From Magnetospirillum sp. ME-1 (GTDB taxonomy: Bacteria; Pseudomonadota; Alphaproteobacteria; Rhodospirillales; Magnetospirillaceae), in assembly GCF_002105535.1 (NCBI RefSeq), contig NZ_CP015848.1, positions 62,001-126,000 on the forward strand: 64,000 nt of DNA. The letters are read 5' to 3'. The position numbers and the translations under genes were made by a program. Below, in pieces: positions 1 through 64,000 of this stretch (the first letter of the stretch is position 1; each line of letters begins with the position of its first letter). Below the pieces are notes generated by a model. The model saw nothing but the letters and a program-made list of their open reading frames with translations. It was not told where the DNA came from and ran no database searches.

Positions 1-288
1 TTCATCGACACCATGCTGGAAGCCTATCTGGTCACCGAGCAGATCGTCGAGAAGCTGGACCACCAGGATTCGCCGCTGCGCGACCGCGCCGTACGGCTGG
101 TGCAGTTCTGCGCCGCCGGCGTGCTGCCCGAGGGCAAGGCCATGACAAGGGCGCGCCAGCGCATCCTGGCCCTGCTGCGCCAGCCCAATTTCGACGCCCA
201 TTTCATCGACGGTTTCACCGACCCGGTGCGGGCCCAGAAGGCGCTGCGCGACTTCCACATCCTGCTGGTCAAGGCAGGGTTCGGCTGA
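1..288 (+). CDS. C-terminal fragment of an unrecognised protein (runs off the left edge)
   Basis: The reading frame is open from base 1, so the gene starts upstream of the window and only the last 95 residues are visible. The first in-frame ATG at 13 is probably internal. The fragment looks all-helical and soluble. It has no cysteine cluster, membrane segment or nucleotide-binding motif; it contains one Cys, in the stretch VRLVQFCAAGVLPEG. I do not recognise the family. It ends 29 bp before the stop of the opposing K+ channel gene, so the two are convergent. Confidence 0.6.
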   Translation, partial: FIDTMLEAYLVTEQIVEKLDHQDSPLRDRAVRLVQFCAAGVLPEGKAMTRARQRILALLRQPNFDAHFIDGFTDPVRAQKALRDFHILLVKAGFG

Positions 289-316
289 AGGCCCCGCCCC
301 CAGTCCTCCTCGGCCC

Positions 317-1399
317 TCAGTCCTCCTCGGGATGGGCATGGGCGCCCCGCAGCGGCTTGGCGCAGTGGGGGCACAGGTGCCCCGTCTCCACCGACTGGCG
401 CAGAATCAGCGACGCCTCCTCCTCGGAGAGCTGCAGGGTGCGGCGCGTGCGCTCCAGCAACCGGCGCTCCGAGCGGTTGATGGAGCCGTCCTCCAGCGCC
501 TTTTCCACCGCTTCGCGGTATTCCTCGCGGCGGATGCGCATCTGCTCGGAAAAGCCGGACGCCAGCACACCGGCGGGCAGCGCGATCATGCCCACGCCCA
601 GGATGGCGGTCAGCGCCCCCAATAATCGGCCCATGGGGGTGATGGGCACCATATCGCCATAGCCCAGCGTGGTCAGCGTCACCACCGCCCACCACATGGA
701 GGTGGGGATGTCGCTGAACACATGCGGCTGGGCGCGGTGCTCGAACAGATAGATCAGGCTGGACGTCAGCACCAGGATCACCATCATGACGAACAGCACC
801 GCCGAGATGGAGCGCGCCTCCTGGCGGGCCACCGCCGCCATCACCGTCATGGCCATGGAATAGCGGCCCAGCTTGAAGACGCGCAGCACGCGCAGCACAC
901 GGATGGCCCGCAGGTCCATCTCGACGAACATGCCCAGGTAGAACGGCAGGACCGCCAGCAGATCGACGATGGCCATGGGCGACACCGCCCAGCGCAGCCG
1001 CCCCCAGAGCGGATGGCGGAACTTGGGATCGTCGATCTCCACCGCCGTCCACAGCCGCAGCAGGTATTCCAGGCTGAAGATCGCCACCGAGGCCAGGTCG
1101 AAGGCGTGGAAGGCCGGGCCGTGGGCGATGGACAGATGCTCGATGGATTCCAGCACCACCGCCACCACGTTCAGCACGATCAGCGCGATCAGGAAGGCGT
1201 CGACCACCTTGACCAGCAGGTCGGAATGGCCTTCGCCGCCCAGCATGTGGTAGACCGTGCGCCGCAGCGTGCGCCGGCGGCGGACGTGCCGCTGCCCCGG
1301 ATGCGGATGTCCCGGATGCGCCGTGGTCGGATGCGGATGGGCGGAATGGCTATTGGTCACAAAACGGCCGATGTCAAAGACGCTTATTTGCGCCACCAT
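317..1399 (-). CDS. Voltage-gated potassium channel, six-transmembrane type
   Basis: This is an inner-membrane ion channel of 360 residues. The K+ selectivity filter TLGYGD is present, followed by the pore-lining last helix. An S4-like helix carries regularly spaced arginines (RAIRVLRVLRVFKLGR), which marks voltage-sensor architecture. S1 is around residues 62-85. The cytoplasmic tail (about 285-360) is charged and ends with a CPHC pair that could bind metal. The N-terminus is unusual, with a His/Pro-rich stretch at about residues 18-38 before a basic patch. I took the ATG at 1399; a start nearer the first membrane helix (MLGGEGH) cannot be excluded. It is divergent from cobA across 107 bp. 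The cation-channel assignment is firm; K+ selectivity follows from the filter. Confidence 0.88.
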   Translation of the reverse strand: MVAQISVFDIGRFVTNSHSAHPHPTTAHPGHPHPGQRHVRRRRTLRRTVYHMLGGEGHSDLLVKVVDAFLIALIVLNVVAVVLESIEHLSIAHGPAFHAFDLASVAIFSLEYLLRLWTAVEIDDPKFRHPLWGRLRWAVSPMAIVDLLAVLPFYLGMFVEMDLRAIRVLRVLRVFKLGRYSMAMTVMAAVARQEARSISAVLFVMMVILVLTSSLIYLFEHRAQPHVFSDIPTSMWWAVVTLTTLGYGDMVPITPMGRLLGALTAILGVGMIALPAGVLASGFSEQMRIRREEYREAVEKALEDGSINRSERRLLERTRRTLQLSEEEASLILRQSVETGHLCPHCAKPLRGAHAHPEED

Positions 1400-1506
1400 A
1401 TCCGACCGCCCCCGGTGAGGGGAAGGGGCGGACGGTGACGGAAATTCATGGCGCGGAGCACGCCATGTACTTTAGTGTGTTTTAATATACAGGAGCGGGA
1501 GAGGCC

Positions 1507-2280
1507 ATGAGCGCGGCCGGGTCGAATACCAAGGCGGGGCGGGTGTTTCTGATCGGGGCGGGACCGGGCGATCCGGACCTGTTGACGGTCAAGGCGTTGC
1601 GCCTGATTCAGGGCGCCGCCCTGGTGGTGTATGACCGACTGGTCAGTCAGGAAATCATGGACCTGATCCCCGCCGCCGCCGAGAAGGTCTATGCCGGCAA
1701 GGCGCTGGGCAACCATCATCTGGTCCAGGACGAGATCAACGATCTGCTGCTGCGCCTCGCCCGCTCGGGCCGCGACGTGGTGCGGTTGAAGGGCGGCGAT
1801 CCCTTCGTCTTCGGACGCGGCAGCGAGGAGGCCCTGTATCTCGCCGCCCACGGCATCACCTTCGAGGTGGTGCCCGGCATCAGCGCCGCCGCCGGCTGTT
1901 CCACCTATGCCGGCATTCCGCTGACCCATCGCGGGCTGGCCACCGGCGTACGCTTCGTCACCGGCCACCTGCAGGGTGACCGCTCGCTGGATCTGGACTG
2001 GACCAGACTGGCCGATCCCGACATCACCCTGGCGGTCTATATGGGGCTGCAGGCCCTGCCCGAGATTTCCGTCCGCCTGATGGCCGCCGGCCTCTCGCCC
2101 GACACCCCCGCCGCCGCCATCGAAAGCGGCACCACGCCGCGCCAGCGCCGGGTGGTGGGCACGCTGGCCACCTTGCTGGAGCTGACCCGGGACGCCGGGC
2201 TGCAGGCCCCCACCCTGCTGATCATCGGCCGCGTGGTCGGGCTGGCCGACGAGTTGGACTGGTTCGGCAAGCATGGCTGA
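1507..2280 (+). CDS. cobA: Uroporphyrinogen-III C-methyltransferase (SUMT)
   Basis: This enzyme transfers two methyl groups from S-adenosylmethionine to uroporphyrinogen III, giving precorrin-2, the branch point to siroheme and cobalamin. The 257-residue protein is the single-domain length. It carries the family motifs VFLIGAGPGDPDLLTVKA near the N-terminus, VYDRLVS, and RLKGGDPFVFGRG around residues 95-107. The ATG is preceded by GGAG and GAGAGG purine runs. Its stop overlaps the next gene by 8 bp, so the two are co-translated. Because dsrAB encode a siroheme enzyme just downstream, the likely role is siroheme supply, though cobalamin synthesis is equally compatible with the sequence. Confidence 0.93.
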   Translation: MSAAGSNTKAGRVFLIGAGPGDPDLLTVKALRLIQGAALVVYDRLVSQEIMDLIPAAAEKVYAGKALGNHHLVQDEINDLLLRLARSGRDVVRLKGGDPFVFGRGSEEALYLAAHGITFEVVPGISAAAGCSTYAGIPLTHRGLATGVRFVTGHLQGDRSLDLDWTRLADPDITLAVYMGLQALPEISVRLMAAGLSPDTPAAAIESGTTPRQRRVVGTLATLLELTRDAGLQAPTLLIIGRVVGLADELDWFGKHG

Positions 2281-3034
2281 GAACTCCGCCCTGGTGCTGG
2301 TCGGTCACGGCTCGGGACGATATCCCGACGCCGCCAGGCCGATCCTGGCCCTGGCGGACTCCATCCGGCGCCGCAAGCTTTTCGCCGAGGTAACGGCGGT
2401 GTTCATGAAGCAGGACCCGCCGCTGTCGGCGGCCCTGTCCCTGGTCAGCGCCCCCATTGTCTACGTGGTTCCGGTCTTCGCCGGGCGCGGCTTCTACACC
2501 GGCACCCTGATCCCGCGTGAAATTGGACTGACCGGTCAGGTAACGGAGCGGGATGGCCGCCGGGTGATCTACACCGAGCCGGCGGGCACCCATCCCCGCC
2601 TGCCCGGCCTGCTGGCCTGCCGCGCCGACGGCGTGGCGCGGACCTGCGGCTGGGAGCCGACGCACACCAGCCTGCTGCTCATCGCCCACGGCTCGGCCCG
2701 GCCGGGCGGCGCGGGCGAGACTCCACGGGCCATCGCCGCGGCCCTGGCGGCCATGAACCACTTCGCCGAGGTGGAACTGGTCTTCCTGGAACAGGAGCCC
2801 CTGGCCCGGACCTGGCCGGAGAGGATCAGGGGAGACACCGTGGTGGCGCTGCCCCTGCTGGTGGCGCAAGGGCTGCACGCCGGCCAGGACATCCCGCCGC
2901 TGTTCGGCCTGACCCAGGGCCAGACCGGCCCGGTGGACAGCCATGGCCGCCGGGTGGCGCTCGCCACCGGCCTGGGCGCCGAGCCGGAATTGGAAGAGAT
3001 CATCCTCGATCTGGTCAGGGGGACGATCTCGTAG
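2273..3034 (+). CDS. CbiX/SirB-like sirohydrochlorin chelatase, two-domain
   Basis: This is a class II chelatase that inserts Fe2+ or Co2+ into sirohydrochlorin. The 253-residue protein contains two tandem CbiX-like halves, each opening with the diagnostic motif: VLVGHGSGR at residues 7-15 and LLIAHGSAR near 138. The histidine in each GHGS/AHGS is the family's metal-handling residue. The start overlaps the cobA stop by 8 bp. Metal specificity cannot be read from sequence. Next to cobA and the dsr operon, an iron-inserting role for siroheme is the simplest inference. No precorrin-2 dehydrogenase, needed between the two steps, is visible here. Confidence 0.85.
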   Translation: MAENSALVLVGHGSGRYPDAARPILALADSIRRRKLFAEVTAVFMKQDPPLSAALSLVSAPIVYVVPVFAGRGFYTGTLIPREIGLTGQVTERDGRRVIYTEPAGTHPRLPGLLACRADGVARTCGWEPTHTSLLLIAHGSARPGGAGETPRAIAAALAAMNHFAEVELVFLEQEPLARTWPERIRGDTVVALPLLVAQGLHAGQDIPPLFGLTQGQTGPVDSHGRRVALATGLGAEPELEEIILDLVRGTIS

Positions 3035-3062
3035 CGGCCTTGTGGGCGCCGCCCACACCCGC

Positions 3063-3150
3063 AAAGGGCCCAAGGCCCTTTGATCCCCTTGGATTTTAAG
3101 GAATGGGGTCCAGGGACTGCGTCCCTGGCGGGTGCAGGGCAGCGCCCTGG
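3063..3150. terminator. Cluster of three hairpins between convergent genes
   Basis: Three perfect inverted repeats follow one another: 3063-3081 (AAAGGGCC, 3-base loop), 3110-3128 (CCAGGGAC, 3-base loop) and 3135-3149 (CAGGGC, 3-base loop). They fill the space between the chelatase gene and the oppositely oriented 75-residue gene and probably end transcription from both sides. There is no long T tract, so rho-independent function is uncertain. The arrangement also resembles an intergenic repeat. Confidence 0.5.
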
Positions 3151-3154
3151 GATA

Positions 3155-3382
3155 TCACTTTCCCGCCCATGCCCCCATCACCCTCATCATCTCGCCCACC
3201 GTCTTCTCGTCCAGATCGACGATGGTGAAGCGGGCGCGGCCTTCCTTGATGCGCATCCTTAAGATCCGCATGCCGCTTTCGTGGTCCACGGCGGAAAAGC
3301 TGATCTCGCGGCTCCAGGGCGCGGCCAGGGTGGCCAGGGGCGAGACCTCTTCCTTGGCGAATTGGGGATCGTCGGTGGTCAT
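3155..3382 (-). CDS. Small unrecognised protein (75 aa) next to the TauD-like gene
   Basis: This is an acidic/basic mixed 75-residue cytoplasmic protein with no cysteine. It begins MTTDDPQFAKEEV and ends MGAWAGK. Its ATG (3382-3380) overlaps the TGA of the upstream dioxygenase gene by 4 bp, strong evidence that it is a real, translationally coupled gene and not a shadow frame. Secondary structure looks like a beta hairpin region (REISFSAVDHE, RARFTIVDLDE) plus a C-terminal helix. I do not recognise the family. Linkage to the dioxygenase and proximity to dsrA suggest a sulfur-related accessory role, but this is context only. Confidence 0.75.
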   Translation of the reverse strand: MTTDDPQFAKEEVSPLATLAAPWSREISFSAVDHESGMRILRMRIKEGRARFTIVDLDEKTVGEMMRVMGAWAGK

Positions 3383-4245
3383 GAAATCCTCTCGTGATAG
3401 CGCGCCCGGTAGAGCAGGCGGGGCGAGCGGGGATCGTCCCGGAACGGTTCGCGGGTGTGCAGCGGGTTGTTGGAGACCAGTCCCTGGCCCTCCTCCAGCA
3501 CATGTTCGAAGATATGGGGCGACGGCCCGTCCAGCAGGCGCCGGATGGCGGCGGCGGCCGGGGCGGCTTGCTCCGACCAGATGGCGTTGCGGGTCCGCGC
3601 CGTGTAGCGCATGTGCAGCGTGCCGTCGGCATTGAACGAGAATACCGGCCCCACCGTCTCGGGCCGCGTCATCCCCTCCTCCTCGTTGCCGGGAATGGTC
3701 AGGGCGTCGGGCCGCATCAGCGCCCGGATCAGCTCGGGGTCCTCGTCCCTGAGCAGGATATAGGCCATCTCGTGGTCCATCAGCCGGTTGGCCCCGCCCT
3801 CGGCCGCCTTTCCTGCGCAATGGAGCAGCAGGGCGCGCACCGTCCTGTCCGGCGGATTGTAATAGCCGTCGGTGTGCCAGGTGATGGGCCGCTCGGTATA
3901 GGGAATGTAGCGCGACCGCGTGCCATCGCGGTGAACGCGAAGCGGCGTGATGCCGTCGCCGTCGGCCAGGGCGTTGGCATCCAGCGAGACGAGGCCCAGC
4001 TGGGCGGCCAGAGCCTTCAGCGCCGTCTTGTGGTCGCGGCCGGGCTTCGGCCCCTCGGCATAGACCGCCATGTTGGCCCGCCCCAGCCGCTGGTGCAGCG
4101 CCTGCCTTTCACCAGGGGAGAGCGCGGCGATGTCGCCCACCTCCACCACCAGATCGCAGGTCGCAGCCGGCGCCCCGGCCAGTTTCCCGTCCCGCCAGCG
4201 GGCATAGGACTCGGCATCGTCGAGGCGAAAACAGGCTGGAATCAT
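3379..4245 (-). CDS. TauD/TfdA-family Fe(II)/2-oxoglutarate dioxygenase
   Basis: This 288-residue protein belongs to the taurine/2,4-D dioxygenase superfamily, which couples 2-oxoglutarate decarboxylation to substrate hydroxylation. The iron facial triad is visible: WHTDGYY gives His and Asp, and NNPLHTREPF gives the distal His. A C-terminal Arg-rich RLLYRARYHE is where the 2-oxoglutarate-binding Arg normally lies. The ATG at 4245 is chosen because GGAGG sits 9 bases upstream; a longer frame to 4407 has no such site. It is divergent from dsrA and coupled to the 75-residue gene. TauD releases sulfite from taurine, which would link it to Dsr, but the substrate here is unknown and many relatives act on non-sulfonates. 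Confidence 0.82.
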   Translation of the reverse strand: MIPACFRLDDAESYARWRDGKLAGAPAATCDLVVEVGDIAALSPGERQALHQRLGRANMAVYAEGPKPGRDHKTALKALAAQLGLVSLDANALADGDGITPLRVHRDGTRSRYIPYTERPITWHTDGYYNPPDRTVRALLLHCAGKAAEGGANRLMDHEMAYILLRDEDPELIRALMRPDALTIPGNEEEGMTRPETVGPVFSFNADGTLHMRYTARTRNAIWSEQAAPAAAAIRRLLDGPSPHIFEHVLEEGQGLVSNNPLHTREPFRDDPRSPRLLYRARYHERIS

Positions 4246-4481
4246 TGGAATTTTTCCTCCCCATCCATTTTCATGCGAATTTCCTAAAGAATCCACTTGG
4301 ATCGTAGGGTTCCTCAATATTATCATCCTCGAATGTAACGAGCCGCATAGAACGGCCGGACGAATCAGGAGAGGTCCGGGAGCAAGGCTTCCCAACGGAT
4401 CGGACATTTATCCAGCGTATTGCCGCGCCTTTTGGGCGTGCGTGCGAACGCATAGTGACGACGGTGAGGGAGCGAGAAGCA
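4246..4481. promoter_or_regulatory. Divergent control region between the TauD-like gene and dsrA
   Basis: These 236 bp contain an AT-richer island at about 4275-4340. A possible plus-strand promoter is TTGGAT (4297-4302), a 15-base spacer, then TATTAT (4318-4323); the spacer is short, so confidence is low. Nearer dsrA there is a perfect inverted repeat TGCGT-N4-ACGCA at 4439-4452, 30 bases before the dsrA start, which could be an operator or leader hairpin. dsrA's ATG at 4482 is preceded by AGGGAG. Confidence 0.35.
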
Positions 4482-5735
4482 ATGTCGAAGAAGATGCCGC
4501 CCACCCCCATGCTGGACCAACTGGAAAGCGGTCCGTGGCCCAGCTTCGTGACGGGCCTGAAGCGCCTGGCCGAGGTGGAGGGCAAGGCCCATTCCGGCAT
4601 CATGAAGAGTCTGCTGGGCCAGCTGGAGCACAGCTACCAGACCCGCAAGGGCTATTGGAAGGGCGGCACGGTGGGCGTGTTCGGCTATGGCGCCGGCGTC
4701 ATCCCGCGCTTTTCCGAGGTGGCCGACCAGTACCCGGAAAGCTCGGAATTCCACACGCTGCGCATCATGCCGGCGCCGGGCTTCTTCTACGACACCAAGA
4801 CGCTGCGCCAGATGTGCGACATCTGGGAGGAGCACGGCTCGGGCCTGATCGCGCTCCACGGCCAATCGGGCGACATCATGTTCCAGGGCTGCCGCACCGA
4901 GCAGGTCCAGGCCGCCTGGGACAAGATCAACGAGATGGGCTTCGACATGGGCGGCGCGGGTGCGGGCGTGCGCACCGCCGCCTCGTGCGTCGGCCCGGCG
5001 CGGTGCGAGCAGGCCTGCTACGACACCCTGTCGGCGCATCGCGCCATCATCAACGACTTCACCGACGACATCCACCGGCCGTCGCTGCCTTACAAGATGA
5101 AGTTCAAGTTCTCGGGCTGCGCCAATGACTGCGCCAACGCCACCCAGCGCGCCGACGTGGCCATCTTAGGGACCTGGAAGGACGACATGCAGGTCGACCA
5201 GGCGGAGGTGCAGGCCAAGGTCAAGCAACTGGGCCGCAAGGAATTCATCAACCAGGTGATCCGCATGTGCCCGACCCAGGCGCTGGGGCTCAACGACGAC
5301 GACACGCTGGACGTGGACAACAAGTCCTGCGTGCGCTGCATGCACTGCATCAACGTCTGCACCAAAGCGCTCAAGCCCGGCAAGGAAAAGGGCATCTGCA
5401 TCCTGGTGGGCGGCAAGCGCACTCTCAAGATCGGCGACCTGATGGGCACCGTGGTGGTCCCCTTCATGAAGCTGGAGACCGAGGAGGACTATGAAAAGCT
5501 GGTCCAGCTCGCCCACGACATGCTGGATTTCTTCGCCGACAACGCGCTGGAGCACGAGCGCACCGGCGAGATGATCGAGCGCATCGGGCTGGTGAACTAC
5601 CTCGACGCCCTGGGCCTCGACCTCGACGTCAACATGATCAACCAGCCGCGCACCAATTCCTACATCCGCACCGACGGATGGGAAGAGGAGGCCCGCAAGT
5701 GGGCCGAGCGCAAGACCAACAACGCCGCCGAGTAA
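4482..5735 (+). CDS. dsrA: Reverse dissimilatory sulfite reductase, alpha subunit
   Basis: This is the alpha subunit of the cytoplasmic alpha2beta2 siroheme reductase that, in sulfur oxidisers, forms sulfite from DsrC-bound persulfide sulfur. The 417-residue product has the siroheme/[4Fe-4S] ligand set: Cys169-x5-Cys175 (CVGPARC) and Cys213-x3-Cys217 (CANDC). A ferredoxin-type insertion, CVRCMHCINVC, lies around residue 285. The start at 4482 was chosen over an in-frame start 27 bases upstream because AGGGAG precedes it and it matches the usual N-terminus. It heads the dsr operon, with dsrB following after 14 bp. Confidence 0.97.
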   Translation: MSKKMPPTPMLDQLESGPWPSFVTGLKRLAEVEGKAHSGIMKSLLGQLEHSYQTRKGYWKGGTVGVFGYGAGVIPRFSEVADQYPESSEFHTLRIMPAPGFFYDTKTLRQMCDIWEEHGSGLIALHGQSGDIMFQGCRTEQVQAAWDKINEMGFDMGGAGAGVRTAASCVGPARCEQACYDTLSAHRAIINDFTDDIHRPSLPYKMKFKFSGCANDCANATQRADVAILGTWKDDMQVDQAEVQAKVKQLGRKEFINQVIRMCPTQALGLNDDDTLDVDNKSCVRCMHCINVCTKALKPGKEKGICILVGGKRTLKIGDLMGTVVVPFMKLETEEDYEKLVQLAHDMLDFFADNALEHERTGEMIERIGLVNYLDALGLDLDVNMINQPRTNSYIRTDGWEEEARKWAERKTNNAAE

Positions 5736-5749
5736 GGGAGACAGGACCC

Positions 5750-6820
5750 ATGACCGAACTTCGTCGTCCCGTTGAAAGCGGTGTTCCGGATTCCAAGCAG
5801 TTCATGCACCCCGCCTTGGTGCGCAATTACGGCAAGTGGACCCACCACGACCGCCCGCGCCCCGGCGTGCTGCGCCACGTGGCGGAAAGCGGCGAGGCGG
5901 TGTTCACCGTCAAGGCCGGCACCCAGCGCCAACTGGACGTGTTCACCATCCGCCGGCTGTGCGACATCGCCGATGCCTTCTGCGACGGCCATATCCGCTT
6001 CACCGTGCGCTCCTCGGTGGAGTTCATGACCACCGACGAGTCCAAGGTCCCGGCCCTGATCCAGCGGCTGGAGGACGAGGGCTTCCCGGTGGGCGGCACC
6101 GGCAATTCGGTGGGCTTCATCAGCCACACCCAGGGCTGGCTGCACTGCGACATCCCCGGCACCGACGCGTCGGGCGTGGTCAAGGCGCTGATGGACGAGC
6201 TGGTGGACGAGTTCAAGTCCGAGGAGATGCCCAACCGCGTCAAGATCACCACCAGCTGCTGCCAGATCAATTGCGGCGGCCAGGGCGACATCGCCATCAA
6301 CGTCCAGCACACCAAGCCCCCCGTGATCAACCATGCGCTGGTGGCGGGCGTGTGTGAGCGCCCGGCGGTGATCGCGCGCTGCCCGGTGGCGGCCATCCGT
6401 CCCGCCCTGGTGGACGGCAAGCCCAGCCTTGAGGTGGACGAGAAGAAGTGCGTGTGCTGCGGCGCCTGCTATCCGCCCTGCCCGCCCATGCAGATCAACG
6501 ATCCCGTCCATTCCAAGATCGCCATCTGGGTGGGCGGCAAGCATTCGTCCACCCGCTCCAAGCCCATGTTCCACAAGCTGGTGGCCGCCGGCCTGCCCAA
6601 CAACGCGCCGCGCTGGCCGGAAGTGGCCGAGGTGGTGAAGAAGATCCTGTCGGTCTACAAGAACGACGCGCGCGCCTGGGAGCGCATGGGCGAGTGGATC
6701 GAGCGCATCGGCTGGCCCCGCTTCTTCGAGCTGACCGAGCTGCCCTTCACCAAGTACCACGTGGACAACTGGCGGGGCGGCCGGGCCAATCTCAACGCCT
6801 CGGCGCACCTGCACTTCTAG
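5750..6820 (+). CDS. dsrB: Reverse dissimilatory sulfite reductase, beta subunit
   Basis: This is the 356-residue beta subunit, which carries the catalytic siroheme in characterised DsrAB enzymes. The cysteine motifs TTSCCQINCGGQGD and CERPAVIARCPVAAI supply the coupled [4Fe-4S] cluster. They are followed by the ferredoxin domain motif CVCCGACYPPCPP around residues 240-252. The ATG at 5750 has GGGAG upstream; the open frame extends further 5' inside dsrA but without a site. It is homologous to DsrA by ancient duplication. The C-terminal region (YHVDNWRGGRANLNASAHLHF) is intact. Confidence 0.97.
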   Translation: MTELRRPVESGVPDSKQFMHPALVRNYGKWTHHDRPRPGVLRHVAESGEAVFTVKAGTQRQLDVFTIRRLCDIADAFCDGHIRFTVRSSVEFMTTDESKVPALIQRLEDEGFPVGGTGNSVGFISHTQGWLHCDIPGTDASGVVKALMDELVDEFKSEEMPNRVKITTSCCQINCGGQGDIAINVQHTKPPVINHALVAGVCERPAVIARCPVAAIRPALVDGKPSLEVDEKKCVCCGACYPPCPPMQINDPVHSKIAIWVGGKHSSTRSKPMFHKLVAAGLPNNAPRWPEVAEVVKKILSVYKNDARAWERMGEWIERIGWPRFFELTELPFTKYHVDNWRGGRANLNASAHLHF

Positions 6821-6832
6821 GAGGCCGGCTCG

Positions 6833-7192
6833 ATGAAATTCGCGATTCTGGTCAACGAAGGCCCCTACAACCACCAGGCCGCCGACAGCGCCTTCCAGTT
6901 CTGCAAGGCGGCCTTGGACAAGGGCCACGAGATCTTCCGGGTGTTCTTCTATTACGACGGCGTCAACAACGCCACCAAACTGGGCGAACCGCCCTCGGAC
7001 GACCGCAACGTGACGAAGAACTGGCAGAAGCTGGCGGACGATCACAAGGTCGATCTGGTGGTCTGCGTCGCCGCCGGTCTGCGGCGCGGCATCACCGAGG
7101 CCAATCTCGCTCCAGGCTTCCGCATCTCGGGCCTGGGCCAGCTGATCGAGGCCGGCATCCATGCCGACCGTCTCGTGACTTTCGGGGATTAA
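6833..7192 (+). CDS. dsrE: DsrE sulfurtransferase subunit
   Basis: This is the catalytic subunit of the DsrE2F2H2 sulfur-carrier hexamer, which takes sulfane sulfur from rhodanese/TusA-type donors and passes it to DsrC. It has 119 residues. The active cysteine is Cys78 in DLVVCVAAGLRRG, the same position as in the studied Allochromatium protein. A second Cys is at 24. The start overlaps the end of an AGGAGG site that includes the dsrB stop. DsrEFH are diagnostic of the oxidative Dsr pathway and absent from sulfate reducers. Confidence 0.96.
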   Translation: MKFAILVNEGPYNHQAADSAFQFCKAALDKGHEIFRVFFYYDGVNNATKLGEPPSDDRNVTKNWQKLADDHKVDLVVCVAAGLRRGITEANLAPGFRISGLGQLIEAGIHADRLVTFGD

Positions 7193-7196
7193 AGCC

Positions 7197-7577
7197 ATGG
7201 ACGATATGGAAAGCGGCATCGTCAAGAAGTTCATGTTCGTCAACCGCAAGGCCCCCCACGGCACCGTCTACGCCCTGGAAGTGCTGGAAATGGTACTGAT
7301 CTCGGCGGCCTTCGACCAGGATGTGCATCTGGCCTTCCTCGACGACGGCGTGCTGCAGATCAAGAAGGGCCAGACGCCCGCCGGCATCGGGGTCAAGAAC
7401 TTCTCGCCCACCTACCGGGCGTTGGAGGGCTACGACATCGAGAAGCTGTACGTGGAGGCGGAAAGCCTGGCCGAACGCGGCCTGACCGAGGACGACCTGC
7501 TGGTCGACGTCGAGGTCCTGAGCCGCGCCGAGATGGGCAAGCTGATGGCCGAGATGGACGTGGTCCTGACGGCTTAA
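7197..7577 (+). CDS. dsrF: DsrF, DsrE-like subunit
   Basis: This is the second DsrE-fold subunit of the DsrEFH complex, 126 residues. It contains no cysteine at all, consistent with the structural, non-catalytic role known for DsrF. The typical N-terminus is KKFMFVNRKAPHGTVYALE, with ISAAFDQDVHLAFLDDGVLQ in the middle. It starts 4 bp after dsrE; an alternative ATG lies 9 bases further in. An inverted-repeat element separates it from dsrH. Confidence 0.95.
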   Translation: MDDMESGIVKKFMFVNRKAPHGTVYALEVLEMVLISAAFDQDVHLAFLDDGVLQIKKGQTPAGIGVKNFSPTYRALEGYDIEKLYVEAESLAERGLTEDDLLVDVEVLSRAEMGKLMAEMDVVLTA

Positions 7578-7578
7578 G

Positions 7579-7670
7579 CCCCCCACCCCAACCCCTCCCC
7601 ACGAGGGGGAGGGGCGATACGGAACGAAAGCTCTCCTCCCCTTGATGGGGAGGGGTCGGGGGTGGGGTGG
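7579..7670. repeat. GC-rich palindromic repeat, family A, copy 1 (between dsrF and dsrH)
   Basis: A roughly 92-bp element starts one base after the dsrF stop. It consists of CCCCACCCCAACCCCTCCCC, a GGGGAGGGG return, a short unique centre, then CTCCCCTTGATGGGGAGGGG and a G-rich end complementary to the beginning. The whole unit can fold back on itself and contains two smaller hairpins. The reverse complement of 12733-12820 is nearly the same sequence, so this is a dispersed family and the two copies are inverted relative to each other. Confidence 0.85.
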
Positions 7671-7709
7671 AACCGCCTTCCGCGATGACAAGAAATTGAG
7701 GATTTGCCC

Positions 7710-8018
7710 ATGGCAACGCTGCACACCGTCAACAAATCCCCCTTCGAGCGCTCCTGCCTCGAATCCTGCCTGGGCCACGCCCAGCCCGGCGATTCCATCC
7801 TGCTGATGGAGGACGCGGTCATCGCCGCGCTGTCCGGCACCGCCTTCGAAGGCAAGATGGCCGACGCCGCCAAGACCATGAAGCTGCATGTCCTGGGCCC
7901 CGATCTGGCGGCCAGGGGACTGGACCCCGCAAAGGTGGTAAAAGACATCATTGTCGTGGATTACGCCGGATTCGTGGATCTGGCGATCGAGACCAAGGCG
8001 ACCAACGCCTGGCTGTAA
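7710..8018 (+). CDS. dsrH: DsrH sulfurtransferase subunit
   Basis: This is the third subunit of the DsrEFH sulfur carrier, 102 residues, the usual length. Cys20 in SCLESCLGH is at the conserved sulfur-handling position, with a second Cys at 16. The ATG at 7710 gives the expected MATLHTVNKSPF; a TTG six bases earlier is possible but unnecessary. It lies 132 bp downstream of dsrF because of the inserted repeat. dsrC follows after 27 bp. Confidence 0.95.
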   Translation: MATLHTVNKSPFERSCLESCLGHAQPGDSILLMEDAVIAALSGTAFEGKMADAAKTMKLHVLGPDLAARGLDPAKVVKDIIVVDYAGFVDLAIETKATNAWL

Positions 8019-8045
8019 CCGAAGAATAATCGAGGAGAGGAACAC

Positions 8046-8378
8046 ATGGCTTATACCAGCAACGGCGCCACCATCGAGGCCGATGAAGAGGGCTACCTCA
8101 CCGACATCAACCAGTGGAACGAGGACTTGGCCGGCCAGATCGCCAAGGACGAGGGCATCACCATGAGCCCGGAGCACTGGGAAGTGGTCAACTTCCTGCG
8201 CGAGTACTACGCCGAATACCAGATCGCCCCGGCGGTGCGCGTGCTGACCAAGGCCATCGCCAAGAAGATGGGGCCCGACAAGGGCAACAACAAATACCTC
8301 TACGAGCTGTTCCCCTATGGCCCCGGCAAGCAGGCGTGCAAGATCGCCGGCCTGCCCAAGCCCACCGGCTGCGTGTAA
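8046..8378 (+). CDS. dsrC: DsrC sulfur carrier protein
   Basis: This is the physiological partner of DsrAB. It carries sulfur as persulfide and trisulfide on a flexible C-terminal arm, and the DsrMKJOP complex is thought to reoxidise or reduce it. The 110-residue protein has both functional cysteines, Cys98 (QACKIAG) and penultimate Cys109 (PTGCV), spaced 11 residues apart as in true DsrC rather than TusE-like proteins. A GAGGAGAGG site precedes the ATG. A long perfect-hairpin repeat immediately follows the gene. Confidence 0.97.
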   Translation: MAYTSNGATIEADEEGYLTDINQWNEDLAGQIAKDEGITMSPEHWEVVNFLREYYAEYQIAPAVRVLTKAIAKKMGPDKGNNKYLYELFPYGPGKQACKIAGLPKPTGCV

Positions 8379-8388
8379 CCCCCAGCCT

Positions 8389-8483
8389 GTCATCCTGAGG
8401 GAGCCCTGCGACCGAAGGATCTTTCACGCGACCGATGGCAATCGCCATCGGCTGAAAGATCCTTCGCTTCGCTCAGGATGACA
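8389..8483. repeat. Long inverted repeat, family B, between dsrC and dsrM
   Basis: The element runs from TGTCATCCTGAG to CTCAGGATGACA and has three nested complementary arms. The outer arm is 12 bp. The middle arm pairs GAAGGATCTTTC with GAAAGATCCTTC. The inner arm pairs CCGATGGC with GCCATCGG around a 4-base loop. It has the same outer arms as the elements at 16507 and 49789, so it is a dispersed family of MITE- or REP-like intergenic repeats. In RNA it would form one long stem just past the dsrC stop. Confidence 0.88.
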
Positions 8484-8518
8484 CCGAAGGGCGTTGGCTA
8501 CGGCTTAAGCGAGGCACC

Positions 8519-9241
8519 GTGACGATCTTTTTCGCCATTCTCTTCTGCGTCTCGACCCTGGTCCTGGTGGCCGGGCTGGCCATGAAGATCGCCCAATACG
8601 CCCGCACCCCGGCGCCCTTGAAGATTCCCACCACCCCGGCGCCCTTGACCAAGGGCGGCGTGGCGTTGCGCCTGGGGCGCGAGGCGGTGCTGTTCGAAAG
8701 CCTCTATCGCGCCAACCGGCTGCTGTGGCTGTTCGCCATTGTCTTCCACCTAGGGCTAGCCGTGGTGCTGATCCGCCACGGGCGCTATTTCCAGGCGGAA
8801 ATCGGGTTCCTGACCCAACTGGTCCAGCCCCTGGCCCAGCCGGCGGGTCTGGCCATGGTGGCGGGCCTTGGCCTGCTGCTGGTCCGGCGCTTCGTCTCGG
8901 AGCGGGTGCGCTACGTCACCCGGCCCTCGGACATCCTGATGCTGGTCCTGCTGCTGGGCATCGGCGTCACCGGCATGGCCATGAAATGCGTGGTCCACAC
9001 CGACATCGTCGCGGTGAAGGCCTTCTTCACCGGCCTGATGGGCTTCGAACTGCGGCCGCTGCCCAATGATCCGCTGCTGGGACTCCACCTCCTGCTGGTC
9101 TGCCTGCTGATGATCGTCTTCCCCTTCTCCAAGCTGCTGCACGCGCCGGGCCTGTTCTTCAGCCCGACCCGCAACCAGACCGACACGCCGCGCGAGGTGC
9201 GCCATCTGGCCCCCTGGGCCGCCCGGCTGGAGGAAAAGTGA
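8519..9241 (+). CDS. dsrM: DsrM, cytochrome b subunit of the DsrMKJOP complex
   Basis: This is a 240-residue inner-membrane haem b protein of the NarI type, linking quinone to DsrK. About five membrane helices are visible. The first is at residues 1-22, followed by a Pro-rich cytoplasmic loop, and histidines sit in helix contexts (VFHLGLAVVL, GLHLLLVCLL, KLLHAPG). It starts with GTG at 8519, with a GAGG site 5 bases upstream. The stop overlaps dsrK (TGATG). It lies 140 bp after dsrC across the family B hairpin. Confidence 0.94.
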   Translation: MTIFFAILFCVSTLVLVAGLAMKIAQYARTPAPLKIPTTPAPLTKGGVALRLGREAVLFESLYRANRLLWLFAIVFHLGLAVVLIRHGRYFQAEIGFLTQLVQPLAQPAGLAMVAGLGLLLVRRFVSERVRYVTRPSDILMLVLLLGIGVTGMAMKCVVHTDIVAVKAFFTGLMGFELRPLPNDPLLGLHLLLVCLLMIVFPFSKLLHAPGLFFSPTRNQTDTPREVRHLAPWAARLEEK

Positions 9242-10743
9242 TGGCCGCCGCCCCCTTCGACATTCCCGCCCTGGGCGATCCCGCCCGCCATCCGGTTCCG
9301 GCGATCAAGGCCGACGCCATGGCCGCCTCCAGGCCCTATGTGGCCGCCGAGGCGCACCAGCAGCCCCTGGGCTTTCCCGGCGAACTGACCGAGGGCTGGG
9401 AAAAGCGCGCCATCGACCACATGGGCGGGCTTCTGTCCAAGTACCGCAGCTTGCAGGTGTTCATGGACATCTGCGTCAAGTGCGGGGCCTGCACCGACAA
9501 GTGCCACTACTTCTTAGGGACCGCCGACCCCAAGAACATGCCGGTGGCCAGAGCCGACCTGTTCCGCAGCGTCTATCGCCGCTACTTCACCCCCGTCGGC
9601 AAGCTCGCCCCCGGCCTGGTCGGCGCGCGCGACATGAGCAAGGAGGTGCTGGACGAGTGGTACAGCTACTTCCACCAGTGCTCCCAGTGCCGCCGCTGCT
9701 CGGTGTTCTGCCCCTACGGCATCGACACCGCCGAGATTTCCATGGCGGCCCGCGACATCATGGATTCCATCGGCCAGGGCCAGAAGTACTGCAACGAGAT
9801 CATCGGCAAGGTCCACAAGATCGGCAACAACCTGGGCCTGCCCGCCCCCGCCCTGATCGACACGCTGGAAGGGCTGGAGGAAGACATCCTGGACGAGACC
9901 GGCGTGCCGGTCCGGCTGCCCATCGACGAGGCGGGGGCCGAGGTTCTGCTGGTCACGCCGTCCGCCGACTTCTTCGCCGAGCCGCACGTGCTGGGCCTGA
10001 TGGGCTACGCCAAGGTGTTTCATGCCGCCGGCGTATCGTGGACCCTGTCCACCAAGGCGTCGGAAGCCGGCAATTTCGGCATGTTCATCGGCAATTACGA
10101 GCAGATGAGGAAGATCTCCATGCGCATCCGCGAGGCGGCGCAGGAGCTGGGCGTCAAGCGCATCATCTTCGGCGAGTGCGGCCATGCCTGGCGCGTCGCC
10201 TATTCCTTCCTCAACACCCTGGCCGGACCGTGGGACTTCCTTGATCCCCGCTACCCCGTGCCCCAGCACATCCTGGAATTCACCTCCGACCTGATCGCGA
10301 GGAAGGGCATCAAGCTCGACAAGTCGGGCAATGACGGCATGGTGCTGACCGTCCACGATTCCTGCAACGTGGCCAGGGGCGCGCGCATGGGCGACCGTCC
10401 CGGCGGCCAGTTCACCATCCCGCGCGACGTGATCAAGGCGGCGGTGCCGAAATTCGTCGACATGCACCCCGACACCATCTGCGACAAGACCTATTGCTGC
10501 GGCGGCGGCGGCGGACTGCTCACCGACGAGCTGATCGAGCTGCGGGTCAAGGGGGCCAGCCCCCGCATGGAAGCGCTCAAAGACGTGGTGGACAAGGAAG
10601 GCGTCACCCACATGGCCGCCATGTGCGCCATCTGCAAGGCCCAGTTCACCAAGATCCTGCCCTATTACGACTTCGACCGGGAAATGGTGGTCAGCGTTCA
10701 CCAATTGGTGAGCAACGCCATCGTCCTCGGCGACAACGACTAA
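9241..10743 (+). CDS. dsrK: DsrK, HdrD-like iron-sulfur catalytic subunit
   Basis: This 500-residue protein is the cytoplasm-facing catalytic subunit of DsrMKJOP and is related to heterodisulfide reductase HdrD; its substrate is DsrC disulfide/trisulfide. Two classical [4Fe-4S] motifs are present: CVKCGACTDKCHYF around residue 78 and CSQCRRCSVFCPYG around residue 147. The C-terminal noncubane cluster motif follows as HDSCNVARG, CDKTYCCGGGGG, then CAICKAQF. The ATG at 9241 overlaps the dsrM stop by one base; an in-frame GTG lies one codon before it. Confidence 0.96.
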   Translation: MAAAPFDIPALGDPARHPVPAIKADAMAASRPYVAAEAHQQPLGFPGELTEGWEKRAIDHMGGLLSKYRSLQVFMDICVKCGACTDKCHYFLGTADPKNMPVARADLFRSVYRRYFTPVGKLAPGLVGARDMSKEVLDEWYSYFHQCSQCRRCSVFCPYGIDTAEISMAARDIMDSIGQGQKYCNEIIGKVHKIGNNLGLPAPALIDTLEGLEEDILDETGVPVRLPIDEAGAEVLLVTPSADFFAEPHVLGLMGYAKVFHAAGVSWTLSTKASEAGNFGMFIGNYEQMRKISMRIREAAQELGVKRIIFGECGHAWRVAYSFLNTLAGPWDFLDPRYPVPQHILEFTSDLIARKGIKLDKSGNDGMVLTVHDSCNVARGARMGDRPGGQFTIPRDVIKAAVPKFVDMHPDTICDKTYCCGGGGGLLTDELIELRVKGASPRMEALKDVVDKEGVTHMAAMCAICKAQFTKILPYYDFDREMVVSVHQLVSNAIVLGDND

Positions 10744-10764
10744 AAAATTTCGAGGGAGAGCCCA

Positions 10765-12714
10765 ATGGCCGCCAAAGCCGAGAGCACCACCGAGGGACGG
10801 AACTACCGCCGCTACAAGGACGGCGAGTCGAGCCCCAAACACTGGCAGGAGGAGATCTTCAAGGCCGGCTGGTCGCACAAATGCCCGACCTATGTGCTCC
10901 GCACGCCGCCCTGCTCGGGCTCGTGCCCCTCGGGCCACGACATCCGCGGCTGGCTGGACATCGTGCGCGGCGTGGAAAAGCCCCCGGCAGGCATGGCCTG
11001 GCAGGAATACGCCTTCCGCCGCATGACCGAGGCCAACCCCTTCCCCGCCATCATGGGCCGCGTCTGCCCGGCCCCGTGCGAAAGCGGCTGCAACCGCAAC
11101 ATGGTCGAGGAACACGTCGGCATCAATTCGGTGGAGCACCATATCGGCGACTGGGCCATCGCCAACAAGCTGGCCTTCCCCAAGCCCGAGCATGAGACCG
11201 GCAAACATGTCGCCGTGGTGGGCGGCGGCCCGGCCGGTCTGTCGGCGGCCTATCACCTGCGGCGGGCGGGTCACGCCGTCACCGTGTTCGAGGAGAAGGC
11301 CGAGCTGGGCGGCTATGTCCGCTACGGCATTCCCGGCTACCGCACGCCGCGCGAGGTGCTGGATTCCGAGATCAACCGTATCCTCGATATGGGCATCACG
11401 GTGCGCACCAAGTGCCGCATCGGCACCGACATCACCGTGTCGGAACTGGAAGACAAGTTCGATGCCATCTTCTGGGGCATCGGCACCCATGCCGGGCGCG
11501 GCCTGCCCATTCCCGGCTGGAAGGACACCGTCAACTGCGTGTCGGGCGTCGCCTTCCTCAAAGCCTTCAACGAAGGCCGGCTGCAGCACGTTCCCGGGCG
11601 CATCATCGTGGTCGGCGGCGGCGACACCTCCATCGACGTGGCCTCGGTGGCGCGCCGCCTGGGGCATATCGACAAGGTCTCCGAGCAGGACCGCGCCGAC
11701 AACGTCATCTTAGGCCACGTGGCCCACGATGTGGCGGCCACGGCGCGGCGCGAAGGCGCAAACGTGACGCTGACCTCGCTGTTCCCGGTGGAGAAGATGT
11801 TCGCCGCCCAACGGGAAATCGACGACGCCAAGCGCGAGGGCGTCGATATCCGGGGCGGCATCATGCCGCTGGAGGTGATCAAGGGTTCGGACGGCCGCGC
11901 CGTCGGCCTCAGGCTCTGCCAATGCACCATGGAGGGCATGACGCCGAAGCCCATCGAGGGCACCGAGTTCACCCTGGACGCCGATCTGGTGGTGGCCGCC
12001 ATCGGCCAGGCGGGCGATCTGGCCGACCTGCCGGAGATGGACAACGGCAAGGGCTTCATCAACGCCGACAAGGCCTATCGCGTGCCGGGCAAGCCCAAGC
12101 ACTTCGTGGGCGGCGACGTGGTCAAGCCGCACCTGCTGACCACCGCCATCGGCCATGGCCGGGTGGCCTCGGCCGGCATCGGCGAGTTCCTGGACAAGGG
12201 CGACGTGGCCAAACGGCCCAAGGTGGATGTGCATCACTTCGACCTGCTGGCCAAGCTGCACGAAAGCAACCTGGACCCGGCGCCCTACCAGCCCGGCCCG
12301 GTGCGCGGCACCTTTGAGGCCAAGTTCGCCGTGCACAATTTCGAGAACCGGGCGGCGGCCGAGATCATCCCCCACGACGACCTGTTCCTGGGCCACTTCA
12401 CCCGCACGGCGCGCCATCACCGCCACGAGGTGCATATCGACGCCGACAAGGTGATCGGCAATTTCGACGAGCGCCTGCTGACGCTCACCGATGCCGAGGT
12501 GGTGGACGAGGCCAAGCGCTGCATGTCCTGCGGCCTGTGCTTCGAATGCGACAATTGCGTGGTGTTCTGCCCCCAGACGGCGGTCAGCCGGGTGCCCAAG
12601 GCCCAGCGCACCACCGGGCGCTACGTGGAGACCGACTACGCCAAGTGCATCGGCTGCCACATCTGCAAGGACGTCTGCCCCACCGGCTACATCCAGATGG
12701 GGCTGGGGGAATAG
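10765..12714 (+). CDS. dsrL: DsrL, NAD(P)H-dependent iron-sulfur flavoprotein
   Basis: This is the GltD-like oxidoreductase that interacts with DsrAB and exchanges electrons with NAD(P)+ in sulfur oxidisers. It has 649 residues. The N-terminal region holds four cysteines (KCPTYVLRTPPCSGSC). The FAD fold is at VAVVGGGPAGLSAAYHL, near residue 150, and the NAD(P) fold at IIVVGGGDTSIDVAS, near 280. A C-terminal two-cluster ferredoxin domain has CMSCGLCFECDNCVVFCP and CIGCHICKDVCPTGY. A GAGGGAGAG site lies before the ATG. Its presence supports the oxidative direction. Confidence 0.95.
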   Translation: MAAKAESTTEGRNYRRYKDGESSPKHWQEEIFKAGWSHKCPTYVLRTPPCSGSCPSGHDIRGWLDIVRGVEKPPAGMAWQEYAFRRMTEANPFPAIMGRVCPAPCESGCNRNMVEEHVGINSVEHHIGDWAIANKLAFPKPEHETGKHVAVVGGGPAGLSAAYHLRRAGHAVTVFEEKAELGGYVRYGIPGYRTPREVLDSEINRILDMGITVRTKCRIGTDITVSELEDKFDAIFWGIGTHAGRGLPIPGWKDTVNCVSGVAFLKAFNEGRLQHVPGRIIVVGGGDTSIDVASVARRLGHIDKVSEQDRADNVILGHVAHDVAATARREGANVTLTSLFPVEKMFAAQREIDDAKREGVDIRGGIMPLEVIKGSDGRAVGLRLCQCTMEGMTPKPIEGTEFTLDADLVVAAIGQAGDLADLPEMDNGKGFINADKAYRVPGKPKHFVGGDVVKPHLLTTAIGHGRVASAGIGEFLDKGDVAKRPKVDVHHFDLLAKLHESNLDPAPYQPGPVRGTFEAKFAVHNFENRAAAEIIPHDDLFLGHFTRTARHHRHEVHIDADKVIGNFDERLLTLTDAEVVDEAKRCMSCGLCFECDNCVVFCPQTAVSRVPKAQRTTGRYVETDYAKCIGCHICKDVCPTGYIQMGLGE

Positions 12715-12716
12715 GG

Positions 12717-13184
12717 ATGAGCCGGAGTATTGCCACCCCGCCCCCGCCCCCTCCCCATCAAGGGGAGGGGAGAAACGTGCCAAGCCCCTCCCCCCGGCGG
12801 GGAGGGGTTGGGGTGGGGGGCCGCCTGCTCGTCCTGTTCCTCCTCCTGTTCACCCTTCCCGCCTTCGCCGCCGACCTGCCCCACTGGCCCAAGGCCAAGG
12901 GCGAGGCCTGCATCGCTTCCAACGAGGTGATGCGGCGCGATCACCCGGACATGCTGAAGCATCAGCGCGACGACACAATGCGGCTCGGCATCCGGGGCGC
13001 CAAGGCGTCGCTGAAGGCCTGCGTCGAGTGCCACGCCGCCACCGATTCGGCGGGCAAAATGGTGCCGGTCAGCGATCCCGGCCAATTCTGCCAGTCCTGC
13101 CATGCTTACGTGGCGGTCAGGCCCGATTGCTTCGAATGCCACGCCACCACGCCCAAATCCCCGGTCAGGGAGGCGTCGCGATGA
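12717..13184 (+). CDS. dsrJ: DsrJ, periplasmic triheme cytochrome c (start overlaps a repeat)
   Basis: This is the periplasmic triheme subunit of DsrMKJOP. Three CxxCH motifs (CVECH, CQSCH, CFECH) bind haems, and an upstream GEACIAS Cys is placed like the unusual Cys haem ligand of DsrJ. The 5' end is odd. The ATG at 12717 puts 32 repeat-encoded residues, rich in Pro and Gly, ahead of the hydrophobic signal sequence. Two in-frame GTG codons inside the repeat, at 12777 and 12813, have strong purine-rich sites. GTG 12813, with GGAGG at 12801-12805, yields the ideal signal peptide MGGRLLVLFLLLFTLPAFAA and a 123-residue precursor. I report the longest form but think 12813 is the more likely start. 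It overlaps dsrO by 4 bp. Confidence 0.9.
   Translation: MSRSIATPPPPPPHQGEGRNVPSPSPRRGGVGVGGRLLVLFLLLFTLPAFAADLPHWPKAKGEACIASNEVMRRDHPDMLKHQRDDTMRLGIRGAKASLKACVECHAATDSAGKMVPVSDPGQFCQSCHAYVAVRPDCFECHATTPKSPVREASR
12733..12820. repeat. GC-rich palindromic repeat, family A, copy 2 (inside the dsrJ 5' end)
   Basis: This is nearly the reverse complement of the element at 7579-7670: a G-rich arm ending GGGGTTGGGGTGGGGGG pairs with the opening CCACCCCGCCCCCGCC, and there are two inner hairpins (CCCCTCCCCATCAAGGGGAGGGG and CCCCTCCCCCCGGCGGGGAGGGG, each written here as its arms). The reading frame stays open through it. It lies directly before the hydrophobic core of the DsrJ signal peptide. Confidence 0.85.
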
Positions 13185-13882
13185 CCGAGCTGTCCCGCCG
13201 TCAGGTGATCCTCGCCTCGGGCGCGGTGCTGATTGCCGCCCCCGTTCAGGCACGCGCCCCCGGCGAGCCGGCTTCGGCGCGGAGCCGCTGGGGTCTGCTG
13301 ATCGACACCGGTAAATGCAGCGCCGAATGCAATGTCTGCGTCGAGACCTGCAAGGCCGAGATGGGCCTTTCCGGCCACGACCGGCCGCTCACCGACGCCC
13401 AGTACCTGCGCAAGGTCAACGTGCGCGATCCCGCCACCGGGGCGGCCCATTCGGTGCCGGTGATGTGCCAGCACTGCGCCAAGCCGGCTTGCGTCGACGT
13501 CTGCCCCACCGGCGCCTCCATGAAACGGGCCGACGGCATCGTGCTGGTGGACCGCCACATCTGCATCGGCTGCCGCTACTGCATGATGGCCTGCCCCTAC
13601 AAGGCCCGCTCCTTCGCCCACGAGGACCAGACGGGGCAGCAGCCATACCTTCCGCGCGGCAAGGGCACGGTGGAGGGCTGCACGCTGTGCGTCCACCGCA
13701 TCGATGAGGGACGCCCGCCGGCCTGCGTCGAAGCCTGTGCGGCAAAGGCCAGGGGCGCCATGCTGTTCGGCGATCTCAACGATCCGAAATCGGACATCGC
13801 GCAACGGGTGGCGCGCGAGGCCACCAGCCGCATCCGCGCCGATCTGGGGCTGGAGCCCGCCATCCGCTACCAGGGGATCTGA
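13181..13882 (+). CDS. dsrO: DsrO, periplasmic iron-sulfur protein
   Basis: This 233-residue ferredoxin-like subunit sits on the periplasmic side of DsrMKJOP and relays electrons between DsrJ and DsrP. The N-terminus SRRQVILASGAVLIAA is a twin-arginine-type signal, consistent with export of a folded Fe-S protein. Cluster motifs run CSAECNVCVETC (about 46-57), CQHCAKPACVDVCP (about 95-108), CIGCRYCMMACP (about 126-137) and CTLCVHR...CVEAC, enough for four [4Fe-4S] clusters. ATGA overlap with dsrJ; 3 bp before dsrP. Confidence 0.95.
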   Translation: MTELSRRQVILASGAVLIAAPVQARAPGEPASARSRWGLLIDTGKCSAECNVCVETCKAEMGLSGHDRPLTDAQYLRKVNVRDPATGAAHSVPVMCQHCAKPACVDVCPTGASMKRADGIVLVDRHICIGCRYCMMACPYKARSFAHEDQTGQQPYLPRGKGTVEGCTLCVHRIDEGRPPACVEACAAKARGAMLFGDLNDPKSDIAQRVAREATSRIRADLGLEPAIRYQGI

Positions 13883-13885
13883 GCC

Positions 13886-15100
13886 ATGAGCAGCAGCAAC
13901 GCCGCCTACACCCAGGTGCGCCCCTATACGCGGGGCTGGCTGGCCCTGATGGCCGGTTTCGGCGCGGTGATCATTGTGGCGCTGGGCGCCGTCTGGCACA
14001 TGGAGCACCAGGGCCACTGGGTCACCGGCATGACCAACCAGGTGGTGTGGGGCATGCCCCACGTCTTCGCCGTGTTCCTGATCGTCGCGGCGTCCGGCGC
14101 GCTCAACGTCGCCTCCATGGGCTCGGTGTTCGGGCGCGAGGACTACCAGAAGCTGGGCCGTCTGTCGGCCCTGCTGGCGGTGGCGCTGCTGGCCGGGGGA
14201 CTGGCCGTTCTGGTCCTCGATCTCGGGCGGCCCGACCGTCTGGCGGTCGCCATGACCCACTTCAATTTCAAGTCCATCTTCGCCTGGAACGTCATCCTCT
14301 ATTCCGGCTTCATGGCGGTGGTGGGCGTCTATCTGTGGACCATGATGGACTGGCGGGCCGGGCGCTTCTACAAGCCCGCCGCCCTGGTCGCCTTCGGCTG
14401 GCGGCTGGTCCTGACCACCGGCACCGGCTGCATCTTCGGCTTCCTGGCGGCGCGGGAAGCCTATGGCGCGGCGGTGATGGCGCCGCTGTTCATCGCCATG
14501 TCCTTCGCCTACGGCCTGGCGGTGTTCATCCTGGTCCTGTCGGTGTCGTTCAAGATGACCCGGCGCCCGCTGGGCGGCGATCTGTCCGCCCGGCTGCTGC
14601 GCCTCCTGGGCCTGTTCGTCGCCGCCAATCTCTATTTCACCGCGCTGCTTCACGTCACCCAACTGTATTTCGCCGGGCGCGGCGGGGTGGAGGCCTTCAT
14701 CCTGTGGAACGGCGGCATCCACACCACCCTGTTCTGGGTGGGTCAGGTGGGCCTGGGCGGCATCCTGCCCCTGGTCATCGCCTATGGCGGCTGCGGCCAT
14801 GCGGTGCGCAAGCGGGCCATGATGGCCTCGATCCTGGTGGTGCTGGGCGGGCTGGCCCAGGTCTGGGTGATCGTTATCGGCGGTCAGGCCTGGCCGCTGG
14901 ACCTGTTCCCCGGCATGGAGGTCTCGTCCACCTTCGCCGATGGCCATGTCCACGCCTATGCCCCCAGCGCCTGGGAGGTGATGCTGGGCCTGGGCGGCGT
15001 GGCCGTCGCGCTGGTCATCGCCACCATCGGCATGACGGCTCTCGGCCTGCTGCCGTCCGGGCTGGAGACCGCAACCGAATCGCGCGGATGCAACAACTAA
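13886..15100 (+). CDS. dsrP: DsrP, NrfD-type integral membrane quinone-interacting subunit
   Basis: This 404-residue polytopic membrane protein of the NrfD/PsrC family transfers electrons between the periplasmic DsrO and the quinone pool. Around ten hydrophobic helices are visible, starting with GWLALMAGFGAVIIVALGAV and ending with MLGLGGVAVALVIATIGMTA. The acidic/His residues typical of the family lie near helix ends (HFNFKSIFAWNV). It is the last dsr gene, and the next 126 bp are distinctly AT-rich. dsrN, dsrR and dsrS do not follow it here. Confidence 0.94.
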   Translation: MSSSNAAYTQVRPYTRGWLALMAGFGAVIIVALGAVWHMEHQGHWVTGMTNQVVWGMPHVFAVFLIVAASGALNVASMGSVFGREDYQKLGRLSALLAVALLAGGLAVLVLDLGRPDRLAVAMTHFNFKSIFAWNVILYSGFMAVVGVYLWTMMDWRAGRFYKPAALVAFGWRLVLTTGTGCIFGFLAAREAYGAAVMAPLFIAMSFAYGLAVFILVLSVSFKMTRRPLGGDLSARLLRLLGLFVAANLYFTALLHVTQLYFAGRGGVEAFILWNGGIHTTLFWVGQVGLGGILPLVIAYGGCGHAVRKRAMMASILVVLGGLAQVWVIVIGGQAWPLDLFPGMEVSSTFADGHVHAYAPSAWEVMLGLGGVAVALVIATIGMTALGLLPSGLETATESRGCNN

Positions 15101-15132
15101 ACATATATGACGGGTTACAGACTGAAGTATGG

Positions 15133-15146
15133 AATTGTTAACAATT
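15133..15146. promoter_or_regulatory. Perfect 14-bp palindrome AATTGTTAACAATT
   Basis: A perfect inverted repeat without spacer lies in the AT-rich gap after dsrP, 81 bases before the next gene's start. In DNA this GC-rich such a perfect AT-rich palindrome is unlikely to be chance, and it has the size of a dimeric regulator site. The regulator is not identifiable from the window. Confidence 0.5.
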
Positions 15147-15226
15147 TGTTGATGTTTGCGTCGATCCATGACCATTCTGACCGTAGGGTTATGGGCACAT
15201 AGTCATCACTTCCCGGGGGGGAGAGT

Positions 15227-16498
15227 GTGAGCGCAAGCATCAAAGCCCGTAAAGGGCAGGAGCCGCAGAAGGACGACGGGCTGGAAATCGTGCGCGACAC
15301 CTTGCGCACCCAGGTCGCCGATATTCTTCGCGTCAATATCGGTCAGTTGTCCACGGTCCCGCCGCACGAGGTCTACGACCACATCCTGAACACGCCCGGC
15401 CTGCTGCACGAATGCTTCCAGGTGTTCCGCAGCCAGCCTGACCTGTTCCGCAAGATCGTGCTGCGCAAGGACAAGCGTCCGGCCACCGCCGGCGACGAGG
15501 AACTGTGGTGCGGCCGCACCCTGGACCACGTGGTGGCGCTGGTGGTGCGGGCTTCGGCCAAGCGCTACTTCCGCGAGGCCATGCCGGCCCCCGAGGCGCC
15601 GCCCATCGTGGTGCAGGCCCCGTCCCTGCTGCACAAGACCGCCATCAAGCTGGGCATCAAGAAGCCCGTTCACCGTGCCCCCATCGCCACGCCCAAGGGG
15701 CCGGGCGACAAGCTGTACGAGGTCTTCCGCGACAACCTGCGCTATGAGTGGCAGGCCCAGTTGATCCCCAGCTATTCGACGCTCCATCCCAGCACGGTGC
15801 GCGTCCTGGGGCCGCGCATCCTGAAGCTGCGCGAATCGGCGCAGATCGACATCCTGGCGGCCGAGGGGCTGGGGCCCGACGGGCGCCTGCCGCTGCTGCT
15901 GGAAGACGCGCGCCGCCTGCGCGCCGTGGACGGCAGCATCGATTCCAACGCCCTGATGGAGGCCTTCACCAAGCAGGGCCTGGACGCCGTGTTCCCCGAC
16001 ATGGACGAGGTGGCGCTGCGCAAGGCGGTGTCGCAGATCGCCGTCATGGAGAACAAGGCGGTGGACATGATCTTCCCCGCCATGGAATACGCCCTGAAGC
16101 CGGTGACGGTGTTCCTGTTCACCGCCTATAGCCGGCTGGACCTCAAGGGCTTCCGCCAGGCCTTCGGCCCCCACTGCGCCCTGTGGGCGGTCCAGAAACT
16201 GGCCAAGCATCTGGAAACCCAGCGTCCCTGGCCGCGCTCCATGCCCGGCATGAAGTCGGCCACCCTGGCGGCCCTGGCCTATGCCATCGACCTGGACAGC
16301 GGCATGCCGGCCAGCGCGCCGATCCGCCCCGCGCCGCAAGCGGTGAGCGGCGTGCCCAGCAACGCCGCCGTTCCCTCCATGGCCTCGGCCCCGCCGCCCC
16401 TTCCGCCCTCGCTGAAGAAGCCGGCGCCCAAGTCCAACGCCGATCTGGACCGTGCGTCCAGGCGGGCCAAGCCGCTGTCCTCGGCCGGGGCGAGGTAA
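15227..16498 (+). CDS. Unrecognised cytoplasmic protein, 423 aa
   Basis: This protein starts with GTG after a GGGGGGGAGAG site. There is no signal peptide or membrane helix. Residues 20-330 look predominantly helical, with a few tryptophans and two cysteines (LWCGRTLDHVVALVV; GPHCALWAV). Residues about 350-423 are a low-complexity Pro/Ala/Ser-rich, basic tail. A shorter Pro-rich linker (PEAPPIVVQAPS) separates an N-terminal helical domain from the rest. I know no family match. It is separated from the dsr operon by an AT-rich palindrome and from the SulP gene by a repeat, so it is probably its own transcription unit. Confidence 0.85.
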   Translation: MSASIKARKGQEPQKDDGLEIVRDTLRTQVADILRVNIGQLSTVPPHEVYDHILNTPGLLHECFQVFRSQPDLFRKIVLRKDKRPATAGDEELWCGRTLDHVVALVVRASAKRYFREAMPAPEAPPIVVQAPSLLHKTAIKLGIKKPVHRAPIATPKGPGDKLYEVFRDNLRYEWQAQLIPSYSTLHPSTVRVLGPRILKLRESAQIDILAAEGLGPDGRLPLLLEDARRLRAVDGSIDSNALMEAFTKQGLDAVFPDMDEVALRKAVSQIAVMENKAVDMIFPAMEYALKPVTVFLFTAYSRLDLKGFRQAFGPHCALWAVQKLAKHLETQRPWPRSMPGMKSATLAALAYAIDLDSGMPASAPIRPAPQAVSGVPSNAAVPSMASAPPPLPPSLKKPAPKSNADLDRASRRAKPLSSAGAR

Positions 16499-16506
16499 GT
16501 TTTTCC

Positions 16507-16611
16507 TGTCATCCCGACGCCCAAAGGCGGAGGGATCTCGTCCTGGCATGCTGTTTCCAACATGGAAAAGCCCATCCAGGAGGAGATCCCTCGCCTGCGC
16601 TCGGGATGACG
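16507..16611. repeat. Long inverted repeat, family B, between convergent genes
   Basis: Outer arms TGTCATCCCGA and TCGGGATGACG enclose middle arms AGGGATCTC and GAGATCCCT and an inner TTCCA/TGGAA stem. The arms match those of 49789-49890 very closely and those of 8389-8483 in general plan. The element sits between the stop of the 423-residue gene and the stop of the SulP gene, where it could also act as a two-way terminator. Confidence 0.88.
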
Positions 16612-16618
16612 AACCACC

Positions 16619-18901
16619 CTACCCCCTCAGCGCATGGATTTCCGAGACCGTCGCCCTCAGCCTGTCCGCCAGGTTGAGGGCGACGTTTTCGATCAGCCGG
16701 AATGCCAGGCCGGGGTGGCGCTCGCCCAGCGCGGCGAAGCCTTCGCGGCTCAGCACATAGACTTCCACCTCGGTCATGGCCACGGCGTCGGCGGCATGGT
16801 TGCCGGCGTCGAGAAAGCCGATGCCGCCGATGATCTCGCCGGGGCCGCAGGTGGCCAGGTGGTAGTGCTCCTTCTTGTGGATGGGCAGGGTGATGCGGAC
16901 GCTGCCGCGCCGGATCAGGAACAATTCGTCGCCCGCCACGCCCGCCTTGAATACCTTCTTGCCGGCGTGGATGGGGCGCAGCGTCACGGTGGCGTGCAGG
17001 TCGGCCAGTGCCTCGGGCGGCTGGCCGGCGAACATGGGCATGTCGGCGATATCGAGGACCAACTCGCCGCCGCCCTCGGCGTCGCGGACGCCCGAGCGCT
17101 GCTCCTCCACCCATTCCAGAGCCTCGTCCAACTGGCGGAAGGCGAAGGCCTTGTTGGTGGGCCGCACCACGCCGGTATCCTTGAGGAAGCGCTTCATTTT
17201 CAGGCCGCTGGGCAGCCCCTTGGGGATGTCGCAGAACACCAGGAAGGCGTCGTTCTCCTCCAGCCGGTCCTTGATCTGCTCCAGCACGTGGGTGGCGGTG
17301 AGGTCCAGCGACTGCACCCGGCGCATGCTGAGAATGACGAACTTGCGGGTCCGGGTCTCGGGCTCCAGGGCGGCGTGAAGCTGGCTGGCGGTGCCGAAAA
17401 ACAGGCTGCCCTGCAATTCGAACACGACGGTGTCGCACGGTCCCTGATCGCTCGCCGCCGCCTCGTCCGGGCTGCGCAGGCGCTTGGAGAAGATCTGGTT
17501 GCCCTCGATGCGGTTGCGGACCACCGTGCTGCGGGTCTGCTCGCGGATGAACAAAAGGATGGCGAAGGCCACCCCCACCCCCGACGCGGCAATCAGGTTG
17601 CCGGCCAGGGCGACGACGATCACCGCGGTGATCACCAGGAAATCCAGCCGCGTCGCCGGCGTGTAGAAGAATGCCAGCGAATGGCGGTCGATCATGCGAA
17701 AGCCGATGACGATCAGGATGGCCGCCAGGGCCGGCACCGGCACCCAGGCGACCACCGGCGACAGCACCAGGAAGGCGGCGAAGCACAGGCTTCCCGCCAG
17801 CAGGCCCGATACCCTGGTATTGGCGCCGCTGTTGACGTTGATCAGCGAGGCCCCCATGGTCCCGGCGCCGGGAACGCCGCCCACCAGGGCGGCGGCGGCG
17901 TTGCCGATGCCCTGGCCCAGCAGGTCGCGGTCGGGATTGCTGGTGGAATTGGTCATGGCGTCGAGCACGACGCAGGTCTTAAGCGTGTCGATGGACAACA
18001 GCGCCGCCAGGGTCAGCGCCGGAATCACCACCTCGAGCACGATCTCGGGCTCCAGGGCGCCCAGCGAGCGCCAGTGCTGGCCGATGGTGGCCCCCACCCC
18101 ATAGCCCCCGGCGGAAATCCGTCCCACCAGCAGCCGGTTGCCGTCGAGGGTCATCAGGGCGGGATCGAAGGCCGCCAGGGCGAAATAGGCGGCCAGCCCC
18201 GCCGCCAGGGCCAGGATGGCCGGCGGCACCGATCGGGTGAAGCGCGGCGTCAGCACCATCACGGCGATGACCACGCCGCCCACCACCATGCTCTGCCACA
18301 CCCACAGCGAGGGCAGGCTGAGGGAGGCCCACAGGCTGATTCCGCCGGGTACGCCCAGCAGCTTGGGGATCTGGCTGCCGATGATGATCAGGCCGACGCC
18401 CGAGAGATAGCCGCAGACCACGGGATAGGGGATGAACTTGATCAGCCGGCCGATGCGCAGCAATCCCAGCGCGATCTGGAACAGCCCGGCCAGCAGGGCG
18501 GTCAGACCCAGCAGCAGCACGATGCTGCCCGCCGGCAATCCCTGGCCGGTCAGGGCATAGGCCTGGGCCGACAGCATGGCCGCCGCCGGGGCGCAGGGCG
18601 CGCTGATCAGCCGGGCACTGCTGCCGAACAGCGGGGCGAGCATGCCGAGAGCGGTGGCCCCCAGAATGCCGGCCATGGCGCCTTGCGCCGCCAGAGAACC
18701 GCCCAGGGGCGCGAAGATGGTCACGCCGAAGGCGATGGCCGACGGCAGGGCCACCAGCATGGCGGCCAGACCGCCCCAGGCGTCGCCGGTGAATTTCACC
18801 CGGCCGTAGCGTTCATTGCCGCCGGCGATGTCCAGACCCATCCCGCCCCCGTTGACCGGCCTATCCTTGCGAAGTATCCGCCTCGGCTCGGCCACGGTCA
18901 A
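16619..18901 (-). CDS. SulP-family anion permease with STAS and cyclic-nucleotide-binding-like domains
   Basis: This 760-residue inner-membrane transporter of the SulP (sulfate/bicarbonate/dicarboxylate) family is followed by two cytoplasmic domains. The membrane part covers residues about 40-470 with the family segment GVPGAGTMGASLINVNSGANTR. The STAS domain is about 490-600 (VVFELQGSLFFGT, RRVQSLDLTATHVLEQI). A Crp-like cyclic nucleotide-binding domain is about 630-745 (FKAGVAGDELFLIRRGSVRI, GPGEIIGGIGFLD). The Arg typical of cAMP binders (usually in a PxRxAT motif) is not evident; the region reads NHAADAVA, so ligand binding is doubtful. Next to Dsr genes, sulfate or sulfite-related anion transport is an attractive but unproven role. 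Confidence 0.88.
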   Translation of the reverse strand: MTVAEPRRILRKDRPVNGGGMGLDIAGGNERYGRVKFTGDAWGGLAAMLVALPSAIAFGVTIFAPLGGSLAAQGAMAGILGATALGMLAPLFGSSARLISAPCAPAAAMLSAQAYALTGQGLPAGSIVLLLGLTALLAGLFQIALGLLRIGRLIKFIPYPVVCGYLSGVGLIIIGSQIPKLLGVPGGISLWASLSLPSLWVWQSMVVGGVVIAVMVLTPRFTRSVPPAILALAAGLAAYFALAAFDPALMTLDGNRLLVGRISAGGYGVGATIGQHWRSLGALEPEIVLEVVIPALTLAALLSIDTLKTCVVLDAMTNSTSNPDRDLLGQGIGNAAAALVGGVPGAGTMGASLINVNSGANTRVSGLLAGSLCFAAFLVLSPVVAWVPVPALAAILIVIGFRMIDRHSLAFFYTPATRLDFLVITAVIVVALAGNLIAASGVGVAFAILLFIREQTRSTVVRNRIEGNQIFSKRLRSPDEAAASDQGPCDTVVFELQGSLFFGTASQLHAALEPETRTRKFVILSMRRVQSLDLTATHVLEQIKDRLEENDAFLVFCDIPKGLPSGLKMKRFLKDTGVVRPTNKAFAFRQLDEALEWVEEQRSGVRDAEGGGELVLDIADMPMFAGQPPEALADLHATVTLRPIHAGKKVFKAGVAGDELFLIRRGSVRITLPIHKKEHYHLATCGPGEIIGGIGFLDAGNHAADAVAMTEVEVYVLSREGFAALGERHPGLAFRLIENVALNLADRLRATVSEIHALRG

Positions 18902-19020
18902 TCGAGCGTAACAATTCGCTCACCCGAGGCGAAGCCGGGGACAGGGGTTGCGCGCCGTCATTGACACCGGATGGCCGGCGGTGCTGTTGTTCCGGCCACG
19001 AATTCCCAAGGAAAGCGGTC

Positions 19021-21117
19021 ATGGTGCGGATGAACTGGTTACCGACGATGCTGATGGCGGCCCTGCTGGCGGTTGTCGGACTGCCCGCCATGGCGGCCGA
19101 GCCGGGCGCATCCGAGTGGGCGACCAGCGAATCCGGCAAGGTCCGCCTGATCTCCGCCACCACCGCCATCGGCGACTCCGCCCAATTGCGCCTGGGGCTG
19201 CATTTCAAGCTGGAGCCGGGCTGGAAGATCTACTGGCGCACGCCGGGCGACGCCGGCTATCCGCCCAAGCTGGACTGGACCGGTTCGGCCAATCTGGACA
19301 ATCCCCAGCCGCACTGGCCCGCCCCTCACCGCTTCGTGCTGGCAGGCTTGCAGAATTACGGCTATGCGGGCGAGGTGATCCTGCCGCTGGACGCCCGCGC
19401 CCCCGACGCCTCGCGGCCCGTCGCCGCCCGCCTCGCGGTGGATTTCCTGGCCTGCGCCCAGATCTGCGTGCCGCAGAAGGCCGAACTCGGCCTGGACCTG
19501 TCCACCGGACCGGCCGAGCCCTCGGCCTTCGCCCACGACATCGGGCGCTTTGCCGCCCTGGTGCCCGGCGACGGCCGCCGCCACGGCCTGTCGCTGGATG
19601 GGGCCGAAGCCCTGGGCAGCGGCGAGACTTCGGCGTTGCGCCTCACCGTCTCGTCCACCGAGCCCTTCACCGATCCCGACGCCTTCGTCGAGGCCGAGGA
19701 CGTGGCCGCCTTCGGCCAGCCCCGGGTCAGCCTGTCGCCCGACCGCCGCCGGGCGGAGTTCCATATTCCCGTGCCGGCCGGCGCGCTGCTGAAGCCCCTG
19801 GCCGGCGCGCCCATGAGCGTCACCGTCACCGACGGAATGCGCGCCTTCGAGACCCGAATGGTTCCGGTTCCCGGCACGGCCGCCCCCATGGCGGCGGGCG
19901 AGGCCCCCGGGCTGGCCGGCATGCTGCTGGTGGCGCTCCTGGGCGGGCTGATCCTCAACCTGATGCCCTGCGTGCTGCCGGTGCTGTCCATCAAGGTGAT
20001 CGGCGTGCTGGCCCATGGCGGCGGCGAACGCTCCCATGTGCGGGCCAGTTTCGTCGCCTCTGGCGTGGGTATCGTCGCCTCGTTCCTGGCGCTGGCCGCC
20101 CTGGCCATCGGGCTGAAACAGGCGGGCGCGGCGGTGGGCTGGGGCATCCAGTTCCAGCAGCCGGGCTTCCTGGCCCTGATGGTGGTGCTGCTGGCCCTGT
20201 TCGCCGCCAATCTGTGGGGCATGTTCGAGATTCCCATGCCCGCTTTCCTGTTCAACCGGGGCGGCGGCGTGCCTCATCACACCGTGCTGGGCCATTTCCT
20301 GTCGGGCGCCTTCGCCACCTTGCTGGCCACGCCGTGCTCGGCCCCCTTCCTGGGCACCGCCATCGGCTTCGCCCTGGCGCGCGGCCCGGCCGAGATCGCG
20401 ATGATCTTCACCGCCTTAGGGATTGGCATGGCCGTTCCCTATCTGGCGGTGGCCATCTGGCCCGACGCCGCCCTGAAGCTGCCCAAGCCGGGCCGCTGGA
20501 TGGTCACGGTGCGCAAGGTCCTGGGCCTCGCCCTGGCCGGCACGGGTGTGTGGCTGCTCAGCGTGCTGATGGTCCAGGCGGGAATTTGGGCCGCGCTGAT
20601 CACCGGCGGGGCCATGGCGGCGGCGGTCGCCACCCTGGGCCTGCGCCACAGGCTGCCGGCGGCGGCGCGTCCGGCGGTGACCGCCTGCGTGGTGGCCCTG
20701 GCCGGGCTGGCCCTGGCCGCCCCCTTCCACGGCTCGGCCAACGGAGAGGCCGGCCCCGAGGCCGGCGGCGCCGTGACCTGGGGCCGCTTCGACAATCAAT
20801 CCGTGGCGCGGCTGGTGTCCGAGGGCAAGGTGGTGTTCGTGGACGTCACCGCCGATTGGTGCATCACCTGCAAGGTCAACAAGGCGGCGGTGATCGAGCG
20901 GGGCGAGGTGGCGCGTCGGCTCTCCTCCCCCGGCGTGGTGGCCTTGCGCGCCGACTGGACCCGGCCCGACGAAAGTATTTCCCGCTATCTGGCCTCGTTC
21001 GGGCGCTACGGCATCCCCTTCAACGCCGTCTACGGCCCCAGCGCCCCCGACGGCATCGCCTTGGCCGAACTGCTGAGCGAAGCGGAAGTGCTGGCGGCGC
21101 TGGACAGGGCGCGCTGA
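19021..21117 (+). CDS. DsbD/ScsB-like thiol:disulfide interchange protein
   Basis: This protein moves reducing power from cytoplasmic thioredoxin across the inner membrane to periplasmic thiols. The 698-residue product has a signal peptide (about 1-25) and an N-terminal periplasmic domain of the DsbC-like type, with a Cys pair in DFLACAQICVPQ. A DsbD/CcdA membrane core has the paired helices NLMPCVLPVLSIK and ATPCSAPFLGTAIG, each with the essential Cys and Pro. The C-terminal thioredoxin domain active site is DWCITCKVNK. The ATG at 19021 follows AAGGAAA. Candidate clients include periplasmic c-type cytochromes such as DsrJ, by context only. Confidence 0.9.
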   Translation: MVRMNWLPTMLMAALLAVVGLPAMAAEPGASEWATSESGKVRLISATTAIGDSAQLRLGLHFKLEPGWKIYWRTPGDAGYPPKLDWTGSANLDNPQPHWPAPHRFVLAGLQNYGYAGEVILPLDARAPDASRPVAARLAVDFLACAQICVPQKAELGLDLSTGPAEPSAFAHDIGRFAALVPGDGRRHGLSLDGAEALGSGETSALRLTVSSTEPFTDPDAFVEAEDVAAFGQPRVSLSPDRRRAEFHIPVPAGALLKPLAGAPMSVTVTDGMRAFETRMVPVPGTAAPMAAGEAPGLAGMLLVALLGGLILNLMPCVLPVLSIKVIGVLAHGGGERSHVRASFVASGVGIVASFLALAALAIGLKQAGAAVGWGIQFQQPGFLALMVVLLALFAANLWGMFEIPMPAFLFNRGGGVPHHTVLGHFLSGAFATLLATPCSAPFLGTAIGFALARGPAEIAMIFTALGIGMAVPYLAVAIWPDAALKLPKPGRWMVTVRKVLGLALAGTGVWLLSVLMVQAGIWAALITGGAMAAAVATLGLRHRLPAAARPAVTACVVALAGLALAAPFHGSANGEAGPEAGGAVTWGRFDNQSVARLVSEGKVVFVDVTADWCITCKVNKAAVIERGEVARRLSSPGVVALRADWTRPDESISRYLASFGRYGIPFNAVYGPSAPDGIALAELLSEAEVLAALDRAR

Positions 21118-21151
21118 GGCATCCGCAAGCCGTTCATTTTACACCAATGAC

Positions 21152-21224
21152 CGTCATTGCCGGGCTTGACCCGGCAATCCATGGTCGGCGTATACGCCGA
21201 CGGATCAAGTCCGGGGGTGACGAT
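21152..21224. repeat. Intergenic inverted repeat of the GCCGGGCTTGACCCGGC type
   Basis: Imperfect outer arms (GTCATTGCCGGGCTTGACCC and the complement of GGATCAAGTCCGGGGGTGAC) flank a perfect 16-bp palindrome TCGGCGTATACGCCGA at 21185-21200. Elements of this wording are common between genes in alphaproteobacteria. It lies between two convergent genes and may end transcription from either side. Confidence 0.75.
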
Positions 21225-21236
21225 GGTGGAAACCCC

Positions 21237-23291
21237 CTACACCGCCCGGATATCGCCCAGGAAGCCGTCGATGGTGGTCTTGAGGCGCACCGCCTCGTCG
21301 CCCATGGCCTTCGACGCGTCCAGCACCTCGTCGGCGGCGGCGCCGGTGCGGCCGGCGGCGTCCTGAACCCCGCCCACATTGGCCGAGACCTCGGCGGTGC
21401 CGGCGGCGGCCTGCTCGACGCTGCGCGCGATTTCCTGGGTGGCGGCGCTCTGCTCCTCCACCGCGCTGGCGATGCCTGAGGTGATCTCGCCCACCTCGCG
21501 GATGATGGCGACGATGTCGTGGATGGCCTGAACCACACGCTCGGTCTGCTGCTGCACCGAGGCGATCTGCTGGCCGATCTCGCCGGTGGCGCGCGCCGTC
21601 TGGTTGGCCAGGTTCTTGACCTCGCCCGCCACCACGGCGAATCCCTTGCCCGCCTCGCCCGCCCTGGCGGCCTCGATGGTGGCGTTCAAGGCCAGCAGGT
21701 TGGTCTGGGCGGCGATGTCGTTGATCAGGGTCACCACCTCGCCGATCTTACCCACCATGGTGGCCAGACCGGTGACGGTGTCCTGGGCTTCGCCGGCTTC
21801 GGTCACGGCATTGCCGGAGATCTCGGCCGAACGGTGGACCTGACGTCCGATCTCCTGAATGGAGGAGGTCAGCTCCTCGGCGGCGGCGGCCACCGTCTGG
21901 ACATTGGCCGAGGCCAGCTCGGTGGCGCCCGCCACCACGGTGGCGCGGCTGTTGGTGTCGCTGGCGGCAGAGCTCATGGAGGCGGCGGTGCCCTGCAGAC
22001 GGAGCGAAGCGGCGGAGACCGCCTCGACCATGCGCTCGGCCGAGCCCTGGAAGCGGTTGACCAGCGTCTCGATGGCCTGGCCGCGCAATTCGCGCTGATG
22101 GGCCTCGGCCAATTGCCTCTCGGCCAGATCGTGACCCCTCATCATGGCGTCCTTGAAGACCTGCACCGAGCGGGCCATGGCCCCCATCTCGTCACCGCGC
22201 TCGACGCCGCCCACGCTCACCGAGAAGTCGTCGGCCGACAGCCGCTCCATGGTGGCGACCAGCGAACCGATGGCCGAGGTCATCTGGCGCACCACGGTCC
22301 AGGCCACCGCCAGGGCGATGACCAGGGCGGCGACGACCCCCAGGATGGTGGTGAGCAAGATACCCTTGGCGTCGCCGTTGACCTGGGCGGCCAGGGCCTG
22401 CACATCGGCCGCCATGCGGTCCTCGACCTTCTTCAGCAGGTTGATGCGCGCGGTGGCGGTGGCGAACCAGGCGGGCCCCGTGACGTCGCCCACATTGCCG
22501 GTGGCGGGACTGTCGAGACCCACCTTGCGCATGCGCTCCACCGTGCGGGTGGCTTCGTCATCCAGGGCGGCGCGGTAGAAATCGGCCTGCTCCTGGGTAG
22601 CGTTGGTCTGGAATTCGCCCAGGAACAGCTGCTGTTCGGCGACGATGGAGACGAAGCGGCGATAGATGTCGGGCTCGAACTTTCCGGCGGCGAAGGCGCC
22701 GGCGGCGGTGGCCCGCTCCTGCCCGGCCTTTTCCTTGCCTTCCATCAGCCGGAGGTAGGCGCCGATCATGCGCCCCACCCGGGCGTCGCTGGACAGCAGG
22801 GCGATCTGGTTGACCACGTCCAGCTGGAACCGGATGGTTTCGGTGAAATTGGCGAGCGAGACCCGCCCCTCGATGGCCAGGGTGTCGATGGCGCCCCGCG
22901 TGGCGATCAGCGCGTCCAGGCGCTTGGCGGCGGCCTCCACCTTGGGCGGGAAGCTCTTGCCCAGCGCGGCGGTGTCCACACCGGCCAGGGAGCGGACCAG
23001 CTTTTCCCGCGCCTCGTCGGTCAGCTTGCGCTGGGCCTTGAGCTCGGCGCCGAACTTCTCGCCCTTGCTGCCGAGATAGACGGCCGAGGCGCCCCGCTCC
23101 TTCTGCACCTCGTGCACCAGGGCGCTGATATCGGCGGTGAGCGGAGCGACGCTGGCCAGGGTGGAGGTTTCCGACACCACCCGCGCCTTGTCGCTGATCA
23201 CATAGGCCGCCAACCCGAGAATCAGGAGAACGGGAAACAAGAACGACAGGCCGATCTTGGCCGAAATCCTGATGTCGGTCAGCCGCATCAT
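21237..23291 (-). CDS. Methyl-accepting chemotaxis protein with a nitrate/nitrite-sensing (NIT-type) domain
   Basis: This is a 684-residue transmembrane chemoreceptor. TM1 is about residues 13-33 and TM2 about 310-332. Between them a helical periplasmic domain carries the NIT signature [14 protein letters not shown] near residue 62. A HAMP domain follows (about 333-385). The cytoplasmic signalling hairpin tip is [36 protein letters not shown], quoted here as the family landmark by its ends ([20 protein letters not shown] to GEVKNLA). It starts ATG-ATG after GGAGG. No C-terminal CheR/CheB docking pentapeptide is present. The ligand may be nitrate or nitrite, but this is a family inference. Confidence 0.9.
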
Positions 23292-23420
23292 GGGTACGCC
23301 TCCGTATTGAAACTTACGGATAAGGCCCCCAAACCCTTTCCCGCTTCCCTAGAGCCATACGAAAGTAATGCACTCCAGTGGGCTTAATGTTGTGGCAAAT
23401 GTATCTATTTTCAAGTCGCC

Positions 23421-23439
23421 AATTGCACTGATTGCAATT
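23421..23439. promoter_or_regulatory. Perfect inverted repeat AATTGCA-N5-TGCAATT
   Basis: A 7-bp perfect dyad with a 5-base spacer sits in an AT-rich patch, 130 bases upstream of the chemoreceptor start and 21 bases beyond the stop of the upstream receiver/pentapeptide gene. It may be an operator for the chemoreceptor gene. No promoter hexamers are clear nearby. Confidence 0.35.
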
Positions 23440-23459
23440 TACAGCCTTGTCTGGCGAAG

Positions 23460-25001
23460 TCAGGCCAGACGTTCCTCTTCCGCGAGTGGGCGGAAAAGTC
23501 CGGGCGGCAGGCGTGTCGCCTTGTCGCAGATCGTCTTGTCGATCTGAGGCTGCGTCAGATTCTCGGCGCGGGACAGGTCGGCATCGCGCAGATCGGCGCC
23601 CATCATGACGGCGCCCTTGAAGTCGGCGCCGGCGGTGCGGGCGCCGCTTAAAGACGCGCCCGACAGATCGGTACCGCGCAAGACCGCGCCTTCCAGGTTG
23701 CTGAGATTCAGCTTGGCGTGGCGAAGGGCGGCCACACCCAGATTGGCCCCGCCCAGATTGGCCGCCGACAGGGTGGCGTAGCGGAAATCCGACCCGTCCA
23801 GGCGCGCCTCGGCCAGGCAGGAATCCGACAGATCCACCTCGCGGAAGGTGGCGTTGGCCAGCACGGCGCCCGACAGATCGACGCCGGCCAGGTCCATGCC
23901 GGTGAAGGTGGCGCGCTTGCCCTCCGCCCCCTTGCTCTGCAGCCACTGGGCATGCTCGGCCACCACCGCCGAGACATCCAGGGCCGCCACGTCGCGCCCC
24001 TTGCGGGCCTTGTGCCCGGCCTGGGCCATGGCCTCTTCCCATTGCTGGCGGCGTTTGGCGGCGCGGCGCCGGGCGGCCTCGGCTTCCGCGTCGGGGCGGA
24101 TTCCCGCCACCTCGATGGGACCATCCGAGAGCTTGCGGACCGGGGCCAGATCCTCGTCGGACAGCTTGCCGCCCGACAGCCGCCGCGCCGGGGCGTCGGA
24201 ACCGGCGGAGGCGAAGCCGCCGTTACCGCCCCCCGAAGCCGGGCGGGGCGCGGCGGGCGGCGAAGCGGGAGTGGCGGAGGCAGGGACGGCGGGGGAGGAG
24301 GAAGCGGCAGCCGGGGGCACCTTGTCTTTCCCGGTCAGGGCCACCACCGGCCCGTTGCGCGTGGGGCGGGGGTCGGACGGCGAGGCGGAAGCGCCCACCC
24401 TCGCCTCCAGCCGGGCCATCAGGGCGGCCACTTCCGGAACGGATTCGGGTTGGGATGGAGCCGCCTTGCTTTCGGCCGGCGGCGCGGCCGCGGCATCGCC
24501 GAGCTCGGGCAGCGGCTCGGCCTCCTTGATGAAATTGCGCTTGGGCGCGTCGGCCAGGCGGGCGGGCGGGGCCATGCGCACCGGCTTGGCCAGGGTCTCG
24601 CCCACCCGGTGCCCCAGTTCGTGGCCGGAAATGGGCTTGGGCACCACGCCTTCGATGCCCAACACCTTGGCGCGGTCGATGGCATCCTTCTGCGTCGAGG
24701 GCGCCACCACCAGCACCGGCAGGGATTCGTTGGGATTGCCGAGCGGGCGGCGGACGCCTTCCAGCACCCGCAGCCCCTCGTCCGGCTTGGCCGCTAGGTC
24801 GATGAGCAGGATGTCGAAGCCCTGGGCCAGCAGCTTGCCCAGATCGGCGACCTGATCGAAGGACGTCACCTCGCGCACATTCAGCTTGCGGAACGTCTGA
24901 CGGGCAAGGAAACGGAACTGGTCGTCCAGGCCGAACACCAGCACCCTTATCTTCTTCCAGTCGGTCCCCTCGACCGACTGGGTCACCGTCGGATGACGCA
25001 T
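23460..25001 (-). CDS. Response-regulator receiver fused to pentapeptide repeats
   Basis: This is a 513-residue cytoplasmic protein. Residues about 15-140 form a receiver-like domain: an acidic pair in VFGLDDQF, the presumed phospho-acceptor Asp in ILLIDLAAK, Ser/Thr in VVAPSTQ and Lys in VVPKPIS. Residues about 145-300 are a Pro/Ala/Ser-rich disordered linker, followed by a basic helical segment (AEAARRRAAKRRQQWEEAM). Residues about 370-490 are pentapeptide repeats of A(D/N)LxG type (GVDLSGAVLANATFREVDLS, GADFKGAVMMGADLRDADLS), predicted to make a right-handed quadrilateral beta helix. It presumably gives phosphorylation-controlled protein binding; the target is unknown. Confidence 0.82.
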   Translation of the reverse strand: MRHPTVTQSVEGTDWKKIRVLVFGLDDQFRFLARQTFRKLNVREVTSFDQVADLGKLLAQGFDILLIDLAAKPDEGLRVLEGVRRPLGNPNESLPVLVVAPSTQKDAIDRAKVLGIEGVVPKPISGHELGHRVGETLAKPVRMAPPARLADAPKRNFIKEAEPLPELGDAAAAPPAESKAAPSQPESVPEVAALMARLEARVGASASPSDPRPTRNGPVVALTGKDKVPPAAASSSPAVPASATPASPPAAPRPASGGGNGGFASAGSDAPARRLSGGKLSDEDLAPVRKLSDGPIEVAGIRPDAEAEAARRRAAKRRQQWEEAMAQAGHKARKGRDVAALDVSAVVAEHAQWLQSKGAEGKRATFTGMDLAGVDLSGAVLANATFREVDLSDSCLAEARLDGSDFRYATLSAANLGGANLGVAALRHAKLNLSNLEGAVLRGTDLSGASLSGARTAGADFKGAVMMGADLRDADLSRAENLTQPQIDKTICDKATRLPPGLFRPLAEEERLA

Positions 25002-25098
25002 CTACGTATGAACCCTCACTAATCCCGCACCGCTACAATAGTCATACGCCGCCCGCCGGAGCAATCGTCGAAGCGTGGCGGAATTTGTTGGCCTTGCG

Positions 25099-25572
25099 TC
25101 AGTGGCCCACCGGCTTCCAGCCGGGATGGTCGAAGTGAGCCTGATACCGGTCGAGCGCCTTCACCGCCGCCACGACGCCGCCGGCGCGGTCGCCGCCCTT
25201 GCCCTTCATGACGTCGGTGGCCGAGATCAGATCGGCCAGCACGATGTGCAGCTGGGCATCCACCGCCTCGGGCAGCTTGCACTGCTGGGCGATGGTATCG
25301 ATATGGCCCAGGATGGACACGGCCAGGGCGTCGAACTCGCGGGGAGAATAGCGCTTGTCGTGGACCGGCCCCAGGGCGGCGCGCAGATCACCGCCGATGG
25401 CGGCCATGCCCTGGCGCAAGGGCGCGTCGGTCTGCCACTTCCGGCCATGGTCGAGGGTGAGCTTGCCCGAGGCCGGAGCGGATTGGTCGTGGGAATGGTC
25501 GGAAGCCGCCATCACCGGCGTGGCGAGGGACAGGACGGCCAGCAGGGCGGCCAAGGCAAGGGGACGGGACAT
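25099..25572 (-). CDS. DnrO-like exported protein
   Basis: This is a 157-residue exported protein. The signal peptide is MSRPLALAALLAVLSLATPVMA, shown here by its ends MSRPLA and TPVMA, followed by a His-rich stretch (SDHSHDQ). The mature part is helical, with LTLDHGRKWQTDAPLRQGM near residue 40, a single Cys in IAQQCKLPEAVDAQLH, and an ending YQAHFDHPGWKPVGH. From memory this pattern matches the small DnrO family found near denitrification genes; I cannot verify this by search. The ATG at 25572 starts the signal peptide; an upstream in-frame extension is unlikely. It may bind metal through the His clusters. Function otherwise unknown. Confidence 0.75.
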   Translation of the reverse strand: MSRPLALAALLAVLSLATPVMAASDHSHDQSAPASGKLTLDHGRKWQTDAPLRQGMAAIGGDLRAALGPVHDKRYSPREFDALAVSILGHIDTIAQQCKLPEAVDAQLHIVLADLISATDVMKGKGGDRAGGVVAAVKALDRYQAHFDHPGWKPVGH

Positions 25573-25708
25573 GGTGCGTTTCTCCAGGGTTGTTGTGACG
25601 GCCCCGACCCTAGCCACATGAACATGAACCGCCGATGAACCTTTAGCTTCCTTCCATGAATTCCAAACCAAGGTTGCGGCCGGGCGCTTGCGCCCTCATC
25701 TTGTGGGG

Positions 25709-27550
25709 ATGAGACGACGCGATCCCTCCTCGTGGGACAAGGGGCGCGGCCAGGGGCCGGCCGCCGACTGGACCACGCTCCGCACGCTGTTCCCCTATCT
25801 GTGGCCGCCGGGCGAGCCGGAGTTGCGGCTGCGCGTGGTGGCGGCCATGATCCTGCTGGTGGCGGCCAAGGGAGTGGGCGTCGGCGTGCCGCTGCTTTAC
25901 AAGCAGGCGGTGGATGCCCTGTCGGCCTCGGTGGCGATCGTGCCGCTGGCCCTGCTGGTGGCCTATGGCGCCGCCCGCGTCATGGGCGGCAGCTTCGCCG
26001 AACTGCGCGACATCGTCTTCGTCAAGGTGGCGCAGCGGGCCATCCGCAAGGTGGGCCTCGGCGTGTTCACCCATCTGCACCGCTTGGGCCTGCGCTTTCA
26101 CCTGGACCGCCAGACCGGCGGCGTGTCCAGGGCCATCGAGCGCGGCACCAAGGGCATCGAATTCCTGTTGAACTTCATGCTGTTCAACATCCTGCCCACC
26201 CTCTTGGAGATCGGGCTGGTCACCGCCATCCTGTGGAGCCTCTATGACGGGGTGTTCGCGCTGATCACCGCCGCCACCATCGCCGTCTACATCGCCTTCA
26301 CCCTGGGCGTCACCGAGTGGCGGACCAAGTTCCGCCGCGCCATGAACGAGACGGATTCCGAGGCCTCGACCAAGGCCATCGATTCGCTGCTCAACTTCGA
26401 GACGGTGAAATACTTCTGCAACGAGGCCCACGAGGCCGGGCGCTACGACAAGGCCCTGGCCCGCTATGAACAGGCCGCCAGCAAGAGCAAGGTCACCCTG
26501 TCGCTGCTCAACATGGGCCAGGGCGCGGTCATCGCCGTCGGCCTGACCCTGGTGATGATCCGCGCCGCCCAGGGGGTGGCCGACGGCACCATGACGCTGG
26601 GCGACTTCGTGCTGGTCAACGCCTATCTGATCCAGCTGTACCTGCCGCTCAACTTCCTGGGCTTCGTCTACCGCGAGATCAAGCAGTCGCTGACCGACAT
26701 GGAATCCATGTTCCGGCTGCTGAAGGAAAACGCCGAGATCGAGGATTCGCCCGGCGCCGCCCCCCTGGCGCTTTCGGGGGGCGAGGTGCGCTTCGAGAAT
26801 GTCGCCTTCGGCTACAATCCCGACCGCCAGATCCTGGGCGGGGTGGACTTCGCCGTTCCCGCCGGCCATACCCTGGCCATCGTCGGGCCGTCGGGGGCGG
26901 GCAAGAGCACCATTTCCCGCCTGCTGTTCCGCTTCTACGACGTGAACGAGGGCCGCATCCTCATCGACGGCCAGGACATCCGCGACGTGACGCAAGGCAG
27001 CTTGCGCGCCGCCATCGGCATCGTTCCCCAGGACACCGTGCTGTTCAACGACACCATCCGCTACAACATCGCCTATGGCCGCCCCGGTGCCACCCAGGAC
27101 GAGATCGAGGAGGCGGCGCGGCTGGCCCGCATCCACGATTTCGTGCAAAGCCTGCCCCAGGGCTACGACACCAGGGTGGGCGAGCGCGGGCTGAAGCTGT
27201 CGGGCGGCGAGAAGCAGCGGGTCGCCATCGCGCGCACCATCCTGAAGCGTCCATCCATCCTGATCTTCGACGAGGCCACCAGCGCGCTGGACACCCAGAC
27301 GGAAAAGGAAATCCAGGAGAGCTTGCGCGAGGTCTCCAAGGACCGCACCACCCTGATCGTCGCCCACCGCCTGTCCACCGTGGTCGATGCCGACGAGATC
27401 GTGGTGCTGGAAGCGGGCCGCATCGTCGAACGGGGCCGCCACGCCCAGTTGCTGGCGGCCGACGGGCGCTACGCCGCCATGTGGCGCCGCCAGCAGGAGG
27501 CCCAGACCCTGCAGCAGCGCCTGGCCACCGAGCTGGTGGGAGCGGAATAA
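25709..27550 (+). CDS. Atm1-type ABC exporter (membrane and ATPase domains fused)
   Basis: This 613-residue half-transporter acts as a homodimer in the inner membrane. Six membrane helices lie in residues about 40-320, with the Atm1/HMT1 family landmarks RAIERGTKGIEFLLNFMLFN and LLNFETVKYFCNE. The ATPase domain has Walker A GPSGAGKST (about 400), signature LSGGEKQR and Walker B ILIFDEATSALD. Relatives export glutathione-linked sulfur or metal conjugates and support Fe-S assembly or heavy-metal resistance. The ATG at 25709 was chosen; an in-frame GTG 21 bases earlier is possible. It is divergent from the DnrO-like gene. Confidence 0.92.
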   Translation: MRRRDPSSWDKGRGQGPAADWTTLRTLFPYLWPPGEPELRLRVVAAMILLVAAKGVGVGVPLLYKQAVDALSASVAIVPLALLVAYGAARVMGGSFAELRDIVFVKVAQRAIRKVGLGVFTHLHRLGLRFHLDRQTGGVSRAIERGTKGIEFLLNFMLFNILPTLLEIGLVTAILWSLYDGVFALITAATIAVYIAFTLGVTEWRTKFRRAMNETDSEASTKAIDSLLNFETVKYFCNEAHEAGRYDKALARYEQAASKSKVTLSLLNMGQGAVIAVGLTLVMIRAAQGVADGTMTLGDFVLVNAYLIQLYLPLNFLGFVYREIKQSLTDMESMFRLLKENAEIEDSPGAAPLALSGGEVRFENVAFGYNPDRQILGGVDFAVPAGHTLAIVGPSGAGKSTISRLLFRFYDVNEGRILIDGQDIRDVTQGSLRAAIGIVPQDTVLFNDTIRYNIAYGRPGATQDEIEEAARLARIHDFVQSLPQGYDTRVGERGLKLSGGEKQRVAIARTILKRPSILIFDEATSALDTQTEKEIQESLREVSKDRTTLIVAHRLSTVVDADEIVVLEAGRIVERGRHAQLLAADGRYAAMWRRQQEAQTLQQRLATELVGAE

Positions 27551-27627
27551 CCCACCTCCGCCCTCCGTTGCCGATTCCTTGGAAACGTGACAGAGTTCAG
27601 GGGTATCACCGATAGGAGGAGGCCCCG

Positions 27628-27924
27628 ATGTTCCCCACGTTCGACCCCAAGATGTTCGAGGCCTTCAGCGCCGATCCGGCGTCCTTCCTGGGCAAGGTGG
27701 CCGAGTTCCAGCGCGCCAATTTCGAGGCGGCCCGCGAGATCACCGAGAACAACGCCAAGGCCTTCCAGCAGTTGGCCGCCATCCGCGACCCGCAGCAATT
27801 CGTCACCGCCCAGCCGGCCATCCTGCAGGCGGTGGTGCAGCGGAACATGGAGATCATGACCCAGCTGTGGCAAAGCCTGGGTGCCGACCTCGCCCCCGCC
27901 GCCAAGGGCAAGGGCAAGAAGTAG
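27628..27924 (+). CDS. Small phasin-family protein
   Basis: This is a 98-residue helical amphipathic protein with the phasin pattern: FEAFSADPASFLGKVAEFQRANFEAAREI, quoted by its ends FEAFSAD and ANFEAAREI, then a central KAFQQLAAIRDPQQFVTAQ and a basic Lys/Gly tail. Phasins coat polyhydroxyalkanoate granules. It has a strong AGGAGGAGG site and its own short upstream region. A perfect hairpin terminator follows at 27951. The family call rests on pattern and length, not on a catalytic motif. Confidence 0.78.
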   Translation: MFPTFDPKMFEAFSADPASFLGKVAEFQRANFEAAREITENNAKAFQQLAAIRDPQQFVTAQPAILQAVVQRNMEIMTQLWQSLGADLAPAAKGKGKK

Positions 27925-27950
27925 AAGCCTTTCCGGCCGTGCGTCCGTTT

Positions 27951-27978
27951 CCCCCTCTCCCGCTTGCGGGAGAGGGGG
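27951..27978. terminator. Perfect 13-bp stem hairpin between convergent genes
   Basis: CCCCCTCTCCCGC, TT, GCGGGAGAGGGGG. It abuts the stop of the histidine kinase gene on the minus strand and follows the phasin gene by 26 bp, so it likely serves both. On the plus strand it is preceded by GTTT and has no T run after it. Confidence 0.65.
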
Positions 27979-29421
27979 TCACACCGGCAGGGTGAAGCTG
28001 AACACCGCGCCTTCGCCCACCACCGAATCCACCCAGATGCGGCCGCCGTGCCGCTCGACGATGCGCTTGCAGATGGCCAGGCCGATGCCGGTGCCTTCGA
28101 AGCGGTCGCGGGTGTGCAGCCGCTGGAAGATGCGGAAGATGCGCTCGCGGTATTCGGGCGCGATGCCGATGCCGTTGTCGCCGACCTCCACCACCCATTG
28201 GGTCCCGTCCCGGCGGGCGGTGACCCGGATCACCGGGGAACGCGACGGCTCGCGGTATTTCAGGGAATTGCCGATCAGATTCTGAAGCAGCTGCGCCATC
28301 TCGCCCGGGATGGCCGGCAATGTGGGCAAGGGAAGCGGCCGCTCGATCCGCGCGCCGCATTCGCCCATGGCGGGGGAAAGGTCGGCGAGAACGCCGTCCA
28401 GAACCCGGTCCAGGCTGACCAGCTCCAGCGCCTCTTCCATCCGGCCGACCCGCGAGTACTCCAGCAGGTCCAGCACCAGCCGGTCCATGCGCTGGGCGCC
28501 TTCCTTGGCATAGGCCACGTATTGCGCCCCCTCGTCGCCGATCACCGGGCCGAAGCGGCGCTCCAGCAGGCCCATATAGGCGCTGACCATGCGCAACGGC
28601 TCGCGCAGGTCGTGAGAGGCGATGAAGGCGAATTGTTCCAGATCGGCGTTGGAGCGGGCCAGTTCCTCGCCCTTGGCGATCAACGCCCGCTCCGCCGTCT
28701 GGAATTCGGTGATGTCCTCGACGATGGACCAGATGAAGCTCTCGCCGTCACTGCCGGTGGCCAGCATCCCCGACAGGCGGACCGGCACCCGCGTGCCGTC
28801 CTTGCGGATGTATTCCTTTTCGTAGGGACCGTAATGCCCGACCGTTTCCAGCCGCTCCAGCTGGCAGGCCTCGGCCTCGGCGAAACGCATGGGGGTAAGG
28901 TCCCAGTAGCTCAACCCCCGCAACTCCTCCAGATCATAGCCGATGATGCCGAGGAAAGCGGGGTTGGCCTCGAGGAAGGCGCCGTCCAGGGTGTTGCGCG
29001 CCATGCCCAGCGGCGATTTCTCGAACATGGCGCGCAGCTTCTCTTCATTGGCGCGCAGTTCCGTCTCCACCTGACGGCGGCAGGCGACATCCTCGAGAAG
29101 GTGGCGCTCCGCCTGATGCCGGCGCCCGATCTCGTCGCGCATGCGTCCGATCAACGCCACCAGCGCCACCAGTTCCACCGGCGCCACCACCAGGGGCGCG
29201 AAAAAGGCTCCCACCCAGACGACATCGGGAACATGGCCGATCATCGCCAGGCTGACCGAGGCGGCCACCAGTTCGGCCACCACCACGGCAAAGACGGTAC
29301 CGCCCACCAGCAGCACGTTGAGCGGCACATGCAACAACAGGCGGACCACCGCGTCGCGCAATCCATTGCCGCCCCGCCGGACGGAATCCTCACTGCCGCG
29401 GCCCACCGTCACGCCACTCAC
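27979..29421 (-). CDS. PAS-domain membrane sensor histidine kinase
   Basis: This is a two-component sensor of about 480 residues. Two or three hydrophobic helices lie near the N-terminus (VPLNVLLVGGTVFAVVVAEL; VVWVGAFFAPLVVAPVELVA). A coiled segment follows, then a PAS/PAC domain at about 140-260 (FEKSPLGMARNTLDG, EKEYIRKDGTRVPVRLSG). The phospho-acceptor helix is FAFIASHDLREPLRMV (His near 285). The HATPase shows N box LIGNSLKY, G1 VGDNGIGIAP and G2 GTGIGLAICK. The start is uncertain. GTG at 29421 has a G-rich site just upstream; a longer frame to 29499 would need a TTG. No partner regulator is adjacent. Confidence 0.85.
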   Translation of the reverse strand: MSGVTVGRGSEDSVRRGGNGLRDAVVRLLLHVPLNVLLVGGTVFAVVVAELVAASVSLAMIGHVPDVVWVGAFFAPLVVAPVELVALVALIGRMRDEIGRRHQAERHLLEDVACRRQVETELRANEEKLRAMFEKSPLGMARNTLDGAFLEANPAFLGIIGYDLEELRGLSYWDLTPMRFAEAEACQLERLETVGHYGPYEKEYIRKDGTRVPVRLSGMLATGSDGESFIWSIVEDITEFQTAERALIAKGEELARSNADLEQFAFIASHDLREPLRMVSAYMGLLERRFGPVIGDEGAQYVAYAKEGAQRMDRLVLDLLEYSRVGRMEEALELVSLDRVLDGVLADLSPAMGECGARIERPLPLPTLPAIPGEMAQLLQNLIGNSLKYREPSRSPVIRVTARRDGTQWVVEVGDNGIGIAPEYRERIFRIFQRLHTRDRFEGTGIGLAICKRIVERHGGRIWVDSVVGEGAVFSFTLPV

Positions 29422-29626
29422 ACCGCCCCCCACATCTAGAAACGAAATGTAGCAAATTGTGTCTATGCGCAGGGTATGGTCAGGTAAATCCCGTATCAAC
29501 GGGAAAGTTGGGGATTATCCCTTTGCACCGCCGGACTACCCTGGCTGGCCGCGCCGCGCTTGCTCCGGCCGCGCCCTGCCGCTAGTGTATTCCGCTTTTG
29601 CATTTCGCCCAGGATGAGGCTGTCCC

Positions 29627-31030
29627 TTGAAGTATGTGAGCACCCGCGGCACCGCGCCGGTCCTTGATTTCGACGATGTCCTGCTGGCCGGTCTGGCCCG
29701 TGACGGCGGCCTGTATCTGCCGGAAAGCTGGCCGGTCTTTTCGCCCGCCGAGATCCGCGCCATGCGCGGCCTGTCCTATGCCGAGCTGGCGGCGCGCGTC
29801 ATGCGCCCCTTCGTCGAGGGCTGCCTGTCCGACACCGAACTGTCCAGGCTGTGCGCCGAATCCTATGGCTCGTTCACCCATCCGGCGGTGGCGCCGTTGA
29901 AGCAGCTGGGCCACAACCAGTGGGTCATGGAGCTGTTCCACGGCCCGACCCTGGCCTTCAAGGACTACGCCCTGCAGCTGGTCGGCCGCCTGTTCGACCA
30001 TGTGCTGAAGAAGAAGGGCCAGAAGGTCACCATCGTGGGCGCCACCTCGGGCGATACCGGCTCGGCCGCCATCGAGGCCTGCCGCGATCGCGCGGCGGTG
30101 GACATCGTCATCCTGCACCCCCATGGGCGGGTGTCCGAGGTGCAGCGCCGCCAGATGACCACCGTGCTGTCGTCCAACGTGCGCAACGTGGCCGTGGACG
30201 GCACCTTCGACGATTGCCAGGACCTGGTGAAGGCGCTGTTCAACGACGCGTCGTTCCGCGACGAGATGAACCTGTCGGCGGTGAACTCCATCAACTGGGC
30301 CCGCGTCATGGCCCAGATCGTCTATTACTTCGCCGCCGGGGTGGCGCTGGGCGCCCCCGATGTGCCCATGAGCTTCTCGGTGCCCACCGGCAATTTCGGC
30401 AACGTCTTCGCCGGTTATGGCGCCAGGCTGATGGGCCTGCCGGTGGACAAGCTGATCGTGGGGTCCAACACCAACGACATCCTGACCCGCTTCTTCGAAG
30501 GCGGCGTCATGAAGACCGACGGCGTGGTCCCCACCCTGTCGCCCAGCATGGACATTCAGGTCTCGTCCAATTTCGAGCGGCTGATGTTCCTCAGCCTGGG
30601 CGGCGACGGCGCCGCCGTGGCCAAGCTGATGGAAGACTTCCGCAAGAACGGCGCCATGGTCATGCCCCAGGGGGCGTGGAATTCCATGCGCGAGGTGTTC
30701 GAAGCCTACCGCCTGGACGACGAGGCGACCCTGGCCGCCATGCGCTCGCTCAAGCGCTCGACGGGCGAGACGCTGGACCCCCATTCGGTGATCGGCGTCG
30801 CCGCCGCGCTCAAGGGCCACCAGGCCAAGGATTGCACCATGGTGGCGCTGGCCACCGCCCATCCCGCCAAGTTCCCCGACGCGGTGGAGAAGGCCACGGG
30901 CGCGCGCCCCGGCCTGCCGCCCCACATGGCCGATCTGTTCTCGCGCACCGAACGCCTTGACCGTCTGGGCAACGATGCCGACCTGTTGAAGCAGTATGTG
31001 CGGGCCTTCGCCCGCCGGGAAAACGCATGA
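29627..31030 (+). CDS. thrC: Threonine synthase
   Basis: This enzyme converts O-phosphohomoserine to threonine with pyridoxal phosphate. The 467-residue product has the proteobacterial long-form N-terminus MKYVSTRGTAPVLDFDDVLL. The PLP lysine lies in GPTLAFKDYALQ (near residue 112), followed by the phosphate-binding GATSGDTGSAA. The start codon is TTG at 29627, supported by GAGG upstream and by the conserved N-terminus. It overlaps the peptidase gene by 4 bp (ATGA), an arrangement often seen in alphaproteobacteria. Confidence 0.96.
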   Translation: MKYVSTRGTAPVLDFDDVLLAGLARDGGLYLPESWPVFSPAEIRAMRGLSYAELAARVMRPFVEGCLSDTELSRLCAESYGSFTHPAVAPLKQLGHNQWVMELFHGPTLAFKDYALQLVGRLFDHVLKKKGQKVTIVGATSGDTGSAAIEACRDRAAVDIVILHPHGRVSEVQRRQMTTVLSSNVRNVAVDGTFDDCQDLVKALFNDASFRDEMNLSAVNSINWARVMAQIVYYFAAGVALGAPDVPMSFSVPTGNFGNVFAGYGARLMGLPVDKLIVGSNTNDILTRFFEGGVMKTDGVVPTLSPSMDIQVSSNFERLMFLSLGGDGAAVAKLMEDFRKNGAMVMPQGAWNSMREVFEAYRLDDEATLAAMRSLKRSTGETLDPHSVIGVAAALKGHQAKDCTMVALATAHPAKFPDAVEKATGARPGLPPHMADLFSRTERLDRLGNDADLLKQYVRAFARRENA

Positions 31031-32292
31031 GCGAGATCAGGGAGACCCGACTTAACTCCGGTCTGAAGATCGTCACCGATCCCATGGACACGGTGGAGAC
31101 GGTGTCGCTGGGCGTCTGGGTCGATGCCGGCACGCGGCACGAGCCGGTGGAGATCAACGGCGTCAGCCACCTGCTCGAGCACATGGCCTTCAAGGGCACG
31201 GCGCGGCGCTCGGCTCTCGACATCGCCGAGGAGATGGACGCGGTGGGCGGCCATCTCAACGCCTATACCGCCCGCGACCACACCGCCTATTACGCCAAGG
31301 TGCTGAAGGAGGATTCCGCCCTGGCGCTGGACATCATCGCCGACATCTTGCAGCACTCGACGCTGGAGGCCGAGGAACTGGCCCGCGAGCAGGCGGTGGT
31401 GGTCCAGGAGATCAACCAGGCCATCGACACCCCCGACGACATCATCTTCGACCATTTCCAGGCCACCGCCTATCCCGACCAGCCCCTGGGCCGGCCGGTG
31501 CTGGGCAGCGAGGAACTGGTGCGCGCCATGAGCCGCGATCAGGTGATGGGCTATCTGCGGGGCAATTACTCGGCGCCGCGCATGGTGCTGTCGGCCTCGG
31601 GCCGCATCGACCACGACCATCTGGTGGCCGCGGCGGGCGCGGCGTTCTCGCAGCTGCCGCCCCATCAGGCGGCGGTCACCGACGTGGCCCGCTATGTGGG
31701 CGGCGACTTCCGCGAGGAGCGCAGCGAGCTGGAGCAGGTCCACGTGGTGGTGGGCTTCGACGGCGTCGCCTATGACGACCCCGACTATTACGCCGCCTCG
31801 GTGCTGTCCACCCTGCTGGGCGGTGGCATGTCGAGCCGGCTGTTCCAGGAAGTGCGCGAAAAGCGCGGGCTGGTCTATTCCATCTATTCCTTTGCCTCGT
31901 CCTACAACGACGGCGGCCTGTTCGGCGTCTATGCCGGCACCGGCGAGGACGAGGTGGCGGAGCTGATTCCCGTCATGTGCGACGAAATCGTCAAGGTGAC
32001 CGGCGGCGTCAACGAGGCCGAGGTGCAGCGCGCCCGCGCCCAGCTCAAGGCCTCGATCCTGATGAGCCTGGAAAGCACCACGTCGCGCTGCGAACAACTG
32101 GCCCGGCAGGTGGTGATCTACGGCCGCCCCGTCCCGGTGGCCGAGGTGGTCGAGAAGGTCGAAGCCATCACCGCCCTTGATTGCGCAAGGGTGGCGCGCC
32201 GCCTGTTCGCCGGCCAACCCACCTTTGCCGCCATCGGGCCGTTGGGCAAGGTGGAAGGCTTCGAGCGGGTGGCCGAACGTCTGAGGCCCTGA
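31027..32292 (+). CDS. M16-family zinc metallopeptidase (mitochondrial processing peptidase-like)
   Basis: This is a 421-residue pitrilysin-type peptidase. The inverted zinc motif HLLEH is at residues 48-52 (GVSHLLEHMAFKGT), with the third ligand Glu expected in the EEMDAVGG...ELAREQAVVVQEI region, where a suitable Glu is present. The active-site-like second half LLGGGMSSRLFQEVREKRGLVYSI is the conserved basic loop. It is cytoplasmic or periplasmic; no signal peptide is seen. Translationally coupled to thrC and overlapping the next gene by one base. The set of substrates is unknown. Confidence 0.92.
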   Translation: MSEIRETRLNSGLKIVTDPMDTVETVSLGVWVDAGTRHEPVEINGVSHLLEHMAFKGTARRSALDIAEEMDAVGGHLNAYTARDHTAYYAKVLKEDSALALDIIADILQHSTLEAEELAREQAVVVQEINQAIDTPDDIIFDHFQATAYPDQPLGRPVLGSEELVRAMSRDQVMGYLRGNYSAPRMVLSASGRIDHDHLVAAAGAAFSQLPPHQAAVTDVARYVGGDFREERSELEQVHVVVGFDGVAYDDPDYYAASVLSTLLGGGMSSRLFQEVREKRGLVYSIYSFASSYNDGGLFGVYAGTGEDEVAELIPVMCDEIVKVTGGVNEAEVQRARAQLKASILMSLESTTSRCEQLARQVVIYGRPVPVAEVVEKVEAITALDCARVARRLFAGQPTFAAIGPLGKVEGFERVAERLRP

Positions 32293-33623
32293 TGCACCGC
32301 ATCCGCGCCGCCCTCCTCGCCCTCTCCCTGATGGCGCCCTCCGCCGCCTTCGGCCTGCCGGCCGCCACCGGCGTGTCCAATCCCACCATCGTGGTCGCCA
32401 TCATCGCCACCCTGTCGGGTCCGGGCGCCATGGTCGGCCAGGACAGCGTCGACGGCTTTTCCACCGCCATGCGCCACCTGGGCGGCCGCTTCGCCAATCA
32501 GGAGGTGCGCGTCGTCGTCCAGGACGACAGAGGCTCACCCGACAACGCCCTGGCGGTGGCCCGCAAGCTCCTGGAGCGCGAGAAGGTCGACTTCGTGGTC
32601 ACGGCGGTAACCCTGCCCGCCATGTCGGCCATGGTCCGGACGCTGACCGAATCCCGCGCCTTCGTGCTGAACCTGGATGCCGCGCCCGCCAGCCTGGCCG
32701 GGGCCGGCTGCTCGCCGTGGTTCTTCCAGATCGCCACCCCGGCCCAGGCCATCCACGAGGCCATCGGTGCCCATCTGTCGGCCGAGAAGATGCGCCGGGT
32801 GGTGGTCATCGGCACCGACGCGCCGGCCACCGACCAGGCGGTCGCCACCATCCGCCGCGCCTGGCCGGGCGAGGTGGTCGAGGTCCTGCGCCCCCGCCAC
32901 GGCAGCACCCGCTTCACCGACGAGATGGCTAGCCTGCGCCAGACCGCCCCCGACGCGGTGGTTAACCTGCTGACCGGCGGCATGGGATTGGCCTTCACCC
33001 GTGAATTCGCCGCCGCCGGGCTCAAGGCCGACCTGCCCATGATCGGCATCTGGCAGGGCTGGGAGCGCCCCATGCTGCCCGCCATGACCGAGGCGGGCAT
33101 GGACGTGCTCAACGTGGCGCCGTGGAGCCCCGACCTCGACACCCCGCTGGGCAAGCGTTTGATCACCGATTTCGAACTGGAATACGGCCGCCCGGTCACC
33201 GGCTGGGTGGCCCATGGCTACGACACCGCCCAGATGCTGGACGCCGCCTTGCGCGCCACCGGCGGACGGACCGGCGACCGCGACGCTTTGCGCAACGCGC
33301 TCAGGCGGGCCGAATTCGCATCGGTGCGCGGCGGGTTGCGCTTCGACAGCAACCACTTCCCCTCGGTCAACGTCTATCTGCGCCGCACCACCCGCGACGC
33401 CAAGGGCCGCCCCACCGAGGAGTTGCGCTCCACCCTGATCAAGGACTGGCACAGCCGCGATGCCGGTCTTTGCCCCATGCGCTGGACCGAGGAACCCGCC
33501 CCCGGCGCCCATCCCCCCGGCGCCGCGCCCAAGCCGGGCGCCCAGCCGCCCAAGCCGCCCGCCGCCGCCCAGCCGGCCAAGCCCAAGCCGCCGCCGGCCG
33601 GACAGGCGCGCCCGGCGCAGTAG
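32292..33623 (+). CDS. Type I periplasmic binding protein (branched-chain amino acid ABC-type), orphan
   Basis: This is a 443-residue exported protein. The signal peptide is about residues 1-22 (ALLALSLMAPSAAFG). It is followed by a LivJ-like receptor fold with the family opening VVAIIATLSGPGAMVGQDSVDG and a second lobe containing VVVIGTDAPATDQAVATIRR. A Pro/Ala/Lys-rich tail of about 45 residues at the C-terminus is unusual for this family. The ATG at 32292 overlaps the peptidase stop by one base (TGATG). No permease or ATPase genes accompany it, so it may be a ligand-binding partner of another protein or use distant transporter genes. Confidence 0.85.
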   Translation: MHRIRAALLALSLMAPSAAFGLPAATGVSNPTIVVAIIATLSGPGAMVGQDSVDGFSTAMRHLGGRFANQEVRVVVQDDRGSPDNALAVARKLLEREKVDFVVTAVTLPAMSAMVRTLTESRAFVLNLDAAPASLAGAGCSPWFFQIATPAQAIHEAIGAHLSAEKMRRVVVIGTDAPATDQAVATIRRAWPGEVVEVLRPRHGSTRFTDEMASLRQTAPDAVVNLLTGGMGLAFTREFAAAGLKADLPMIGIWQGWERPMLPAMTEAGMDVLNVAPWSPDLDTPLGKRLITDFELEYGRPVTGWVAHGYDTAQMLDAALRATGGRTGDRDALRNALRRAEFASVRGGLRFDSNHFPSVNVYLRRTTRDAKGRPTEELRSTLIKDWHSRDAGLCPMRWTEEPAPGAHPPGAAPKPGAQPPKPPAAAQPAKPKPPPAGQARPAQ

Positions 33624-33712
33624 CCTCCCTTATTTCCATAATTCCCAAACGGAATAGAACCGGCCGCATTCCCCCTATGCGTCGGTACAACTAGACTCAG
33701 CGGTTCAGTTTC

Positions 33713-33734
33713 CTATACCGTCCAGCCGGTACAG
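33713..33734. promoter_or_regulatory. Candidate TetR operator (inverted repeat)
   Basis: CTATACCG, a 6-base spacer, then CGGTACAG: arms complementary at seven of eight positions. The right edge is 17 bases before the TetR gene start, and a further half site CGGTACA lies at about 33683. The position fits autoregulation of the TetR-RND operon. Confidence 0.6.
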
Positions 33735-33751
33735 TAAGGGACCAGAGCCGC

Positions 33752-34279
33752 ATGAGCACCCGCGAGCGCATCATCGATTCCGCCATGACCATCGTGCGCG
33801 ACCAGGGCGTCACCAAGCTGACCCTGGACGCCGCCGCCAAGGAGGCGGGGGTCAGCAAGGGCGGCGTGCTCTATCACTTCAAGAGCAAGGACGACCTGAT
33901 CCGCGGCATGGTCCAGCGCCTGATCGACCAGTGCGACCAGCTCAACCGCGAACATTACGAACGCCAGCCCGAGGGGCCGTACCGCTGGGCGCGGACCCTG
34001 GTGCATGCCTGCTTCGACCCCAACGGCCCGGCCTTCGACCCGGTGGGCGGCGCGCTGCTCGCCGCCGTCACCGTCAATTCCGACCTCGTCGCCCCCATCC
34101 AGGCCATGTACGACCGCTGGATGGAGCGCATTCAAAGCGACAGCCCCGACCTGGAGCGGGCCGGGCTGATCTGCACCGCCATGGACGGCGTCTATTTCCA
34201 GCGCCTGATGGGCATCAACCTCAGCGATGCCGAGGGCGCCGAGCGCCTCAAGCGGCACGCCCTCGACCTTTTGAAGTAA
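33752..34279 (+). CDS. TetR/AcrR-family transcriptional regulator
   Basis: This 175-residue repressor has the helix-turn-helix at about residues 25-50 (TLDAAAKEAGVSKGGVLYHF) followed by the invariant KSKDDLIRGMVQ. The variable C-terminal ligand domain contains two cysteines (CDQLN, ACFDP). It is followed after 12 bp by the periplasmic adaptor gene, so it most likely controls the efflux operon and itself through the dyad just upstream. The inducer is unknown. Confidence 0.93.
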   Translation: MSTRERIIDSAMTIVRDQGVTKLTLDAAAKEAGVSKGGVLYHFKSKDDLIRGMVQRLIDQCDQLNREHYERQPEGPYRWARTLVHACFDPNGPAFDPVGGALLAAVTVNSDLVAPIQAMYDRWMERIQSDSPDLERAGLICTAMDGVYFQRLMGINLSDAEGAERLKRHALDLLK

Positions 34280-34291
34280 CGGAGCCTCGCC

Positions 34292-35416
34292 ATGAAAGCC
34301 AAACGGATGATCATCATGCTGGCGGGCTCCGCTGTCGTGTTCGGAGGCGTGTTCGGCTTCGTCGCCTTCAAGAACCACATGATCAAGCAGTTCTTCGCCA
34401 CCATGCCCAAGCCGGTGGTGGCGGTGACGGTGGCCAAGGCCAGCCTGACCGACTGGCGCAACGTGGTGCCGGCGGTGGGCACGCTGCAGGCGGTCAACGG
34501 CGTCGACATCTCCGGTTCGGTGTCCGGGCTGGTCAAGTCCATCGCCTTCGAATCCGGCCAGGAGATCAGGAAGGGCGCCGTGCTGGTCCAGTTGGACACC
34601 GACGTGGAGATGGGCGACCTTCGAAGCGCCCAGGCCGAACTGGTCCTGGCGCGCACCAGCTACGACCGCAGCGCGGCGCTGCTGAAATCCGCCACGGTCA
34701 GCGTCGCGGCGCTGGAAAAGGCCGAGGCCGAGTTGAAGGTCAAACAGGCCAAGGTGGCGGGGCTGCAGGCCCAGATCGCCAAGAAGACCATCACCGCCCC
34801 CTTCGACGGCCGCCTGGGCGTGCGCAAGATCGATCTGGGCCAGTACGTCCAGCCGGGCCAGATGGTGGTCAACCTGCAGGACCTGTCCCTGATGCTGTGC
34901 GACTTCACCGTGTCGCAGAAGGAGCTGTCGCTGCTGGGCGTCGGCCAACCCGTGCGCATGACCACCGACGCCTGGCCGGGCGTCACCTTCGAGGGCCAGG
35001 TGGCGGCCATCGAGCCGCTGGTGGACGCCAAGACCGGCATGGTCTCGGTCCAGGCCCGCTTCCCCAATTCCGAGGGCCGCCTGCGCCCCGGCATGTTCGC
35101 CCGCATCGAGATCGAGCGCCCCGCCGGCGCGCCGGTGGTGACGGTTCCCGCCTCGGCGGTGGCCTACAATCTGCACGGCGACGCGGTGTTCGTGGTCAGG
35201 CAAGAAGCCGGAGCCGACGGCAAGACGGTGGCCAAGGCCGAGCGCGCCGTGGTCAGCGTCGGCGAGCGCAAGGACGGTCTGGTGGTCATCAAGTCGGGAA
35301 TCGCCGCCGGCGACACCGTGGTGACCTCGGGCCAGGTCAAGCTGGAGCACGGTTCCCTGGTCAGCGTGGCGGCCGCCGATCCCTTGAAGACGGCGGCGGC
35401 CGGGACGGTGCAGTGA
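34292..35416 (+). CDS. RND efflux periplasmic adaptor (membrane fusion protein)
   Basis: This 374-residue HlyD/AcrA-type adaptor has an N-terminal membrane anchor (MIIMLAGSAVVFGGVFGFVAF). The lipoyl-like halves are GTLQAVNGVDISGSVSGLVKSI and KKTITAPFDGRLGVRKIDLGQYVQPGQ, given by their cores. A short coiled-coil hairpin lies between them (ARTSYDRSAALLKSATVSVAALEKAEAELK region), with beta-barrel and membrane-proximal domains after. There is no lipobox Cys. It overlaps the pump gene by one base. It works with the pump and an outer-membrane channel, which is not encoded here. Confidence 0.93.
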   Translation: MKAKRMIIMLAGSAVVFGGVFGFVAFKNHMIKQFFATMPKPVVAVTVAKASLTDWRNVVPAVGTLQAVNGVDISGSVSGLVKSIAFESGQEIRKGAVLVQLDTDVEMGDLRSAQAELVLARTSYDRSAALLKSATVSVAALEKAEAELKVKQAKVAGLQAQIAKKTITAPFDGRLGVRKIDLGQYVQPGQMVVNLQDLSLMLCDFTVSQKELSLLGVGQPVRMTTDAWPGVTFEGQVAAIEPLVDAKTGMVSVQARFPNSEGRLRPGMFARIEIERPAGAPVVTVPASAVAYNLHGDAVFVVRQEAGADGKTVAKAERAVVSVGERKDGLVVIKSGIAAGDTVVTSGQVKLEHGSLVSVAAADPLKTAAAGTVQ

Positions 35417-38400
35417 TGTTCGACATCTTCATCAAGCGGCCGGTTCTGGCCGCGGTGGTCAGCCTGCTGATCCTGTTCATCGGCCTGCGCGCCCTGATGA
35501 GCCTGCCGGTGCGCCAGTATCCCGAGATGACCAACACGGTCATCACCATCACCACCACCTTTCCCGGCGCCGACGCCGACATGATCCAGGGCTTCGTCAC
35601 CCAGCCCTTGCAAAAGGCGGTGGCCACCGCCGAGGGCATCAACTACCTGACGTCGCGCTCCATCCAGGGGTTGAGCGAGATCAAGGCCTTCATCCGCCTC
35701 AACGACGACCCCGAAACCGCCATGACCGGCGTCATGAGCAAGGTGGCCGAGGTCAAAAGCCTGCTGCCCAAGGGCATCAACGATTCCATCATCAAGAAGG
35801 AGACGGGGCAAAGCTTCGCCTCGGCCTATCTCGCCTTCTCGTCGGACCGTTTGAGCCAGCAGCAGATCACCGATTACGTCATGCGGGTGGTGCAACCCAA
35901 GCTGGCCGCCGTGCCCGGCGTCGCCAATCCCGAGCTCTACGGCGGGCAGAAATTCTCCATGCGCGTCTGGCTGGACCCCGAAAAGCTGGCCCAGCACGGC
36001 ATGGGGCCGGACGACCTGAAGACTGCGCTGGTCAGCAACAATTTCACCTCGGCGTCGGGCTCCACCAAGGGCGCCTACGACGTGGTCAACACCCAGGCCA
36101 CCACCGATCTGAAAAGCGTCGAGGAGTTCCGCCAGTTGGTGGTCAAGCATGACGGCTCGCGCCTGGTGCGCCTCGGCGAGGTGGCCGGGGTCGAGCTGGG
36201 GCCGGAAAACGACGACATGAGCGTGTTCGCCGGCGACGAGCGGGCCATCTTCGTCGGCATCTACACCACGCCGGAAGCCAATCCCCTGTCGGTGATCCGC
36301 CAGGTGCGCGAAGAGGCGCTGCCCGCGCTCCAGGCCCAGCTGCCGCCGGGGCTCACCGCCAAGATCGCCTACGATTCCACCCTGTTCATCGACGCCGCCA
36401 TCACCGAGGTGGCCAAGACCATCGCCGAGGCCGCCATCATCGTCATGGTGGTGATCTTCTTCTTCATGGGCTCGGTGCGTTCGGTGGTGATCCCGGTGGT
36501 CACCGTGCCGCTGTCCCTGATCGGCGTGGCGGTGCTGCTGCTGTCGCTCGGCTTCTCCATCAACCTCTTGACCCTGCTGGCCATGGTGCTGGCCATCGGG
36601 CTGGTGGTGGACGACGCCATCGTGGTGGTGGAAAACGTCCACCGCCACATCGAGGAGGGGCTTACGCCCTTCAAGGCCGCCCTGGTGGGCACGCGGGAAA
36701 TCAGCGGGCCGGTCATCTCCATGACCATCACGCTGGCCGCCGTCTATGCCCCCATCGCCTTCATGGGCGGGCTGACCGGTTCCCTGTTCAAGGAATTCGC
36801 CCTGACCCTGGCCGGTTCGGTGGTGGTGTCGGGGGTCATCGCCCTGACGCTGTCGCCCATGATGTGCTCGAAGATCTTAAAGCACGACGACGACAAGAAG
36901 GGTCTGACCGCGCTCATCGACCGCACCTTCGACCGGGTGCGGGCCAAGTACGAGCAATGGCTGGGCGCGTCGCTGGCCGACCGACCCACCACCCTGGTCT
37001 TTGCCCTGATCGTGCTGGGCTCGCTGCCCTTCCTGTTCCTGGCGGTACCCACCGAGCTGGCGCCGGAAGAGGACCAGGGCGTGGTGTTCACCGCCTATAA
37101 CGGCCCGGCCTCGGCCAATACCGACTTCATGGAAGCCTTCTCGCACCAGATCTCCACCAGGCTGAAGGCCTTCCCCGAGACCAACGAGACCTTCCTGATC
37201 AACGGCATGGGCGCCATCAGCCAGGGCTTCGGCGGCGCGGTGCTCACACCTTGGGAGGACCGCAAGCTCTCGGCCAAGGCGCTGACCGCCGCCATCCAGC
37301 AGGCCCTGAACGAGGTGTCGGGCGTCAAGGCCTCGGTCTTCCCGCCGCCGCCTTTGCCCGGTGTCGACGGCCTGCCGGTGCAGTTCGTGCTGTCCTCCAT
37401 CGCCGATTACCAGCAGCTCGACGAGATTCAGGGCGAGCTGATGAAGCGGGCACAAGCGTCCGGCATGTTCGCCTTCATCGACGCCGACCTGAAGATCGAA
37501 AGCCCCCAGACCCAGGTGATCATCGACCGCGACAAGGCGGCGGCCTACGGCATCTCCATGCAGCAGATCGGCGACGCGCTGGGCACCATGACGGGGGGCA
37601 ATTACGTCAATCTGGTCAACCTGCAGGGCCGGTCCTATCAGGTCATCCCCCAGGTCCCGCGCGAATTCCGCCTGGACCCCGCCCAACTGGGCCGCTACCA
37701 CGTGCGCTCGTCGTCGGGCGCGGCGGTGCCGCTGTCGTCCCTGGTCAGCCTGGGGGCCTCGGTGCGGCCCGTCTCGCTCAACCAGTTCAACCAGCTGAAC
37801 GCGGTGACCATCCAGGCCTTCCCCATGCCCGGCGTGACGCTGGGCCAGGCGCTGGAGCTGCTGCGCGGCCTCGCCGACGAGTTGCTGCCCCAGGGCACCA
37901 CGGTGGATTACGCCGGCCAGTCGCGGCAATACGTGCAGGAGGGCAACGCGCTGGCCATGACCTTCGTCTTCGCCCTGATCATCATCTTCCTGGTGCTGGC
38001 CGCCCAGTTCGAAAGCTTCCGCGATCCGCTGGTGATCATGGTCTCGGTGCCGCTGTCCATCTGCGGCGCCCTGATCCCCCTGGCATTGGGCGTGGCCAGC
38101 ATGAACATCTACACCCAGGTGGGCCTGGTCACCCTGATCGGCCTGATCACCAAGCACGGCATCCTGATCTGCGAGGTGGCACGTGAACGCCAGGAAGCGG
38201 AAGGCCTCAACCGCGCCCAAGCGGTGATGGTCGCCGCCGGACTGCGCCTGCGCCCCATCCTGATGACCACGGCGGCCATGGTGGCGGGCCTGATCCCGCT
38301 GCTGTTCGCCTCCGGCGCCGGGGCGGCGTCGCGCTTCTCCATCGCCGTGGTGATCGTCGCCGGCATGACCATCGGCACCGCCTTCACCCTGTTCGTGCTG

Positions 38401-38478
38401 CCGGTGATCTACACCTTCGTCGCCGCCGAGCGCCGCACCCAGCCGCAGGGCCTGCCCGAAGGAGCCCCCGCCGAGTGA
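35416..38478 (+). CDS. RND multidrug efflux pump, HAE-1 family
   Basis: This is a 1020-residue proton-driven inner-membrane transporter of the AcrB/MexB family. It opens with the family N-terminus MFDIFIKRPVLAAVVSLLI. The proton-relay aspartates are in GLVVDDAIVVVENVHRH (TM4). The TM10 Lys-containing and TM11-12 segments are present, as is the conserved GxxxPxxxxP-like QYPEMTN start of the porter domain. The frame is also open 1485 bases further upstream, through the regulator and adaptor genes, but ATG 35416 in the TGATG overlap is the natural start. Substrate range cannot be predicted. Confidence 0.94.
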   Translation: MFDIFIKRPVLAAVVSLLILFIGLRALMSLPVRQYPEMTNTVITITTTFPGADADMIQGFVTQPLQKAVATAEGINYLTSRSIQGLSEIKAFIRLNDDPETAMTGVMSKVAEVKSLLPKGINDSIIKKETGQSFASAYLAFSSDRLSQQQITDYVMRVVQPKLAAVPGVANPELYGGQKFSMRVWLDPEKLAQHGMGPDDLKTALVSNNFTSASGSTKGAYDVVNTQATTDLKSVEEFRQLVVKHDGSRLVRLGEVAGVELGPENDDMSVFAGDERAIFVGIYTTPEANPLSVIRQVREEALPALQAQLPPGLTAKIAYDSTLFIDAAITEVAKTIAEAAIIVMVVIFFFMGSVRSVVIPVVTVPLSLIGVAVLLLSLGFSINLLTLLAMVLAIGLVVDDAIVVVENVHRHIEEGLTPFKAALVGTREISGPVISMTITLAAVYAPIAFMGGLTGSLFKEFALTLAGSVVVSGVIALTLSPMMCSKILKHDDDKKGLTALIDRTFDRVRAKYEQWLGASLADRPTTLVFALIVLGSLPFLFLAVPTELAPEEDQGVVFTAYNGPASANTDFMEAFSHQISTRLKAFPETNETFLINGMGAISQGFGGAVLTPWEDRKLSAKALTAAIQQALNEVSGVKASVFPPPPLPGVDGLPVQFVLSSIADYQQLDEIQGELMKRAQASGMFAFIDADLKIESPQTQVIIDRDKAAAYGISMQQIGDALGTMTGGNYVNLVNLQGRSYQVIPQVPREFRLDPAQLGRYHVRSSSGAAVPLSSLVSLGASVRPVSLNQFNQLNAVTIQAFPMPGVTLGQALELLRGLADELLPQGTTVDYAGQSRQYVQEGNALAMTFVFALIIIFLVLAAQFESFRDPLVIMVSVPLSICGALIPLALGVASMNIYTQVGLVTLIGLITKHGILICEVARERQEAEGLNRAQAVMVAAGLRLRPILMTTAAMVAGLIPLLFASGAGAASRFSIAVVIVAGMTIGTAFTLFVLPVIYTFVAAERRTQPQGLPEGAPAE

Positions 38479-39167
38479 GCCTGGACCTTTCCACCCGCCT
38501 GCTCTACCGCGACGCCGAGGTGCTGATCATCGACAAGCCGGCCGGACTGGCCGTGCATGCCGGCCCCAAGGGGGGCGAGCATCTGGGGCTTTATCTCGAC
38601 AGCCTGCGCCTCGGCCTGCGCCGCCCGCCGGAACTGGCCCACCGGCTGGACCGCGAGACCTCGGGTTGCCTGGTCCTGGGACGCTCGCGCAAGGCCCTGG
38701 CGGCACTGGGCAGCCTGTTCGCCAAGGGTCTGGTGGACAAGACCTATTGGGCGGTGGTGGTGGGACGCCCGCGCGAAGAGTCCGGCACCATCGACTACGC
38801 CCTGAAAAAGCGGGAAAAGAAGTTCGGCTGGCGCATGGAGGTGGACCGCACCGGCCTTCCATCGGCCACCCAATGGCGGCTGCTGGGCAGCGACGGGCGG
38901 CTCAGTTGGCTGGAATGCAAGCCGCTCACGGGGCGCACCCACCAGATCCGCGCCCATTGCGCCGCCATCGGCCATCCCCTGGTGGGCGATTCCATCTATG
39001 GCCGCGGCACCGGTACCCTGGCCGGTGATCGCCTGATGCTGCATTCGCGCGCCATCGTCCTGCCGCTGGAGGCGGGAAAGCCCCCCATCGCCGCCGAAGC
39101 CCCGGTGCCCGAGCACATGCGGGCGGCGTTGGAAGGGTGCGACCTGGGCTTACCAAGCCCAGGCTAG
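38475..39167 (+). CDS. RluA-family RNA pseudouridine synthase
   Basis: This 230-residue protein converts uridine to pseudouridine in rRNA or tRNA. The catalytic motif is HRLDRETSG, with Asp59. KPAGLAVHAG and the C-terminal PLTGRTHQIRAH and GHPLVGDSIYG are family motifs. It is of the short form, lacking an S4 domain. The GTG start overlaps the pump gene stop by 4 bp (GTGA), so it is co-translated with an unrelated efflux operon. The exact RNA target is not predictable. Confidence 0.92.
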   Translation: MSLDLSTRLLYRDAEVLIIDKPAGLAVHAGPKGGEHLGLYLDSLRLGLRRPPELAHRLDRETSGCLVLGRSRKALAALGSLFAKGLVDKTYWAVVVGRPREESGTIDYALKKREKKFGWRMEVDRTGLPSATQWRLLGSDGRLSWLECKPLTGRTHQIRAHCAAIGHPLVGDSIYGRGTGTLAGDRLMLHSRAIVLPLEAGKPPIAAEAPVPEHMRAALEGCDLGLPSPG

Positions 39168-39350
39168 GCCCAAGGGGCCGCGCGCCTTATGGCGCGGGAG
39201 CCAAGCCGCCACCGGCGGCGCCCGGCGATTGAGGGACAGTAATGCGCATTCCAATACCGAATTGCGTAATTTTACTTGACGCCCGCCCCGCCTGGGGGTG
39301 AACTATCGTGACCGGCGAAATCAACGGACCGGACAAACAGGGTGGGGGCT

Positions 39351-40160
39351 ATGAACATCAAGGACATTCTCGTCCATTTGGACGGCGACAAGGTCGACAG
39401 CGGATCTCTCGCCCTGGCGGTGGCCCAGGCCAAGCGCTTCGGCGCCCGGCTGACCGGCCTGTTCGCCCGCAAGGAGGTCAGCCCTACCGCCATGGTCGCC
39501 CGGCATCCCAGCAATACCCTGCTGGCCCAGGCCGACGCCGCCCGCAAGACCTTCGAGGCGGCCACCGCCGGCCTCGACACCCGCTGGTGGCAGATCATCC
39601 ACGGCGCCGAGAACGACCTGTTGGGCGAGGCGGTGTTCTGCAGCCACTATGTGGACCTGGTGATCGTCTCCCAGCCCGCCGCCTACGGCAAGAACGTGCC
39701 CGAGACCATGGTCGAGCAGATCATCCTCAATTCCGGCCGCCCCGTGCTGGTGGTGCCGGTGGAATACAAGCACCGGCCGCTGGGCAAGCAGGTGGTGATC
39801 GGCTGGCGCTCGGCCAAGCAGGCCGCCCGCGCCCTGCATGACTGCCTGCCCCTGATCGACGGTGCCGAACAGGTGCTGGTCGCCTCGGTGCGCGGCTTCT
39901 CGCCCATGGACAAGACCCTGCCCCAGGTGGACATCATCGACCACCTGCGCGTCCACGGTCTTCCCGTCTCGGGCGAGCGGGTCAACACCGAAGGCCTGGG
40001 CGTCATGGATTCGCTGCTGTCGCGGGCCTACGACATCGACGCCGACCTGCTGGTCATCGGCGGCCATCCCGGCCGCTCGCTGTCCTTCTCGGGCAAGGCC
40101 GGCGCCGGCACGCGGCACATCCTGGCGCACGCCAGCATTCCGGTGCTGTTCAGCTGCTGA
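39351..40160 (+). CDS. Universal stress protein, two UspA domains
   Basis: This 269-residue cytoplasmic protein has two Usp halves. The first opens MNIKDILVHLDGDK; the second begins KQVVIGWRSAKQAARAL. It ends with a nucleotide-loop-like LLVIGGHPGRS, GAGTRHILAHASIPVLF. Only the second half keeps a recognisable ATP-type loop. The ATG at 39351 follows GGTGGGGG. The upstream gap holds a TTGACG hexamer around 39275 but no convincing -10. A perfect-stem terminator follows the gene. Confidence 0.92.
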   Translation: MNIKDILVHLDGDKVDSGSLALAVAQAKRFGARLTGLFARKEVSPTAMVARHPSNTLLAQADAARKTFEAATAGLDTRWWQIIHGAENDLLGEAVFCSHYVDLVIVSQPAAYGKNVPETMVEQIILNSGRPVLVVPVEYKHRPLGKQVVIGWRSAKQAARALHDCLPLIDGAEQVLVASVRGFSPMDKTLPQVDIIDHLRVHGLPVSGERVNTEGLGVMDSLLSRAYDIDADLLVIGGHPGRSLSFSGKAGAGTRHILAHASIPVLFSC

Positions 40161-40180
40161 GTCCATAATTCGAAGGGATG

Positions 40181-40213
40181 CGCGAAGGGACGAGTCCCTT
40201 CGCGTTTTCTTTT
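40181..40213 (+). terminator. Rho-independent terminator of the universal stress gene
   Basis: A perfect 11-bp stem (CGCGAAGGGAC, 2-base spacer, GTCCCTTCGCG) is followed directly by TTTTCTTTT. This is a textbook intrinsic terminator 20 bases after the stop codon. Confidence 0.9.
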
Positions 40214-40231
40214 GCCGATCTCCCCAAGAAA

Positions 40232-40263
40232 AAGGCCCCCTTCCCGACCGGGAAGGGGGCCTT
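40232..40263 (-). terminator. Rho-independent terminator of the OmpA gene
   Basis: A 14-bp perfect stem (AAGGCCCCCTTCCC with a 4-base loop) is followed, in the minus direction, by TTTTCTTGG. It ends the OmpA/AsmA transcript 45 bases past the stop and backs onto the preceding plus-strand terminator. Confidence 0.85.
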
Positions 40264-40308
40264 GGGCCTAACCGAACCGCGATGAGTCACGCTCACCGCG
40301 GTTTGGTC

Positions 40309-41145
40309 TTACTTCTCGAAGTAGATCTCGACGCGGCGGTTCTTGGCTTCCTTGGTGTTGGCCTTGGTGGGCACGGCCAGCTTGGTGAAGCCGAACGACT
40401 TGGCGTCGATGGACTTGATGCCCTGCTTGGCCAGCTGCTTTTCGACCGCGGCGGCGCGGGCCTTGGACAGCCCCTCGTTATACCCGGCCTTGCCGACGGT
40501 GTCGGTGTGACCGGCGACGTAGATGCTGCTGGGCTTGATCTCGTTGGCGGCGGCCTCGACTTCCTTCAGGACCTTCATGGCCTCCTTGGTCAGGTTCGAC
40601 TTGTTGAAGTCGAAATAGACGATGAAGGTCTTGACGATCTTCTTGGCGGGCATGGCGGCCTTGACCTGCAGCTCGGGCTCGACCTTCAGGAAGGCGGCGC
40701 GGCAATCGGAATTGGTGTCGCCCTCGGCCTCTTCCTCGATCCAGCAGTCGAACATCACCTGGGCCTTGGCGGCGGCGGCCGGCACGCGCTCGCGGGCGCC
40801 GTTGCCGAAATAGCCCACCAGACGGGCGCGGGCGGCGTCCAGTTCCTTGACGCGGTCGGGCATCAGGGACCAATCGGCGGTCACCTCGGGATCGACCGAA
40901 GCGCCGGTCGCGGCCTTCAGACCCTTGCGGGCGAAGACGGCGGCGTGATCCCACTCGTACTCGACGGTGGCCTCGTGCTTGGCATAGGCCTTGTACTCGG
41001 TGAACAGCGCCTTGGTGAAGGGCGAGCCGGCGGTGGGTGCCGGCGCCTCGAGGATCTCGTTGACCTCGGCCACTTCCCAGGGGGTGGCGCAGGCGCCCAG
41101 CAGGGCGGTCATGCCGATGGCGGCGGCCAGATGCAGGAACTTCAT
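40309..41145 (-). CDS. OmpA-family outer-membrane lipoprotein
   Basis: This 278-residue precursor has a lipoprotein signal with lipobox LLGAC (Cys about 19). A helical middle region with two further cysteines (FDCWIEEEAEGDTNSDC) could form a disulfide. A C-terminal OmpA-like peptidoglycan-binding domain (about 165-278) has VYFDFNKSNLT, YVAGHTDTVG, LSKARAAAVEKQL and NRRVEIYFEK. The ATG at 41145 has GGAG nine bases upstream, better than the ATG three codons earlier. It should anchor the outer membrane to the cell wall. It lies downstream of and probably co-transcribed with the AsmA-like gene. Confidence 0.92.
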   Translation of the reverse strand: MKFLHLAAAIGMTALLGACATPWEVAEVNEILEAPAPTAGSPFTKALFTEYKAYAKHEATVEYEWDHAAVFARKGLKAATGASVDPEVTADWSLMPDRVKELDAARARLVGYFGNGARERVPAAAAKAQVMFDCWIEEEAEGDTNSDCRAAFLKVEPELQVKAAMPAKKIVKTFIVYFDFNKSNLTKEAMKVLKEVEAAANEIKPSSIYVAGHTDTVGKAGYNEGLSKARAAAVEKQLAKQGIKSIDAKSFGFTKLAVPTKANTKEAKNRRVEIYFEK

Positions 41146-41189
41146 GGTCTTCATCTCCGATGGATTCATTGATTGGTTCGACAAGAAAA

Positions 41190-43178
41190 TCAGCGTCCGA
41201 AAAGCTTCAACGGGTTCAGTCCTTCGGCGGGGGCCTTGCCGCCGCCGGTGCCGGGAATCAGGCTTTCCACGGCCTTGCCCACGTTCTGGGCGTTCTGCTT
41301 CAGCAGGGCTTCCAGATCGGGGCGATAGCTGAGATTGTCCCAGGGTCCGGTGACCAGAATGGGCACCACGATCCCCGCCGCATTGCCGCCGCCCTGGCCT
41401 TCCAGGCTGGCGACCACCTTGGGATCGATGCGGTAATTGACGCTGCGCTGGGGCAGATCGACGGTGCCCTTGCCCTCGACGCGCAGCAGCGGCGACTTCA
41501 AGGCCAGATCATTGTTGGTGAGGATGCCCTTGACGATGGTGAAGGTGCCGCCCAGCTCGGCGAAATCGGTCTTCTCGGCACTGGCCGAACCGCCGGTGAA
41601 GGCGGTGGCGACGTTGCGCGCCATGGCGGCGAGATTGATGCCCTTGATGGCGCCGTTGAGGAAGGTGAGAGCCCCCTTGCCGTTCAGCGACGAGACGATC
41701 TGGCGCTGGGTCTTGCCCTGGCCCGTCACCGCCACGTCGAAATTGCCGGTGCCCGACAGACGGTCGGTATCGGCGGCGTCGGTGAGGAAGGGCTCGGCCT
41801 GCAGGCCCTTCAGCTGGAACGCGGCGTCCAGGCCCACGCCGGGCTGCGAGCCGTCCAGGGCCACGCGGCCCTTGCCGGCGCCCTGGTAGAGCGCCAGTTC
41901 GGAGAGATCGGCGGCCAGCCTGCCGTCCTTGATCACCAGCCGCAGCGCGCTTTTGCCCACCTTGATCTTCTTGACCAGAATACCGGCGCAGGTGAGCGAG
42001 AAGTCCAAATCGGCGGCCTTGAGGCCCGAGGCGTCGATGGGATCGTCGCTCCAGCCCTGCTGCGCCTTGGCCGGCTGCGCCCCGCCGCCGCCCGCCGCCG
42101 CCTTGCCGTCGCCGCCCTTAGGTGATGCGCCTTCCGGCGGCAGGTAGGGGTTGACGTCCAGCATGTCCACGTCCAGCCGACCCTTGATGTTGGGCCTGGA
42201 GCCGCTGGTGTTGACGGTGACGTCGCCCTTGGCCTTGATGGCGTCGATGGCGATGCTGGCCTGGGTGAAGGCGATCTGGCCGGGTGCCGCGGCCAGCTTG
42301 CCGCTGATGGCCAGCGGCCCCAGGCCGTTGCCGGCCATGGTGATGGGCGAACCGGCCCAGGCGGCCAGATTGCGGATGGACGGCACGTTGAGGTCGAGGG
42401 TGCCGTCGACGCCGGGAGCGGCGCCGCCCTTGGCGTTGCCCTTGAGCCCCAGCTTGACCGGTTCCGAGGCGACGGCGATGTCGAGCGCGCTGCTTTGACC
42501 GTCCATCAGGGCCTTCAGGCTGACCACTCCCAGGGTGAGTTCGATCTTCTTGGCGTTCCACACCAGGCTGCCCTTGGCCGACAGCGGCTCGGACAGGCTT
42601 TTCAGCGCCACCTGGAGGTTGATGTCGCTCACCTCCTGCTTTGCGCCGGTCTTGCCGTCGATCTGGGTCAGCTTGCCGCCGGTGATGCGCACGTCGCCCA
42701 GACGGATGTCGCTGGGCCCCGAGGGAGCAGCCGCCGGCTTATCCGACGCCTTGTCCGCCGGTTTGGCGGCGGCGGGCTTGTCGCCGGGCGGGGTGTCGAA
42801 CACCCAGTTGCCCTTGCCCTGGCGGTCGGTCTCCAGCGTGATCACCGGATCGACCAGGACGAAGCTGTCCACCTCGACCTTGCCGCCCAGCAGCGGCATC
42901 AGCTTGAGCCGCACATCCACGGCGCCCAGGCGGATCAGGTCCTTGGTGGTGAAGCCGGGCGGATTGGCCAGGGCGACGTTGCCCACCTGCACCGACAGCG
43001 AGGGGAACACCGACACCGACACCTTGCCCTGGATGGACAGGTCGCGCCCGGTGGCGGACTTGACGCCGGCGACCACCTCGCTCTGGATGCGGTCGGCCGG
43101 TATCAGAGCGGGAAGAGCGATCAGGGCGCCGATGATCAGGACGATCAGGACGCCGACAGCGACCAGGACTTTCTTCAT
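41190..43178 (-). CDS. AsmA-family protein
   Basis: This is a 662-residue inner-membrane-anchored periplasmic protein. A single N-terminal helix (VLVAVGVLIVLIIGALIALP) is followed by the AsmA N-domain opening PADRIQSEVVAGVKSATGRDLSI. The long beta-rich body contains a low-complexity Lys/Ala/Pro insert near residues 135-160 and another near 345-370. The C-terminal AsmA_2 portion has GKGALTFLNGAIKGINLA. AsmA-like proteins are thought to move or control phospholipids between membranes. ATG 43178 is favoured by a GGGGGA site; ATG 43184 is an alternative. Confidence 0.88.
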   Translation of the reverse strand: MKKVLVAVGVLIVLIIGALIALPALIPADRIQSEVVAGVKSATGRDLSIQGKVSVSVFPSLSVQVGNVALANPPGFTTKDLIRLGAVDVRLKLMPLLGGKVEVDSFVLVDPVITLETDRQGKGNWVFDTPPGDKPAAAKPADKASDKPAAAPSGPSDIRLGDVRITGGKLTQIDGKTGAKQEVSDINLQVALKSLSEPLSAKGSLVWNAKKIELTLGVVSLKALMDGQSSALDIAVASEPVKLGLKGNAKGGAAPGVDGTLDLNVPSIRNLAAWAGSPITMAGNGLGPLAISGKLAAAPGQIAFTQASIAIDAIKAKGDVTVNTSGSRPNIKGRLDVDMLDVNPYLPPEGASPKGGDGKAAAGGGGAQPAKAQQGWSDDPIDASGLKAADLDFSLTCAGILVKKIKVGKSALRLVIKDGRLAADLSELALYQGAGKGRVALDGSQPGVGLDAAFQLKGLQAEPFLTDAADTDRLSGTGNFDVAVTGQGKTQRQIVSSLNGKGALTFLNGAIKGINLAAMARNVATAFTGGSASAEKTDFAELGGTFTIVKGILTNNDLALKSPLLRVEGKGTVDLPQRSVNYRIDPKVVASLEGQGGGNAAGIVVPILVTGPWDNLSYRPDLEALLKQNAQNVGKAVESLIPGTGGGKAPAEGLNPLKLFGR

Positions 43179-43339
43179 GCGCATCCCCCGATGCCCGACG
43201 GGGCCGCCGCATCGGCCATTATCCGACGCCGGCCCCTTCCCATAGGACATTCAGCTTATACCCATGGGCGAATTTGTCCAGCTACCCTATGGAATCATTC
43301 CGAATCGAGGTGTGACGTCCTGAGCAGGCTGGGTTTTGC

Positions 43340-43684
43340 CTATGCGGATGGGCTGGGGCCATAGCGCAGGACCTGAATCCGCTCCAGCGTGATCAGGCCG
43401 GTGTCGCGCATCATGACGTCGAGGATGGGAAGGAAAGCGTCGATCTTGTCCGGGGCATCGACGATCTCGATCACCACCGGCAGGTCCTCGGACAGGGCGA
43501 GGACCTTGGCGCTTTGCAGGCGCGAGGAATGGCCGAAACCCAGCGGGCCGCGCAGCACCGTGGCGCCGGCCAGATTGCTTTGGCGGGCCTCGAGAACGAT
43601 GGCCTCGAACAGGGGCTTGCCGTCGTAGCGGGCCCGCTCGCCCACGAAGATCCTGAGCAGGGTGGCGTCCTTGGGAATGCGCAT
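43340..43684 (-). CDS. DUF190-family protein
   Basis: This 114-residue PII-like small protein has MRIPKDATLLRIFVGERARYDGKPL at the start, quoted by its core LLRIFVGERARYDGKPL, and ILEARQSNLAGATVLRG-type sequence in the middle. DUF190 genes commonly sit beside fluC/crcB, as here (11 bp downstream of fluC on the same strand). The function is not established; involvement in fluoride tolerance is inferred from neighbourhood. Confidence 0.88.
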   Translation of the reverse strand: MRIPKDATLLRIFVGERARYDGKPLFEAIVLEARQSNLAGATVLRGPLGFGHSSRLQSAKVLALSEDLPVVIEIVDAPDKIDAFLPILDVMMRDTGLITLERIQVLRYGPSPSA

Positions 43685-43695
43685 GGCGTCGTCTC

Positions 43696-44082
43696 CTACC
43701 GGTTCAGGATCATGGCCGCCGCATGGCCCAGCCAGACGGCCAGCAGGCACAGCGCCACCGATCCCACGACGTTCAGCCCGGCGGCCAGCCACTCGCCGCC
43801 CTCGGCCAGGGCCAGGGTCTGCAGGCTGAACGACGAAAAGGTGGTGTAGCCGCCGCAGATCCCCACCATGAAGAAGGTGCGCCATTCGCTGGGCACGTAG
43901 AGACGGCCCTCGGCGGCGGTCAGGGTGGCGAACAGGCCGATAGCCGCCGAGCCGGTGACGTTGACCACCAGGGTGCCCCAGGGAAAGGTGCCGGCGCCGG
44001 CATTGGAAATCACCGCCGCCAGCCAGTAGCGCAGCGTGCCGCCGATGGCGCTTCCCAAGGCGACCAGGGCATAGGTCAACAT
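43696..44082 (-). CDS. crcB: Fluoride channel FluC/CrcB
   Basis: This 128-residue inner-membrane protein with four helices forms a dual-topology dimer that exports F-. Family motifs are GSAIGGTLRYWL, FPWGTLVVNVTGSAAIG (with the conserved Asn) and GICGGYTTFSSFS with the central Na+-site and Phe-box residues. The ATG at 44082 is chosen; a TTG five codons upstream is open. I see no fluoride-riboswitch core in the 200 bp upstream. DUF190 follows in the same operon. Confidence 0.94.
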   Translation of the reverse strand: MLTYALVALGSAIGGTLRYWLAAVISNAGAGTFPWGTLVVNVTGSAAIGLFATLTAAEGRLYVPSEWRTFFMVGICGGYTTFSSFSLQTLALAEGGEWLAAGLNVVGSVALCLLAVWLGHAAAMILNR

Positions 44083-44308
44083 GCGCCGTGTTCCCAAAGG
44101 TTTACCGAAGACTTCGACTATGCCCCGTCTTGGCGCCCGGTCAACCGGAAACGCCGCCCGTGAATATTGCGTATAGGTTTCAGCCCCCGACTCACCCTAT
44201 ATTATCGCAGGTTCGGGATGAGCATACCCATCGGGCGAGAGTCCGAGGCTCCGGGGGGAGCCGAATAAGGGGGGAGACCATGCGTCATCGTGATTCTCGG
44301 TTGCGGCC

Positions 44309-45583
44309 ATGACTGAGCTCGACCCCGCCGGTCTGGCCGGCGTGCTCGAGGACAGCCCCATCGGCGTTTCCATATCGCGCAAGCGCGACGGGGTGATCGT
44401 CTTCGCCAACCACACCTTCTGCGATCTGATCGGCGTGCCGCGCGCCAAGGTCGTCGGCTCCAAGGCCCGCGACTACTATGTGGACGACCAGCAGCGCGCC
44501 ACGGTGATCAATTACATGAAGCGCCACGGCAGCGTCGATCACGCCGAGGTGCAGTTCCGCCGCTCGGACGGCGCGCCGTTCTGGACGCTGCTCACCATCC
44601 GCGAATCCCTGTTCGGGACCGAGCCGGTCAACCTCGCCTGGGTCTACGACATCACCGAGCGCAAGACCTCGGAAGAGCGGCTGCAACTGGCCGCCAAGGT
44701 GGTGGAGACCGCCAACGAGGGCATCATGATCACCGGCCCCGACGGCACCATCGAGGCGGTCAACACCGCCTTTACCCGCATCACCGGGTTCAGCCTGGAC
44801 GAGGCCATCGGCAAGAAGCCCAACATCCTGAAGTCGGGCCGCCACGACAACGACTTCTACCGCGACATGTGGCGCTCCATCCTGGATTCCGGCCAATGGC
44901 AGGGCGAGGTGTGGAACCGGCGCCGCACCGGCGAGGTGTTCATCGAGTGGCTGTCCATCGCCACGGTCCGCGACGCCTTCGGCGAGGTGTCCCACATGCT
45001 GGGCATCTTCAGCGACATCACGGCGCGCAAGGAGGACGAGGAACAGGTGTGGCGCCAGGCCAATTTCGACGCCCTGACCGGCCTGCCCAACCGCTCGCTG
45101 TTCCTCGACCGCCTGGGCCAGGCGGTCAAGGCGTCCAAGCGCGACAAGACCCGTTTCGCCCTGCTGTTCATCGATCTCGACGGCTTCAAGAAGGTCAACG
45201 ACAGCTTCGGCCACGCGGTGGGCGATCTGCTGCTGCAGGAGGCGGCGGCCCGGCTGTTGCTGTCGGTGCGTTCGTCGGACACGGTGGCGCGCCTGTCGGG
45301 CGACGAGTTCACGGTGATCCTCCACGACGTGGAGGGACGCAACGAGATCGGCAACGTGGCGGCCAAGGTGGTCTCGCGCCTGGCCGAGCCCTTCGAACTG
45401 GACGGCAATGACGCCAATGTCCAGGCCAGCGTCGGCGTCGCCGTCTTCCCCGACGACGCCGACGACGCCGCCATGCTGATCCGCCTCGCCGACCGGGCCA
45501 TGTACAATGTCAAGGGATCGGGCAAGAACAATTTCGGCTTCCACGAAATGCCGGAACGGCTTGTCTATCCGCTGGATGCGTGA
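44309..45583 (+). CDS. PAS-PAS-GGDEF signalling protein
   Basis: This 424-residue cytoplasmic protein has two PAS/PAC domains (about 10-120, with YDITERKTSEERL; and about 130-245, with FSDITARKEDEEQ) and a diguanylate cyclase-type domain (about 255-415, with DALTGLPNRSLFLDRLGQA). The active-site motif reads Ser330-Gly-Asp-Glu-Phe, with Ser replacing the first Gly of GGDEF. The metal-binding Asp in FIDLDGFKKVND is intact. SGDEF enzymes can remain active, so c-di-GMP synthesis is plausible. No upstream RxxD inhibitory site and no EAL domain. Two PilZ proteins are encoded 13-15 kb away. Confidence 0.9.
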   Translation: MTELDPAGLAGVLEDSPIGVSISRKRDGVIVFANHTFCDLIGVPRAKVVGSKARDYYVDDQQRATVINYMKRHGSVDHAEVQFRRSDGAPFWTLLTIRESLFGTEPVNLAWVYDITERKTSEERLQLAAKVVETANEGIMITGPDGTIEAVNTAFTRITGFSLDEAIGKKPNILKSGRHDNDFYRDMWRSILDSGQWQGEVWNRRRTGEVFIEWLSIATVRDAFGEVSHMLGIFSDITARKEDEEQVWRQANFDALTGLPNRSLFLDRLGQAVKASKRDKTRFALLFIDLDGFKKVNDSFGHAVGDLLLQEAAARLLLSVRSSDTVARLSGDEFTVILHDVEGRNEIGNVAAKVVSRLAEPFELDGNDANVQASVGVAVFPDDADDAAMLIRLADRAMYNVKGSGKNNFGFHEMPERLVYPLDA

Positions 45584-45625
45584 TGTCTTAGTCTCCTCCC
45601 CGCAATTGAAGGGATGGAGACCGGA

Positions 45626-46318
45626 ATGTTCACCCTGACGCCGCTCGAGACCGAGGCGCTGCGCCTGTCTCTGCTGGTGTCGTTCTGGGCGGTGGCGGCG
45701 TCGCTTCCCCTCGGGGTGGGCTGCGCCTGGGTCCTGGCCCGCCTCGATTTTCCCGGCAAGACCCTGGTGGACGGCATCATCCATCTGCCGCTGGTGCTGC
45801 CCCCCGTGGTGGTGGGCTATGGCCTGCTGGTGGTGCTGGGCCGCAGGGGCGTGGTGGGAGGCTGGCTCTACGACTGGTTCGGCATCACCATCGCCTTCAC
45901 CTGGAAGGGGGCGGCGGTGGCCTCGGCGGTGATCTCGTTCCCGCTGATGGTCCGCGCCATCCGCCTGGCGCTGGAAGGCGTCGACCGGGGACTGGAGCAG
46001 GCGGCCAGGACGCTCGGCTGCGGCCCCATCCGCACCTTCTGGTCGGTGACCCTGCCCCTGGTGGCGCCCGGCCTGCTGACGGGGGTGATCCTGGCCTTCG
46101 CCCGGTCGCTGTCGGAATTCGGCGCCACCATCACCTTCGTCTCCAACATCCCCGGCGAGACCCGCACCCTGCCCATCGCGCTCTATGCCCTGACCCAGGT
46201 GCCGGGCGGCGACGAGGCGGCGTTGCGGCTGTGCGTCATCTCGGTGGTGGTGGCCTTCGCCGCCCTGCTGGCCTCGGAATTCCTGGCGCGCCGCGTCCAG
46301 GCCCGGATGAAGGGATAA
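45626..46318 (+). CDS. modB: Molybdate ABC transporter permease
   Basis: This 230-residue inner-membrane permease of the ModB family has about five helices. The cytoplasmic EAA loop is EQAARTLGCGPIRTFWSVTLP, given by its core AARTLGCGPIRTFWSVTLP, followed by FARSLSEFGATITFVSNIPGETRTLP, typical of ModB (core SEFGATITFVSNIPGETRT). The ATG at 45626 has GGAG six bases upstream; an ATG 12 bases earlier is less well spaced. modC follows after 7 bp. No binding-protein gene modA precedes it. Confidence 0.92.
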   Translation: MFTLTPLETEALRLSLLVSFWAVAASLPLGVGCAWVLARLDFPGKTLVDGIIHLPLVLPPVVVGYGLLVVLGRRGVVGGWLYDWFGITIAFTWKGAAVASAVISFPLMVRAIRLALEGVDRGLEQAARTLGCGPIRTFWSVTLPLVAPGLLTGVILAFARSLSEFGATITFVSNIPGETRTLPIALYALTQVPGGDEAALRLCVISVVVAFAALLASEFLARRVQARMKG

Positions 46319-46325
46319 GGCGCCC

Positions 46326-47417
46326 GTGCTGGATCTCGACGTCCGCCGCCGCCAGGGCGATTTCCACCTCGACGTCCGCCTGTCGGCCGGGCCGGGGGTG
46401 ACGGCGCTGTATGGGCGCTCGGGCTCGGGCAAGACCTCGGTGATCAACATGGTGGCCGGATTGTCGCGGCCCGACGACGGCGTGATCAGCATCGACGGCC
46501 GCGTGCTGTTCGATGCTCAGGCCGGCATCGACCTGGCGCCCGAGGCGCGGCGCCTGGGCTATGTCTTCCAGGAGCACCGGCTGTTTCCCCATCTCTCGGT
46601 GCGGGGCAACCTGGAATTCGGCCAGAAGCTGCTGCCGGCGGCCGAGCGCACCCAGTCCTTCGACACGGTGGTGGATCTGCTGGGCATCGCTCATCTGCTG
46701 GACCGCCGCCCCGCCAGGCTGTCGGGGGGCGAGAAGCAGCGCGTCGCCATCGGCCGCGCCCTGCTGGCCAGCCCCCGCATCCTGCTGATGGACGAGCCGC
46801 TGGCCGCCCTGGATCCGTCGCGCAAGGCCGAACTGCTGCCCTTCATCGCCCAACTGGCCCGGCGCTTCAATATTCCCATCCTCTATGTCAGCCACTCCAT
46901 GGACGAGGTGATCCGCCTCGCCGACACCCTGGTGCTGATGGACGGCGGTAAGGTCGCCGCGTCCGGGCCGCTGGAATCCCTGATGGGCGATCCGGGCCTG
47001 CGGCCGCTCACCGGCCGCTACGAGGCGGGCGCCGTGATCTCCGGGGTGATCGCCAGCCATGATGCCGGCTATGGCATCAGCCGGCTGGCCTTCGACGGCG
47101 GCACCCTGATCGTCGGACGCTCGGAACTGCCGGTGGGTGCGCGTGTGCGCGTGCGCATCCATGCCCGCGACGTGGCCATCGCCATCGAACCGCCGGACCG
47201 GGTCAGCATCCGCAACGTGCTGCCGGCCAGCGTGGTCTCGGTGGCCGCCGCCGATGCCTTCCTGGTGGACGTGGTCCTGGCCTGCGGCGCCACCCGCCTG
47301 TGGGTGCAGATCACCGCCCTGGCCCAGGCCCAGCTCAATCTGGTGCCGGGCATGCGGGTCCATGCCCTGATCAAGGCGCTGACCATCGCCCGGGGCGACG
47401 TGGCATCTGTGGATTAG
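46326..47417 (+). CDS. modC: Molybdate ABC transporter ATP-binding protein
   Basis: This 363-residue ATPase has Walker A GRSGSGKTS (about 33), signature LSGGEKQRVAIGRALL, Walker B ILLMDEPLAALD and switch His in YVSHSMDEV. A C-terminal TOBE/molybdopterin-binding-like domain (about 290-360) has VGARVRVRIHARDVAIAIEPP and is characteristic of ModC. GTG start. Energises ModB for molybdate (or tungstate) uptake, which would serve nitrate reductase and other molybdoenzymes encoded elsewhere. Confidence 0.94.
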   Translation: MLDLDVRRRQGDFHLDVRLSAGPGVTALYGRSGSGKTSVINMVAGLSRPDDGVISIDGRVLFDAQAGIDLAPEARRLGYVFQEHRLFPHLSVRGNLEFGQKLLPAAERTQSFDTVVDLLGIAHLLDRRPARLSGGEKQRVAIGRALLASPRILLMDEPLAALDPSRKAELLPFIAQLARRFNIPILYVSHSMDEVIRLADTLVLMDGGKVAASGPLESLMGDPGLRPLTGRYEAGAVISGVIASHDAGYGISRLAFDGGTLIVGRSELPVGARVRVRIHARDVAIAIEPPDRVSIRNVLPASVVSVAAADAFLVDVVLACGATRLWVQITALAQAQLNLVPGMRVHALIKALTIARGDVASVD

Positions 47418-47480
47418 CTCCTATACCGATCGGGGGATTTATCCTAGGCTTTGGTCCTGGTTTGCAAGAAGGAGGTGTTC

Positions 47481-47942
47481 ATGAAAGCCTGGGTTTTGCT
47501 GGTTCCCCTGATGCTGGGTGTGGCCGCCGGCCAGGCCTCGGCCGCCGATGGCGGCGGGCTGGGAACCGTCCTCAAGGACGCCGCCACCGATGCCGCCGGG
47601 CAGGCGGTCCGCGATACGGTTGATAAGGCCGCGCCGCGACGCGATGACCGCGACCGTGATCGTGATGTCCGCGACCGGGACCGGGATCGCCGGGATGACC
47701 GTGATCGCGACTATCGCGACAGGGATCGCCGCGACGACCGGGACCGGCGCGATGCCAGGGACCGTGACCGGGACAGGCGCGATGATCGCGATCGGGACCG
47801 GGACCGGGACCGTCGGGACCGCCGAGACGACCGCGACTGGCGCGACGGCCGCGACGGCCCGGGCAATTCCTACGAGCATCGCCGCGACGGCCGCGGCGCC
47901 CAGGACAATCCGGGGCGGGGAAAGAAGAACCGCGACGACTAG
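47481..47942 (+). CDS. Exported Arg/Asp-repeat protein
   Basis: This 153-residue protein has a clear signal peptide (MKAWVLLVPLMLGVAAGQASA) and a short helical segment (LGTVLKDAATDAAGQAVRDTVDKAA). From about residue 52 to 125 it is almost entirely Arg and Asp in alternating RD, RDRD and RRDD blocks, with an ending of Gly/Asn/Arg/Lys. A near-ideal AAGGAGGTG site precedes the ATG. The repeat is also visible in the DNA as imperfect GACCGGGACCG-type units. Such charge-alternating tails are intrinsically disordered and may bind polyphosphate, nucleic acid or mineral surfaces; no family function is known to me. Confidence 0.82.
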   Translation: MKAWVLLVPLMLGVAAGQASAADGGGLGTVLKDAATDAAGQAVRDTVDKAAPRRDDRDRDRDVRDRDRDRRDDRDRDYRDRDRRDDRDRRDARDRDRDRRDDRDRDRDRDRRDRRDDRDWRDGRDGPGNSYEHRRDGRGAQDNPGRGKKNRDD

Positions 47943-47962
47943 AGGAAACCTTCCGTTCCATC

Positions 47963-48466
47963 ATGAAGACCGCCCACATCCTGGTGGTGGACGACGATTC
48001 CACCACCAGATCGATTCTCGAGGCCCTGCTTCGCACCCAAGGCTACCGAGTCACGCCCTGCGCCGGCGGCGAGGACATGTGGGCGATCCTGGCCGCCGGC
48101 CCGGCCGATCTGGTGATTCTCGACGTGGAGATGCCGGGCGAGGACGGCTACACCCTGCTTCACCGGCTGCGGGAACGTTCGGGCGTCGGGGTCATCCTGC
48201 TGACCAGCCATAGCGGGCTCGAGCACAAGCTGCACGGACTGGAGCTGGGCGCCGACGAGTTCTTAAGCAAGCCCGCCGACCGCCGGGAATTGCTGGCCCG
48301 CATCAAGTCGCTGCTGCGCCGGGCGCAGCCGGCCGCCAAGCCTCCGCCGCCCCGTCCAAAGTCGTGCCCGTCTTGCGGCAGCCGGGTCCGCTATTCCCTG
48401 CAATCGGACGCGGGCGCCATCGGCTCGTGCCCGGCCTGCGGCTGGTCGAAGTTCTATTCGGCCTGA
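47963..48466 (+). CDS. Response-regulator receiver with C-terminal zinc ribbon
   Basis: This is a 167-residue protein. Residues 1-120 are a complete receiver: acidic pair Asp10-Asp11, phospho-acceptor Asp54 in VILDVEMPGEDG, Thr81 and Lys103. A Pro/Lys linker (AKPPPPRPK) leads to a small four-Cys zinc-ribbon-like module, Cys135-x2-Cys138 and Cys156-x2-Cys159. There is no helix-turn-helix or enzymatic output, so output could be through metal-dependent nucleic acid or protein binding. It starts 20 bp after the Arg/Asp-repeat gene, probably the same transcript. Confidence 0.87.
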   Translation: MKTAHILVVDDDSTTRSILEALLRTQGYRVTPCAGGEDMWAILAAGPADLVILDVEMPGEDGYTLLHRLRERSGVGVILLTSHSGLEHKLHGLELGADEFLSKPADRRELLARIKSLLRRAQPAAKPPPPRPKSCPSCGSRVRYSLQSDAGAIGSCPACGWSKFYSA

Positions 48467-48744
48467 TGACGGCAGTCGCAGCCTTTGCCGGCGGCGATCC
48501 AGCGCGCCACCAGCCGCGCCGCCCACCGCCGGGGCAGCAGCGGAACGAAGCGTTGGGGCGCGTCCAGCACGCCGCAGACATAGCGCCCGTCCCGCCATTC
48601 CAGGGCCGGGCAAGGGCCAAAGCGGCGGCGGAACAGCACCAGCCCCAGGGGACAGGTCTCCACCGCGCAGCACAGGCCGCAGCCGTTGCAGGGCGCGCCG
48701 AAATCCGGCTTTCCCGGAGCTTCGGCGCGCAGCTCGACCTTCAC
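48454..48744 (-). CDS. YkgJ-type cysteine cluster protein (CxxCxxCC)
   Basis: This is a 96-residue small cytoplasmic protein. The hallmark Cys20... pattern APCNGCGLCCAVETC is near the N-terminus, with further cysteines in GPCPALEWRDGRYVC and KGCDCRH. Members of the family are thought to bind zinc or an Fe-S centre; function unknown. The GTG start at 48744 overlaps the stop of the upstream gene by 4 bases (GTGA). It is the last gene of the minus-strand cluster that begins with hoxF. It overlaps the end of the receiver/zinc-ribbon gene by 13 bp, convergently. Confidence 0.85.
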   Translation of the reverse strand: MKVELRAEAPGKPDFGAPCNGCGLCCAVETCPLGLVLFRRRFGPCPALEWRDGRYVCGVLDAPQRFVPLLPRRWAARLVARWIAAGKGCDCRHQAE

Positions 48745-49250
48745 AGCGTCACTTCGTGCTCGAAGTAATCCTTGTTGCGGATGTCGGCGCCCGACTTGGT
48801 GCGGTCGATATAGACGACGCGCCAGCCCGGCATCTCTTCCTTGATGCGCCGGGCGATGTTCAGCGCCCGGGTCTGGAAGGCCTCGATCACGGCAGGAGTC
48901 ACCGCCTCGATGCGGTCGACGGATTCCTTCCATGCCACGATCTCGGATTTGAGGCCGGGCGACAGCAGCACCGGCGCCGGCTCGGCGGTGTCGTCGTCGC
49001 TGTTCCACACGCCGTCCGAGCCGTAATAGCACATCAGGCGCACCCAGATATGACGGTCGGCGCCGCGCCCCGGCGCCCCGGTCACCGCCATGGAGGACAG
49101 GCGCGAATTCTCGGCCCGGAGGCGTCCCACCTCGGCCGCCGCCTCGGCCAGCAGCCCGGCCAGGCAATTACGCTCGTGGCCGCCATCGCCGCAACGGCAG
49201 GACGGGGCGGGAAAGCCTTGCAGGCGGACGATCAGGTCGGACTCGGACAT
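48741..49250 (-). CDS. Unrecognised protein, 169 aa, with N-terminal Cys-rich segment
   Basis: This cytoplasmic protein starts MSESDLIVRLQGFPAPSCRC, with a Cys/His group (SCRCGDGGHERNC) that could hold a metal. A short coiled coil follows (LAEAAAEVGRLRAENSRL), then a C-terminal domain with WVRLMCYYGSDGVWNSD and RVVYIDRTKSGADIRNKD. I recognise no family. It is translationally coupled to the YkgJ-type gene and lies 64 bp after the hydrogenase protease gene on the same strand, so it may belong to the hox transcript. Confidence 0.78.
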   Translation of the reverse strand: MSESDLIVRLQGFPAPSCRCGDGGHERNCLAGLLAEAAAEVGRLRAENSRLSSMAVTGAPGRGADRHIWVRLMCYYGSDGVWNSDDDTAEPAPVLLSPGLKSEIVAWKESVDRIEAVTPAVIEAFQTRALNIARRIKEEMPGWRVVYIDRTKSGADIRNKDYFEHEVTL

Positions 49251-49314
49251 GGTGGAATACCCCTGTTGGCGCGTTTCGCAAGAATAGCCCTCTACCGGCG
49301 GGTGGACCCGCGCT

Positions 49315-49776
49315 CTATGAGGTGGTCAGCCATGCCTGGGTCCAGGCCAGAGCGGCATCCAGATGGGACCTGGCCGCCGCGCTCAGGGGCTCGCCCAATT
49401 CGAACGCCTCGCCGGCGATGGCCAGCAGGGTGCAGGGCGGCGGAGGGCTTTTCTTGATCTCGGCATAGACATGCATGACGCCCTGGGGAGACAAGGCGTG
49501 GCTGGTGAACGACGAATCCCGGGCAGGCTGGATGGCTTCGGCCCGGAACGGCGCGTCTCCGGCGGAGGCGGAGGCATCGACGAACAGCACCCGCCTTCGC
49601 CCCTCCAGATCGAGGGCATGCTCCACCTGCAGCTGGAAATCGGTCAGCAGGTCCACCTCCCCCCACTGGGGATGGCTGGCGCGCAGGGCCTCGATGGCGT
49701 CCAGCAGGGCCGGCCCCAGGGCGTCGTCGCCCCGGGATGGATTGCCCCAGCCGAAGATCAGGGTGGGGGCGGTCAT
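49315..49776 (-). CDS. hoxW: [NiFe] hydrogenase maturation endopeptidase
   Basis: This 153-residue protease of the HyaD/HoxW family cleaves the C-terminal extension of the hydrogenase large subunit once nickel is in place. The opening TLIFGWGNPSRGDDALGPALLDAIE, given by its core FGWGNPSRGDDALGP, supplies the nickel-site Glu/Asp equivalents. DFQLQVEHALDLEGRRRVLFVDASAS, core QLQVEHALDL and VLFVDAS, and FTSHALSP hold the other conserved positions. It lies 134 bp downstream of hoxH across a family B repeat. The symbol is by context and family; it could be an isofunctional relative. Confidence 0.88.
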   Translation of the reverse strand: MTAPTLIFGWGNPSRGDDALGPALLDAIEALRASHPQWGEVDLLTDFQLQVEHALDLEGRRRVLFVDASASAGDAPFRAEAIQPARDSSFTSHALSPQGVMHVYAEIKKSPPPPCTLLAIAGEAFELGEPLSAAARSHLDAALAWTQAWLTTS

Positions 49777-49788
49777 GGCATCTCAGCC

Positions 49789-49890
49789 TGTCATCCCGAG
49801 GCACGGCCGAGGGATCTCCGTCTGGCGCGGCGTTTCCGAAATGGCAACATCGCTCCAGGATGAGATCCCTCGCATTCGCTCGGGATGACG
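49789..49890. repeat. Long inverted repeat, family B, between hoxH and the protease gene
   Basis: Outer arms TGTCATCCCGAG and CTCGGGATGACG, middle arms GAGGGATCTC and GAGATCCCTC; it is very similar to 16507-16611 and related to 8389-8483. It stands within the presumed hox operon, downstream of the large-subunit gene. Confidence 0.88.
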
Positions 49891-49910
49891 CGGGCGGACA
49901 GGAGCGGGCC

Positions 49911-51401
49911 TCACTTCCCCACCCGCCCCTCGGAATCCTTGGTCATGCGGTCGATCTCGCGCCCCGAGGCGTCCACCAGCGTCACCTCCAGCGGCATCTT
50001 GCCCAGCGCATGGGTGGCACACGACAGGCAGGGATCGAAGCAGCGGATGGCCACCTCGATATGGTTCAAGAGGCCCTCGGTGATCTCGTGGCCCTGCAGG
50101 TAGTTCTTGGCCACGTCCCTGACCGCCACGTTCATGGCGGTGTTGTTGTTGGTGGTGGACACGATCAGGTTGGCGTAGGTCACCACGTCGTTCTCGTTGA
50201 CGCGATAATGGTGGAACAGGGTGCCGCGCGGCGCCTCGATGACGCCGATGCCCTCTTCCCGGCGCGGCCCGGTGGCCATCAGATCGGCCCCCATGATGTC
50301 GGGATCAAGCAGCAGGTCCTTGATGGTCTCGGCGGCGCACAGCATCTCGATCATGCGCGCCCAGTGGAAGCCCAGCGAACCGTGCAGCGGCTTGGCCCCG
50401 CCATAGGCGACGAACTCGGCCCGTTCCTCCTCCGCCAGAGGCGTCGGGATACGGTCGCAGTTCTGGATGCGGGCCAGCGGGCCGACCTTGTACCAGCCCT
50501 TCTCCTCGCCCAAAGTGGTGATGTAGGGGAACTTCATGTAGCTCCAGGGCTTGACGCCCTCGGTCAGCAGGGTGTGGTAGCCCTGGTAGCTGACCTGATC
50601 GAAGATCACCTCGCCGTCCCTGTCCCGGGCCCGAAGCGCGCCGTGATAGAAGTCCAGCGCCCCCTTGTCGTCCACCAGGCTCATCATGGTGGTGGGCACG
50701 TTGCCGAACGCGTCGTAAAGGGCCGGATTGGCCTTGTGCAGCTGCTTGATGATGCGCACCGCGTCGCGGCTCCAGGCGATCATCTGGTCGGCGTCCTTCA
50801 GCAGGTAATCCCGCTCCTCCAGGGAGAGCGACTTGTTGACGCCGCCGGGGACGGAGCCGGTGCCGTGGACGCGCTTGCCCGAGGTGACGCGGATCACCTC
50901 CTGGCCGAACTTACGCAGCAGCACGCCCATCTTGGCCACATCGGGGTTGGCCGCCGCCACGCCGACGATGTTGCGCTTGGCCACATCCGAGTCGAAGCCG
51001 AACAGCAGATCGGGTGACGACAGGTGGAAGAAGTGCAGCGCATGGCTCTGCAGCATCTGGCCGTAATGCATCAGGCGGCGGATCTTCTCCGCCGTGGGGG
51101 TCAGGATGCCGCCATTGACGATCATGTCCATGGCCTTGGACGCCGCCAGATGGTGCGACACCGGGCAGATGCCGCACAGGCGCTGGACCAGCACCGGCAC
51201 CTCCCAGTAGGGGCGACCCTCGATGAACTTCTCGAAGCCCCGGAACTCGACGATGTGCAGGCGCACCTGATGCACCTGGTTGTCGTCGTCGAGCAGGATG
51301 GTGACCTTGCCGTGCCCTTCGACCCGCGACACGGGCTCGATGACGATGCGCTTCAGCGCGTCGGGGTTCTTGGCGGTTTCCAGTTCGAATTGGTGCCTCA
51401 T
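49911..51401 (-). CDS. hoxH: NAD-linked [NiFe] hydrogenase large subunit
   Basis: This is the catalytic subunit, 496 residues. The nickel-iron ligands are in L1 RLCGICPVSHH (two Cys near residue 73) and L2 DPCLSCATH near the C-terminus. After that His a 32-residue extension (ALGKMPLEVTLVDASG...) remains, the peptide removed by HoxW during maturation. SRVEGHGKVTILLDD is also typical. It is the bidirectional group of soluble cytoplasmic hydrogenases (HoxH type). It follows hoxY after 13 bp. Confidence 0.96.
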   Translation of the reverse strand: MRHQFELETAKNPDALKRIVIEPVSRVEGHGKVTILLDDDNQVHQVRLHIVEFRGFEKFIEGRPYWEVPVLVQRLCGICPVSHHLAASKAMDMIVNGGILTPTAEKIRRLMHYGQMLQSHALHFFHLSSPDLLFGFDSDVAKRNIVGVAAANPDVAKMGVLLRKFGQEVIRVTSGKRVHGTGSVPGGVNKSLSLEERDYLLKDADQMIAWSRDAVRIIKQLHKANPALYDAFGNVPTTMMSLVDDKGALDFYHGALRARDRDGEVIFDQVSYQGYHTLLTEGVKPWSYMKFPYITTLGEEKGWYKVGPLARIQNCDRIPTPLAEEERAEFVAYGGAKPLHGSLGFHWARMIEMLCAAETIKDLLLDPDIMGADLMATGPRREEGIGVIEAPRGTLFHHYRVNENDVVTYANLIVSTTNNNTAMNVAVRDVAKNYLQGHEITEGLLNHIEVAIRCFDPCLSCATHALGKMPLEVTLVDASGREIDRMTKDSEGRVGK

Positions 51402-51414
51402 CGCGGGCGTTCCT

Positions 51415-51966
51415 TCAGTCGTAATGGATCAGGCCGTGGCCCAAGGTGGGGGTGCGGCCGGCCAAGAGATCGGTGAGAAACTTCCAGATGGCGTCGCCGG
51501 ACGGCGGGCAGCCGGGCAGGAAGTAGTCGATGCGCACCACCTCGTGCAGGGGGTGGACCTCGTTCAGGAGCAGCGGGATTTCCGGATCGTTGGGAATGTG
51601 CACGCCGCGGCCCGGCCGGGCATAGACGGCGGCCAGGATGTCCCTGATATCGAGCGAATTGCGCTGGGCGGGCAGGCCGCCGTTGATGGCGCAGGCCCCC
51701 ATGGCGATCAGGATCTTGCAGTTCTTCCTGAACTCGTGGAGCACATGCACGTTCTCGGCATTGCACACCCCGCCCTCGATGATGCCGAGATCGCAATCGG
51801 GGCTGCAATGCTTGATGTCGGTGATGGGCGAGCGGTCGAATTCCACCAGTTCCACCAGATCGAGGATACGCTCGTCGATGTCGAGGAACGACATGTGGCA
51901 ACCGAAACACCCCGCCAGCGAGGTGGTGGCGACCTTGAGCTTGCGCTTCGGCAGGGGAGCGTTCAT
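51415..51966 (-). CDS. hoxY: NAD-linked [NiFe] hydrogenase small subunit
   Basis: This 183-residue small subunit carries the proximal [4Fe-4S] cluster. The cysteine ligands are seen in LAGCFGCHMSFLD, IIEGGVCNAENV, GACAINGG and FLPGCPPSGD, the compact arrangement of HoxY without the extra clusters of uptake hydrogenases. No Tat signal, so it is cytoplasmic. The ATG overlaps the hoxU stop by one base (TGATG). Confidence 0.96.
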   Translation of the reverse strand: MNAPLPKRKLKVATTSLAGCFGCHMSFLDIDERILDLVELVEFDRSPITDIKHCSPDCDLGIIEGGVCNAENVHVLHEFRKNCKILIAMGACAINGGLPAQRNSLDIRDILAAVYARPGRGVHIPNDPEIPLLLNEVHPLHEVVRIDYFLPGCPPSGDAIWKFLTDLLAGRTPTLGHGLIHYD

Positions 51967-52736
51967 CACACCTGCTCCTTGACGGGGGCATATTGCGCCG
52001 GGTTGTCGCTGATGGGGGCACGATCGAAGCGACGCTGGCCGTAGGGCACCTCGAAGCCGTGGCGCTTGTGCAGGATCACGCCCACCGGGCAGACATTGGC
52101 CGCCTTGTCGGTGGCCGCCAGGTTGGTGTCGCCCAGTTTGCCGCTTTCCGAGTTGCAGATCAGGTGCTTGGTATTGCCCCGGCCCGACAGGGCGAAGACG
52201 TTCTTCTTGTCCACCTCGGCGCTGGCGCGCACGCACAACTCGCACAGGATGCAGCGGTTGAAGTCCAGCAGGATGTCGGGGTGGCTGGCGTCCACTTCGC
52301 GCTTGGAGAAGTATTGCGGGAAGTGGGGGTCCATGACGCCGAGATCATAGGCCAGGCCCTGCAGCATGCACTTGCCGCTCTTCTCGCAGCTGGGGCAGTA
52401 ATGGTTGCCCTCGACCAGCAGCATCTGCACCAGGGTGCGGCGCAGGTCGAGGATTTCCGGCACCTCGCTTTCCACGTGCTGGCCCGCCTGGGCCGGCGTG
52501 GTGCACGACGCGGCGGCGCGGCCGGGAATCTTCACCGTCTGGCCGTCCTCGGTGGTGACGGTGCGCGAATCGATGCGCACCGTGCACAGCTTGCACGAGC
52601 CGTGGGGCTTGAATTCCGGGTGGTAGCACAGATGGGGGATGTATTTGCCCGCCGACAGCGCCGCCTGGATGATGGTCTGGCCTTCCTCGAAGGGGATTTC
52701 CTCTTCATCGAGGAAGAAGGTCTTGGGATCGCTCAT
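51966..52736 (-). CDS. hoxU: Diaphorase-hydrogenase linker subunit (NuoG-like N-terminal part)
   Basis: This 256-residue Fe-S protein carries electrons between HoxY and HoxF. The [2Fe-2S] domain has LCYHPEFKPHGSCKLC and SCTTPAQ. The His/Cys [4Fe-4S] region has HYCPSCEKSGKCMLQ, and the ferredoxin-type region has CILCELCVRA with VCPVGVI. The ATGA overlap with hoxF shows coupling. The protein is homologous to the N-terminus of complex I NuoG. Confidence 0.95.
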   Translation of the reverse strand: MSDPKTFFLDEEEIPFEEGQTIIQAALSAGKYIPHLCYHPEFKPHGSCKLCTVRIDSRTVTTEDGQTVKIPGRAAASCTTPAQAGQHVESEVPEILDLRRTLVQMLLVEGNHYCPSCEKSGKCMLQGLAYDLGVMDPHFPQYFSKREVDASHPDILLDFNRCILCELCVRASAEVDKKNVFALSGRGNTKHLICNSESGKLGDTNLAATDKAANVCPVGVILHKRHGFEVPYGQRRFDRAPISDNPAQYAPVKEQV

Positions 52737-54592
52737 GAGGGGTCTCCCGCCTTGGTGCCGAGTCCGGCCCGCGACTTTCTGTGGGCGATGTGGAAGTGGG
52801 CGCCGGGATCGTCGCGCCCCGTCACCTCGCGCATCTTCGAAAGCGCCTTGTCGAGATCGAAAGCCGGCTCGAAGTCGCGGACGTTGAGCCGCAACTCGTA
52901 GGAGGGCCGGAACTTCTGCAGCGTGTCGGCGGCGCAATTGCCCGCCGTCTGGCCCAGGCCGCAATGGCTGGCGGTCTTCAGGGTGCGGATCACCCGCCAG
53001 ATGTCGTTGATGTCGTACTCGCCGCCATGGCCCTCGTCGATCTTGTCCATGGCGTTGGCCAGCAACGTGGTGCCCACCCGGCAGGGCGTGCAGAAGCCGC
53101 AGCTTTCATGCTTGAAGAAGTGGGCGAAGTTGCGCGCCACCTGGAACATGTCGCGGGTGTTGTCGAACACCATGAACGAGCCGCCGGTGGGAATGTCCTC
53201 GAAGGCGATGCGGCGGCCGAACTCGTTGGGCGCGACGGTGAGGCCCGAGGCGCCGGCGATCTGGCAGGCCTGGGTGTCGCGCGCGCCGCAATCGGCAAGG
53301 ATCTGGCTGACCTTGACGCCGTAGGGATACTCGTAGACGCCCGGCCGCTGGCAATCGCCCGAGATGGACAGAATCTTGGTGCCCGATGATTTGGGCGTGC
53401 CGATGGATTTGTACCAGGCCGCCCCCTTGGCGGCGATCAGCGCCGCCGAGGCCAGGGTCTCCACATTGTTGACCGCTGTGGGCTGGCCGAGATACCCCGA
53501 GGTGACCGGGAAGGGCGGACGCTTCCGGGGCACGCCGCGCTTGCCCTCCAGGCTTTCCAGCAAGGCGGTTTCCTCGCCGCAGACATAGGCGCCGGCGCCT
53601 AAGTGAAGCTCGATGTCGAAGTCGAAGCCGGTGCGGCCCAGGATGGATTGCCCCAGCAGCTTGGCGGCGCGCCGCCTCTCCAGGACGGCGTTGAGCGGCT
53701 CGAGCAGATAGCGGTACTCGCCGCGCAGGTAAACGAAGCCCTTCTTCGCCCCGATGACATAGCCCGAGACCGTCATGCCCTCGAACACCATGTCGGCGTA
53801 GGACGACAGCAGCACGCGGTCCTTGAAGGTGCCGGGCTCGCCCTCGTCGGCGTTGCACACCACGTAATGGGCGGGATTGGCCCCGGACCCCACGGCGCTG
53901 CGGCAGAAGTCCCATTTCTGGCCCGTGGAGAAACCGGCGCCGCCCCGGCCCCTAAGGCCGGATTCCTTGACGGCGTCCAGCACCTCCTGCGGGCTTTTGA
54001 GCGCCCGGAGCGCGTCGCCCGGCTGGAAGTCGGCGCCCAGCAGGGCGTCCTTGCGCTGAATGTTGTCCTCCACCTTGAAGAACTCGGCCGGCCATTCGGC
54101 CAGCGGCGTCTTGTGGCGGATCAGTTCGACAATCTGGTCCACCCGCTCCGCCGTCATGCGGGTGACGGGGCGGTAGTTGACCAGCAGCGCCGGCCCCTGG
54201 TCGCCAAGACCGGTGCACGATGTGGTGTCGACGCTGACCAGGCCGTCCTCGGACACCTTTCCGGGTTTCAGCCACAGCTTCTTGCACATGCGGGCCATCA
54301 AATCGGCATTGCCGGCCATGCGGTCGGTGATGTTGTCGCTCCACAGCACGCGATAGCGGCCCAGGGGCTCGGTGTGGAAGAAGTGGTAGAAGCCCGCCAC
54401 GCCTTCGACCCGGGCGCGGGGCAATCCGGTGCCCTCGGCCACCCGGGTCAGGGTGTCGGGCGACAGCCATTCGGCCTCTTCCTGGATTTCACGCAGAATC
54501 TGCATCAGCCGGGTCCCGTCCGACCCGTGGCGGGCAAGCACCGCCGCCACCACGGCGCCGCTGCCGGAACCGCTGGAATTGCCATTGGGCAT
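52733..54592 (-). CDS. hoxF: NAD+-reducing diaphorase subunit of the hydrogenase (NuoE-NuoF-like)
   Basis: This 619-residue subunit exchanges electrons with NAD+/NADH. The N-terminal NuoE-like domain (about 20-165) keeps only one of the four usual [2Fe-2S] cysteines (SCTGLGDQG). The NuoF part has the flavin/NAD loop GLRGRGGAGFSTGQKW, VCNADEGEPGTFKDR, GAGAYVCGEETAL and the [4Fe-4S] motif SCGFCTPCRVGT...CGLGQ. The ATG at 54592 sits after GGAGAGG. It is the first gene of the hox transcript; 245 bp separate it from the divergent GNAT gene. Confidence 0.95.
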   Translation of the reverse strand: MPNGNSSGSGSGAVVAAVLARHGSDGTRLMQILREIQEEAEWLSPDTLTRVAEGTGLPRARVEGVAGFYHFFHTEPLGRYRVLWSDNITDRMAGNADLMARMCKKLWLKPGKVSEDGLVSVDTTSCTGLGDQGPALLVNYRPVTRMTAERVDQIVELIRHKTPLAEWPAEFFKVEDNIQRKDALLGADFQPGDALRALKSPQEVLDAVKESGLRGRGGAGFSTGQKWDFCRSAVGSGANPAHYVVCNADEGEPGTFKDRVLLSSYADMVFEGMTVSGYVIGAKKGFVYLRGEYRYLLEPLNAVLERRRAAKLLGQSILGRTGFDFDIELHLGAGAYVCGEETALLESLEGKRGVPRKRPPFPVTSGYLGQPTAVNNVETLASAALIAAKGAAWYKSIGTPKSSGTKILSISGDCQRPGVYEYPYGVKVSQILADCGARDTQACQIAGASGLTVAPNEFGRRIAFEDIPTGGSFMVFDNTRDMFQVARNFAHFFKHESCGFCTPCRVGTTLLANAMDKIDEGHGGEYDINDIWRVIRTLKTASHCGLGQTAGNCAADTLQKFRPSYELRLNVRDFEPAFDLDKALSKMREVTGRDDPGAHFHIAHRKSRAGLGTKAGDPS

Positions 54593-54837
54593 TCGACCTC
54601 TCCCCACCTTACGCGCGGCCTCGGGCCACGGCCTTGGACGATGGCGCGCCCCCTGTTGACCGGGGCTGAGGAAAAAGCCTACACCCGGCAAGGTCATCCG
54701 CCAACCCGCCCCGTGCATCCGGCGGGCATGGCAGCGACGATCCTTTTGCGTGGCGGCAAAGGCACATGCCAGAAACGTCATTGTAATCATCGGCATCGTG
54801 CAGTAGAACGGTATGACCAGTACTGGAGACGGTCTTG

Positions 54838-55341
54838 ATGGCAAATCCACAGGTGAAGCAATCAGAAAGAAAATGTACCGTCCGCCTCGCCAAGGCGACG
54901 GACATACCGCAAGTGATTGCTATCGACACCGAGAATACTGGTTTGTCGAAGGCCGAGTATTGGGAAGACTTGTTCGAGCGTTACAATAATCGCTCGATTG
55001 ATACGGATGACGATACCCAGCCTAAATCCGTAAAACGGTACCGATTTTTCTTGGTCGCCTGCGACGGGGATAAGGTTCTTGGATTCATCATCGGCGAAGT
55101 GCGCGCCTGGGAATTCGGTTCGCCTCCCTGCGGCTGGATTTTCGCGGTGGGCGTACGCAACAATATTCGCCAGGGCGGCGTCGGCCACGTGCTGCTGGAA
55201 GCGCTGAACGACCGCTTCCGCAAGGCGGGGGTCAACAAGGTGCGCACCATGCTGGCCCGCGACGACACCCTGATCATGAGCTTCTTCCGCAGCCAGGGCA
55301 TGATGGCCGGCCCCTTCATCCAGTTCGAGAAGGATCTTTGA
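54838..55341 (+). CDS. GNAT-family N-acetyltransferase
   Basis: This 167-residue acetyl-CoA-dependent acetyltransferase is similar in form to RimI. CoA-binding motif A is WIFAVGVRNNIRQGGVGHVLLEALNDRF, given by its core VRNNIRQGGVGHVLL. The following ARDDTLIMSFFRSQGM matches the C-terminal B motif. The first half of the gene is clearly AT-richer than its neighbours and than its own second half, suggesting a mosaic origin. It overlaps the Rrf2 gene by one base. Substrate unknown. Confidence 0.87.
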   Translation: MANPQVKQSERKCTVRLAKATDIPQVIAIDTENTGLSKAEYWEDLFERYNNRSIDTDDDTQPKSVKRYRFFLVACDGDKVLGFIIGEVRAWEFGSPPCGWIFAVGVRNNIRQGGVGHVLLEALNDRFRKAGVNKVRTMLARDDTLIMSFFRSQGMMAGPFIQFEKDL

Positions 55342-55751
55342 TGAAGCTCCAGAAAGCCACGCGCTGCGCCCTGTTCGCCATCCTGGAGCTGGCTTCGGGC
55401 CAGGACCGCCAGCTTTCCGCCAACGAGATCGCCGAGAAGTACGGCATCTCCACCAACCACCTGGCCAAGGTGCTGCGCTCGCTGGGCCGGGTCGGGCTGG
55501 TCGAGGCGGTTCGCGGCGCCGGCGGCGGCTACCGCTTTTCCGGCAACCGGCGGCGTACCACCCTTCTGGACATCATCCAGCTGTTCGAGACCATCGACCC
55601 CATCCGCAACGGCGAGCGGGAAGACGGCGACGACACCGCCGAGGGCAAGGGATTGTGCCAGGTGCTGATGGAAATCGAGGACACGGCGCGCGCCACCTTC
55701 GCCTCCATCACGCTCGACACCATGCTGAAGCTGGTGGAAAAGAACCGGTAA
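55341..55751 (+). CDS. Rrf2-family transcriptional regulator lacking the usual Fe-S cysteines
   Basis: This 136-residue winged-helix regulator has the family N-terminus MKLQKATRCALFAILELASG. The recognition region is EIAEKYGISTNHLAKVLRSLGRVGLVEAVRGAGGGY, core ISTNHLAKVLRSLG. Cluster-binding relatives such as IscR and NsrR have three clustered cysteines near position 90-105; here that loop (REDGDDTAEGKGLCQVL) keeps one Cys only. Cluster binding is therefore doubtful, and redox sensing could use a single thiol or another site. Co-translated with the GNAT gene. Confidence 0.9.
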   Translation: MKLQKATRCALFAILELASGQDRQLSANEIAEKYGISTNHLAKVLRSLGRVGLVEAVRGAGGGYRFSGNRRRTTLLDIIQLFETIDPIRNGEREDGDDTAEGKGLCQVLMEIEDTARATFASITLDTMLKLVEKNR

Positions 55752-55793
55752 GGGCTGACGCCGCTTCGCGGGCGGACGATTGCCCGCGCCCAT

Positions 55794-55828
55794 TTGGAGG
55801 CGATGCCTCCAAACCTCTCTTTCTTTTG
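55794..55828 (+). terminator. Rho-independent terminator after the Rrf2 gene
   Basis: TTTGGAGGC, a 3-base loop, then GCCTCCAAA, followed by a pyrimidine tail CCTCTCTTTCTTTT. The perfect 9-bp stem and T-rich tail fit an intrinsic terminator. The remaining bases to 55916 contain a further GGGAGGC-type dyad. Confidence 0.82.
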
Positions 55829-55916
55829 AAAATCAAATCACCTGGAGGGTTCGGGAGGCCGCGCCTCCCGATGGGGGGATCGGGGGCAAATGCCCCCGAA
55901 ATTGCCCCTCCCGGCC

Positions 55917-58271
55917 CTACCGCTTCTGCTTCGCCTTGGCGAAGGCGGCGGCGAAGGCCCCGCCGCCCTCGTCGGACTTGGGTGCCTGCTGCCGCTGGGG
56001 CTGGGACGCCGGGCGGCGCTCCTCGCGGCGGGGTTCGTCCTTCCTGGCCGGGGCGGGCTGGGCGTCCATGCGCATGCTGAGCGCGATGCGTTGGCGCTTC
56101 ATGTCCACCTCCAGCACCTTGACCTTGACCAGATCGCCGGGCTTTACCACCTCGTGCGGGTCCTTCACGAAGCGGTCGGCCAGCACCGAGATGTGGACCA
56201 GACCGTCCTGATGGACGCCGATATCCACGAAGGCGCCGAAATTGGTGACGTTGGTGACCACGCCTTCCAGGATCATGCCGGGCTTGAGGTCATTCAGGGT
56301 CTCGACGCCCTCCTTGAAGGCGGCGGTCTTGAATTCGGGGCGGGGATCGCGGCCGGGCTTTTCCAGTTCCTTGAGGATGTCCTTCACCGTGGGCTCACCG
56401 AAGCGCTCGTCGGTGAAATCCCTGGGGTCCAGCGAACGGATGAAGGCGGCATCGCCGATCAGCGCCTTCACCGGACGGCCCGTGGCGCTTACGATGCGCT
56501 CCACCACCGGATAGGCTTCGGGGTGGACGGCCGAGGCATCCAGGGGATTGACGCCGTTTACCACCCGCAGGAAGCCCGCCGCCTGCTCGAAGGCCTTGGC
56601 GCCCAGACGTTCCACCTGCTTCAAGGCCTCGCGACTGGCGAAGGGGCCGAAGCGGTCGCGGAATTCCACCACGTTACGGGCCACGGTGGGCGAAAGCCCC
56701 GCGACGCGGGCCAGCAGCGGGGCCGAGGCGGTGTTGACCTCGACGCCCACGGCGTTCACGCAATCCTCCACCACCGCATCCAGCGAGCGGCCCAGCTTCA
56801 CCTGGTCCACGTCGTGCTGGTACTGGCCGACGCCGATGGCCTTGGGATCGATCTTGACCAGTTCGGCCAGGGGGTCCTGCAGACGGCGCGCAATGGACAC
56901 CGCGCCGCGCAAGCTGACGTCGAGATCGGGGAATTCCTTGGCCGCCAGTTCGGAGGCCGAATAGACCGAGGCGCCGGCCTCGCTGACCACCAGCTTTTCC
57001 AGCCCCAGCTCGGGGTGGCGCTTCATCAGGTCGATGACCAGCCGGTCGGTTTCGCGCGACGCGGTACCGTTGCCGATGGCGATCAGTTTGATGCCGTGCT
57101 TGCGCGCCAGCTGGCCGAGGACAGCCAGCGAGCCCTGCCAGTCGTTCCTGGGCTGATGGGGATAGATGGTGGCCGTCTCCACCACCTTACCGGTGGAATC
57201 GGTCACCGCCACCTTGACGCCGGTGCGGATGCCGGGATCGAGGCCGATGCAGTTCCTGGCGCCCGCGGGGGCCTGGAGCAGCAGGGCGCGCAGGTTGCGG
57301 GCGAAGACGCGGATGGCTTCCTCCTCCGCCGCCTCGCGCAGGCGGCCCATCAACTCTAACTCCAGATGCAGATGAATCTTGATGCGCCAGGCCCAGCGCA
57401 CCGTTTCGGCCAGCCACTGATCGGCCGGGCGCTTCAGATCGCGGATGGAAAAGCGCCGGGCGATGCGCGCCTCGAACTCGCCGGGGCCTTGAGAAACCTG
57501 GCCTTCCGGCCGGGCGGCCTCGTCAGGCGTCAACAGTTTCAGATTGAGAACATTTTCGTTGCGCCCCCGGAACAGCGCCAAAGCGCGGTGGGACGGAATG
57601 GCCTTGATGGCCTCGCGGTAGTCGAAATAGTCGGAGAACTTGGCCCCCGCCTCCCCCTTGCCCTCGGCCAGGGTGGAGACCAGCACGCCGCCGTCCCACA
57701 GGGCGTCGCGCAGATTGCCCAGCAATTCGGCATCCTCGGCGAAGCGCTCCATCAGGATCTGGCGCGCCCCGTCCAGGGCGGCCTTGACGTCGGCCACGCC
57801 CTTTTCCGCGTCCACATAGGTGGCGGCGGCCGTCTCCGGCACCAGCGTGGGATCGCCCAGCAGCGCGTCGGCCAGGGGTTCCAGCCCCGCCTCGCGGGCG
57901 ATCTGGGCCTTGGTGCGGCGCTTGGGCTTGTAGGGCAGGTACAGGTCTTCCAGGCGGGCCTTGCTGTCGGCCTCCTCGATCTGGCCGCGCAATTCGGGCG
58001 TCAGCTTGTCCTGCTCCTCGATGGAGCGAAGGATGGCGGCGCGGCGGTCTTCCAGTTCGCGCAGATAGCCCAGGCGTTCCTCCAGGGTCCGCAGCTGGGT
58101 GTCGTCCAGGCCGCCGGTGGCCTCCTTGCGGTAACGCGCGATGAACGGCACCGTGGCGCCGCCGTCCAGCATCTCCACCGTGGTGGCCACCTGCGAGGCC
58201 TGCACCCCCAGTTCGCGGGCGATGCGGTTGGTGATGGCGGCCAGGGTGGCGACGGGAAGGGTGCTGGTCAT
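55917..58271 (-). CDS. tex: Tex-family S1 RNA-binding protein
   Basis: This is a 784-residue transcription accessory factor. The N-terminal helical Tex domain has [21 protein letters not shown], core [15 protein letters not shown] YqgF-like nuclease-fold domain is around 330-460 ([16 protein letters not shown]). Helix-hairpin-helix motifs follow ([17 protein letters not shown]). The S1 domain is about 650-725 ([21 protein letters not shown]). The C-terminal tail is Lys/Arg/Pro-rich. Full length for the family, acting on nucleic acid in the cytoplasm. Three short tandem repeats lie just upstream of its start. Confidence 0.95.
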
Positions 58272-58579
58272 GCTCGCTCGCGCTCAGTGATGACAGGAAG
58301 AAGGGGATGACAGGAAGAAGGGGATGACAGGAAGAAGGGAACGACAAGATGGTGGGGTTTAGCCAAAAACACCGCCCATGTCACGGGCCGAGATGGACTC
58401 CATCAATGCACGATCACAACTGGCACAGGCCACTCCATTGGAAGATATAAGTAACGGTTCTTGACGCCGGCGTGAACAAGTGTGAGGAGAAAAAGCAAGT
58501 TGTTCCAACGCTTTGACTCCACCCCATCCCGCCATTATCTCTTGAATATGGCAGCCAGACGTCTTGGGTGGAGGACACC
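58272..58579. promoter_or_regulatory. Divergent gap between tex and hemerythrin, with candidate promoter
   Basis: This is 308 bp without a gene. It holds the tandem repeat next to tex. Closer to hemerythrin there is a likely promoter: TTGACT (58514-58519), a 16-base spacer, then TTATCT (58536-58541), 38 bases before the hemerythrin start. A second TTGACG hexamer near 58463 has no good partner. Confidence 0.4.
58289..58339. repeat. Three tandem copies of a 17-bp unit
   Basis: The unit GATGACAGGAAGAAGGG occurs three times back to back without mismatch, beginning 17 bases upstream of the tex start. It is probably slippage-generated. The purine-rich content on this strand means pyrimidine-rich in tex orientation, so it is not a ribosome-binding run. 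Confidence 0.85.
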
Positions 58580-59008
58580 ATGTTTCTCTGGAACATGTCC
58601 CTGGAAACCGGCATTCCCGACGTGGACCATGGCCGCAAACGCCTGCTGGGCGCCATGGCCGATTTCTTCCAGGGCATGGACGACCCCGCCCTCAACCAGC
58701 ACATCCTCGCGGGCCATACGGGTGCGATCTTCAACGCCATGAAGGCGGCCTTCGCCGCCGAGGACGCCGTCCTCCAGTCTCATGGCACGGAGGGCTGCGA
58801 GCGGCACCAGACCAACCACGCCGCCCTGACGGCGGCCTTTGTCGATCTGTGCCGCAAGCTGATCCCCAAGATCAAAACCCACAAGCAGGCGCAGCAATGC
58901 TGCCTGGAGATCTACCAGATGGTGGACGAAGTCCTGTTCCACCACGTCACCAAGGAAGTGGCGTTCTATCGCGATCTGGCGCGGATACAGGTCAAGAAGG
59001 CGGGGTAG
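58580..59008 (+). CDS. Bacteriohemerythrin-like oxygen-binding protein
   Basis: This 142-residue four-helix protein is predicted to bind O2 at a non-haem di-iron centre. Likely ligands are His in IPDVDHGRKRLL, the His of AGHTGAIF, Glu in FAAEDAVLQSHG, two His in CERHQTNHAAL and His in VLFHHVTKEVAF. The last ligand, normally Asp five residues after that His, appears as Glu in this alignment. GGAGG lies directly before the ATG. Possible roles are O2 delivery or sensing, which suit a microaerobe. It overlaps the opposing PilZ gene by 17 bp. Confidence 0.88.
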   Translation: MFLWNMSLETGIPDVDHGRKRLLGAMADFFQGMDDPALNQHILAGHTGAIFNAMKAAFAAEDAVLQSHGTEGCERHQTNHAALTAAFVDLCRKLIPKIKTHKQAQQCCLEIYQMVDEVLFHHVTKEVAFYRDLARIQVKKAG

Positions 59009-59471
59009 ACGGCTCGTCCTCGGCTTCGACCATCCTGCGGATGGCGGCGGCCATCTCGGCCTCCTGGCGGGCCTCGGCCTCGGCGCGGCTTTCGATATGC
59101 GCCCGCGGCACGGAAACGGCCTCCGGCGTCCTCAACACCTCGAGACGGAAGCGGCCGCCCAGCAATCGCGAAACCTCGTCCAGGGACAGGGGCTGGTGGA
59201 ACCGGCACCCCGCCATATCTCCGCTGGCCCACATCACCGTGGCGGGCATGGCCGCCTCCTCGTCGCGAATGACGATATCGCAGGGAACGGGCAGGATCGC
59301 CGCCATGGCCAGGTCGGGATCGTCGAAGCGCAGCTTGCAGCCGCCCCGCGACGCATCCGCCAGAACCGCCCGGCTTTCCTTGCCGGCAAAGTCGCAAGTG
59401 CACTCCGCGCTGCTGCGCAGGCGGGTGAACTCGCGCCGGTTGCCCTGTTCAGGCTGATCCTCGGAAGACAT
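58992..59471 (-). CDS. PilZ-domain protein (copy 1)
   Basis: This 159-residue c-di-GMP receptor-like protein has the binding motif residues: the RxxxR motif in NRREFTRLR and DASRGG (DxSxxG) about 25 residues later. Residues 5-110 form the PilZ barrel. A helical charged tail (RAEAEARQEAEMAAAIRRMV) follows. It is about 40 percent identical by eye to the gene upstream at 59550 (e.g. VMWASGDMAGCRFHQPLSLD versus IMWASGGLAGCRFYQHLSLD), so the two are tandem duplicates. Output is unknown. Confidence 0.9.
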   Translation of the reverse strand: MSSEDQPEQGNRREFTRLRSSAECTCDFAGKESRAVLADASRGGCKLRFDDPDLAMAAILPVPCDIVIRDEEAAMPATVMWASGDMAGCRFHQPLSLDEVSRLLGGRFRLEVLRTPEAVSVPRAHIESRAEAEARQEAEMAAAIRRMVEAEDEPSTPPS

Positions 59472-59549
59472 GGGCCAAGCCTCGGAAGCGTTTCGCTGCC
59501 GCCCATGTTATGTCACGTCATTGACGATTGACAGCCCGGAACCGGGGTG

Positions 59550-59918
59550 TCACGCGGGAGGAGATGCTTCCGGCGCGGGTTCGGGCTTCACCGGCGGCGC
59601 CAGTTGCAGGCGGAAATGGCCGGTCATCATGCGCACCACGTCATCCAGCGACAGGTGCTGATAGAAGCGGCATCCGGCCAGGCCACCGCTGGCCCACATG
59701 ATGGTCGCATGCATCTTGGAGTACTGGTCGGTGATGATCATGTCGCGCGGCAAGGGCGCGATGGCCGCCATGGCCGCCTCGGCCTGTTCGAAGCGCAGCT
59801 TGAAGCCGCCCCGCGACGCATCCAGCAGGTAGACACGGCTTTCCATGCCATCCAGCACGAAGGTGCATTCGGTGCCGCATTTCTGCCTGGAAAACTGGCG
59901 CTTGTTGTCGGTCGCCAT
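59550..59918 (-). CDS. PilZ-domain protein (copy 2)
   Basis: This protein has 122 residues from ATG 59918 (an ATG at 59954 would add 12 residues; neither has a strong ribosome site). The PilZ motifs RQFSRQK (RxxxR) and DASRGG are intact, so c-di-GMP binding is expected. It ends with a short Pro/Ala-rich tail in place of the helical tail of copy 1. It lies 78 bp upstream of copy 1 on the same strand, and co-transcription is likely. Confidence 0.87.
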   Translation of the reverse strand: MATDNKRQFSRQKCGTECTFVLDGMESRVYLLDASRGGFKLRFEQAEAAMAAIAPLPRDMIITDQYSKMHATIMWASGGLAGCRFYQHLSLDDVVRMMTGHFRLQLAPPVKPEPAPEASPPA

Positions 59919-60007
59919 ACCGTTATCGGGTGTCAACGCGCCTCTCCCCGCCATACCTCATAAACCAATGATAATATGGCCTAGAGGTTAAGAAGTTTCC
60001 ACCCCTG

Positions 60008-60053
60008 CGCAAAGCAAAACCCCCGGCCCCTTCCGCATTGGAAGGGAACCGGG
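60008..60053 (-). terminator. Terminator of the outer-membrane barrel gene
   Basis: Stem CCCGGcCCCTTCC (60022-60034) pairs with GGAAGGGaaCCGGG (60040-60053) with small bulges. In the minus direction it is followed by GGTTTTGCTTTGC. It lies 20 bases after the gene's stop. Confidence 0.78.
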
Positions 60054-60072
60054 AGCCTTGTTGATCCGCGGC

Positions 60073-61632
60073 TTAGAACTTCACGACCAGCGAGGTCTCG
60101 CCCAGCAGCCAGGTCTTGTTCGGCATGCTGGCGGGGCTGGAATTGGTGGAAATGTTCTGCTTGTAGCCCCGACCGGGAGTGGCCATGCCGAAAGCAGCCG
60201 ACAGAGCAACGTTGTCGCTGATGGCCCATTCGGCGGCAAAGTCGATTTCCCGGGCGAGGTCGGCCGAGGTGACGCCGCTCAGCTGGCTCCTGGCGTCGTA
60301 CTTGTAGTCGAAGGCCAGGACGGAGAGCTTGAGGTCATCACGCGGATTCACGCTGAACGTCAGCTGGTGAATGTTCACGTTGGAGTTGGAGATCACGTAA
60401 TTGCCGACGATCTCGCCGATGAACCAGGTACCGAAGCCACGGGTGATCGCGTTGTAGAAGAAGGGATCATAAGCCGTCTTCTTGTTGTCACCAGGGTTCT
60501 TGTCGCCCGAAAAGTGAGCGTAGCGGTAGGACAGCTTGGGCGTCCACATCACGCTGGACAACTGATAACCCGGCTCGATGTAGTAGGCGTCGGCGTCAAC
60601 CTGGTTATTGTGCGTGTTGTTCTTTTCCTTCACGGCATTGCCGTAGAACGAGAAGTCCGGCAGGAACGGCAGCGGATTGCCGCCCACATGGAACGAGAAC
60701 ACGTTCATGCCGTTGCGGGCCGACGACAGGGTGTTGGTCACCGTCGAGTTGGTCTGGTTGCGATTGAAGGTGTAGACGTTGTCGTCATTGGCCGACACCA
60801 CCTTGAAGTAGGTCACGCCGGCGTACCACTTGCGGTCGGCATAGTTGGAAGCGCCATCGGGAGCGGGCTTGCCCTCGACCTGGTCGGCATTGCCGAACAG
60901 TTCGATATTGCCGCCGGCAACCTTGGTCAGGGCGTTTTCGTACAGGCCCGGCAGCATCACCGAATTGGAGGCGTTGTTCTTCAGGTAGAACACGTCGGCG
61001 CGAACGTTGCCCGACGAGAACTTGGCCAAGCCGGTCTCGGCGAAGGCGGTCCGGGACTGGGTCCAGAACATGCCGCGCTTGCCGATATTGTTGGTGCCAT
61101 TGCTGATCAGGAAGCCGTCGGCGATGCGGAAGCTCTGACGGCCGCCCGACAGGTCCAGGCCGTTCTCGTCGAGGCCCAGACCCACCAGGGTCTTGCCCGA
61201 CTTCCAGCCGCCGTACAGGTTCTCCAACTCGACCAGCCAGGGATGGCCGTAGGTGGTGGAGATCAGCGAGGGTTCGCCCGAACCGCCGGTCATGGTGAAC
61301 TGGCCGCTGACGTCGCCGTAGAAGGTGCCGTAATTCTCGGTCTCGTAGGAGGCCTTGAGCTCGGGATGCAGGAAGGTCTCGGACCAGTTGCCATGGCCGG
61401 TGATGCGCTTGCCGGGAGAACCGGCGTTGTTGGTCCACGAGCCGGCGCCGAATTGGGCGCCCGGGCTGGTGAACAGGGTGACGCCGCCAGTAAAGGCGCC
61501 GTCAATCTTCAGGCCGCCCTGCTCGTACAGCGAGAAATCGGCGGACGCCGGCGTGGCCGCCAGACCGAGAACCGCCGAAAGAATCGCACCCGAAACCAGG
61601 GAACGGCGACGAAGATTGTGTCGATACATCAT
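60073..61632 (-). CDS. Outer-membrane beta-barrel protein (porin-like)
   Basis: This 519-residue precursor has a signal peptide (RRRSLVSGAILSAVLGLAATPASA). A long series of alternating hydrophobic/polar strands with aromatic girdles is followed by a C-terminal Phe (LLGETSLVVKF), the outer-membrane insertion signal. No cysteine in the mature part. Size and pattern suggest a 16- to 18-stranded substrate-specific channel, possibly of the alginate-export/OprD-like type; I cannot fix the family. It has fewer rare codons and lower GC than neighbours, fitting high expression. It begins ATG-ATG after GAGGGGG and has a good terminator. Confidence 0.8.
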   Translation of the reverse strand: MMYRHNLRRRSLVSGAILSAVLGLAATPASADFSLYEQGGLKIDGAFTGGVTLFTSPGAQFGAGSWTNNAGSPGKRITGHGNWSETFLHPELKASYETENYGTFYGDVSGQFTMTGGSGEPSLISTTYGHPWLVELENLYGGWKSGKTLVGLGLDENGLDLSGGRQSFRIADGFLISNGTNNIGKRGMFWTQSRTAFAETGLAKFSSGNVRADVFYLKNNASNSVMLPGLYENALTKVAGGNIELFGNADQVEGKPAPDGASNYADRKWYAGVTYFKVVSANDDNVYTFNRNQTNSTVTNTLSSARNGMNVFSFHVGGNPLPFLPDFSFYGNAVKEKNNTHNNQVDADAYYIEPGYQLSSVMWTPKLSYRYAHFSGDKNPGDNKKTAYDPFFYNAITRGFGTWFIGEIVGNYVISNSNVNIHQLTFSVNPRDDLKLSVLAFDYKYDARSQLSGVTSADLAREIDFAAEWAISDNVALSAAFGMATPGRGYKQNISTNSSPASMPNKTWLLGETSLVVKF

Positions 61633-61918
61633 TGACCCCCTCGATGAACTGTCAGAGTTGCCGGGATAAAAGCAACCTGCATGCCAAACTGTGTTTGCCC
61701 GAACCGCCTGGCCTTCGCGCCCAATCGCGCCGGCCTAATGCCGAATTCGTAGGCACACATGTCATACATGAGCGATTATTGGGCAGGCAACCCGGATTCC
61801 AACGTTCCGGGGTTTGCGCGTGCGCAATGCGCCGCACCGTTGCCAAAAAGCAACGCTTGTCCGATTCATGACAGAAAGCGGTCAGCCGCCCGGTCGAACC
61901 GGGCGGCCGATGAAAGGC
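61633..61918. promoter_or_regulatory. Intergenic region upstream of the barrel gene
   Basis: These 286 bp have no gene. The part next to the barrel gene is AT-rich and presumably holds its promoter, but I see no clear hexamer pair. At the right end lies the hairpin listed separately. Confidence 0.4.
61885..61907 (-). terminator. Perfect hairpin after the giant surface-protein gene
   Basis: GCCGCCCGGT, 3-base loop, ACCGGGCGGC: a perfect 10-bp stem 12 bases past the stop. In the minus direction it is followed by TGACCGCTTTCTG, a weak T tract. Probable terminator. Confidence 0.7.
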
Positions 61919-64000
61919 TCACCCGACGTGGGCGTGGTTCTCCACGTAAACGTGGGTGTCACCGTTGGAATACTGGGTGTAGCTGTCCTGGTGACCGTTG
62001 ACCACCAGCTCGGCGGAGCCGCTGGCCTTCCATCCGCTGTCGCTCAGCGTGACCTGATTGGCTCCGATCACCACCAGGGCGTTGCTGGTGCCGGTGATGG
62101 CGTTGGTGCCGTTCAGCATGGACTGCAGATGGGCGAGGTCGAGGACCGCGTTGTTGTTGCTGGCGTGGCTCAAGTCCAGGACGTCGAAGTTCTGCAACGC
62201 GTTGTTCCAGACCGACGACAGATTGAATTGGCTGCCGTTGAAGTTTTCCCACAGCAGGGTGTTGCCGCCGCCGGCGCCGCCGTCGAGGAAGTCGAAGGTC
62301 ATGTCCGAAACACCGACCGTGTTATAGCTGCCGTGGCCCACATAGACGTCGTCGCCGCCGTTCAGGTGAACCACCTGGTGGCCGCCGCTGCCGATGACGT
62401 AGTCGGCACCGGCGCTCCCGTTGTAATAGCCGCTGCTGCCCAGAAGCGTGGCCGAATGGCCGGTGACCGTCAGACTGGTGGACGACATCACCGGATCCCA
62501 TATCCAACCGCTGCCGTTGTTGTCGATGTAGTCGATGCCCTGGACCGAGTCGAACGAGCCCGACAGGCTGCCGGTGCCCCAGGTCATCAGGGTCATGGCC
62601 GTCTGTGTTCCCGACATCAGGCCGTGGCTGTTGAGGTCCAGGACACCGTCCAGGCTCAGCGAGCCATAAACCGACAGCCGGTCGGCGCTCCCCTGCCACA
62701 GGTCGAACAGCAGATGGGAATTGTCGGTCAGCGTCAGGTCGCCGGCGATGGTCAGGGTTCCGGCCACGCCGGACGTGCCCGGATTGATGTAGCTGTGGTT
62801 GACGAGGTCGGCGTCCCAGACGTTCAGGGTGCCGAAACCCTCGATCCGGCCGGTGGAATTGTCGAACACGGCATGGCCCGTGCCGGCGCCATCGGACACC
62901 GTGAGCACCGTGGTGTTGCCGGTCAGGGTCAGGGTGGCGTGGTTGTCGAAAGTCCCCACCGTCAGGTTGAGGTCGTCATTCACCTTGATCACGCCGTAAT
63001 TGATCAGATCGGCGGCGGACAGGCCGTAGGTTAAGCTGGCCCCGGCATCGGCCAGGATGGTGCCGTGGTTGGTCAGGATATCGTGAACGGCCAATGAAAC
63101 CGATCCCGCCCCGGTGGACTGCAACTCGATCGTGCCCTGATTGCTGAAGGCGTGTTCGAGGGTTGCAGAGGAGTTGAAGGCGTTTCCGGCCACCAGCAGC
63201 AGGGTGGCCGCGGCGTTCTGGAAGGCCACGCCGATATCGTTGCCCGCTCCCATCATGGACAGGGTGCCGCCCGTCAGGTTGACGGTGCCGCTGCCGGTCA
63301 GCGTGCCGCCGTTCATGCTGGCGCCCTTGGTCAGCATCAGCTTGGCATCGATATGGTCCGTCTGGCCCGTGCTGGCCAGTGCGGTGGTAGACCCAAAGGT
63401 CATGAACGTGCCGCCGCCGGTCAGTCCGCCCGAGGTGAAGTTGAAGTTGCCGAAATCCCTGAACACCATGGCGCTGTTATTGAGCGCCAGAGTGCCGCCG
63501 CTAATGTTGATGATCGAGGCGGTGTCCGTTCCGCCCGCCACGCTCATTCCCAGCGTTCCACCGGACAGCGTCAGGTTGCTGGCGACGGAGGCGGTCGAAC
63601 TGGACAGCCGCAGGCCGCCGATCAGGTCGCTGCCGCTGGAATGCACGACCGTACCGCCGGTAATGGTGGTCAGCGCCAGGGAATCGGGCAGCGTGCCGCC
63701 CCAATTGCTGGCGTTCTCCCAGGCCTGGGATGCCGAGCCCGTCCAGGCCCGCTGATGGTCGTACTCCACCACCCGGATGGTGCGGGTGGAAACCCGGCCG
63801 GCGGCATCCGTCACTGTGTAGGTGAGGACGTCCAGACCGGTCTGTCCGGCGGTGGGGGTATAAGTGTAAGCGCCGGTCGTCGTGTTCAGCGACACGGTGC
63901 CATAGCTGCTGACCAGGGTCTCGGTGGCCCCCGACACAGTCGTGGTGCCGCTGAGATGATAGGTCAGCGCGGTCCCCTCGACATCGAAGGCCGCAAGGGT
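61919..64000 (-). CDS. C-terminal part of a giant repeat-rich secreted or surface protein
   Basis: The frame is open to base 64000, so the N-terminus lies beyond the window; 693 residues are visible. The first part is a VCBS/cadherin-like domain (GTVSLNTTTGAYTYTPTAGQTGLDVLTYTVTD, core GAYTYTPTAGQTGLDVLTYT). It continues with Gly/Thr/Ser-rich beta-helix-type repeats (LTLSGGTLGMSV, INISGGTLALN, VNLTGGTLSMM). The end has an RTX-like GSAGADYVIGSGGHQVVHLNGGDDVYVG block and the acidic/aliphatic FDVLDLSHASNNNAVLDLAHL. No autotransporter barrel, so type I secretion is likely. Such proteins are adhesins or surface layers. Confidence 0.8.
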   Translation of the reverse strand, partial: TLAAFDVEGTALTYHLSGTTTVSGATETLVSSYGTVSLNTTTGAYTYTPTAGQTGLDVLTYTVTDAAGRVSTRTIRVVEYDHQRAWTGSASQAWENASNWGGTLPDSLALTTITGGTVVHSSGSDLIGGLRLSSSTASVASNLTLSGGTLGMSVAGGTDTASIINISGGTLALNNSAMVFRDFGNFNFTSGGLTGGGTFMTFGSTTALASTGQTDHIDAKLMLTKGASMNGGTLTGSGTVNLTGGTLSMMGAGNDIGVAFQNAAATLLLVAGNAFNSSATLEHAFSNQGTIELQSTGAGSVSLAVHDILTNHGTILADAGASLTYGLSAADLINYGVIKVNDDLNLTVGTFDNHATLTLTGNTTVLTVSDGAGTGHAVFDNSTGRIEGFGTLNVWDADLVNHSYINPGTSGVAGTLTIAGDLTLTDNSHLLFDLWQGSADRLSVYGSLSLDGVLDLNSHGLMSGTQTAMTLMTWGTGSLSGSFDSVQGIDYIDNNGSGWIWDPVMSSTSLTVTGHSATLLGSSGYYNGSAGADYVIGSGGHQVVHLNGGDDVYVGHGSYNTVGVSDMTFDFLDGGAGGGNTLLWENFNGSQFNLSSVWNNALQNFDVLDLSHASNNNAVLDLAHLQSMLNGTNAITGTSNALVVIGANQVTLSDSGWKASGSAELVVNGHQDSYTQYSNGDTHVYVENHAHVG

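Follow-up and report, generated by a model that had tools for sequence, protein, structure and literature searches.

A palindromic repeat in the reading frame of dsrJ of Magnetospirillum sp. ME-1, probably read through as the n-region of the signal peptide

In the gene dsrJ of Magnetospirillum sp. ME-1, a dispersed palindromic repeat separates the first codons from the hydrophobic core of the Sec signal, and the repeat is in frame with the protein. The overall explanation that we favor, with a probability of about 0.72, is that this is a REP-like element behind dsrL that is read through from the ATG at position 12717 as the n-region of the signal peptide. All positions are those of the window, that is, the whole stretch of 64,000 nucleotides that was analyzed; it belongs to a genome (G000 in our numbering) that is a single contig of 4,551,873 bp (4.55 Mb).

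The dsr operon lies on the forward strand. Upstream of dsrJ is dsrL (10765-12714, +), an open reading frame with its stop codon TAG at 12712-12714, and 2 nt after it comes ATG 12717 (12717-12719, +), from which the frame is open through the repeat into DsrJ, ending at 13184. A run of Gs at the 3′ end of dsrL (12705-12709, +) can serve as the ribosome site for this ATG. Read from there, dsrJ (12717-13184, +; DsrMKJOP complex) encodes 155 amino acids, and residues 40-142 match the NCBIfam model NF038038 (E-value 2.7e-13) with 50 bits, which is under the 100-bit cut-off. Residues 1-32 begin MSRSIATPPPPPPHQGEGR (the MSRSIAT... region), and the hydrophobic core and c-region LLVLFLLLFTLPAFA are at 12825-12869 (+), where, as throughout, signal peptides were judged by eye and by hydropathy.

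The repeat itself occupies 88 bp at 12733-12820 (+), starting 18 nt after the dsrL stop, exactly where the preliminary description of this DNA had placed it. It falls inside dsrJ because dsrJ starts only 2 nt after dsrL ends. A pattern search finds two hairpins in it, neither assigned to a strand: CCCTCCCC-ATCAA-GGGGAGGG at 12749-12769 (G000:C1:74749-74769), and CCCTCCCC-CCGGC-GGGGAGGG at 12786-12806 (G000:C1:74786-74806), the latter containing the GGAGG at 12801-12805. The repeat supplies about 27 of the 32 codons in 12717-12812, and the first five or so are not derived from it. The 32 residues that would precede the signal if ATG 12717 is used, proposed earlier to be repeat-encoded, would thus come from the repeat for the most part only.

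That the repeat is dispersed is borne out by a genome similarity search, which gave 10 matches from about 7 separate places in G000; the best other copies are nearly full length, with 86% and 83% identity (E-values 2.7e-21 and 4.0e-19). One more copy is in the window on the reverse strand (7579-7670), in the spacer between dsrF, which ends at 7577, and dsrH. The two palindromic units are mutually inverted, as in REP/REPIN, and at 334112-334193 of G000 the repeat matches on both strands. Among the other genomes of the genus, at E-values ≤0.001, G037 has 34 matches, G048 has 3, and the remaining 14 have none. The hairpin pattern occurs at 15 places in G000 versus 1 for a reversed control pattern, and together with the copies in G000 and its relatives this rejects a chance palindrome or an assembly error. 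The transcript of the dsrJ region is predicted to fold at -106 kcal/mol, compared with -86.5 ± 4.7 for shuffled sequences (z -4.2). An Rfam search of the window reported nothing at the gathering threshold. Elsewhere in the window, at 58272-58356, there is a tandem 17-bp repeat, GATGACAGGAAGAAGGG.

We looked for DsrJ in 55 genomes of the family and found it in 38, which gives 30 loci, 29 of them with both dsrL and dsrJ. This count of 29 leaves out the dsrJ regions of G045 and G035 and six genomes with weak DsrJ matches, as well as G046, whose contig begins inside dsrJ, at the c-region of the signal peptide; it counts one locus with a long N-terminus (L096, in G016) as being without an insert, and more distant loci also have long N-termini (e.g., L030-L037). 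The G046 contig (G046:C261; L070, L165) begins at TLPAFASD, as if the assembly broke at a repeat.

An insert follows the dsrJ ATG in 6 of the 29 loci: in G000, in P. caucaseum (G034), P. kuznetsovii (G037), and P. marisnigri (G041), in strain UT-4 (G030), which belongs to another genus, and in G009, from a third genus. The ATG is at +2 of the dsrL stop in all of these except G009, where it is at +5. Sorted by eye, there are at least three types of insert among the six carriers. G000, G037, and G034 have a CCCCTCCCC hairpin in common by eye, and yet the window repeat has no match in G034 at E-values ≤0.001. The insert of UT-4 is a separate, 112-bp version of that hairpin, that of G041 is a 116-bp version with CCCTCTCCC, and that of G009 is a 70-bp double hairpin unrelated to the others. 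Five of the six recur as dispersed repeats in the genome that carries them; the numbers of matches, which include both-strand matches of one place, are 10 in G000, 10 in G034, 34 in G037, 38 in G041, 53 in G030, and 48 in G009. The sixth is that of G034, where the dsrJ copy alone is full length and the remaining matches span between roughly a quarter and half of the insert. The insert of G041 has three further copies of nearly full length, along with many that match its second half. The n-regions extended in this way have net charges from +1 to +6.

Relatives with an empty site tell us where dsrJ starts in the absence of a repeat. Six of them (G043, G039, G040, G044 with loci L014/L074, G048, and G047) have the dsrJ ATG 2 nt after the dsrL stop, at the position equivalent to 12717, and then a short signal peptide, such as MLARLLLGVLLMVSAAAASAFA in G043. 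In another element-free genome, G038, an ATG lies at -4 and a TTG at +2. ATG 12717 is therefore the ancestral start, and it has been neither lost nor put out of frame. The preliminary description had itself named such starts in repeat-free relatives as an outcome that would refute its idea.

All six insert-bearing genomes retain this ATG in frame with dsrJ and with no stop in between, and 7 of the 12 other forward frames of the six inserts contain a stop. As a background we took 64 other same-direction junctions with a repeat copy, some of them orthologous to each other. An ATG is found at -4 to +15 of the upstream stop in 18 of the 64, and in 4 of those 18 it is in frame and open. At this rate, the chance that all dsrJ cases are in frame is 0.0016 for 6 insertion events, 0.0037 for 5, and 0.0096 for 4, figures that treat the events as independent and depend on an uncertain number of them. 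The long dsrF-dsrH spacers have lengths of about 126, 109, 110, 108, and 109 nt, so that all three remainders of a division by 3 occur.

How many events there were can be approached with a tree built from the DsrJ core together with the final 400 codons of dsrL (28 rows, excluding the n- and h-region). The presence of the insert requires 5 changes on it, some of which may be losses. The sister of the window is G043 (support 100/99), which does not have the repeat. G037 and G041, which are sisters in the tree (81/42), may share one insertion, and G034 and G000 may share another one, lost in G043 by replacement. The latter is conceivable because G043 also lacks an insert that its clade mates have in a cytochrome gene described below, a hint that sequence was replaced by recombination. 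One ancestral insertion for the whole genus was considered and rejected, given the 5 changes and a p-AU of 2e-6 for the four carriers of the genus as one clade, a grouping chosen with a first tree already at hand. The h/c-region of the window is 63% identical to that of G043, compared with 94% for dsrL and 93% for the DsrJ core. As the h/c-region diverges more than its flanks, the 5′ end of dsrJ appears to have been rebuilt or exchanged, and not cleanly interrupted.

Which start codon is used in the window is the question on which the explanations part. The preliminary description had the repeat supply the ribosome site and the start of dsrJ, so that the repeat would be a non-coding spacer, its 3′ end would provide the ribosome site and the start at GTG 12813 (12813-12815, +) or at GTG 12777 (12777-12779, +), and ATG 12717 would be a fossil. 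The two GTGs are where they were said to be, and both are in frame with ATG 12717 and DsrJ. A start at 12813, with GGAGG 7 nt before it, would give a short and ordinary signal peptide. Without folding, the pairing of the ribosome sites with the anti-Shine-Dalgarno sequence is stronger for 12777 and 12813 (-12.8 and -11.9 kcal/mol) than for ATG 12717 (-9.2 kcal/mol, within a range of -6.6 to -9.2 across the 13 genomes compared). The repeats are mostly intergenic and their copies avoid called ORFs, which sets the prior in favor of a non-coding spacer, and the 2013 survey of REPs, in the part considered here, holds that many N-terminal REPs precede the true start (PMC3733652). When folding is taken into account, the prediction places the ribosome site of GTG 12813 inside a stem (unpaired probability 0.03, with 0.00 for the start codon), while GTG 12777 is predicted to be open (0.97, with 0.18 for its ribosome site); the region of ATG 12717 is also predicted to be structured (0.11 and 0.12).

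Against the non-coding spacer stand the ATG retained in frame in all six carriers, the element-free relatives that start at the equivalent ATG, the predicted burial of the ribosome site of GTG 12813, and UT-4, where that arrangement is impossible with ATG, GTG, or TTG starts. In UT-4, codon 11 of dsrJ is the last of these before the hydrophobic core, and the next one is GTG 51, inside the core; an ATT at codon 43 could serve as a rare start. With standard starts, then, about 31 repeat-encoded residues must precede the UT-4 signal, unless the rare start is used. It follows that a repeat-encoded extension, which had seemed unusual for an exported cytochrome, is not implausible. In the window, translation of the repeat is not forced, as GTG 12777 and GTG 12813 are available, and read-through from ATG 12717 is likely. 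We consider the non-coding spacer unlikely, and it is improbable to a slightly greater degree that both starts are at work, with a long precursor made from ATG 12717, whose ribosomes would open the hairpin, and a short one made from an internal GTG. Such dual use would agree with in-frame GTGs that have strong ribosome sites next to a retained ATG, and cleavage would yield the same mature protein from both precursors, but UT-4 has no second start.

A different kind of explanation is that the hairpin is kept for a function in the RNA, either stability or attenuation between dsrL and dsrJOP, with coding as a mere constraint. We regard this as rather unlikely, even if a role of such hairpins in the dsr operon is possible. 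The dsrJ insert folds stably, and in some genomes repeats are also found elsewhere between dsr genes: the dsrF-dsrH junction, which the repeat fills in the window, is also filled in G037 (L140/L150). The dsrC-dsrM spacer (8379-8518 in the window; L203-L215) is 70-164 nt long in 14 of 14 genomes and is predicted to fold in all of them, at -33 to -109 kcal/mol as computed without a shuffle control, its position being kept while its sequence varies. On the other hand, the dsrL-dsrJ insert is present in only 6 of the 29 family loci, and recurrence alone does not demonstrate selection. By eye, there is also a recurring structured spacer that ends approximately in CGCCCGGCGnnTGAGGGAC shortly before the next ribosome site, seen between dsrF and dsrH (L203, L208, L209), dsrK and dsrL (L204, L209, L212), dsrA and dsrB (L211), and dsrH and dsrC (L212).

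Returning to read-through from ATG 12717, the events may have been as follows. A REP-like intercistronic palindrome would have landed 18 nt behind the dsrL stop, a site that is already within dsrJ, downstream of the first codons and upstream of the hydrophobic core of the Sec signal. Translation would most likely still begin at the ancestral ATG and run through the repeat, giving a signal peptide whose n-region is long and positively charged and whose h-/c-region is ordinary, presumably to be cleaved off afterwards. Insertions at the n-region of dsrJ would survive if they are in frame. Signal-peptide n-regions probably tolerate inserts, and this would be why the same has recurred with different repeats.

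Copies of these repeats mostly lie between genes. In G000, the six regions examined hold 7 elements, all of them in same-direction spacers, and those of G037 are mostly in such spacers too, with two single hairpins inside called ORFs. Copies in same-direction, converging, and diverging spacers number 26, 23, and 0 in G030, 22, 6, and 1 in G009, and 15, 3, and 4 in G041; that is, they favor same-direction or converging spacers and are rarely in divergent ones. Not counting dsrJ, the copies inside called ORFs are 0 of 49 in G030, 0 of 29 in G009, and 3 of 25 in G041, near C-terminal ends, where the ORFs, like those behind the other location counts and the background junctions, were called by a crude codon-usage script trained on 14 genes of the window. 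Since the script settles on whichever start scores best, N-terminal inserts such as that of L225 below escape it. Same-direction copies 8-22 bp from the upstream stop make up 14 of 26 in G030, 2 of 22 in G009, and 5 of 15 in G041.

The 4 in-frame background cases look, by their sequences, like repeat-coded N-termini themselves, and in 3 of them a signal-peptide-like stretch follows the repeat. They are a cytochrome c/cytochrome d1 protein of G041 (L258; PF02239, E-value 2.5e-73), a lipoprotein-like hydrolase of UT-4 (L225, G030:C62:14500-17200; PF12146), a small lipoprotein-like protein of G041 that has no Pfam match (L266; alternative ATG at codon 48), and an FAD-linked oxidase of G037 (L146; alternative GTG at codon 40). 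The hydrolase would have about 100 repeat-coded residues ahead of LIAALLLSLFLTAC. Its codons 75-131 contain no ATG, GTG, or TTG, and going by the codons, no such start would give the signal without repeat-coded residues. Of its 12 relatives, 10 carry a short signal close to the stop of the upstream gene, such as MTAKALASVLIVFLLSAC.

The cytochrome c/d1 gene, for which we compared 13 loci, has a repeat of its own in G041 and another repeat in G000, G034, G039, G040, and G046. The site is empty in G037, G043, G044, G045, and G047, where a short signal such as MKALLFALTLLAVTPALA comes right after the overlapping ATG; no upstream gene was found for the G048 locus, and the N-terminus of G038 is longer, which is unexplained. 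In G000, this second repeat (GTCATCCCGAGC...GGGATGACG; G000:C1:3873812-3873919; L283, L364) is in frame after ATGA, and the residues LLPMVVGMT of the hydrophobic core are encoded by its end. An ATG at +80 is a possible start in G000; G040 and G046 do not have it. The repeat has at least 40 matches in G000, and the 40 copies examined lie in same-direction (28) or converging (12) spacers, the cytochrome copy alone being in frame from an ATG that touches the upstream stop. By eye, the same family is also present in the window at 16526-16611 and 49805-49890. A wider proposal would be that unrelated palindromic repeats repeatedly become signal n-regions, and once part of a core, at touching stop/start junctions, as a standing source of export signals, and that the dsrJ site is re-used because a translated hairpin is useful. 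We find this doubtful.

Our search of the open literature, by titles and the openings of abstracts, returned nothing on repeats in dsrJ or in Magnetospirillum. If the repeats are read through, their insertion is a route by which conserved respiratory proteins come to have rebuilt signal peptides, and a gene call that trims such a start is in error. The translation of N-terminal repeats is a point doubted in the cited part of the REP survey (PMC3733652). In dsrJ it can be put to the test: position alone identifies the ancestral start, there are relatives with an empty site, and the frame has been preserved through different inserts in several lineages.

The elements resemble REP/REPIN in being small GC-rich double hairpins with many dispersed copies between same-direction or converging genes. 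Unlike for REP/REPIN, no linked RAYT was found for the window repeat. A profile search with PF01797, which we take to be the transposase family of the RAYTs, had no match in G000; the family is present in 4 of the 17 genus genomes, and the hairpin pattern search found none in the 4.3 kb around the PF01797 gene of G037 (L152). Intragenic REPs are known from several genera, with different REPs at about the same recB site in two Xanthomonas species, according to the sections of the survey used here (PMC3733652), which regard many N-terminal REPs as probably non-coding; against that doubt, DsrJ of UT-4 and the L225 lipoprotein argue for coding. As far as the cited sections of two papers describe them (PMC3733652, PMC2229807), Rickettsia palindromic elements are in-frame palindromic repeats in conserved proteins, N-termini included. 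The dsrJ repeat is likewise an in-frame palindromic insert in a gene for a conserved alphaproteobacterial protein, here with empty-site relatives. It is set apart from the Rickettsia elements, by their description only, in that those occupy various places in ORFs, whereas the copies here mostly avoid ORFs and the in-frame cases are right behind an upstream stop and mostly before signal peptides. Finally, a Yersinia MITE forms part of the signal peptide of the putative exported protein YPO1552, in the account excerpted from PMC2229807, and there too a small repeat encodes part of an export signal. That case, as given there, is one putative exported protein; those described here involve conserved electron-transfer proteins with empty-site relatives, several times and with different repeats.
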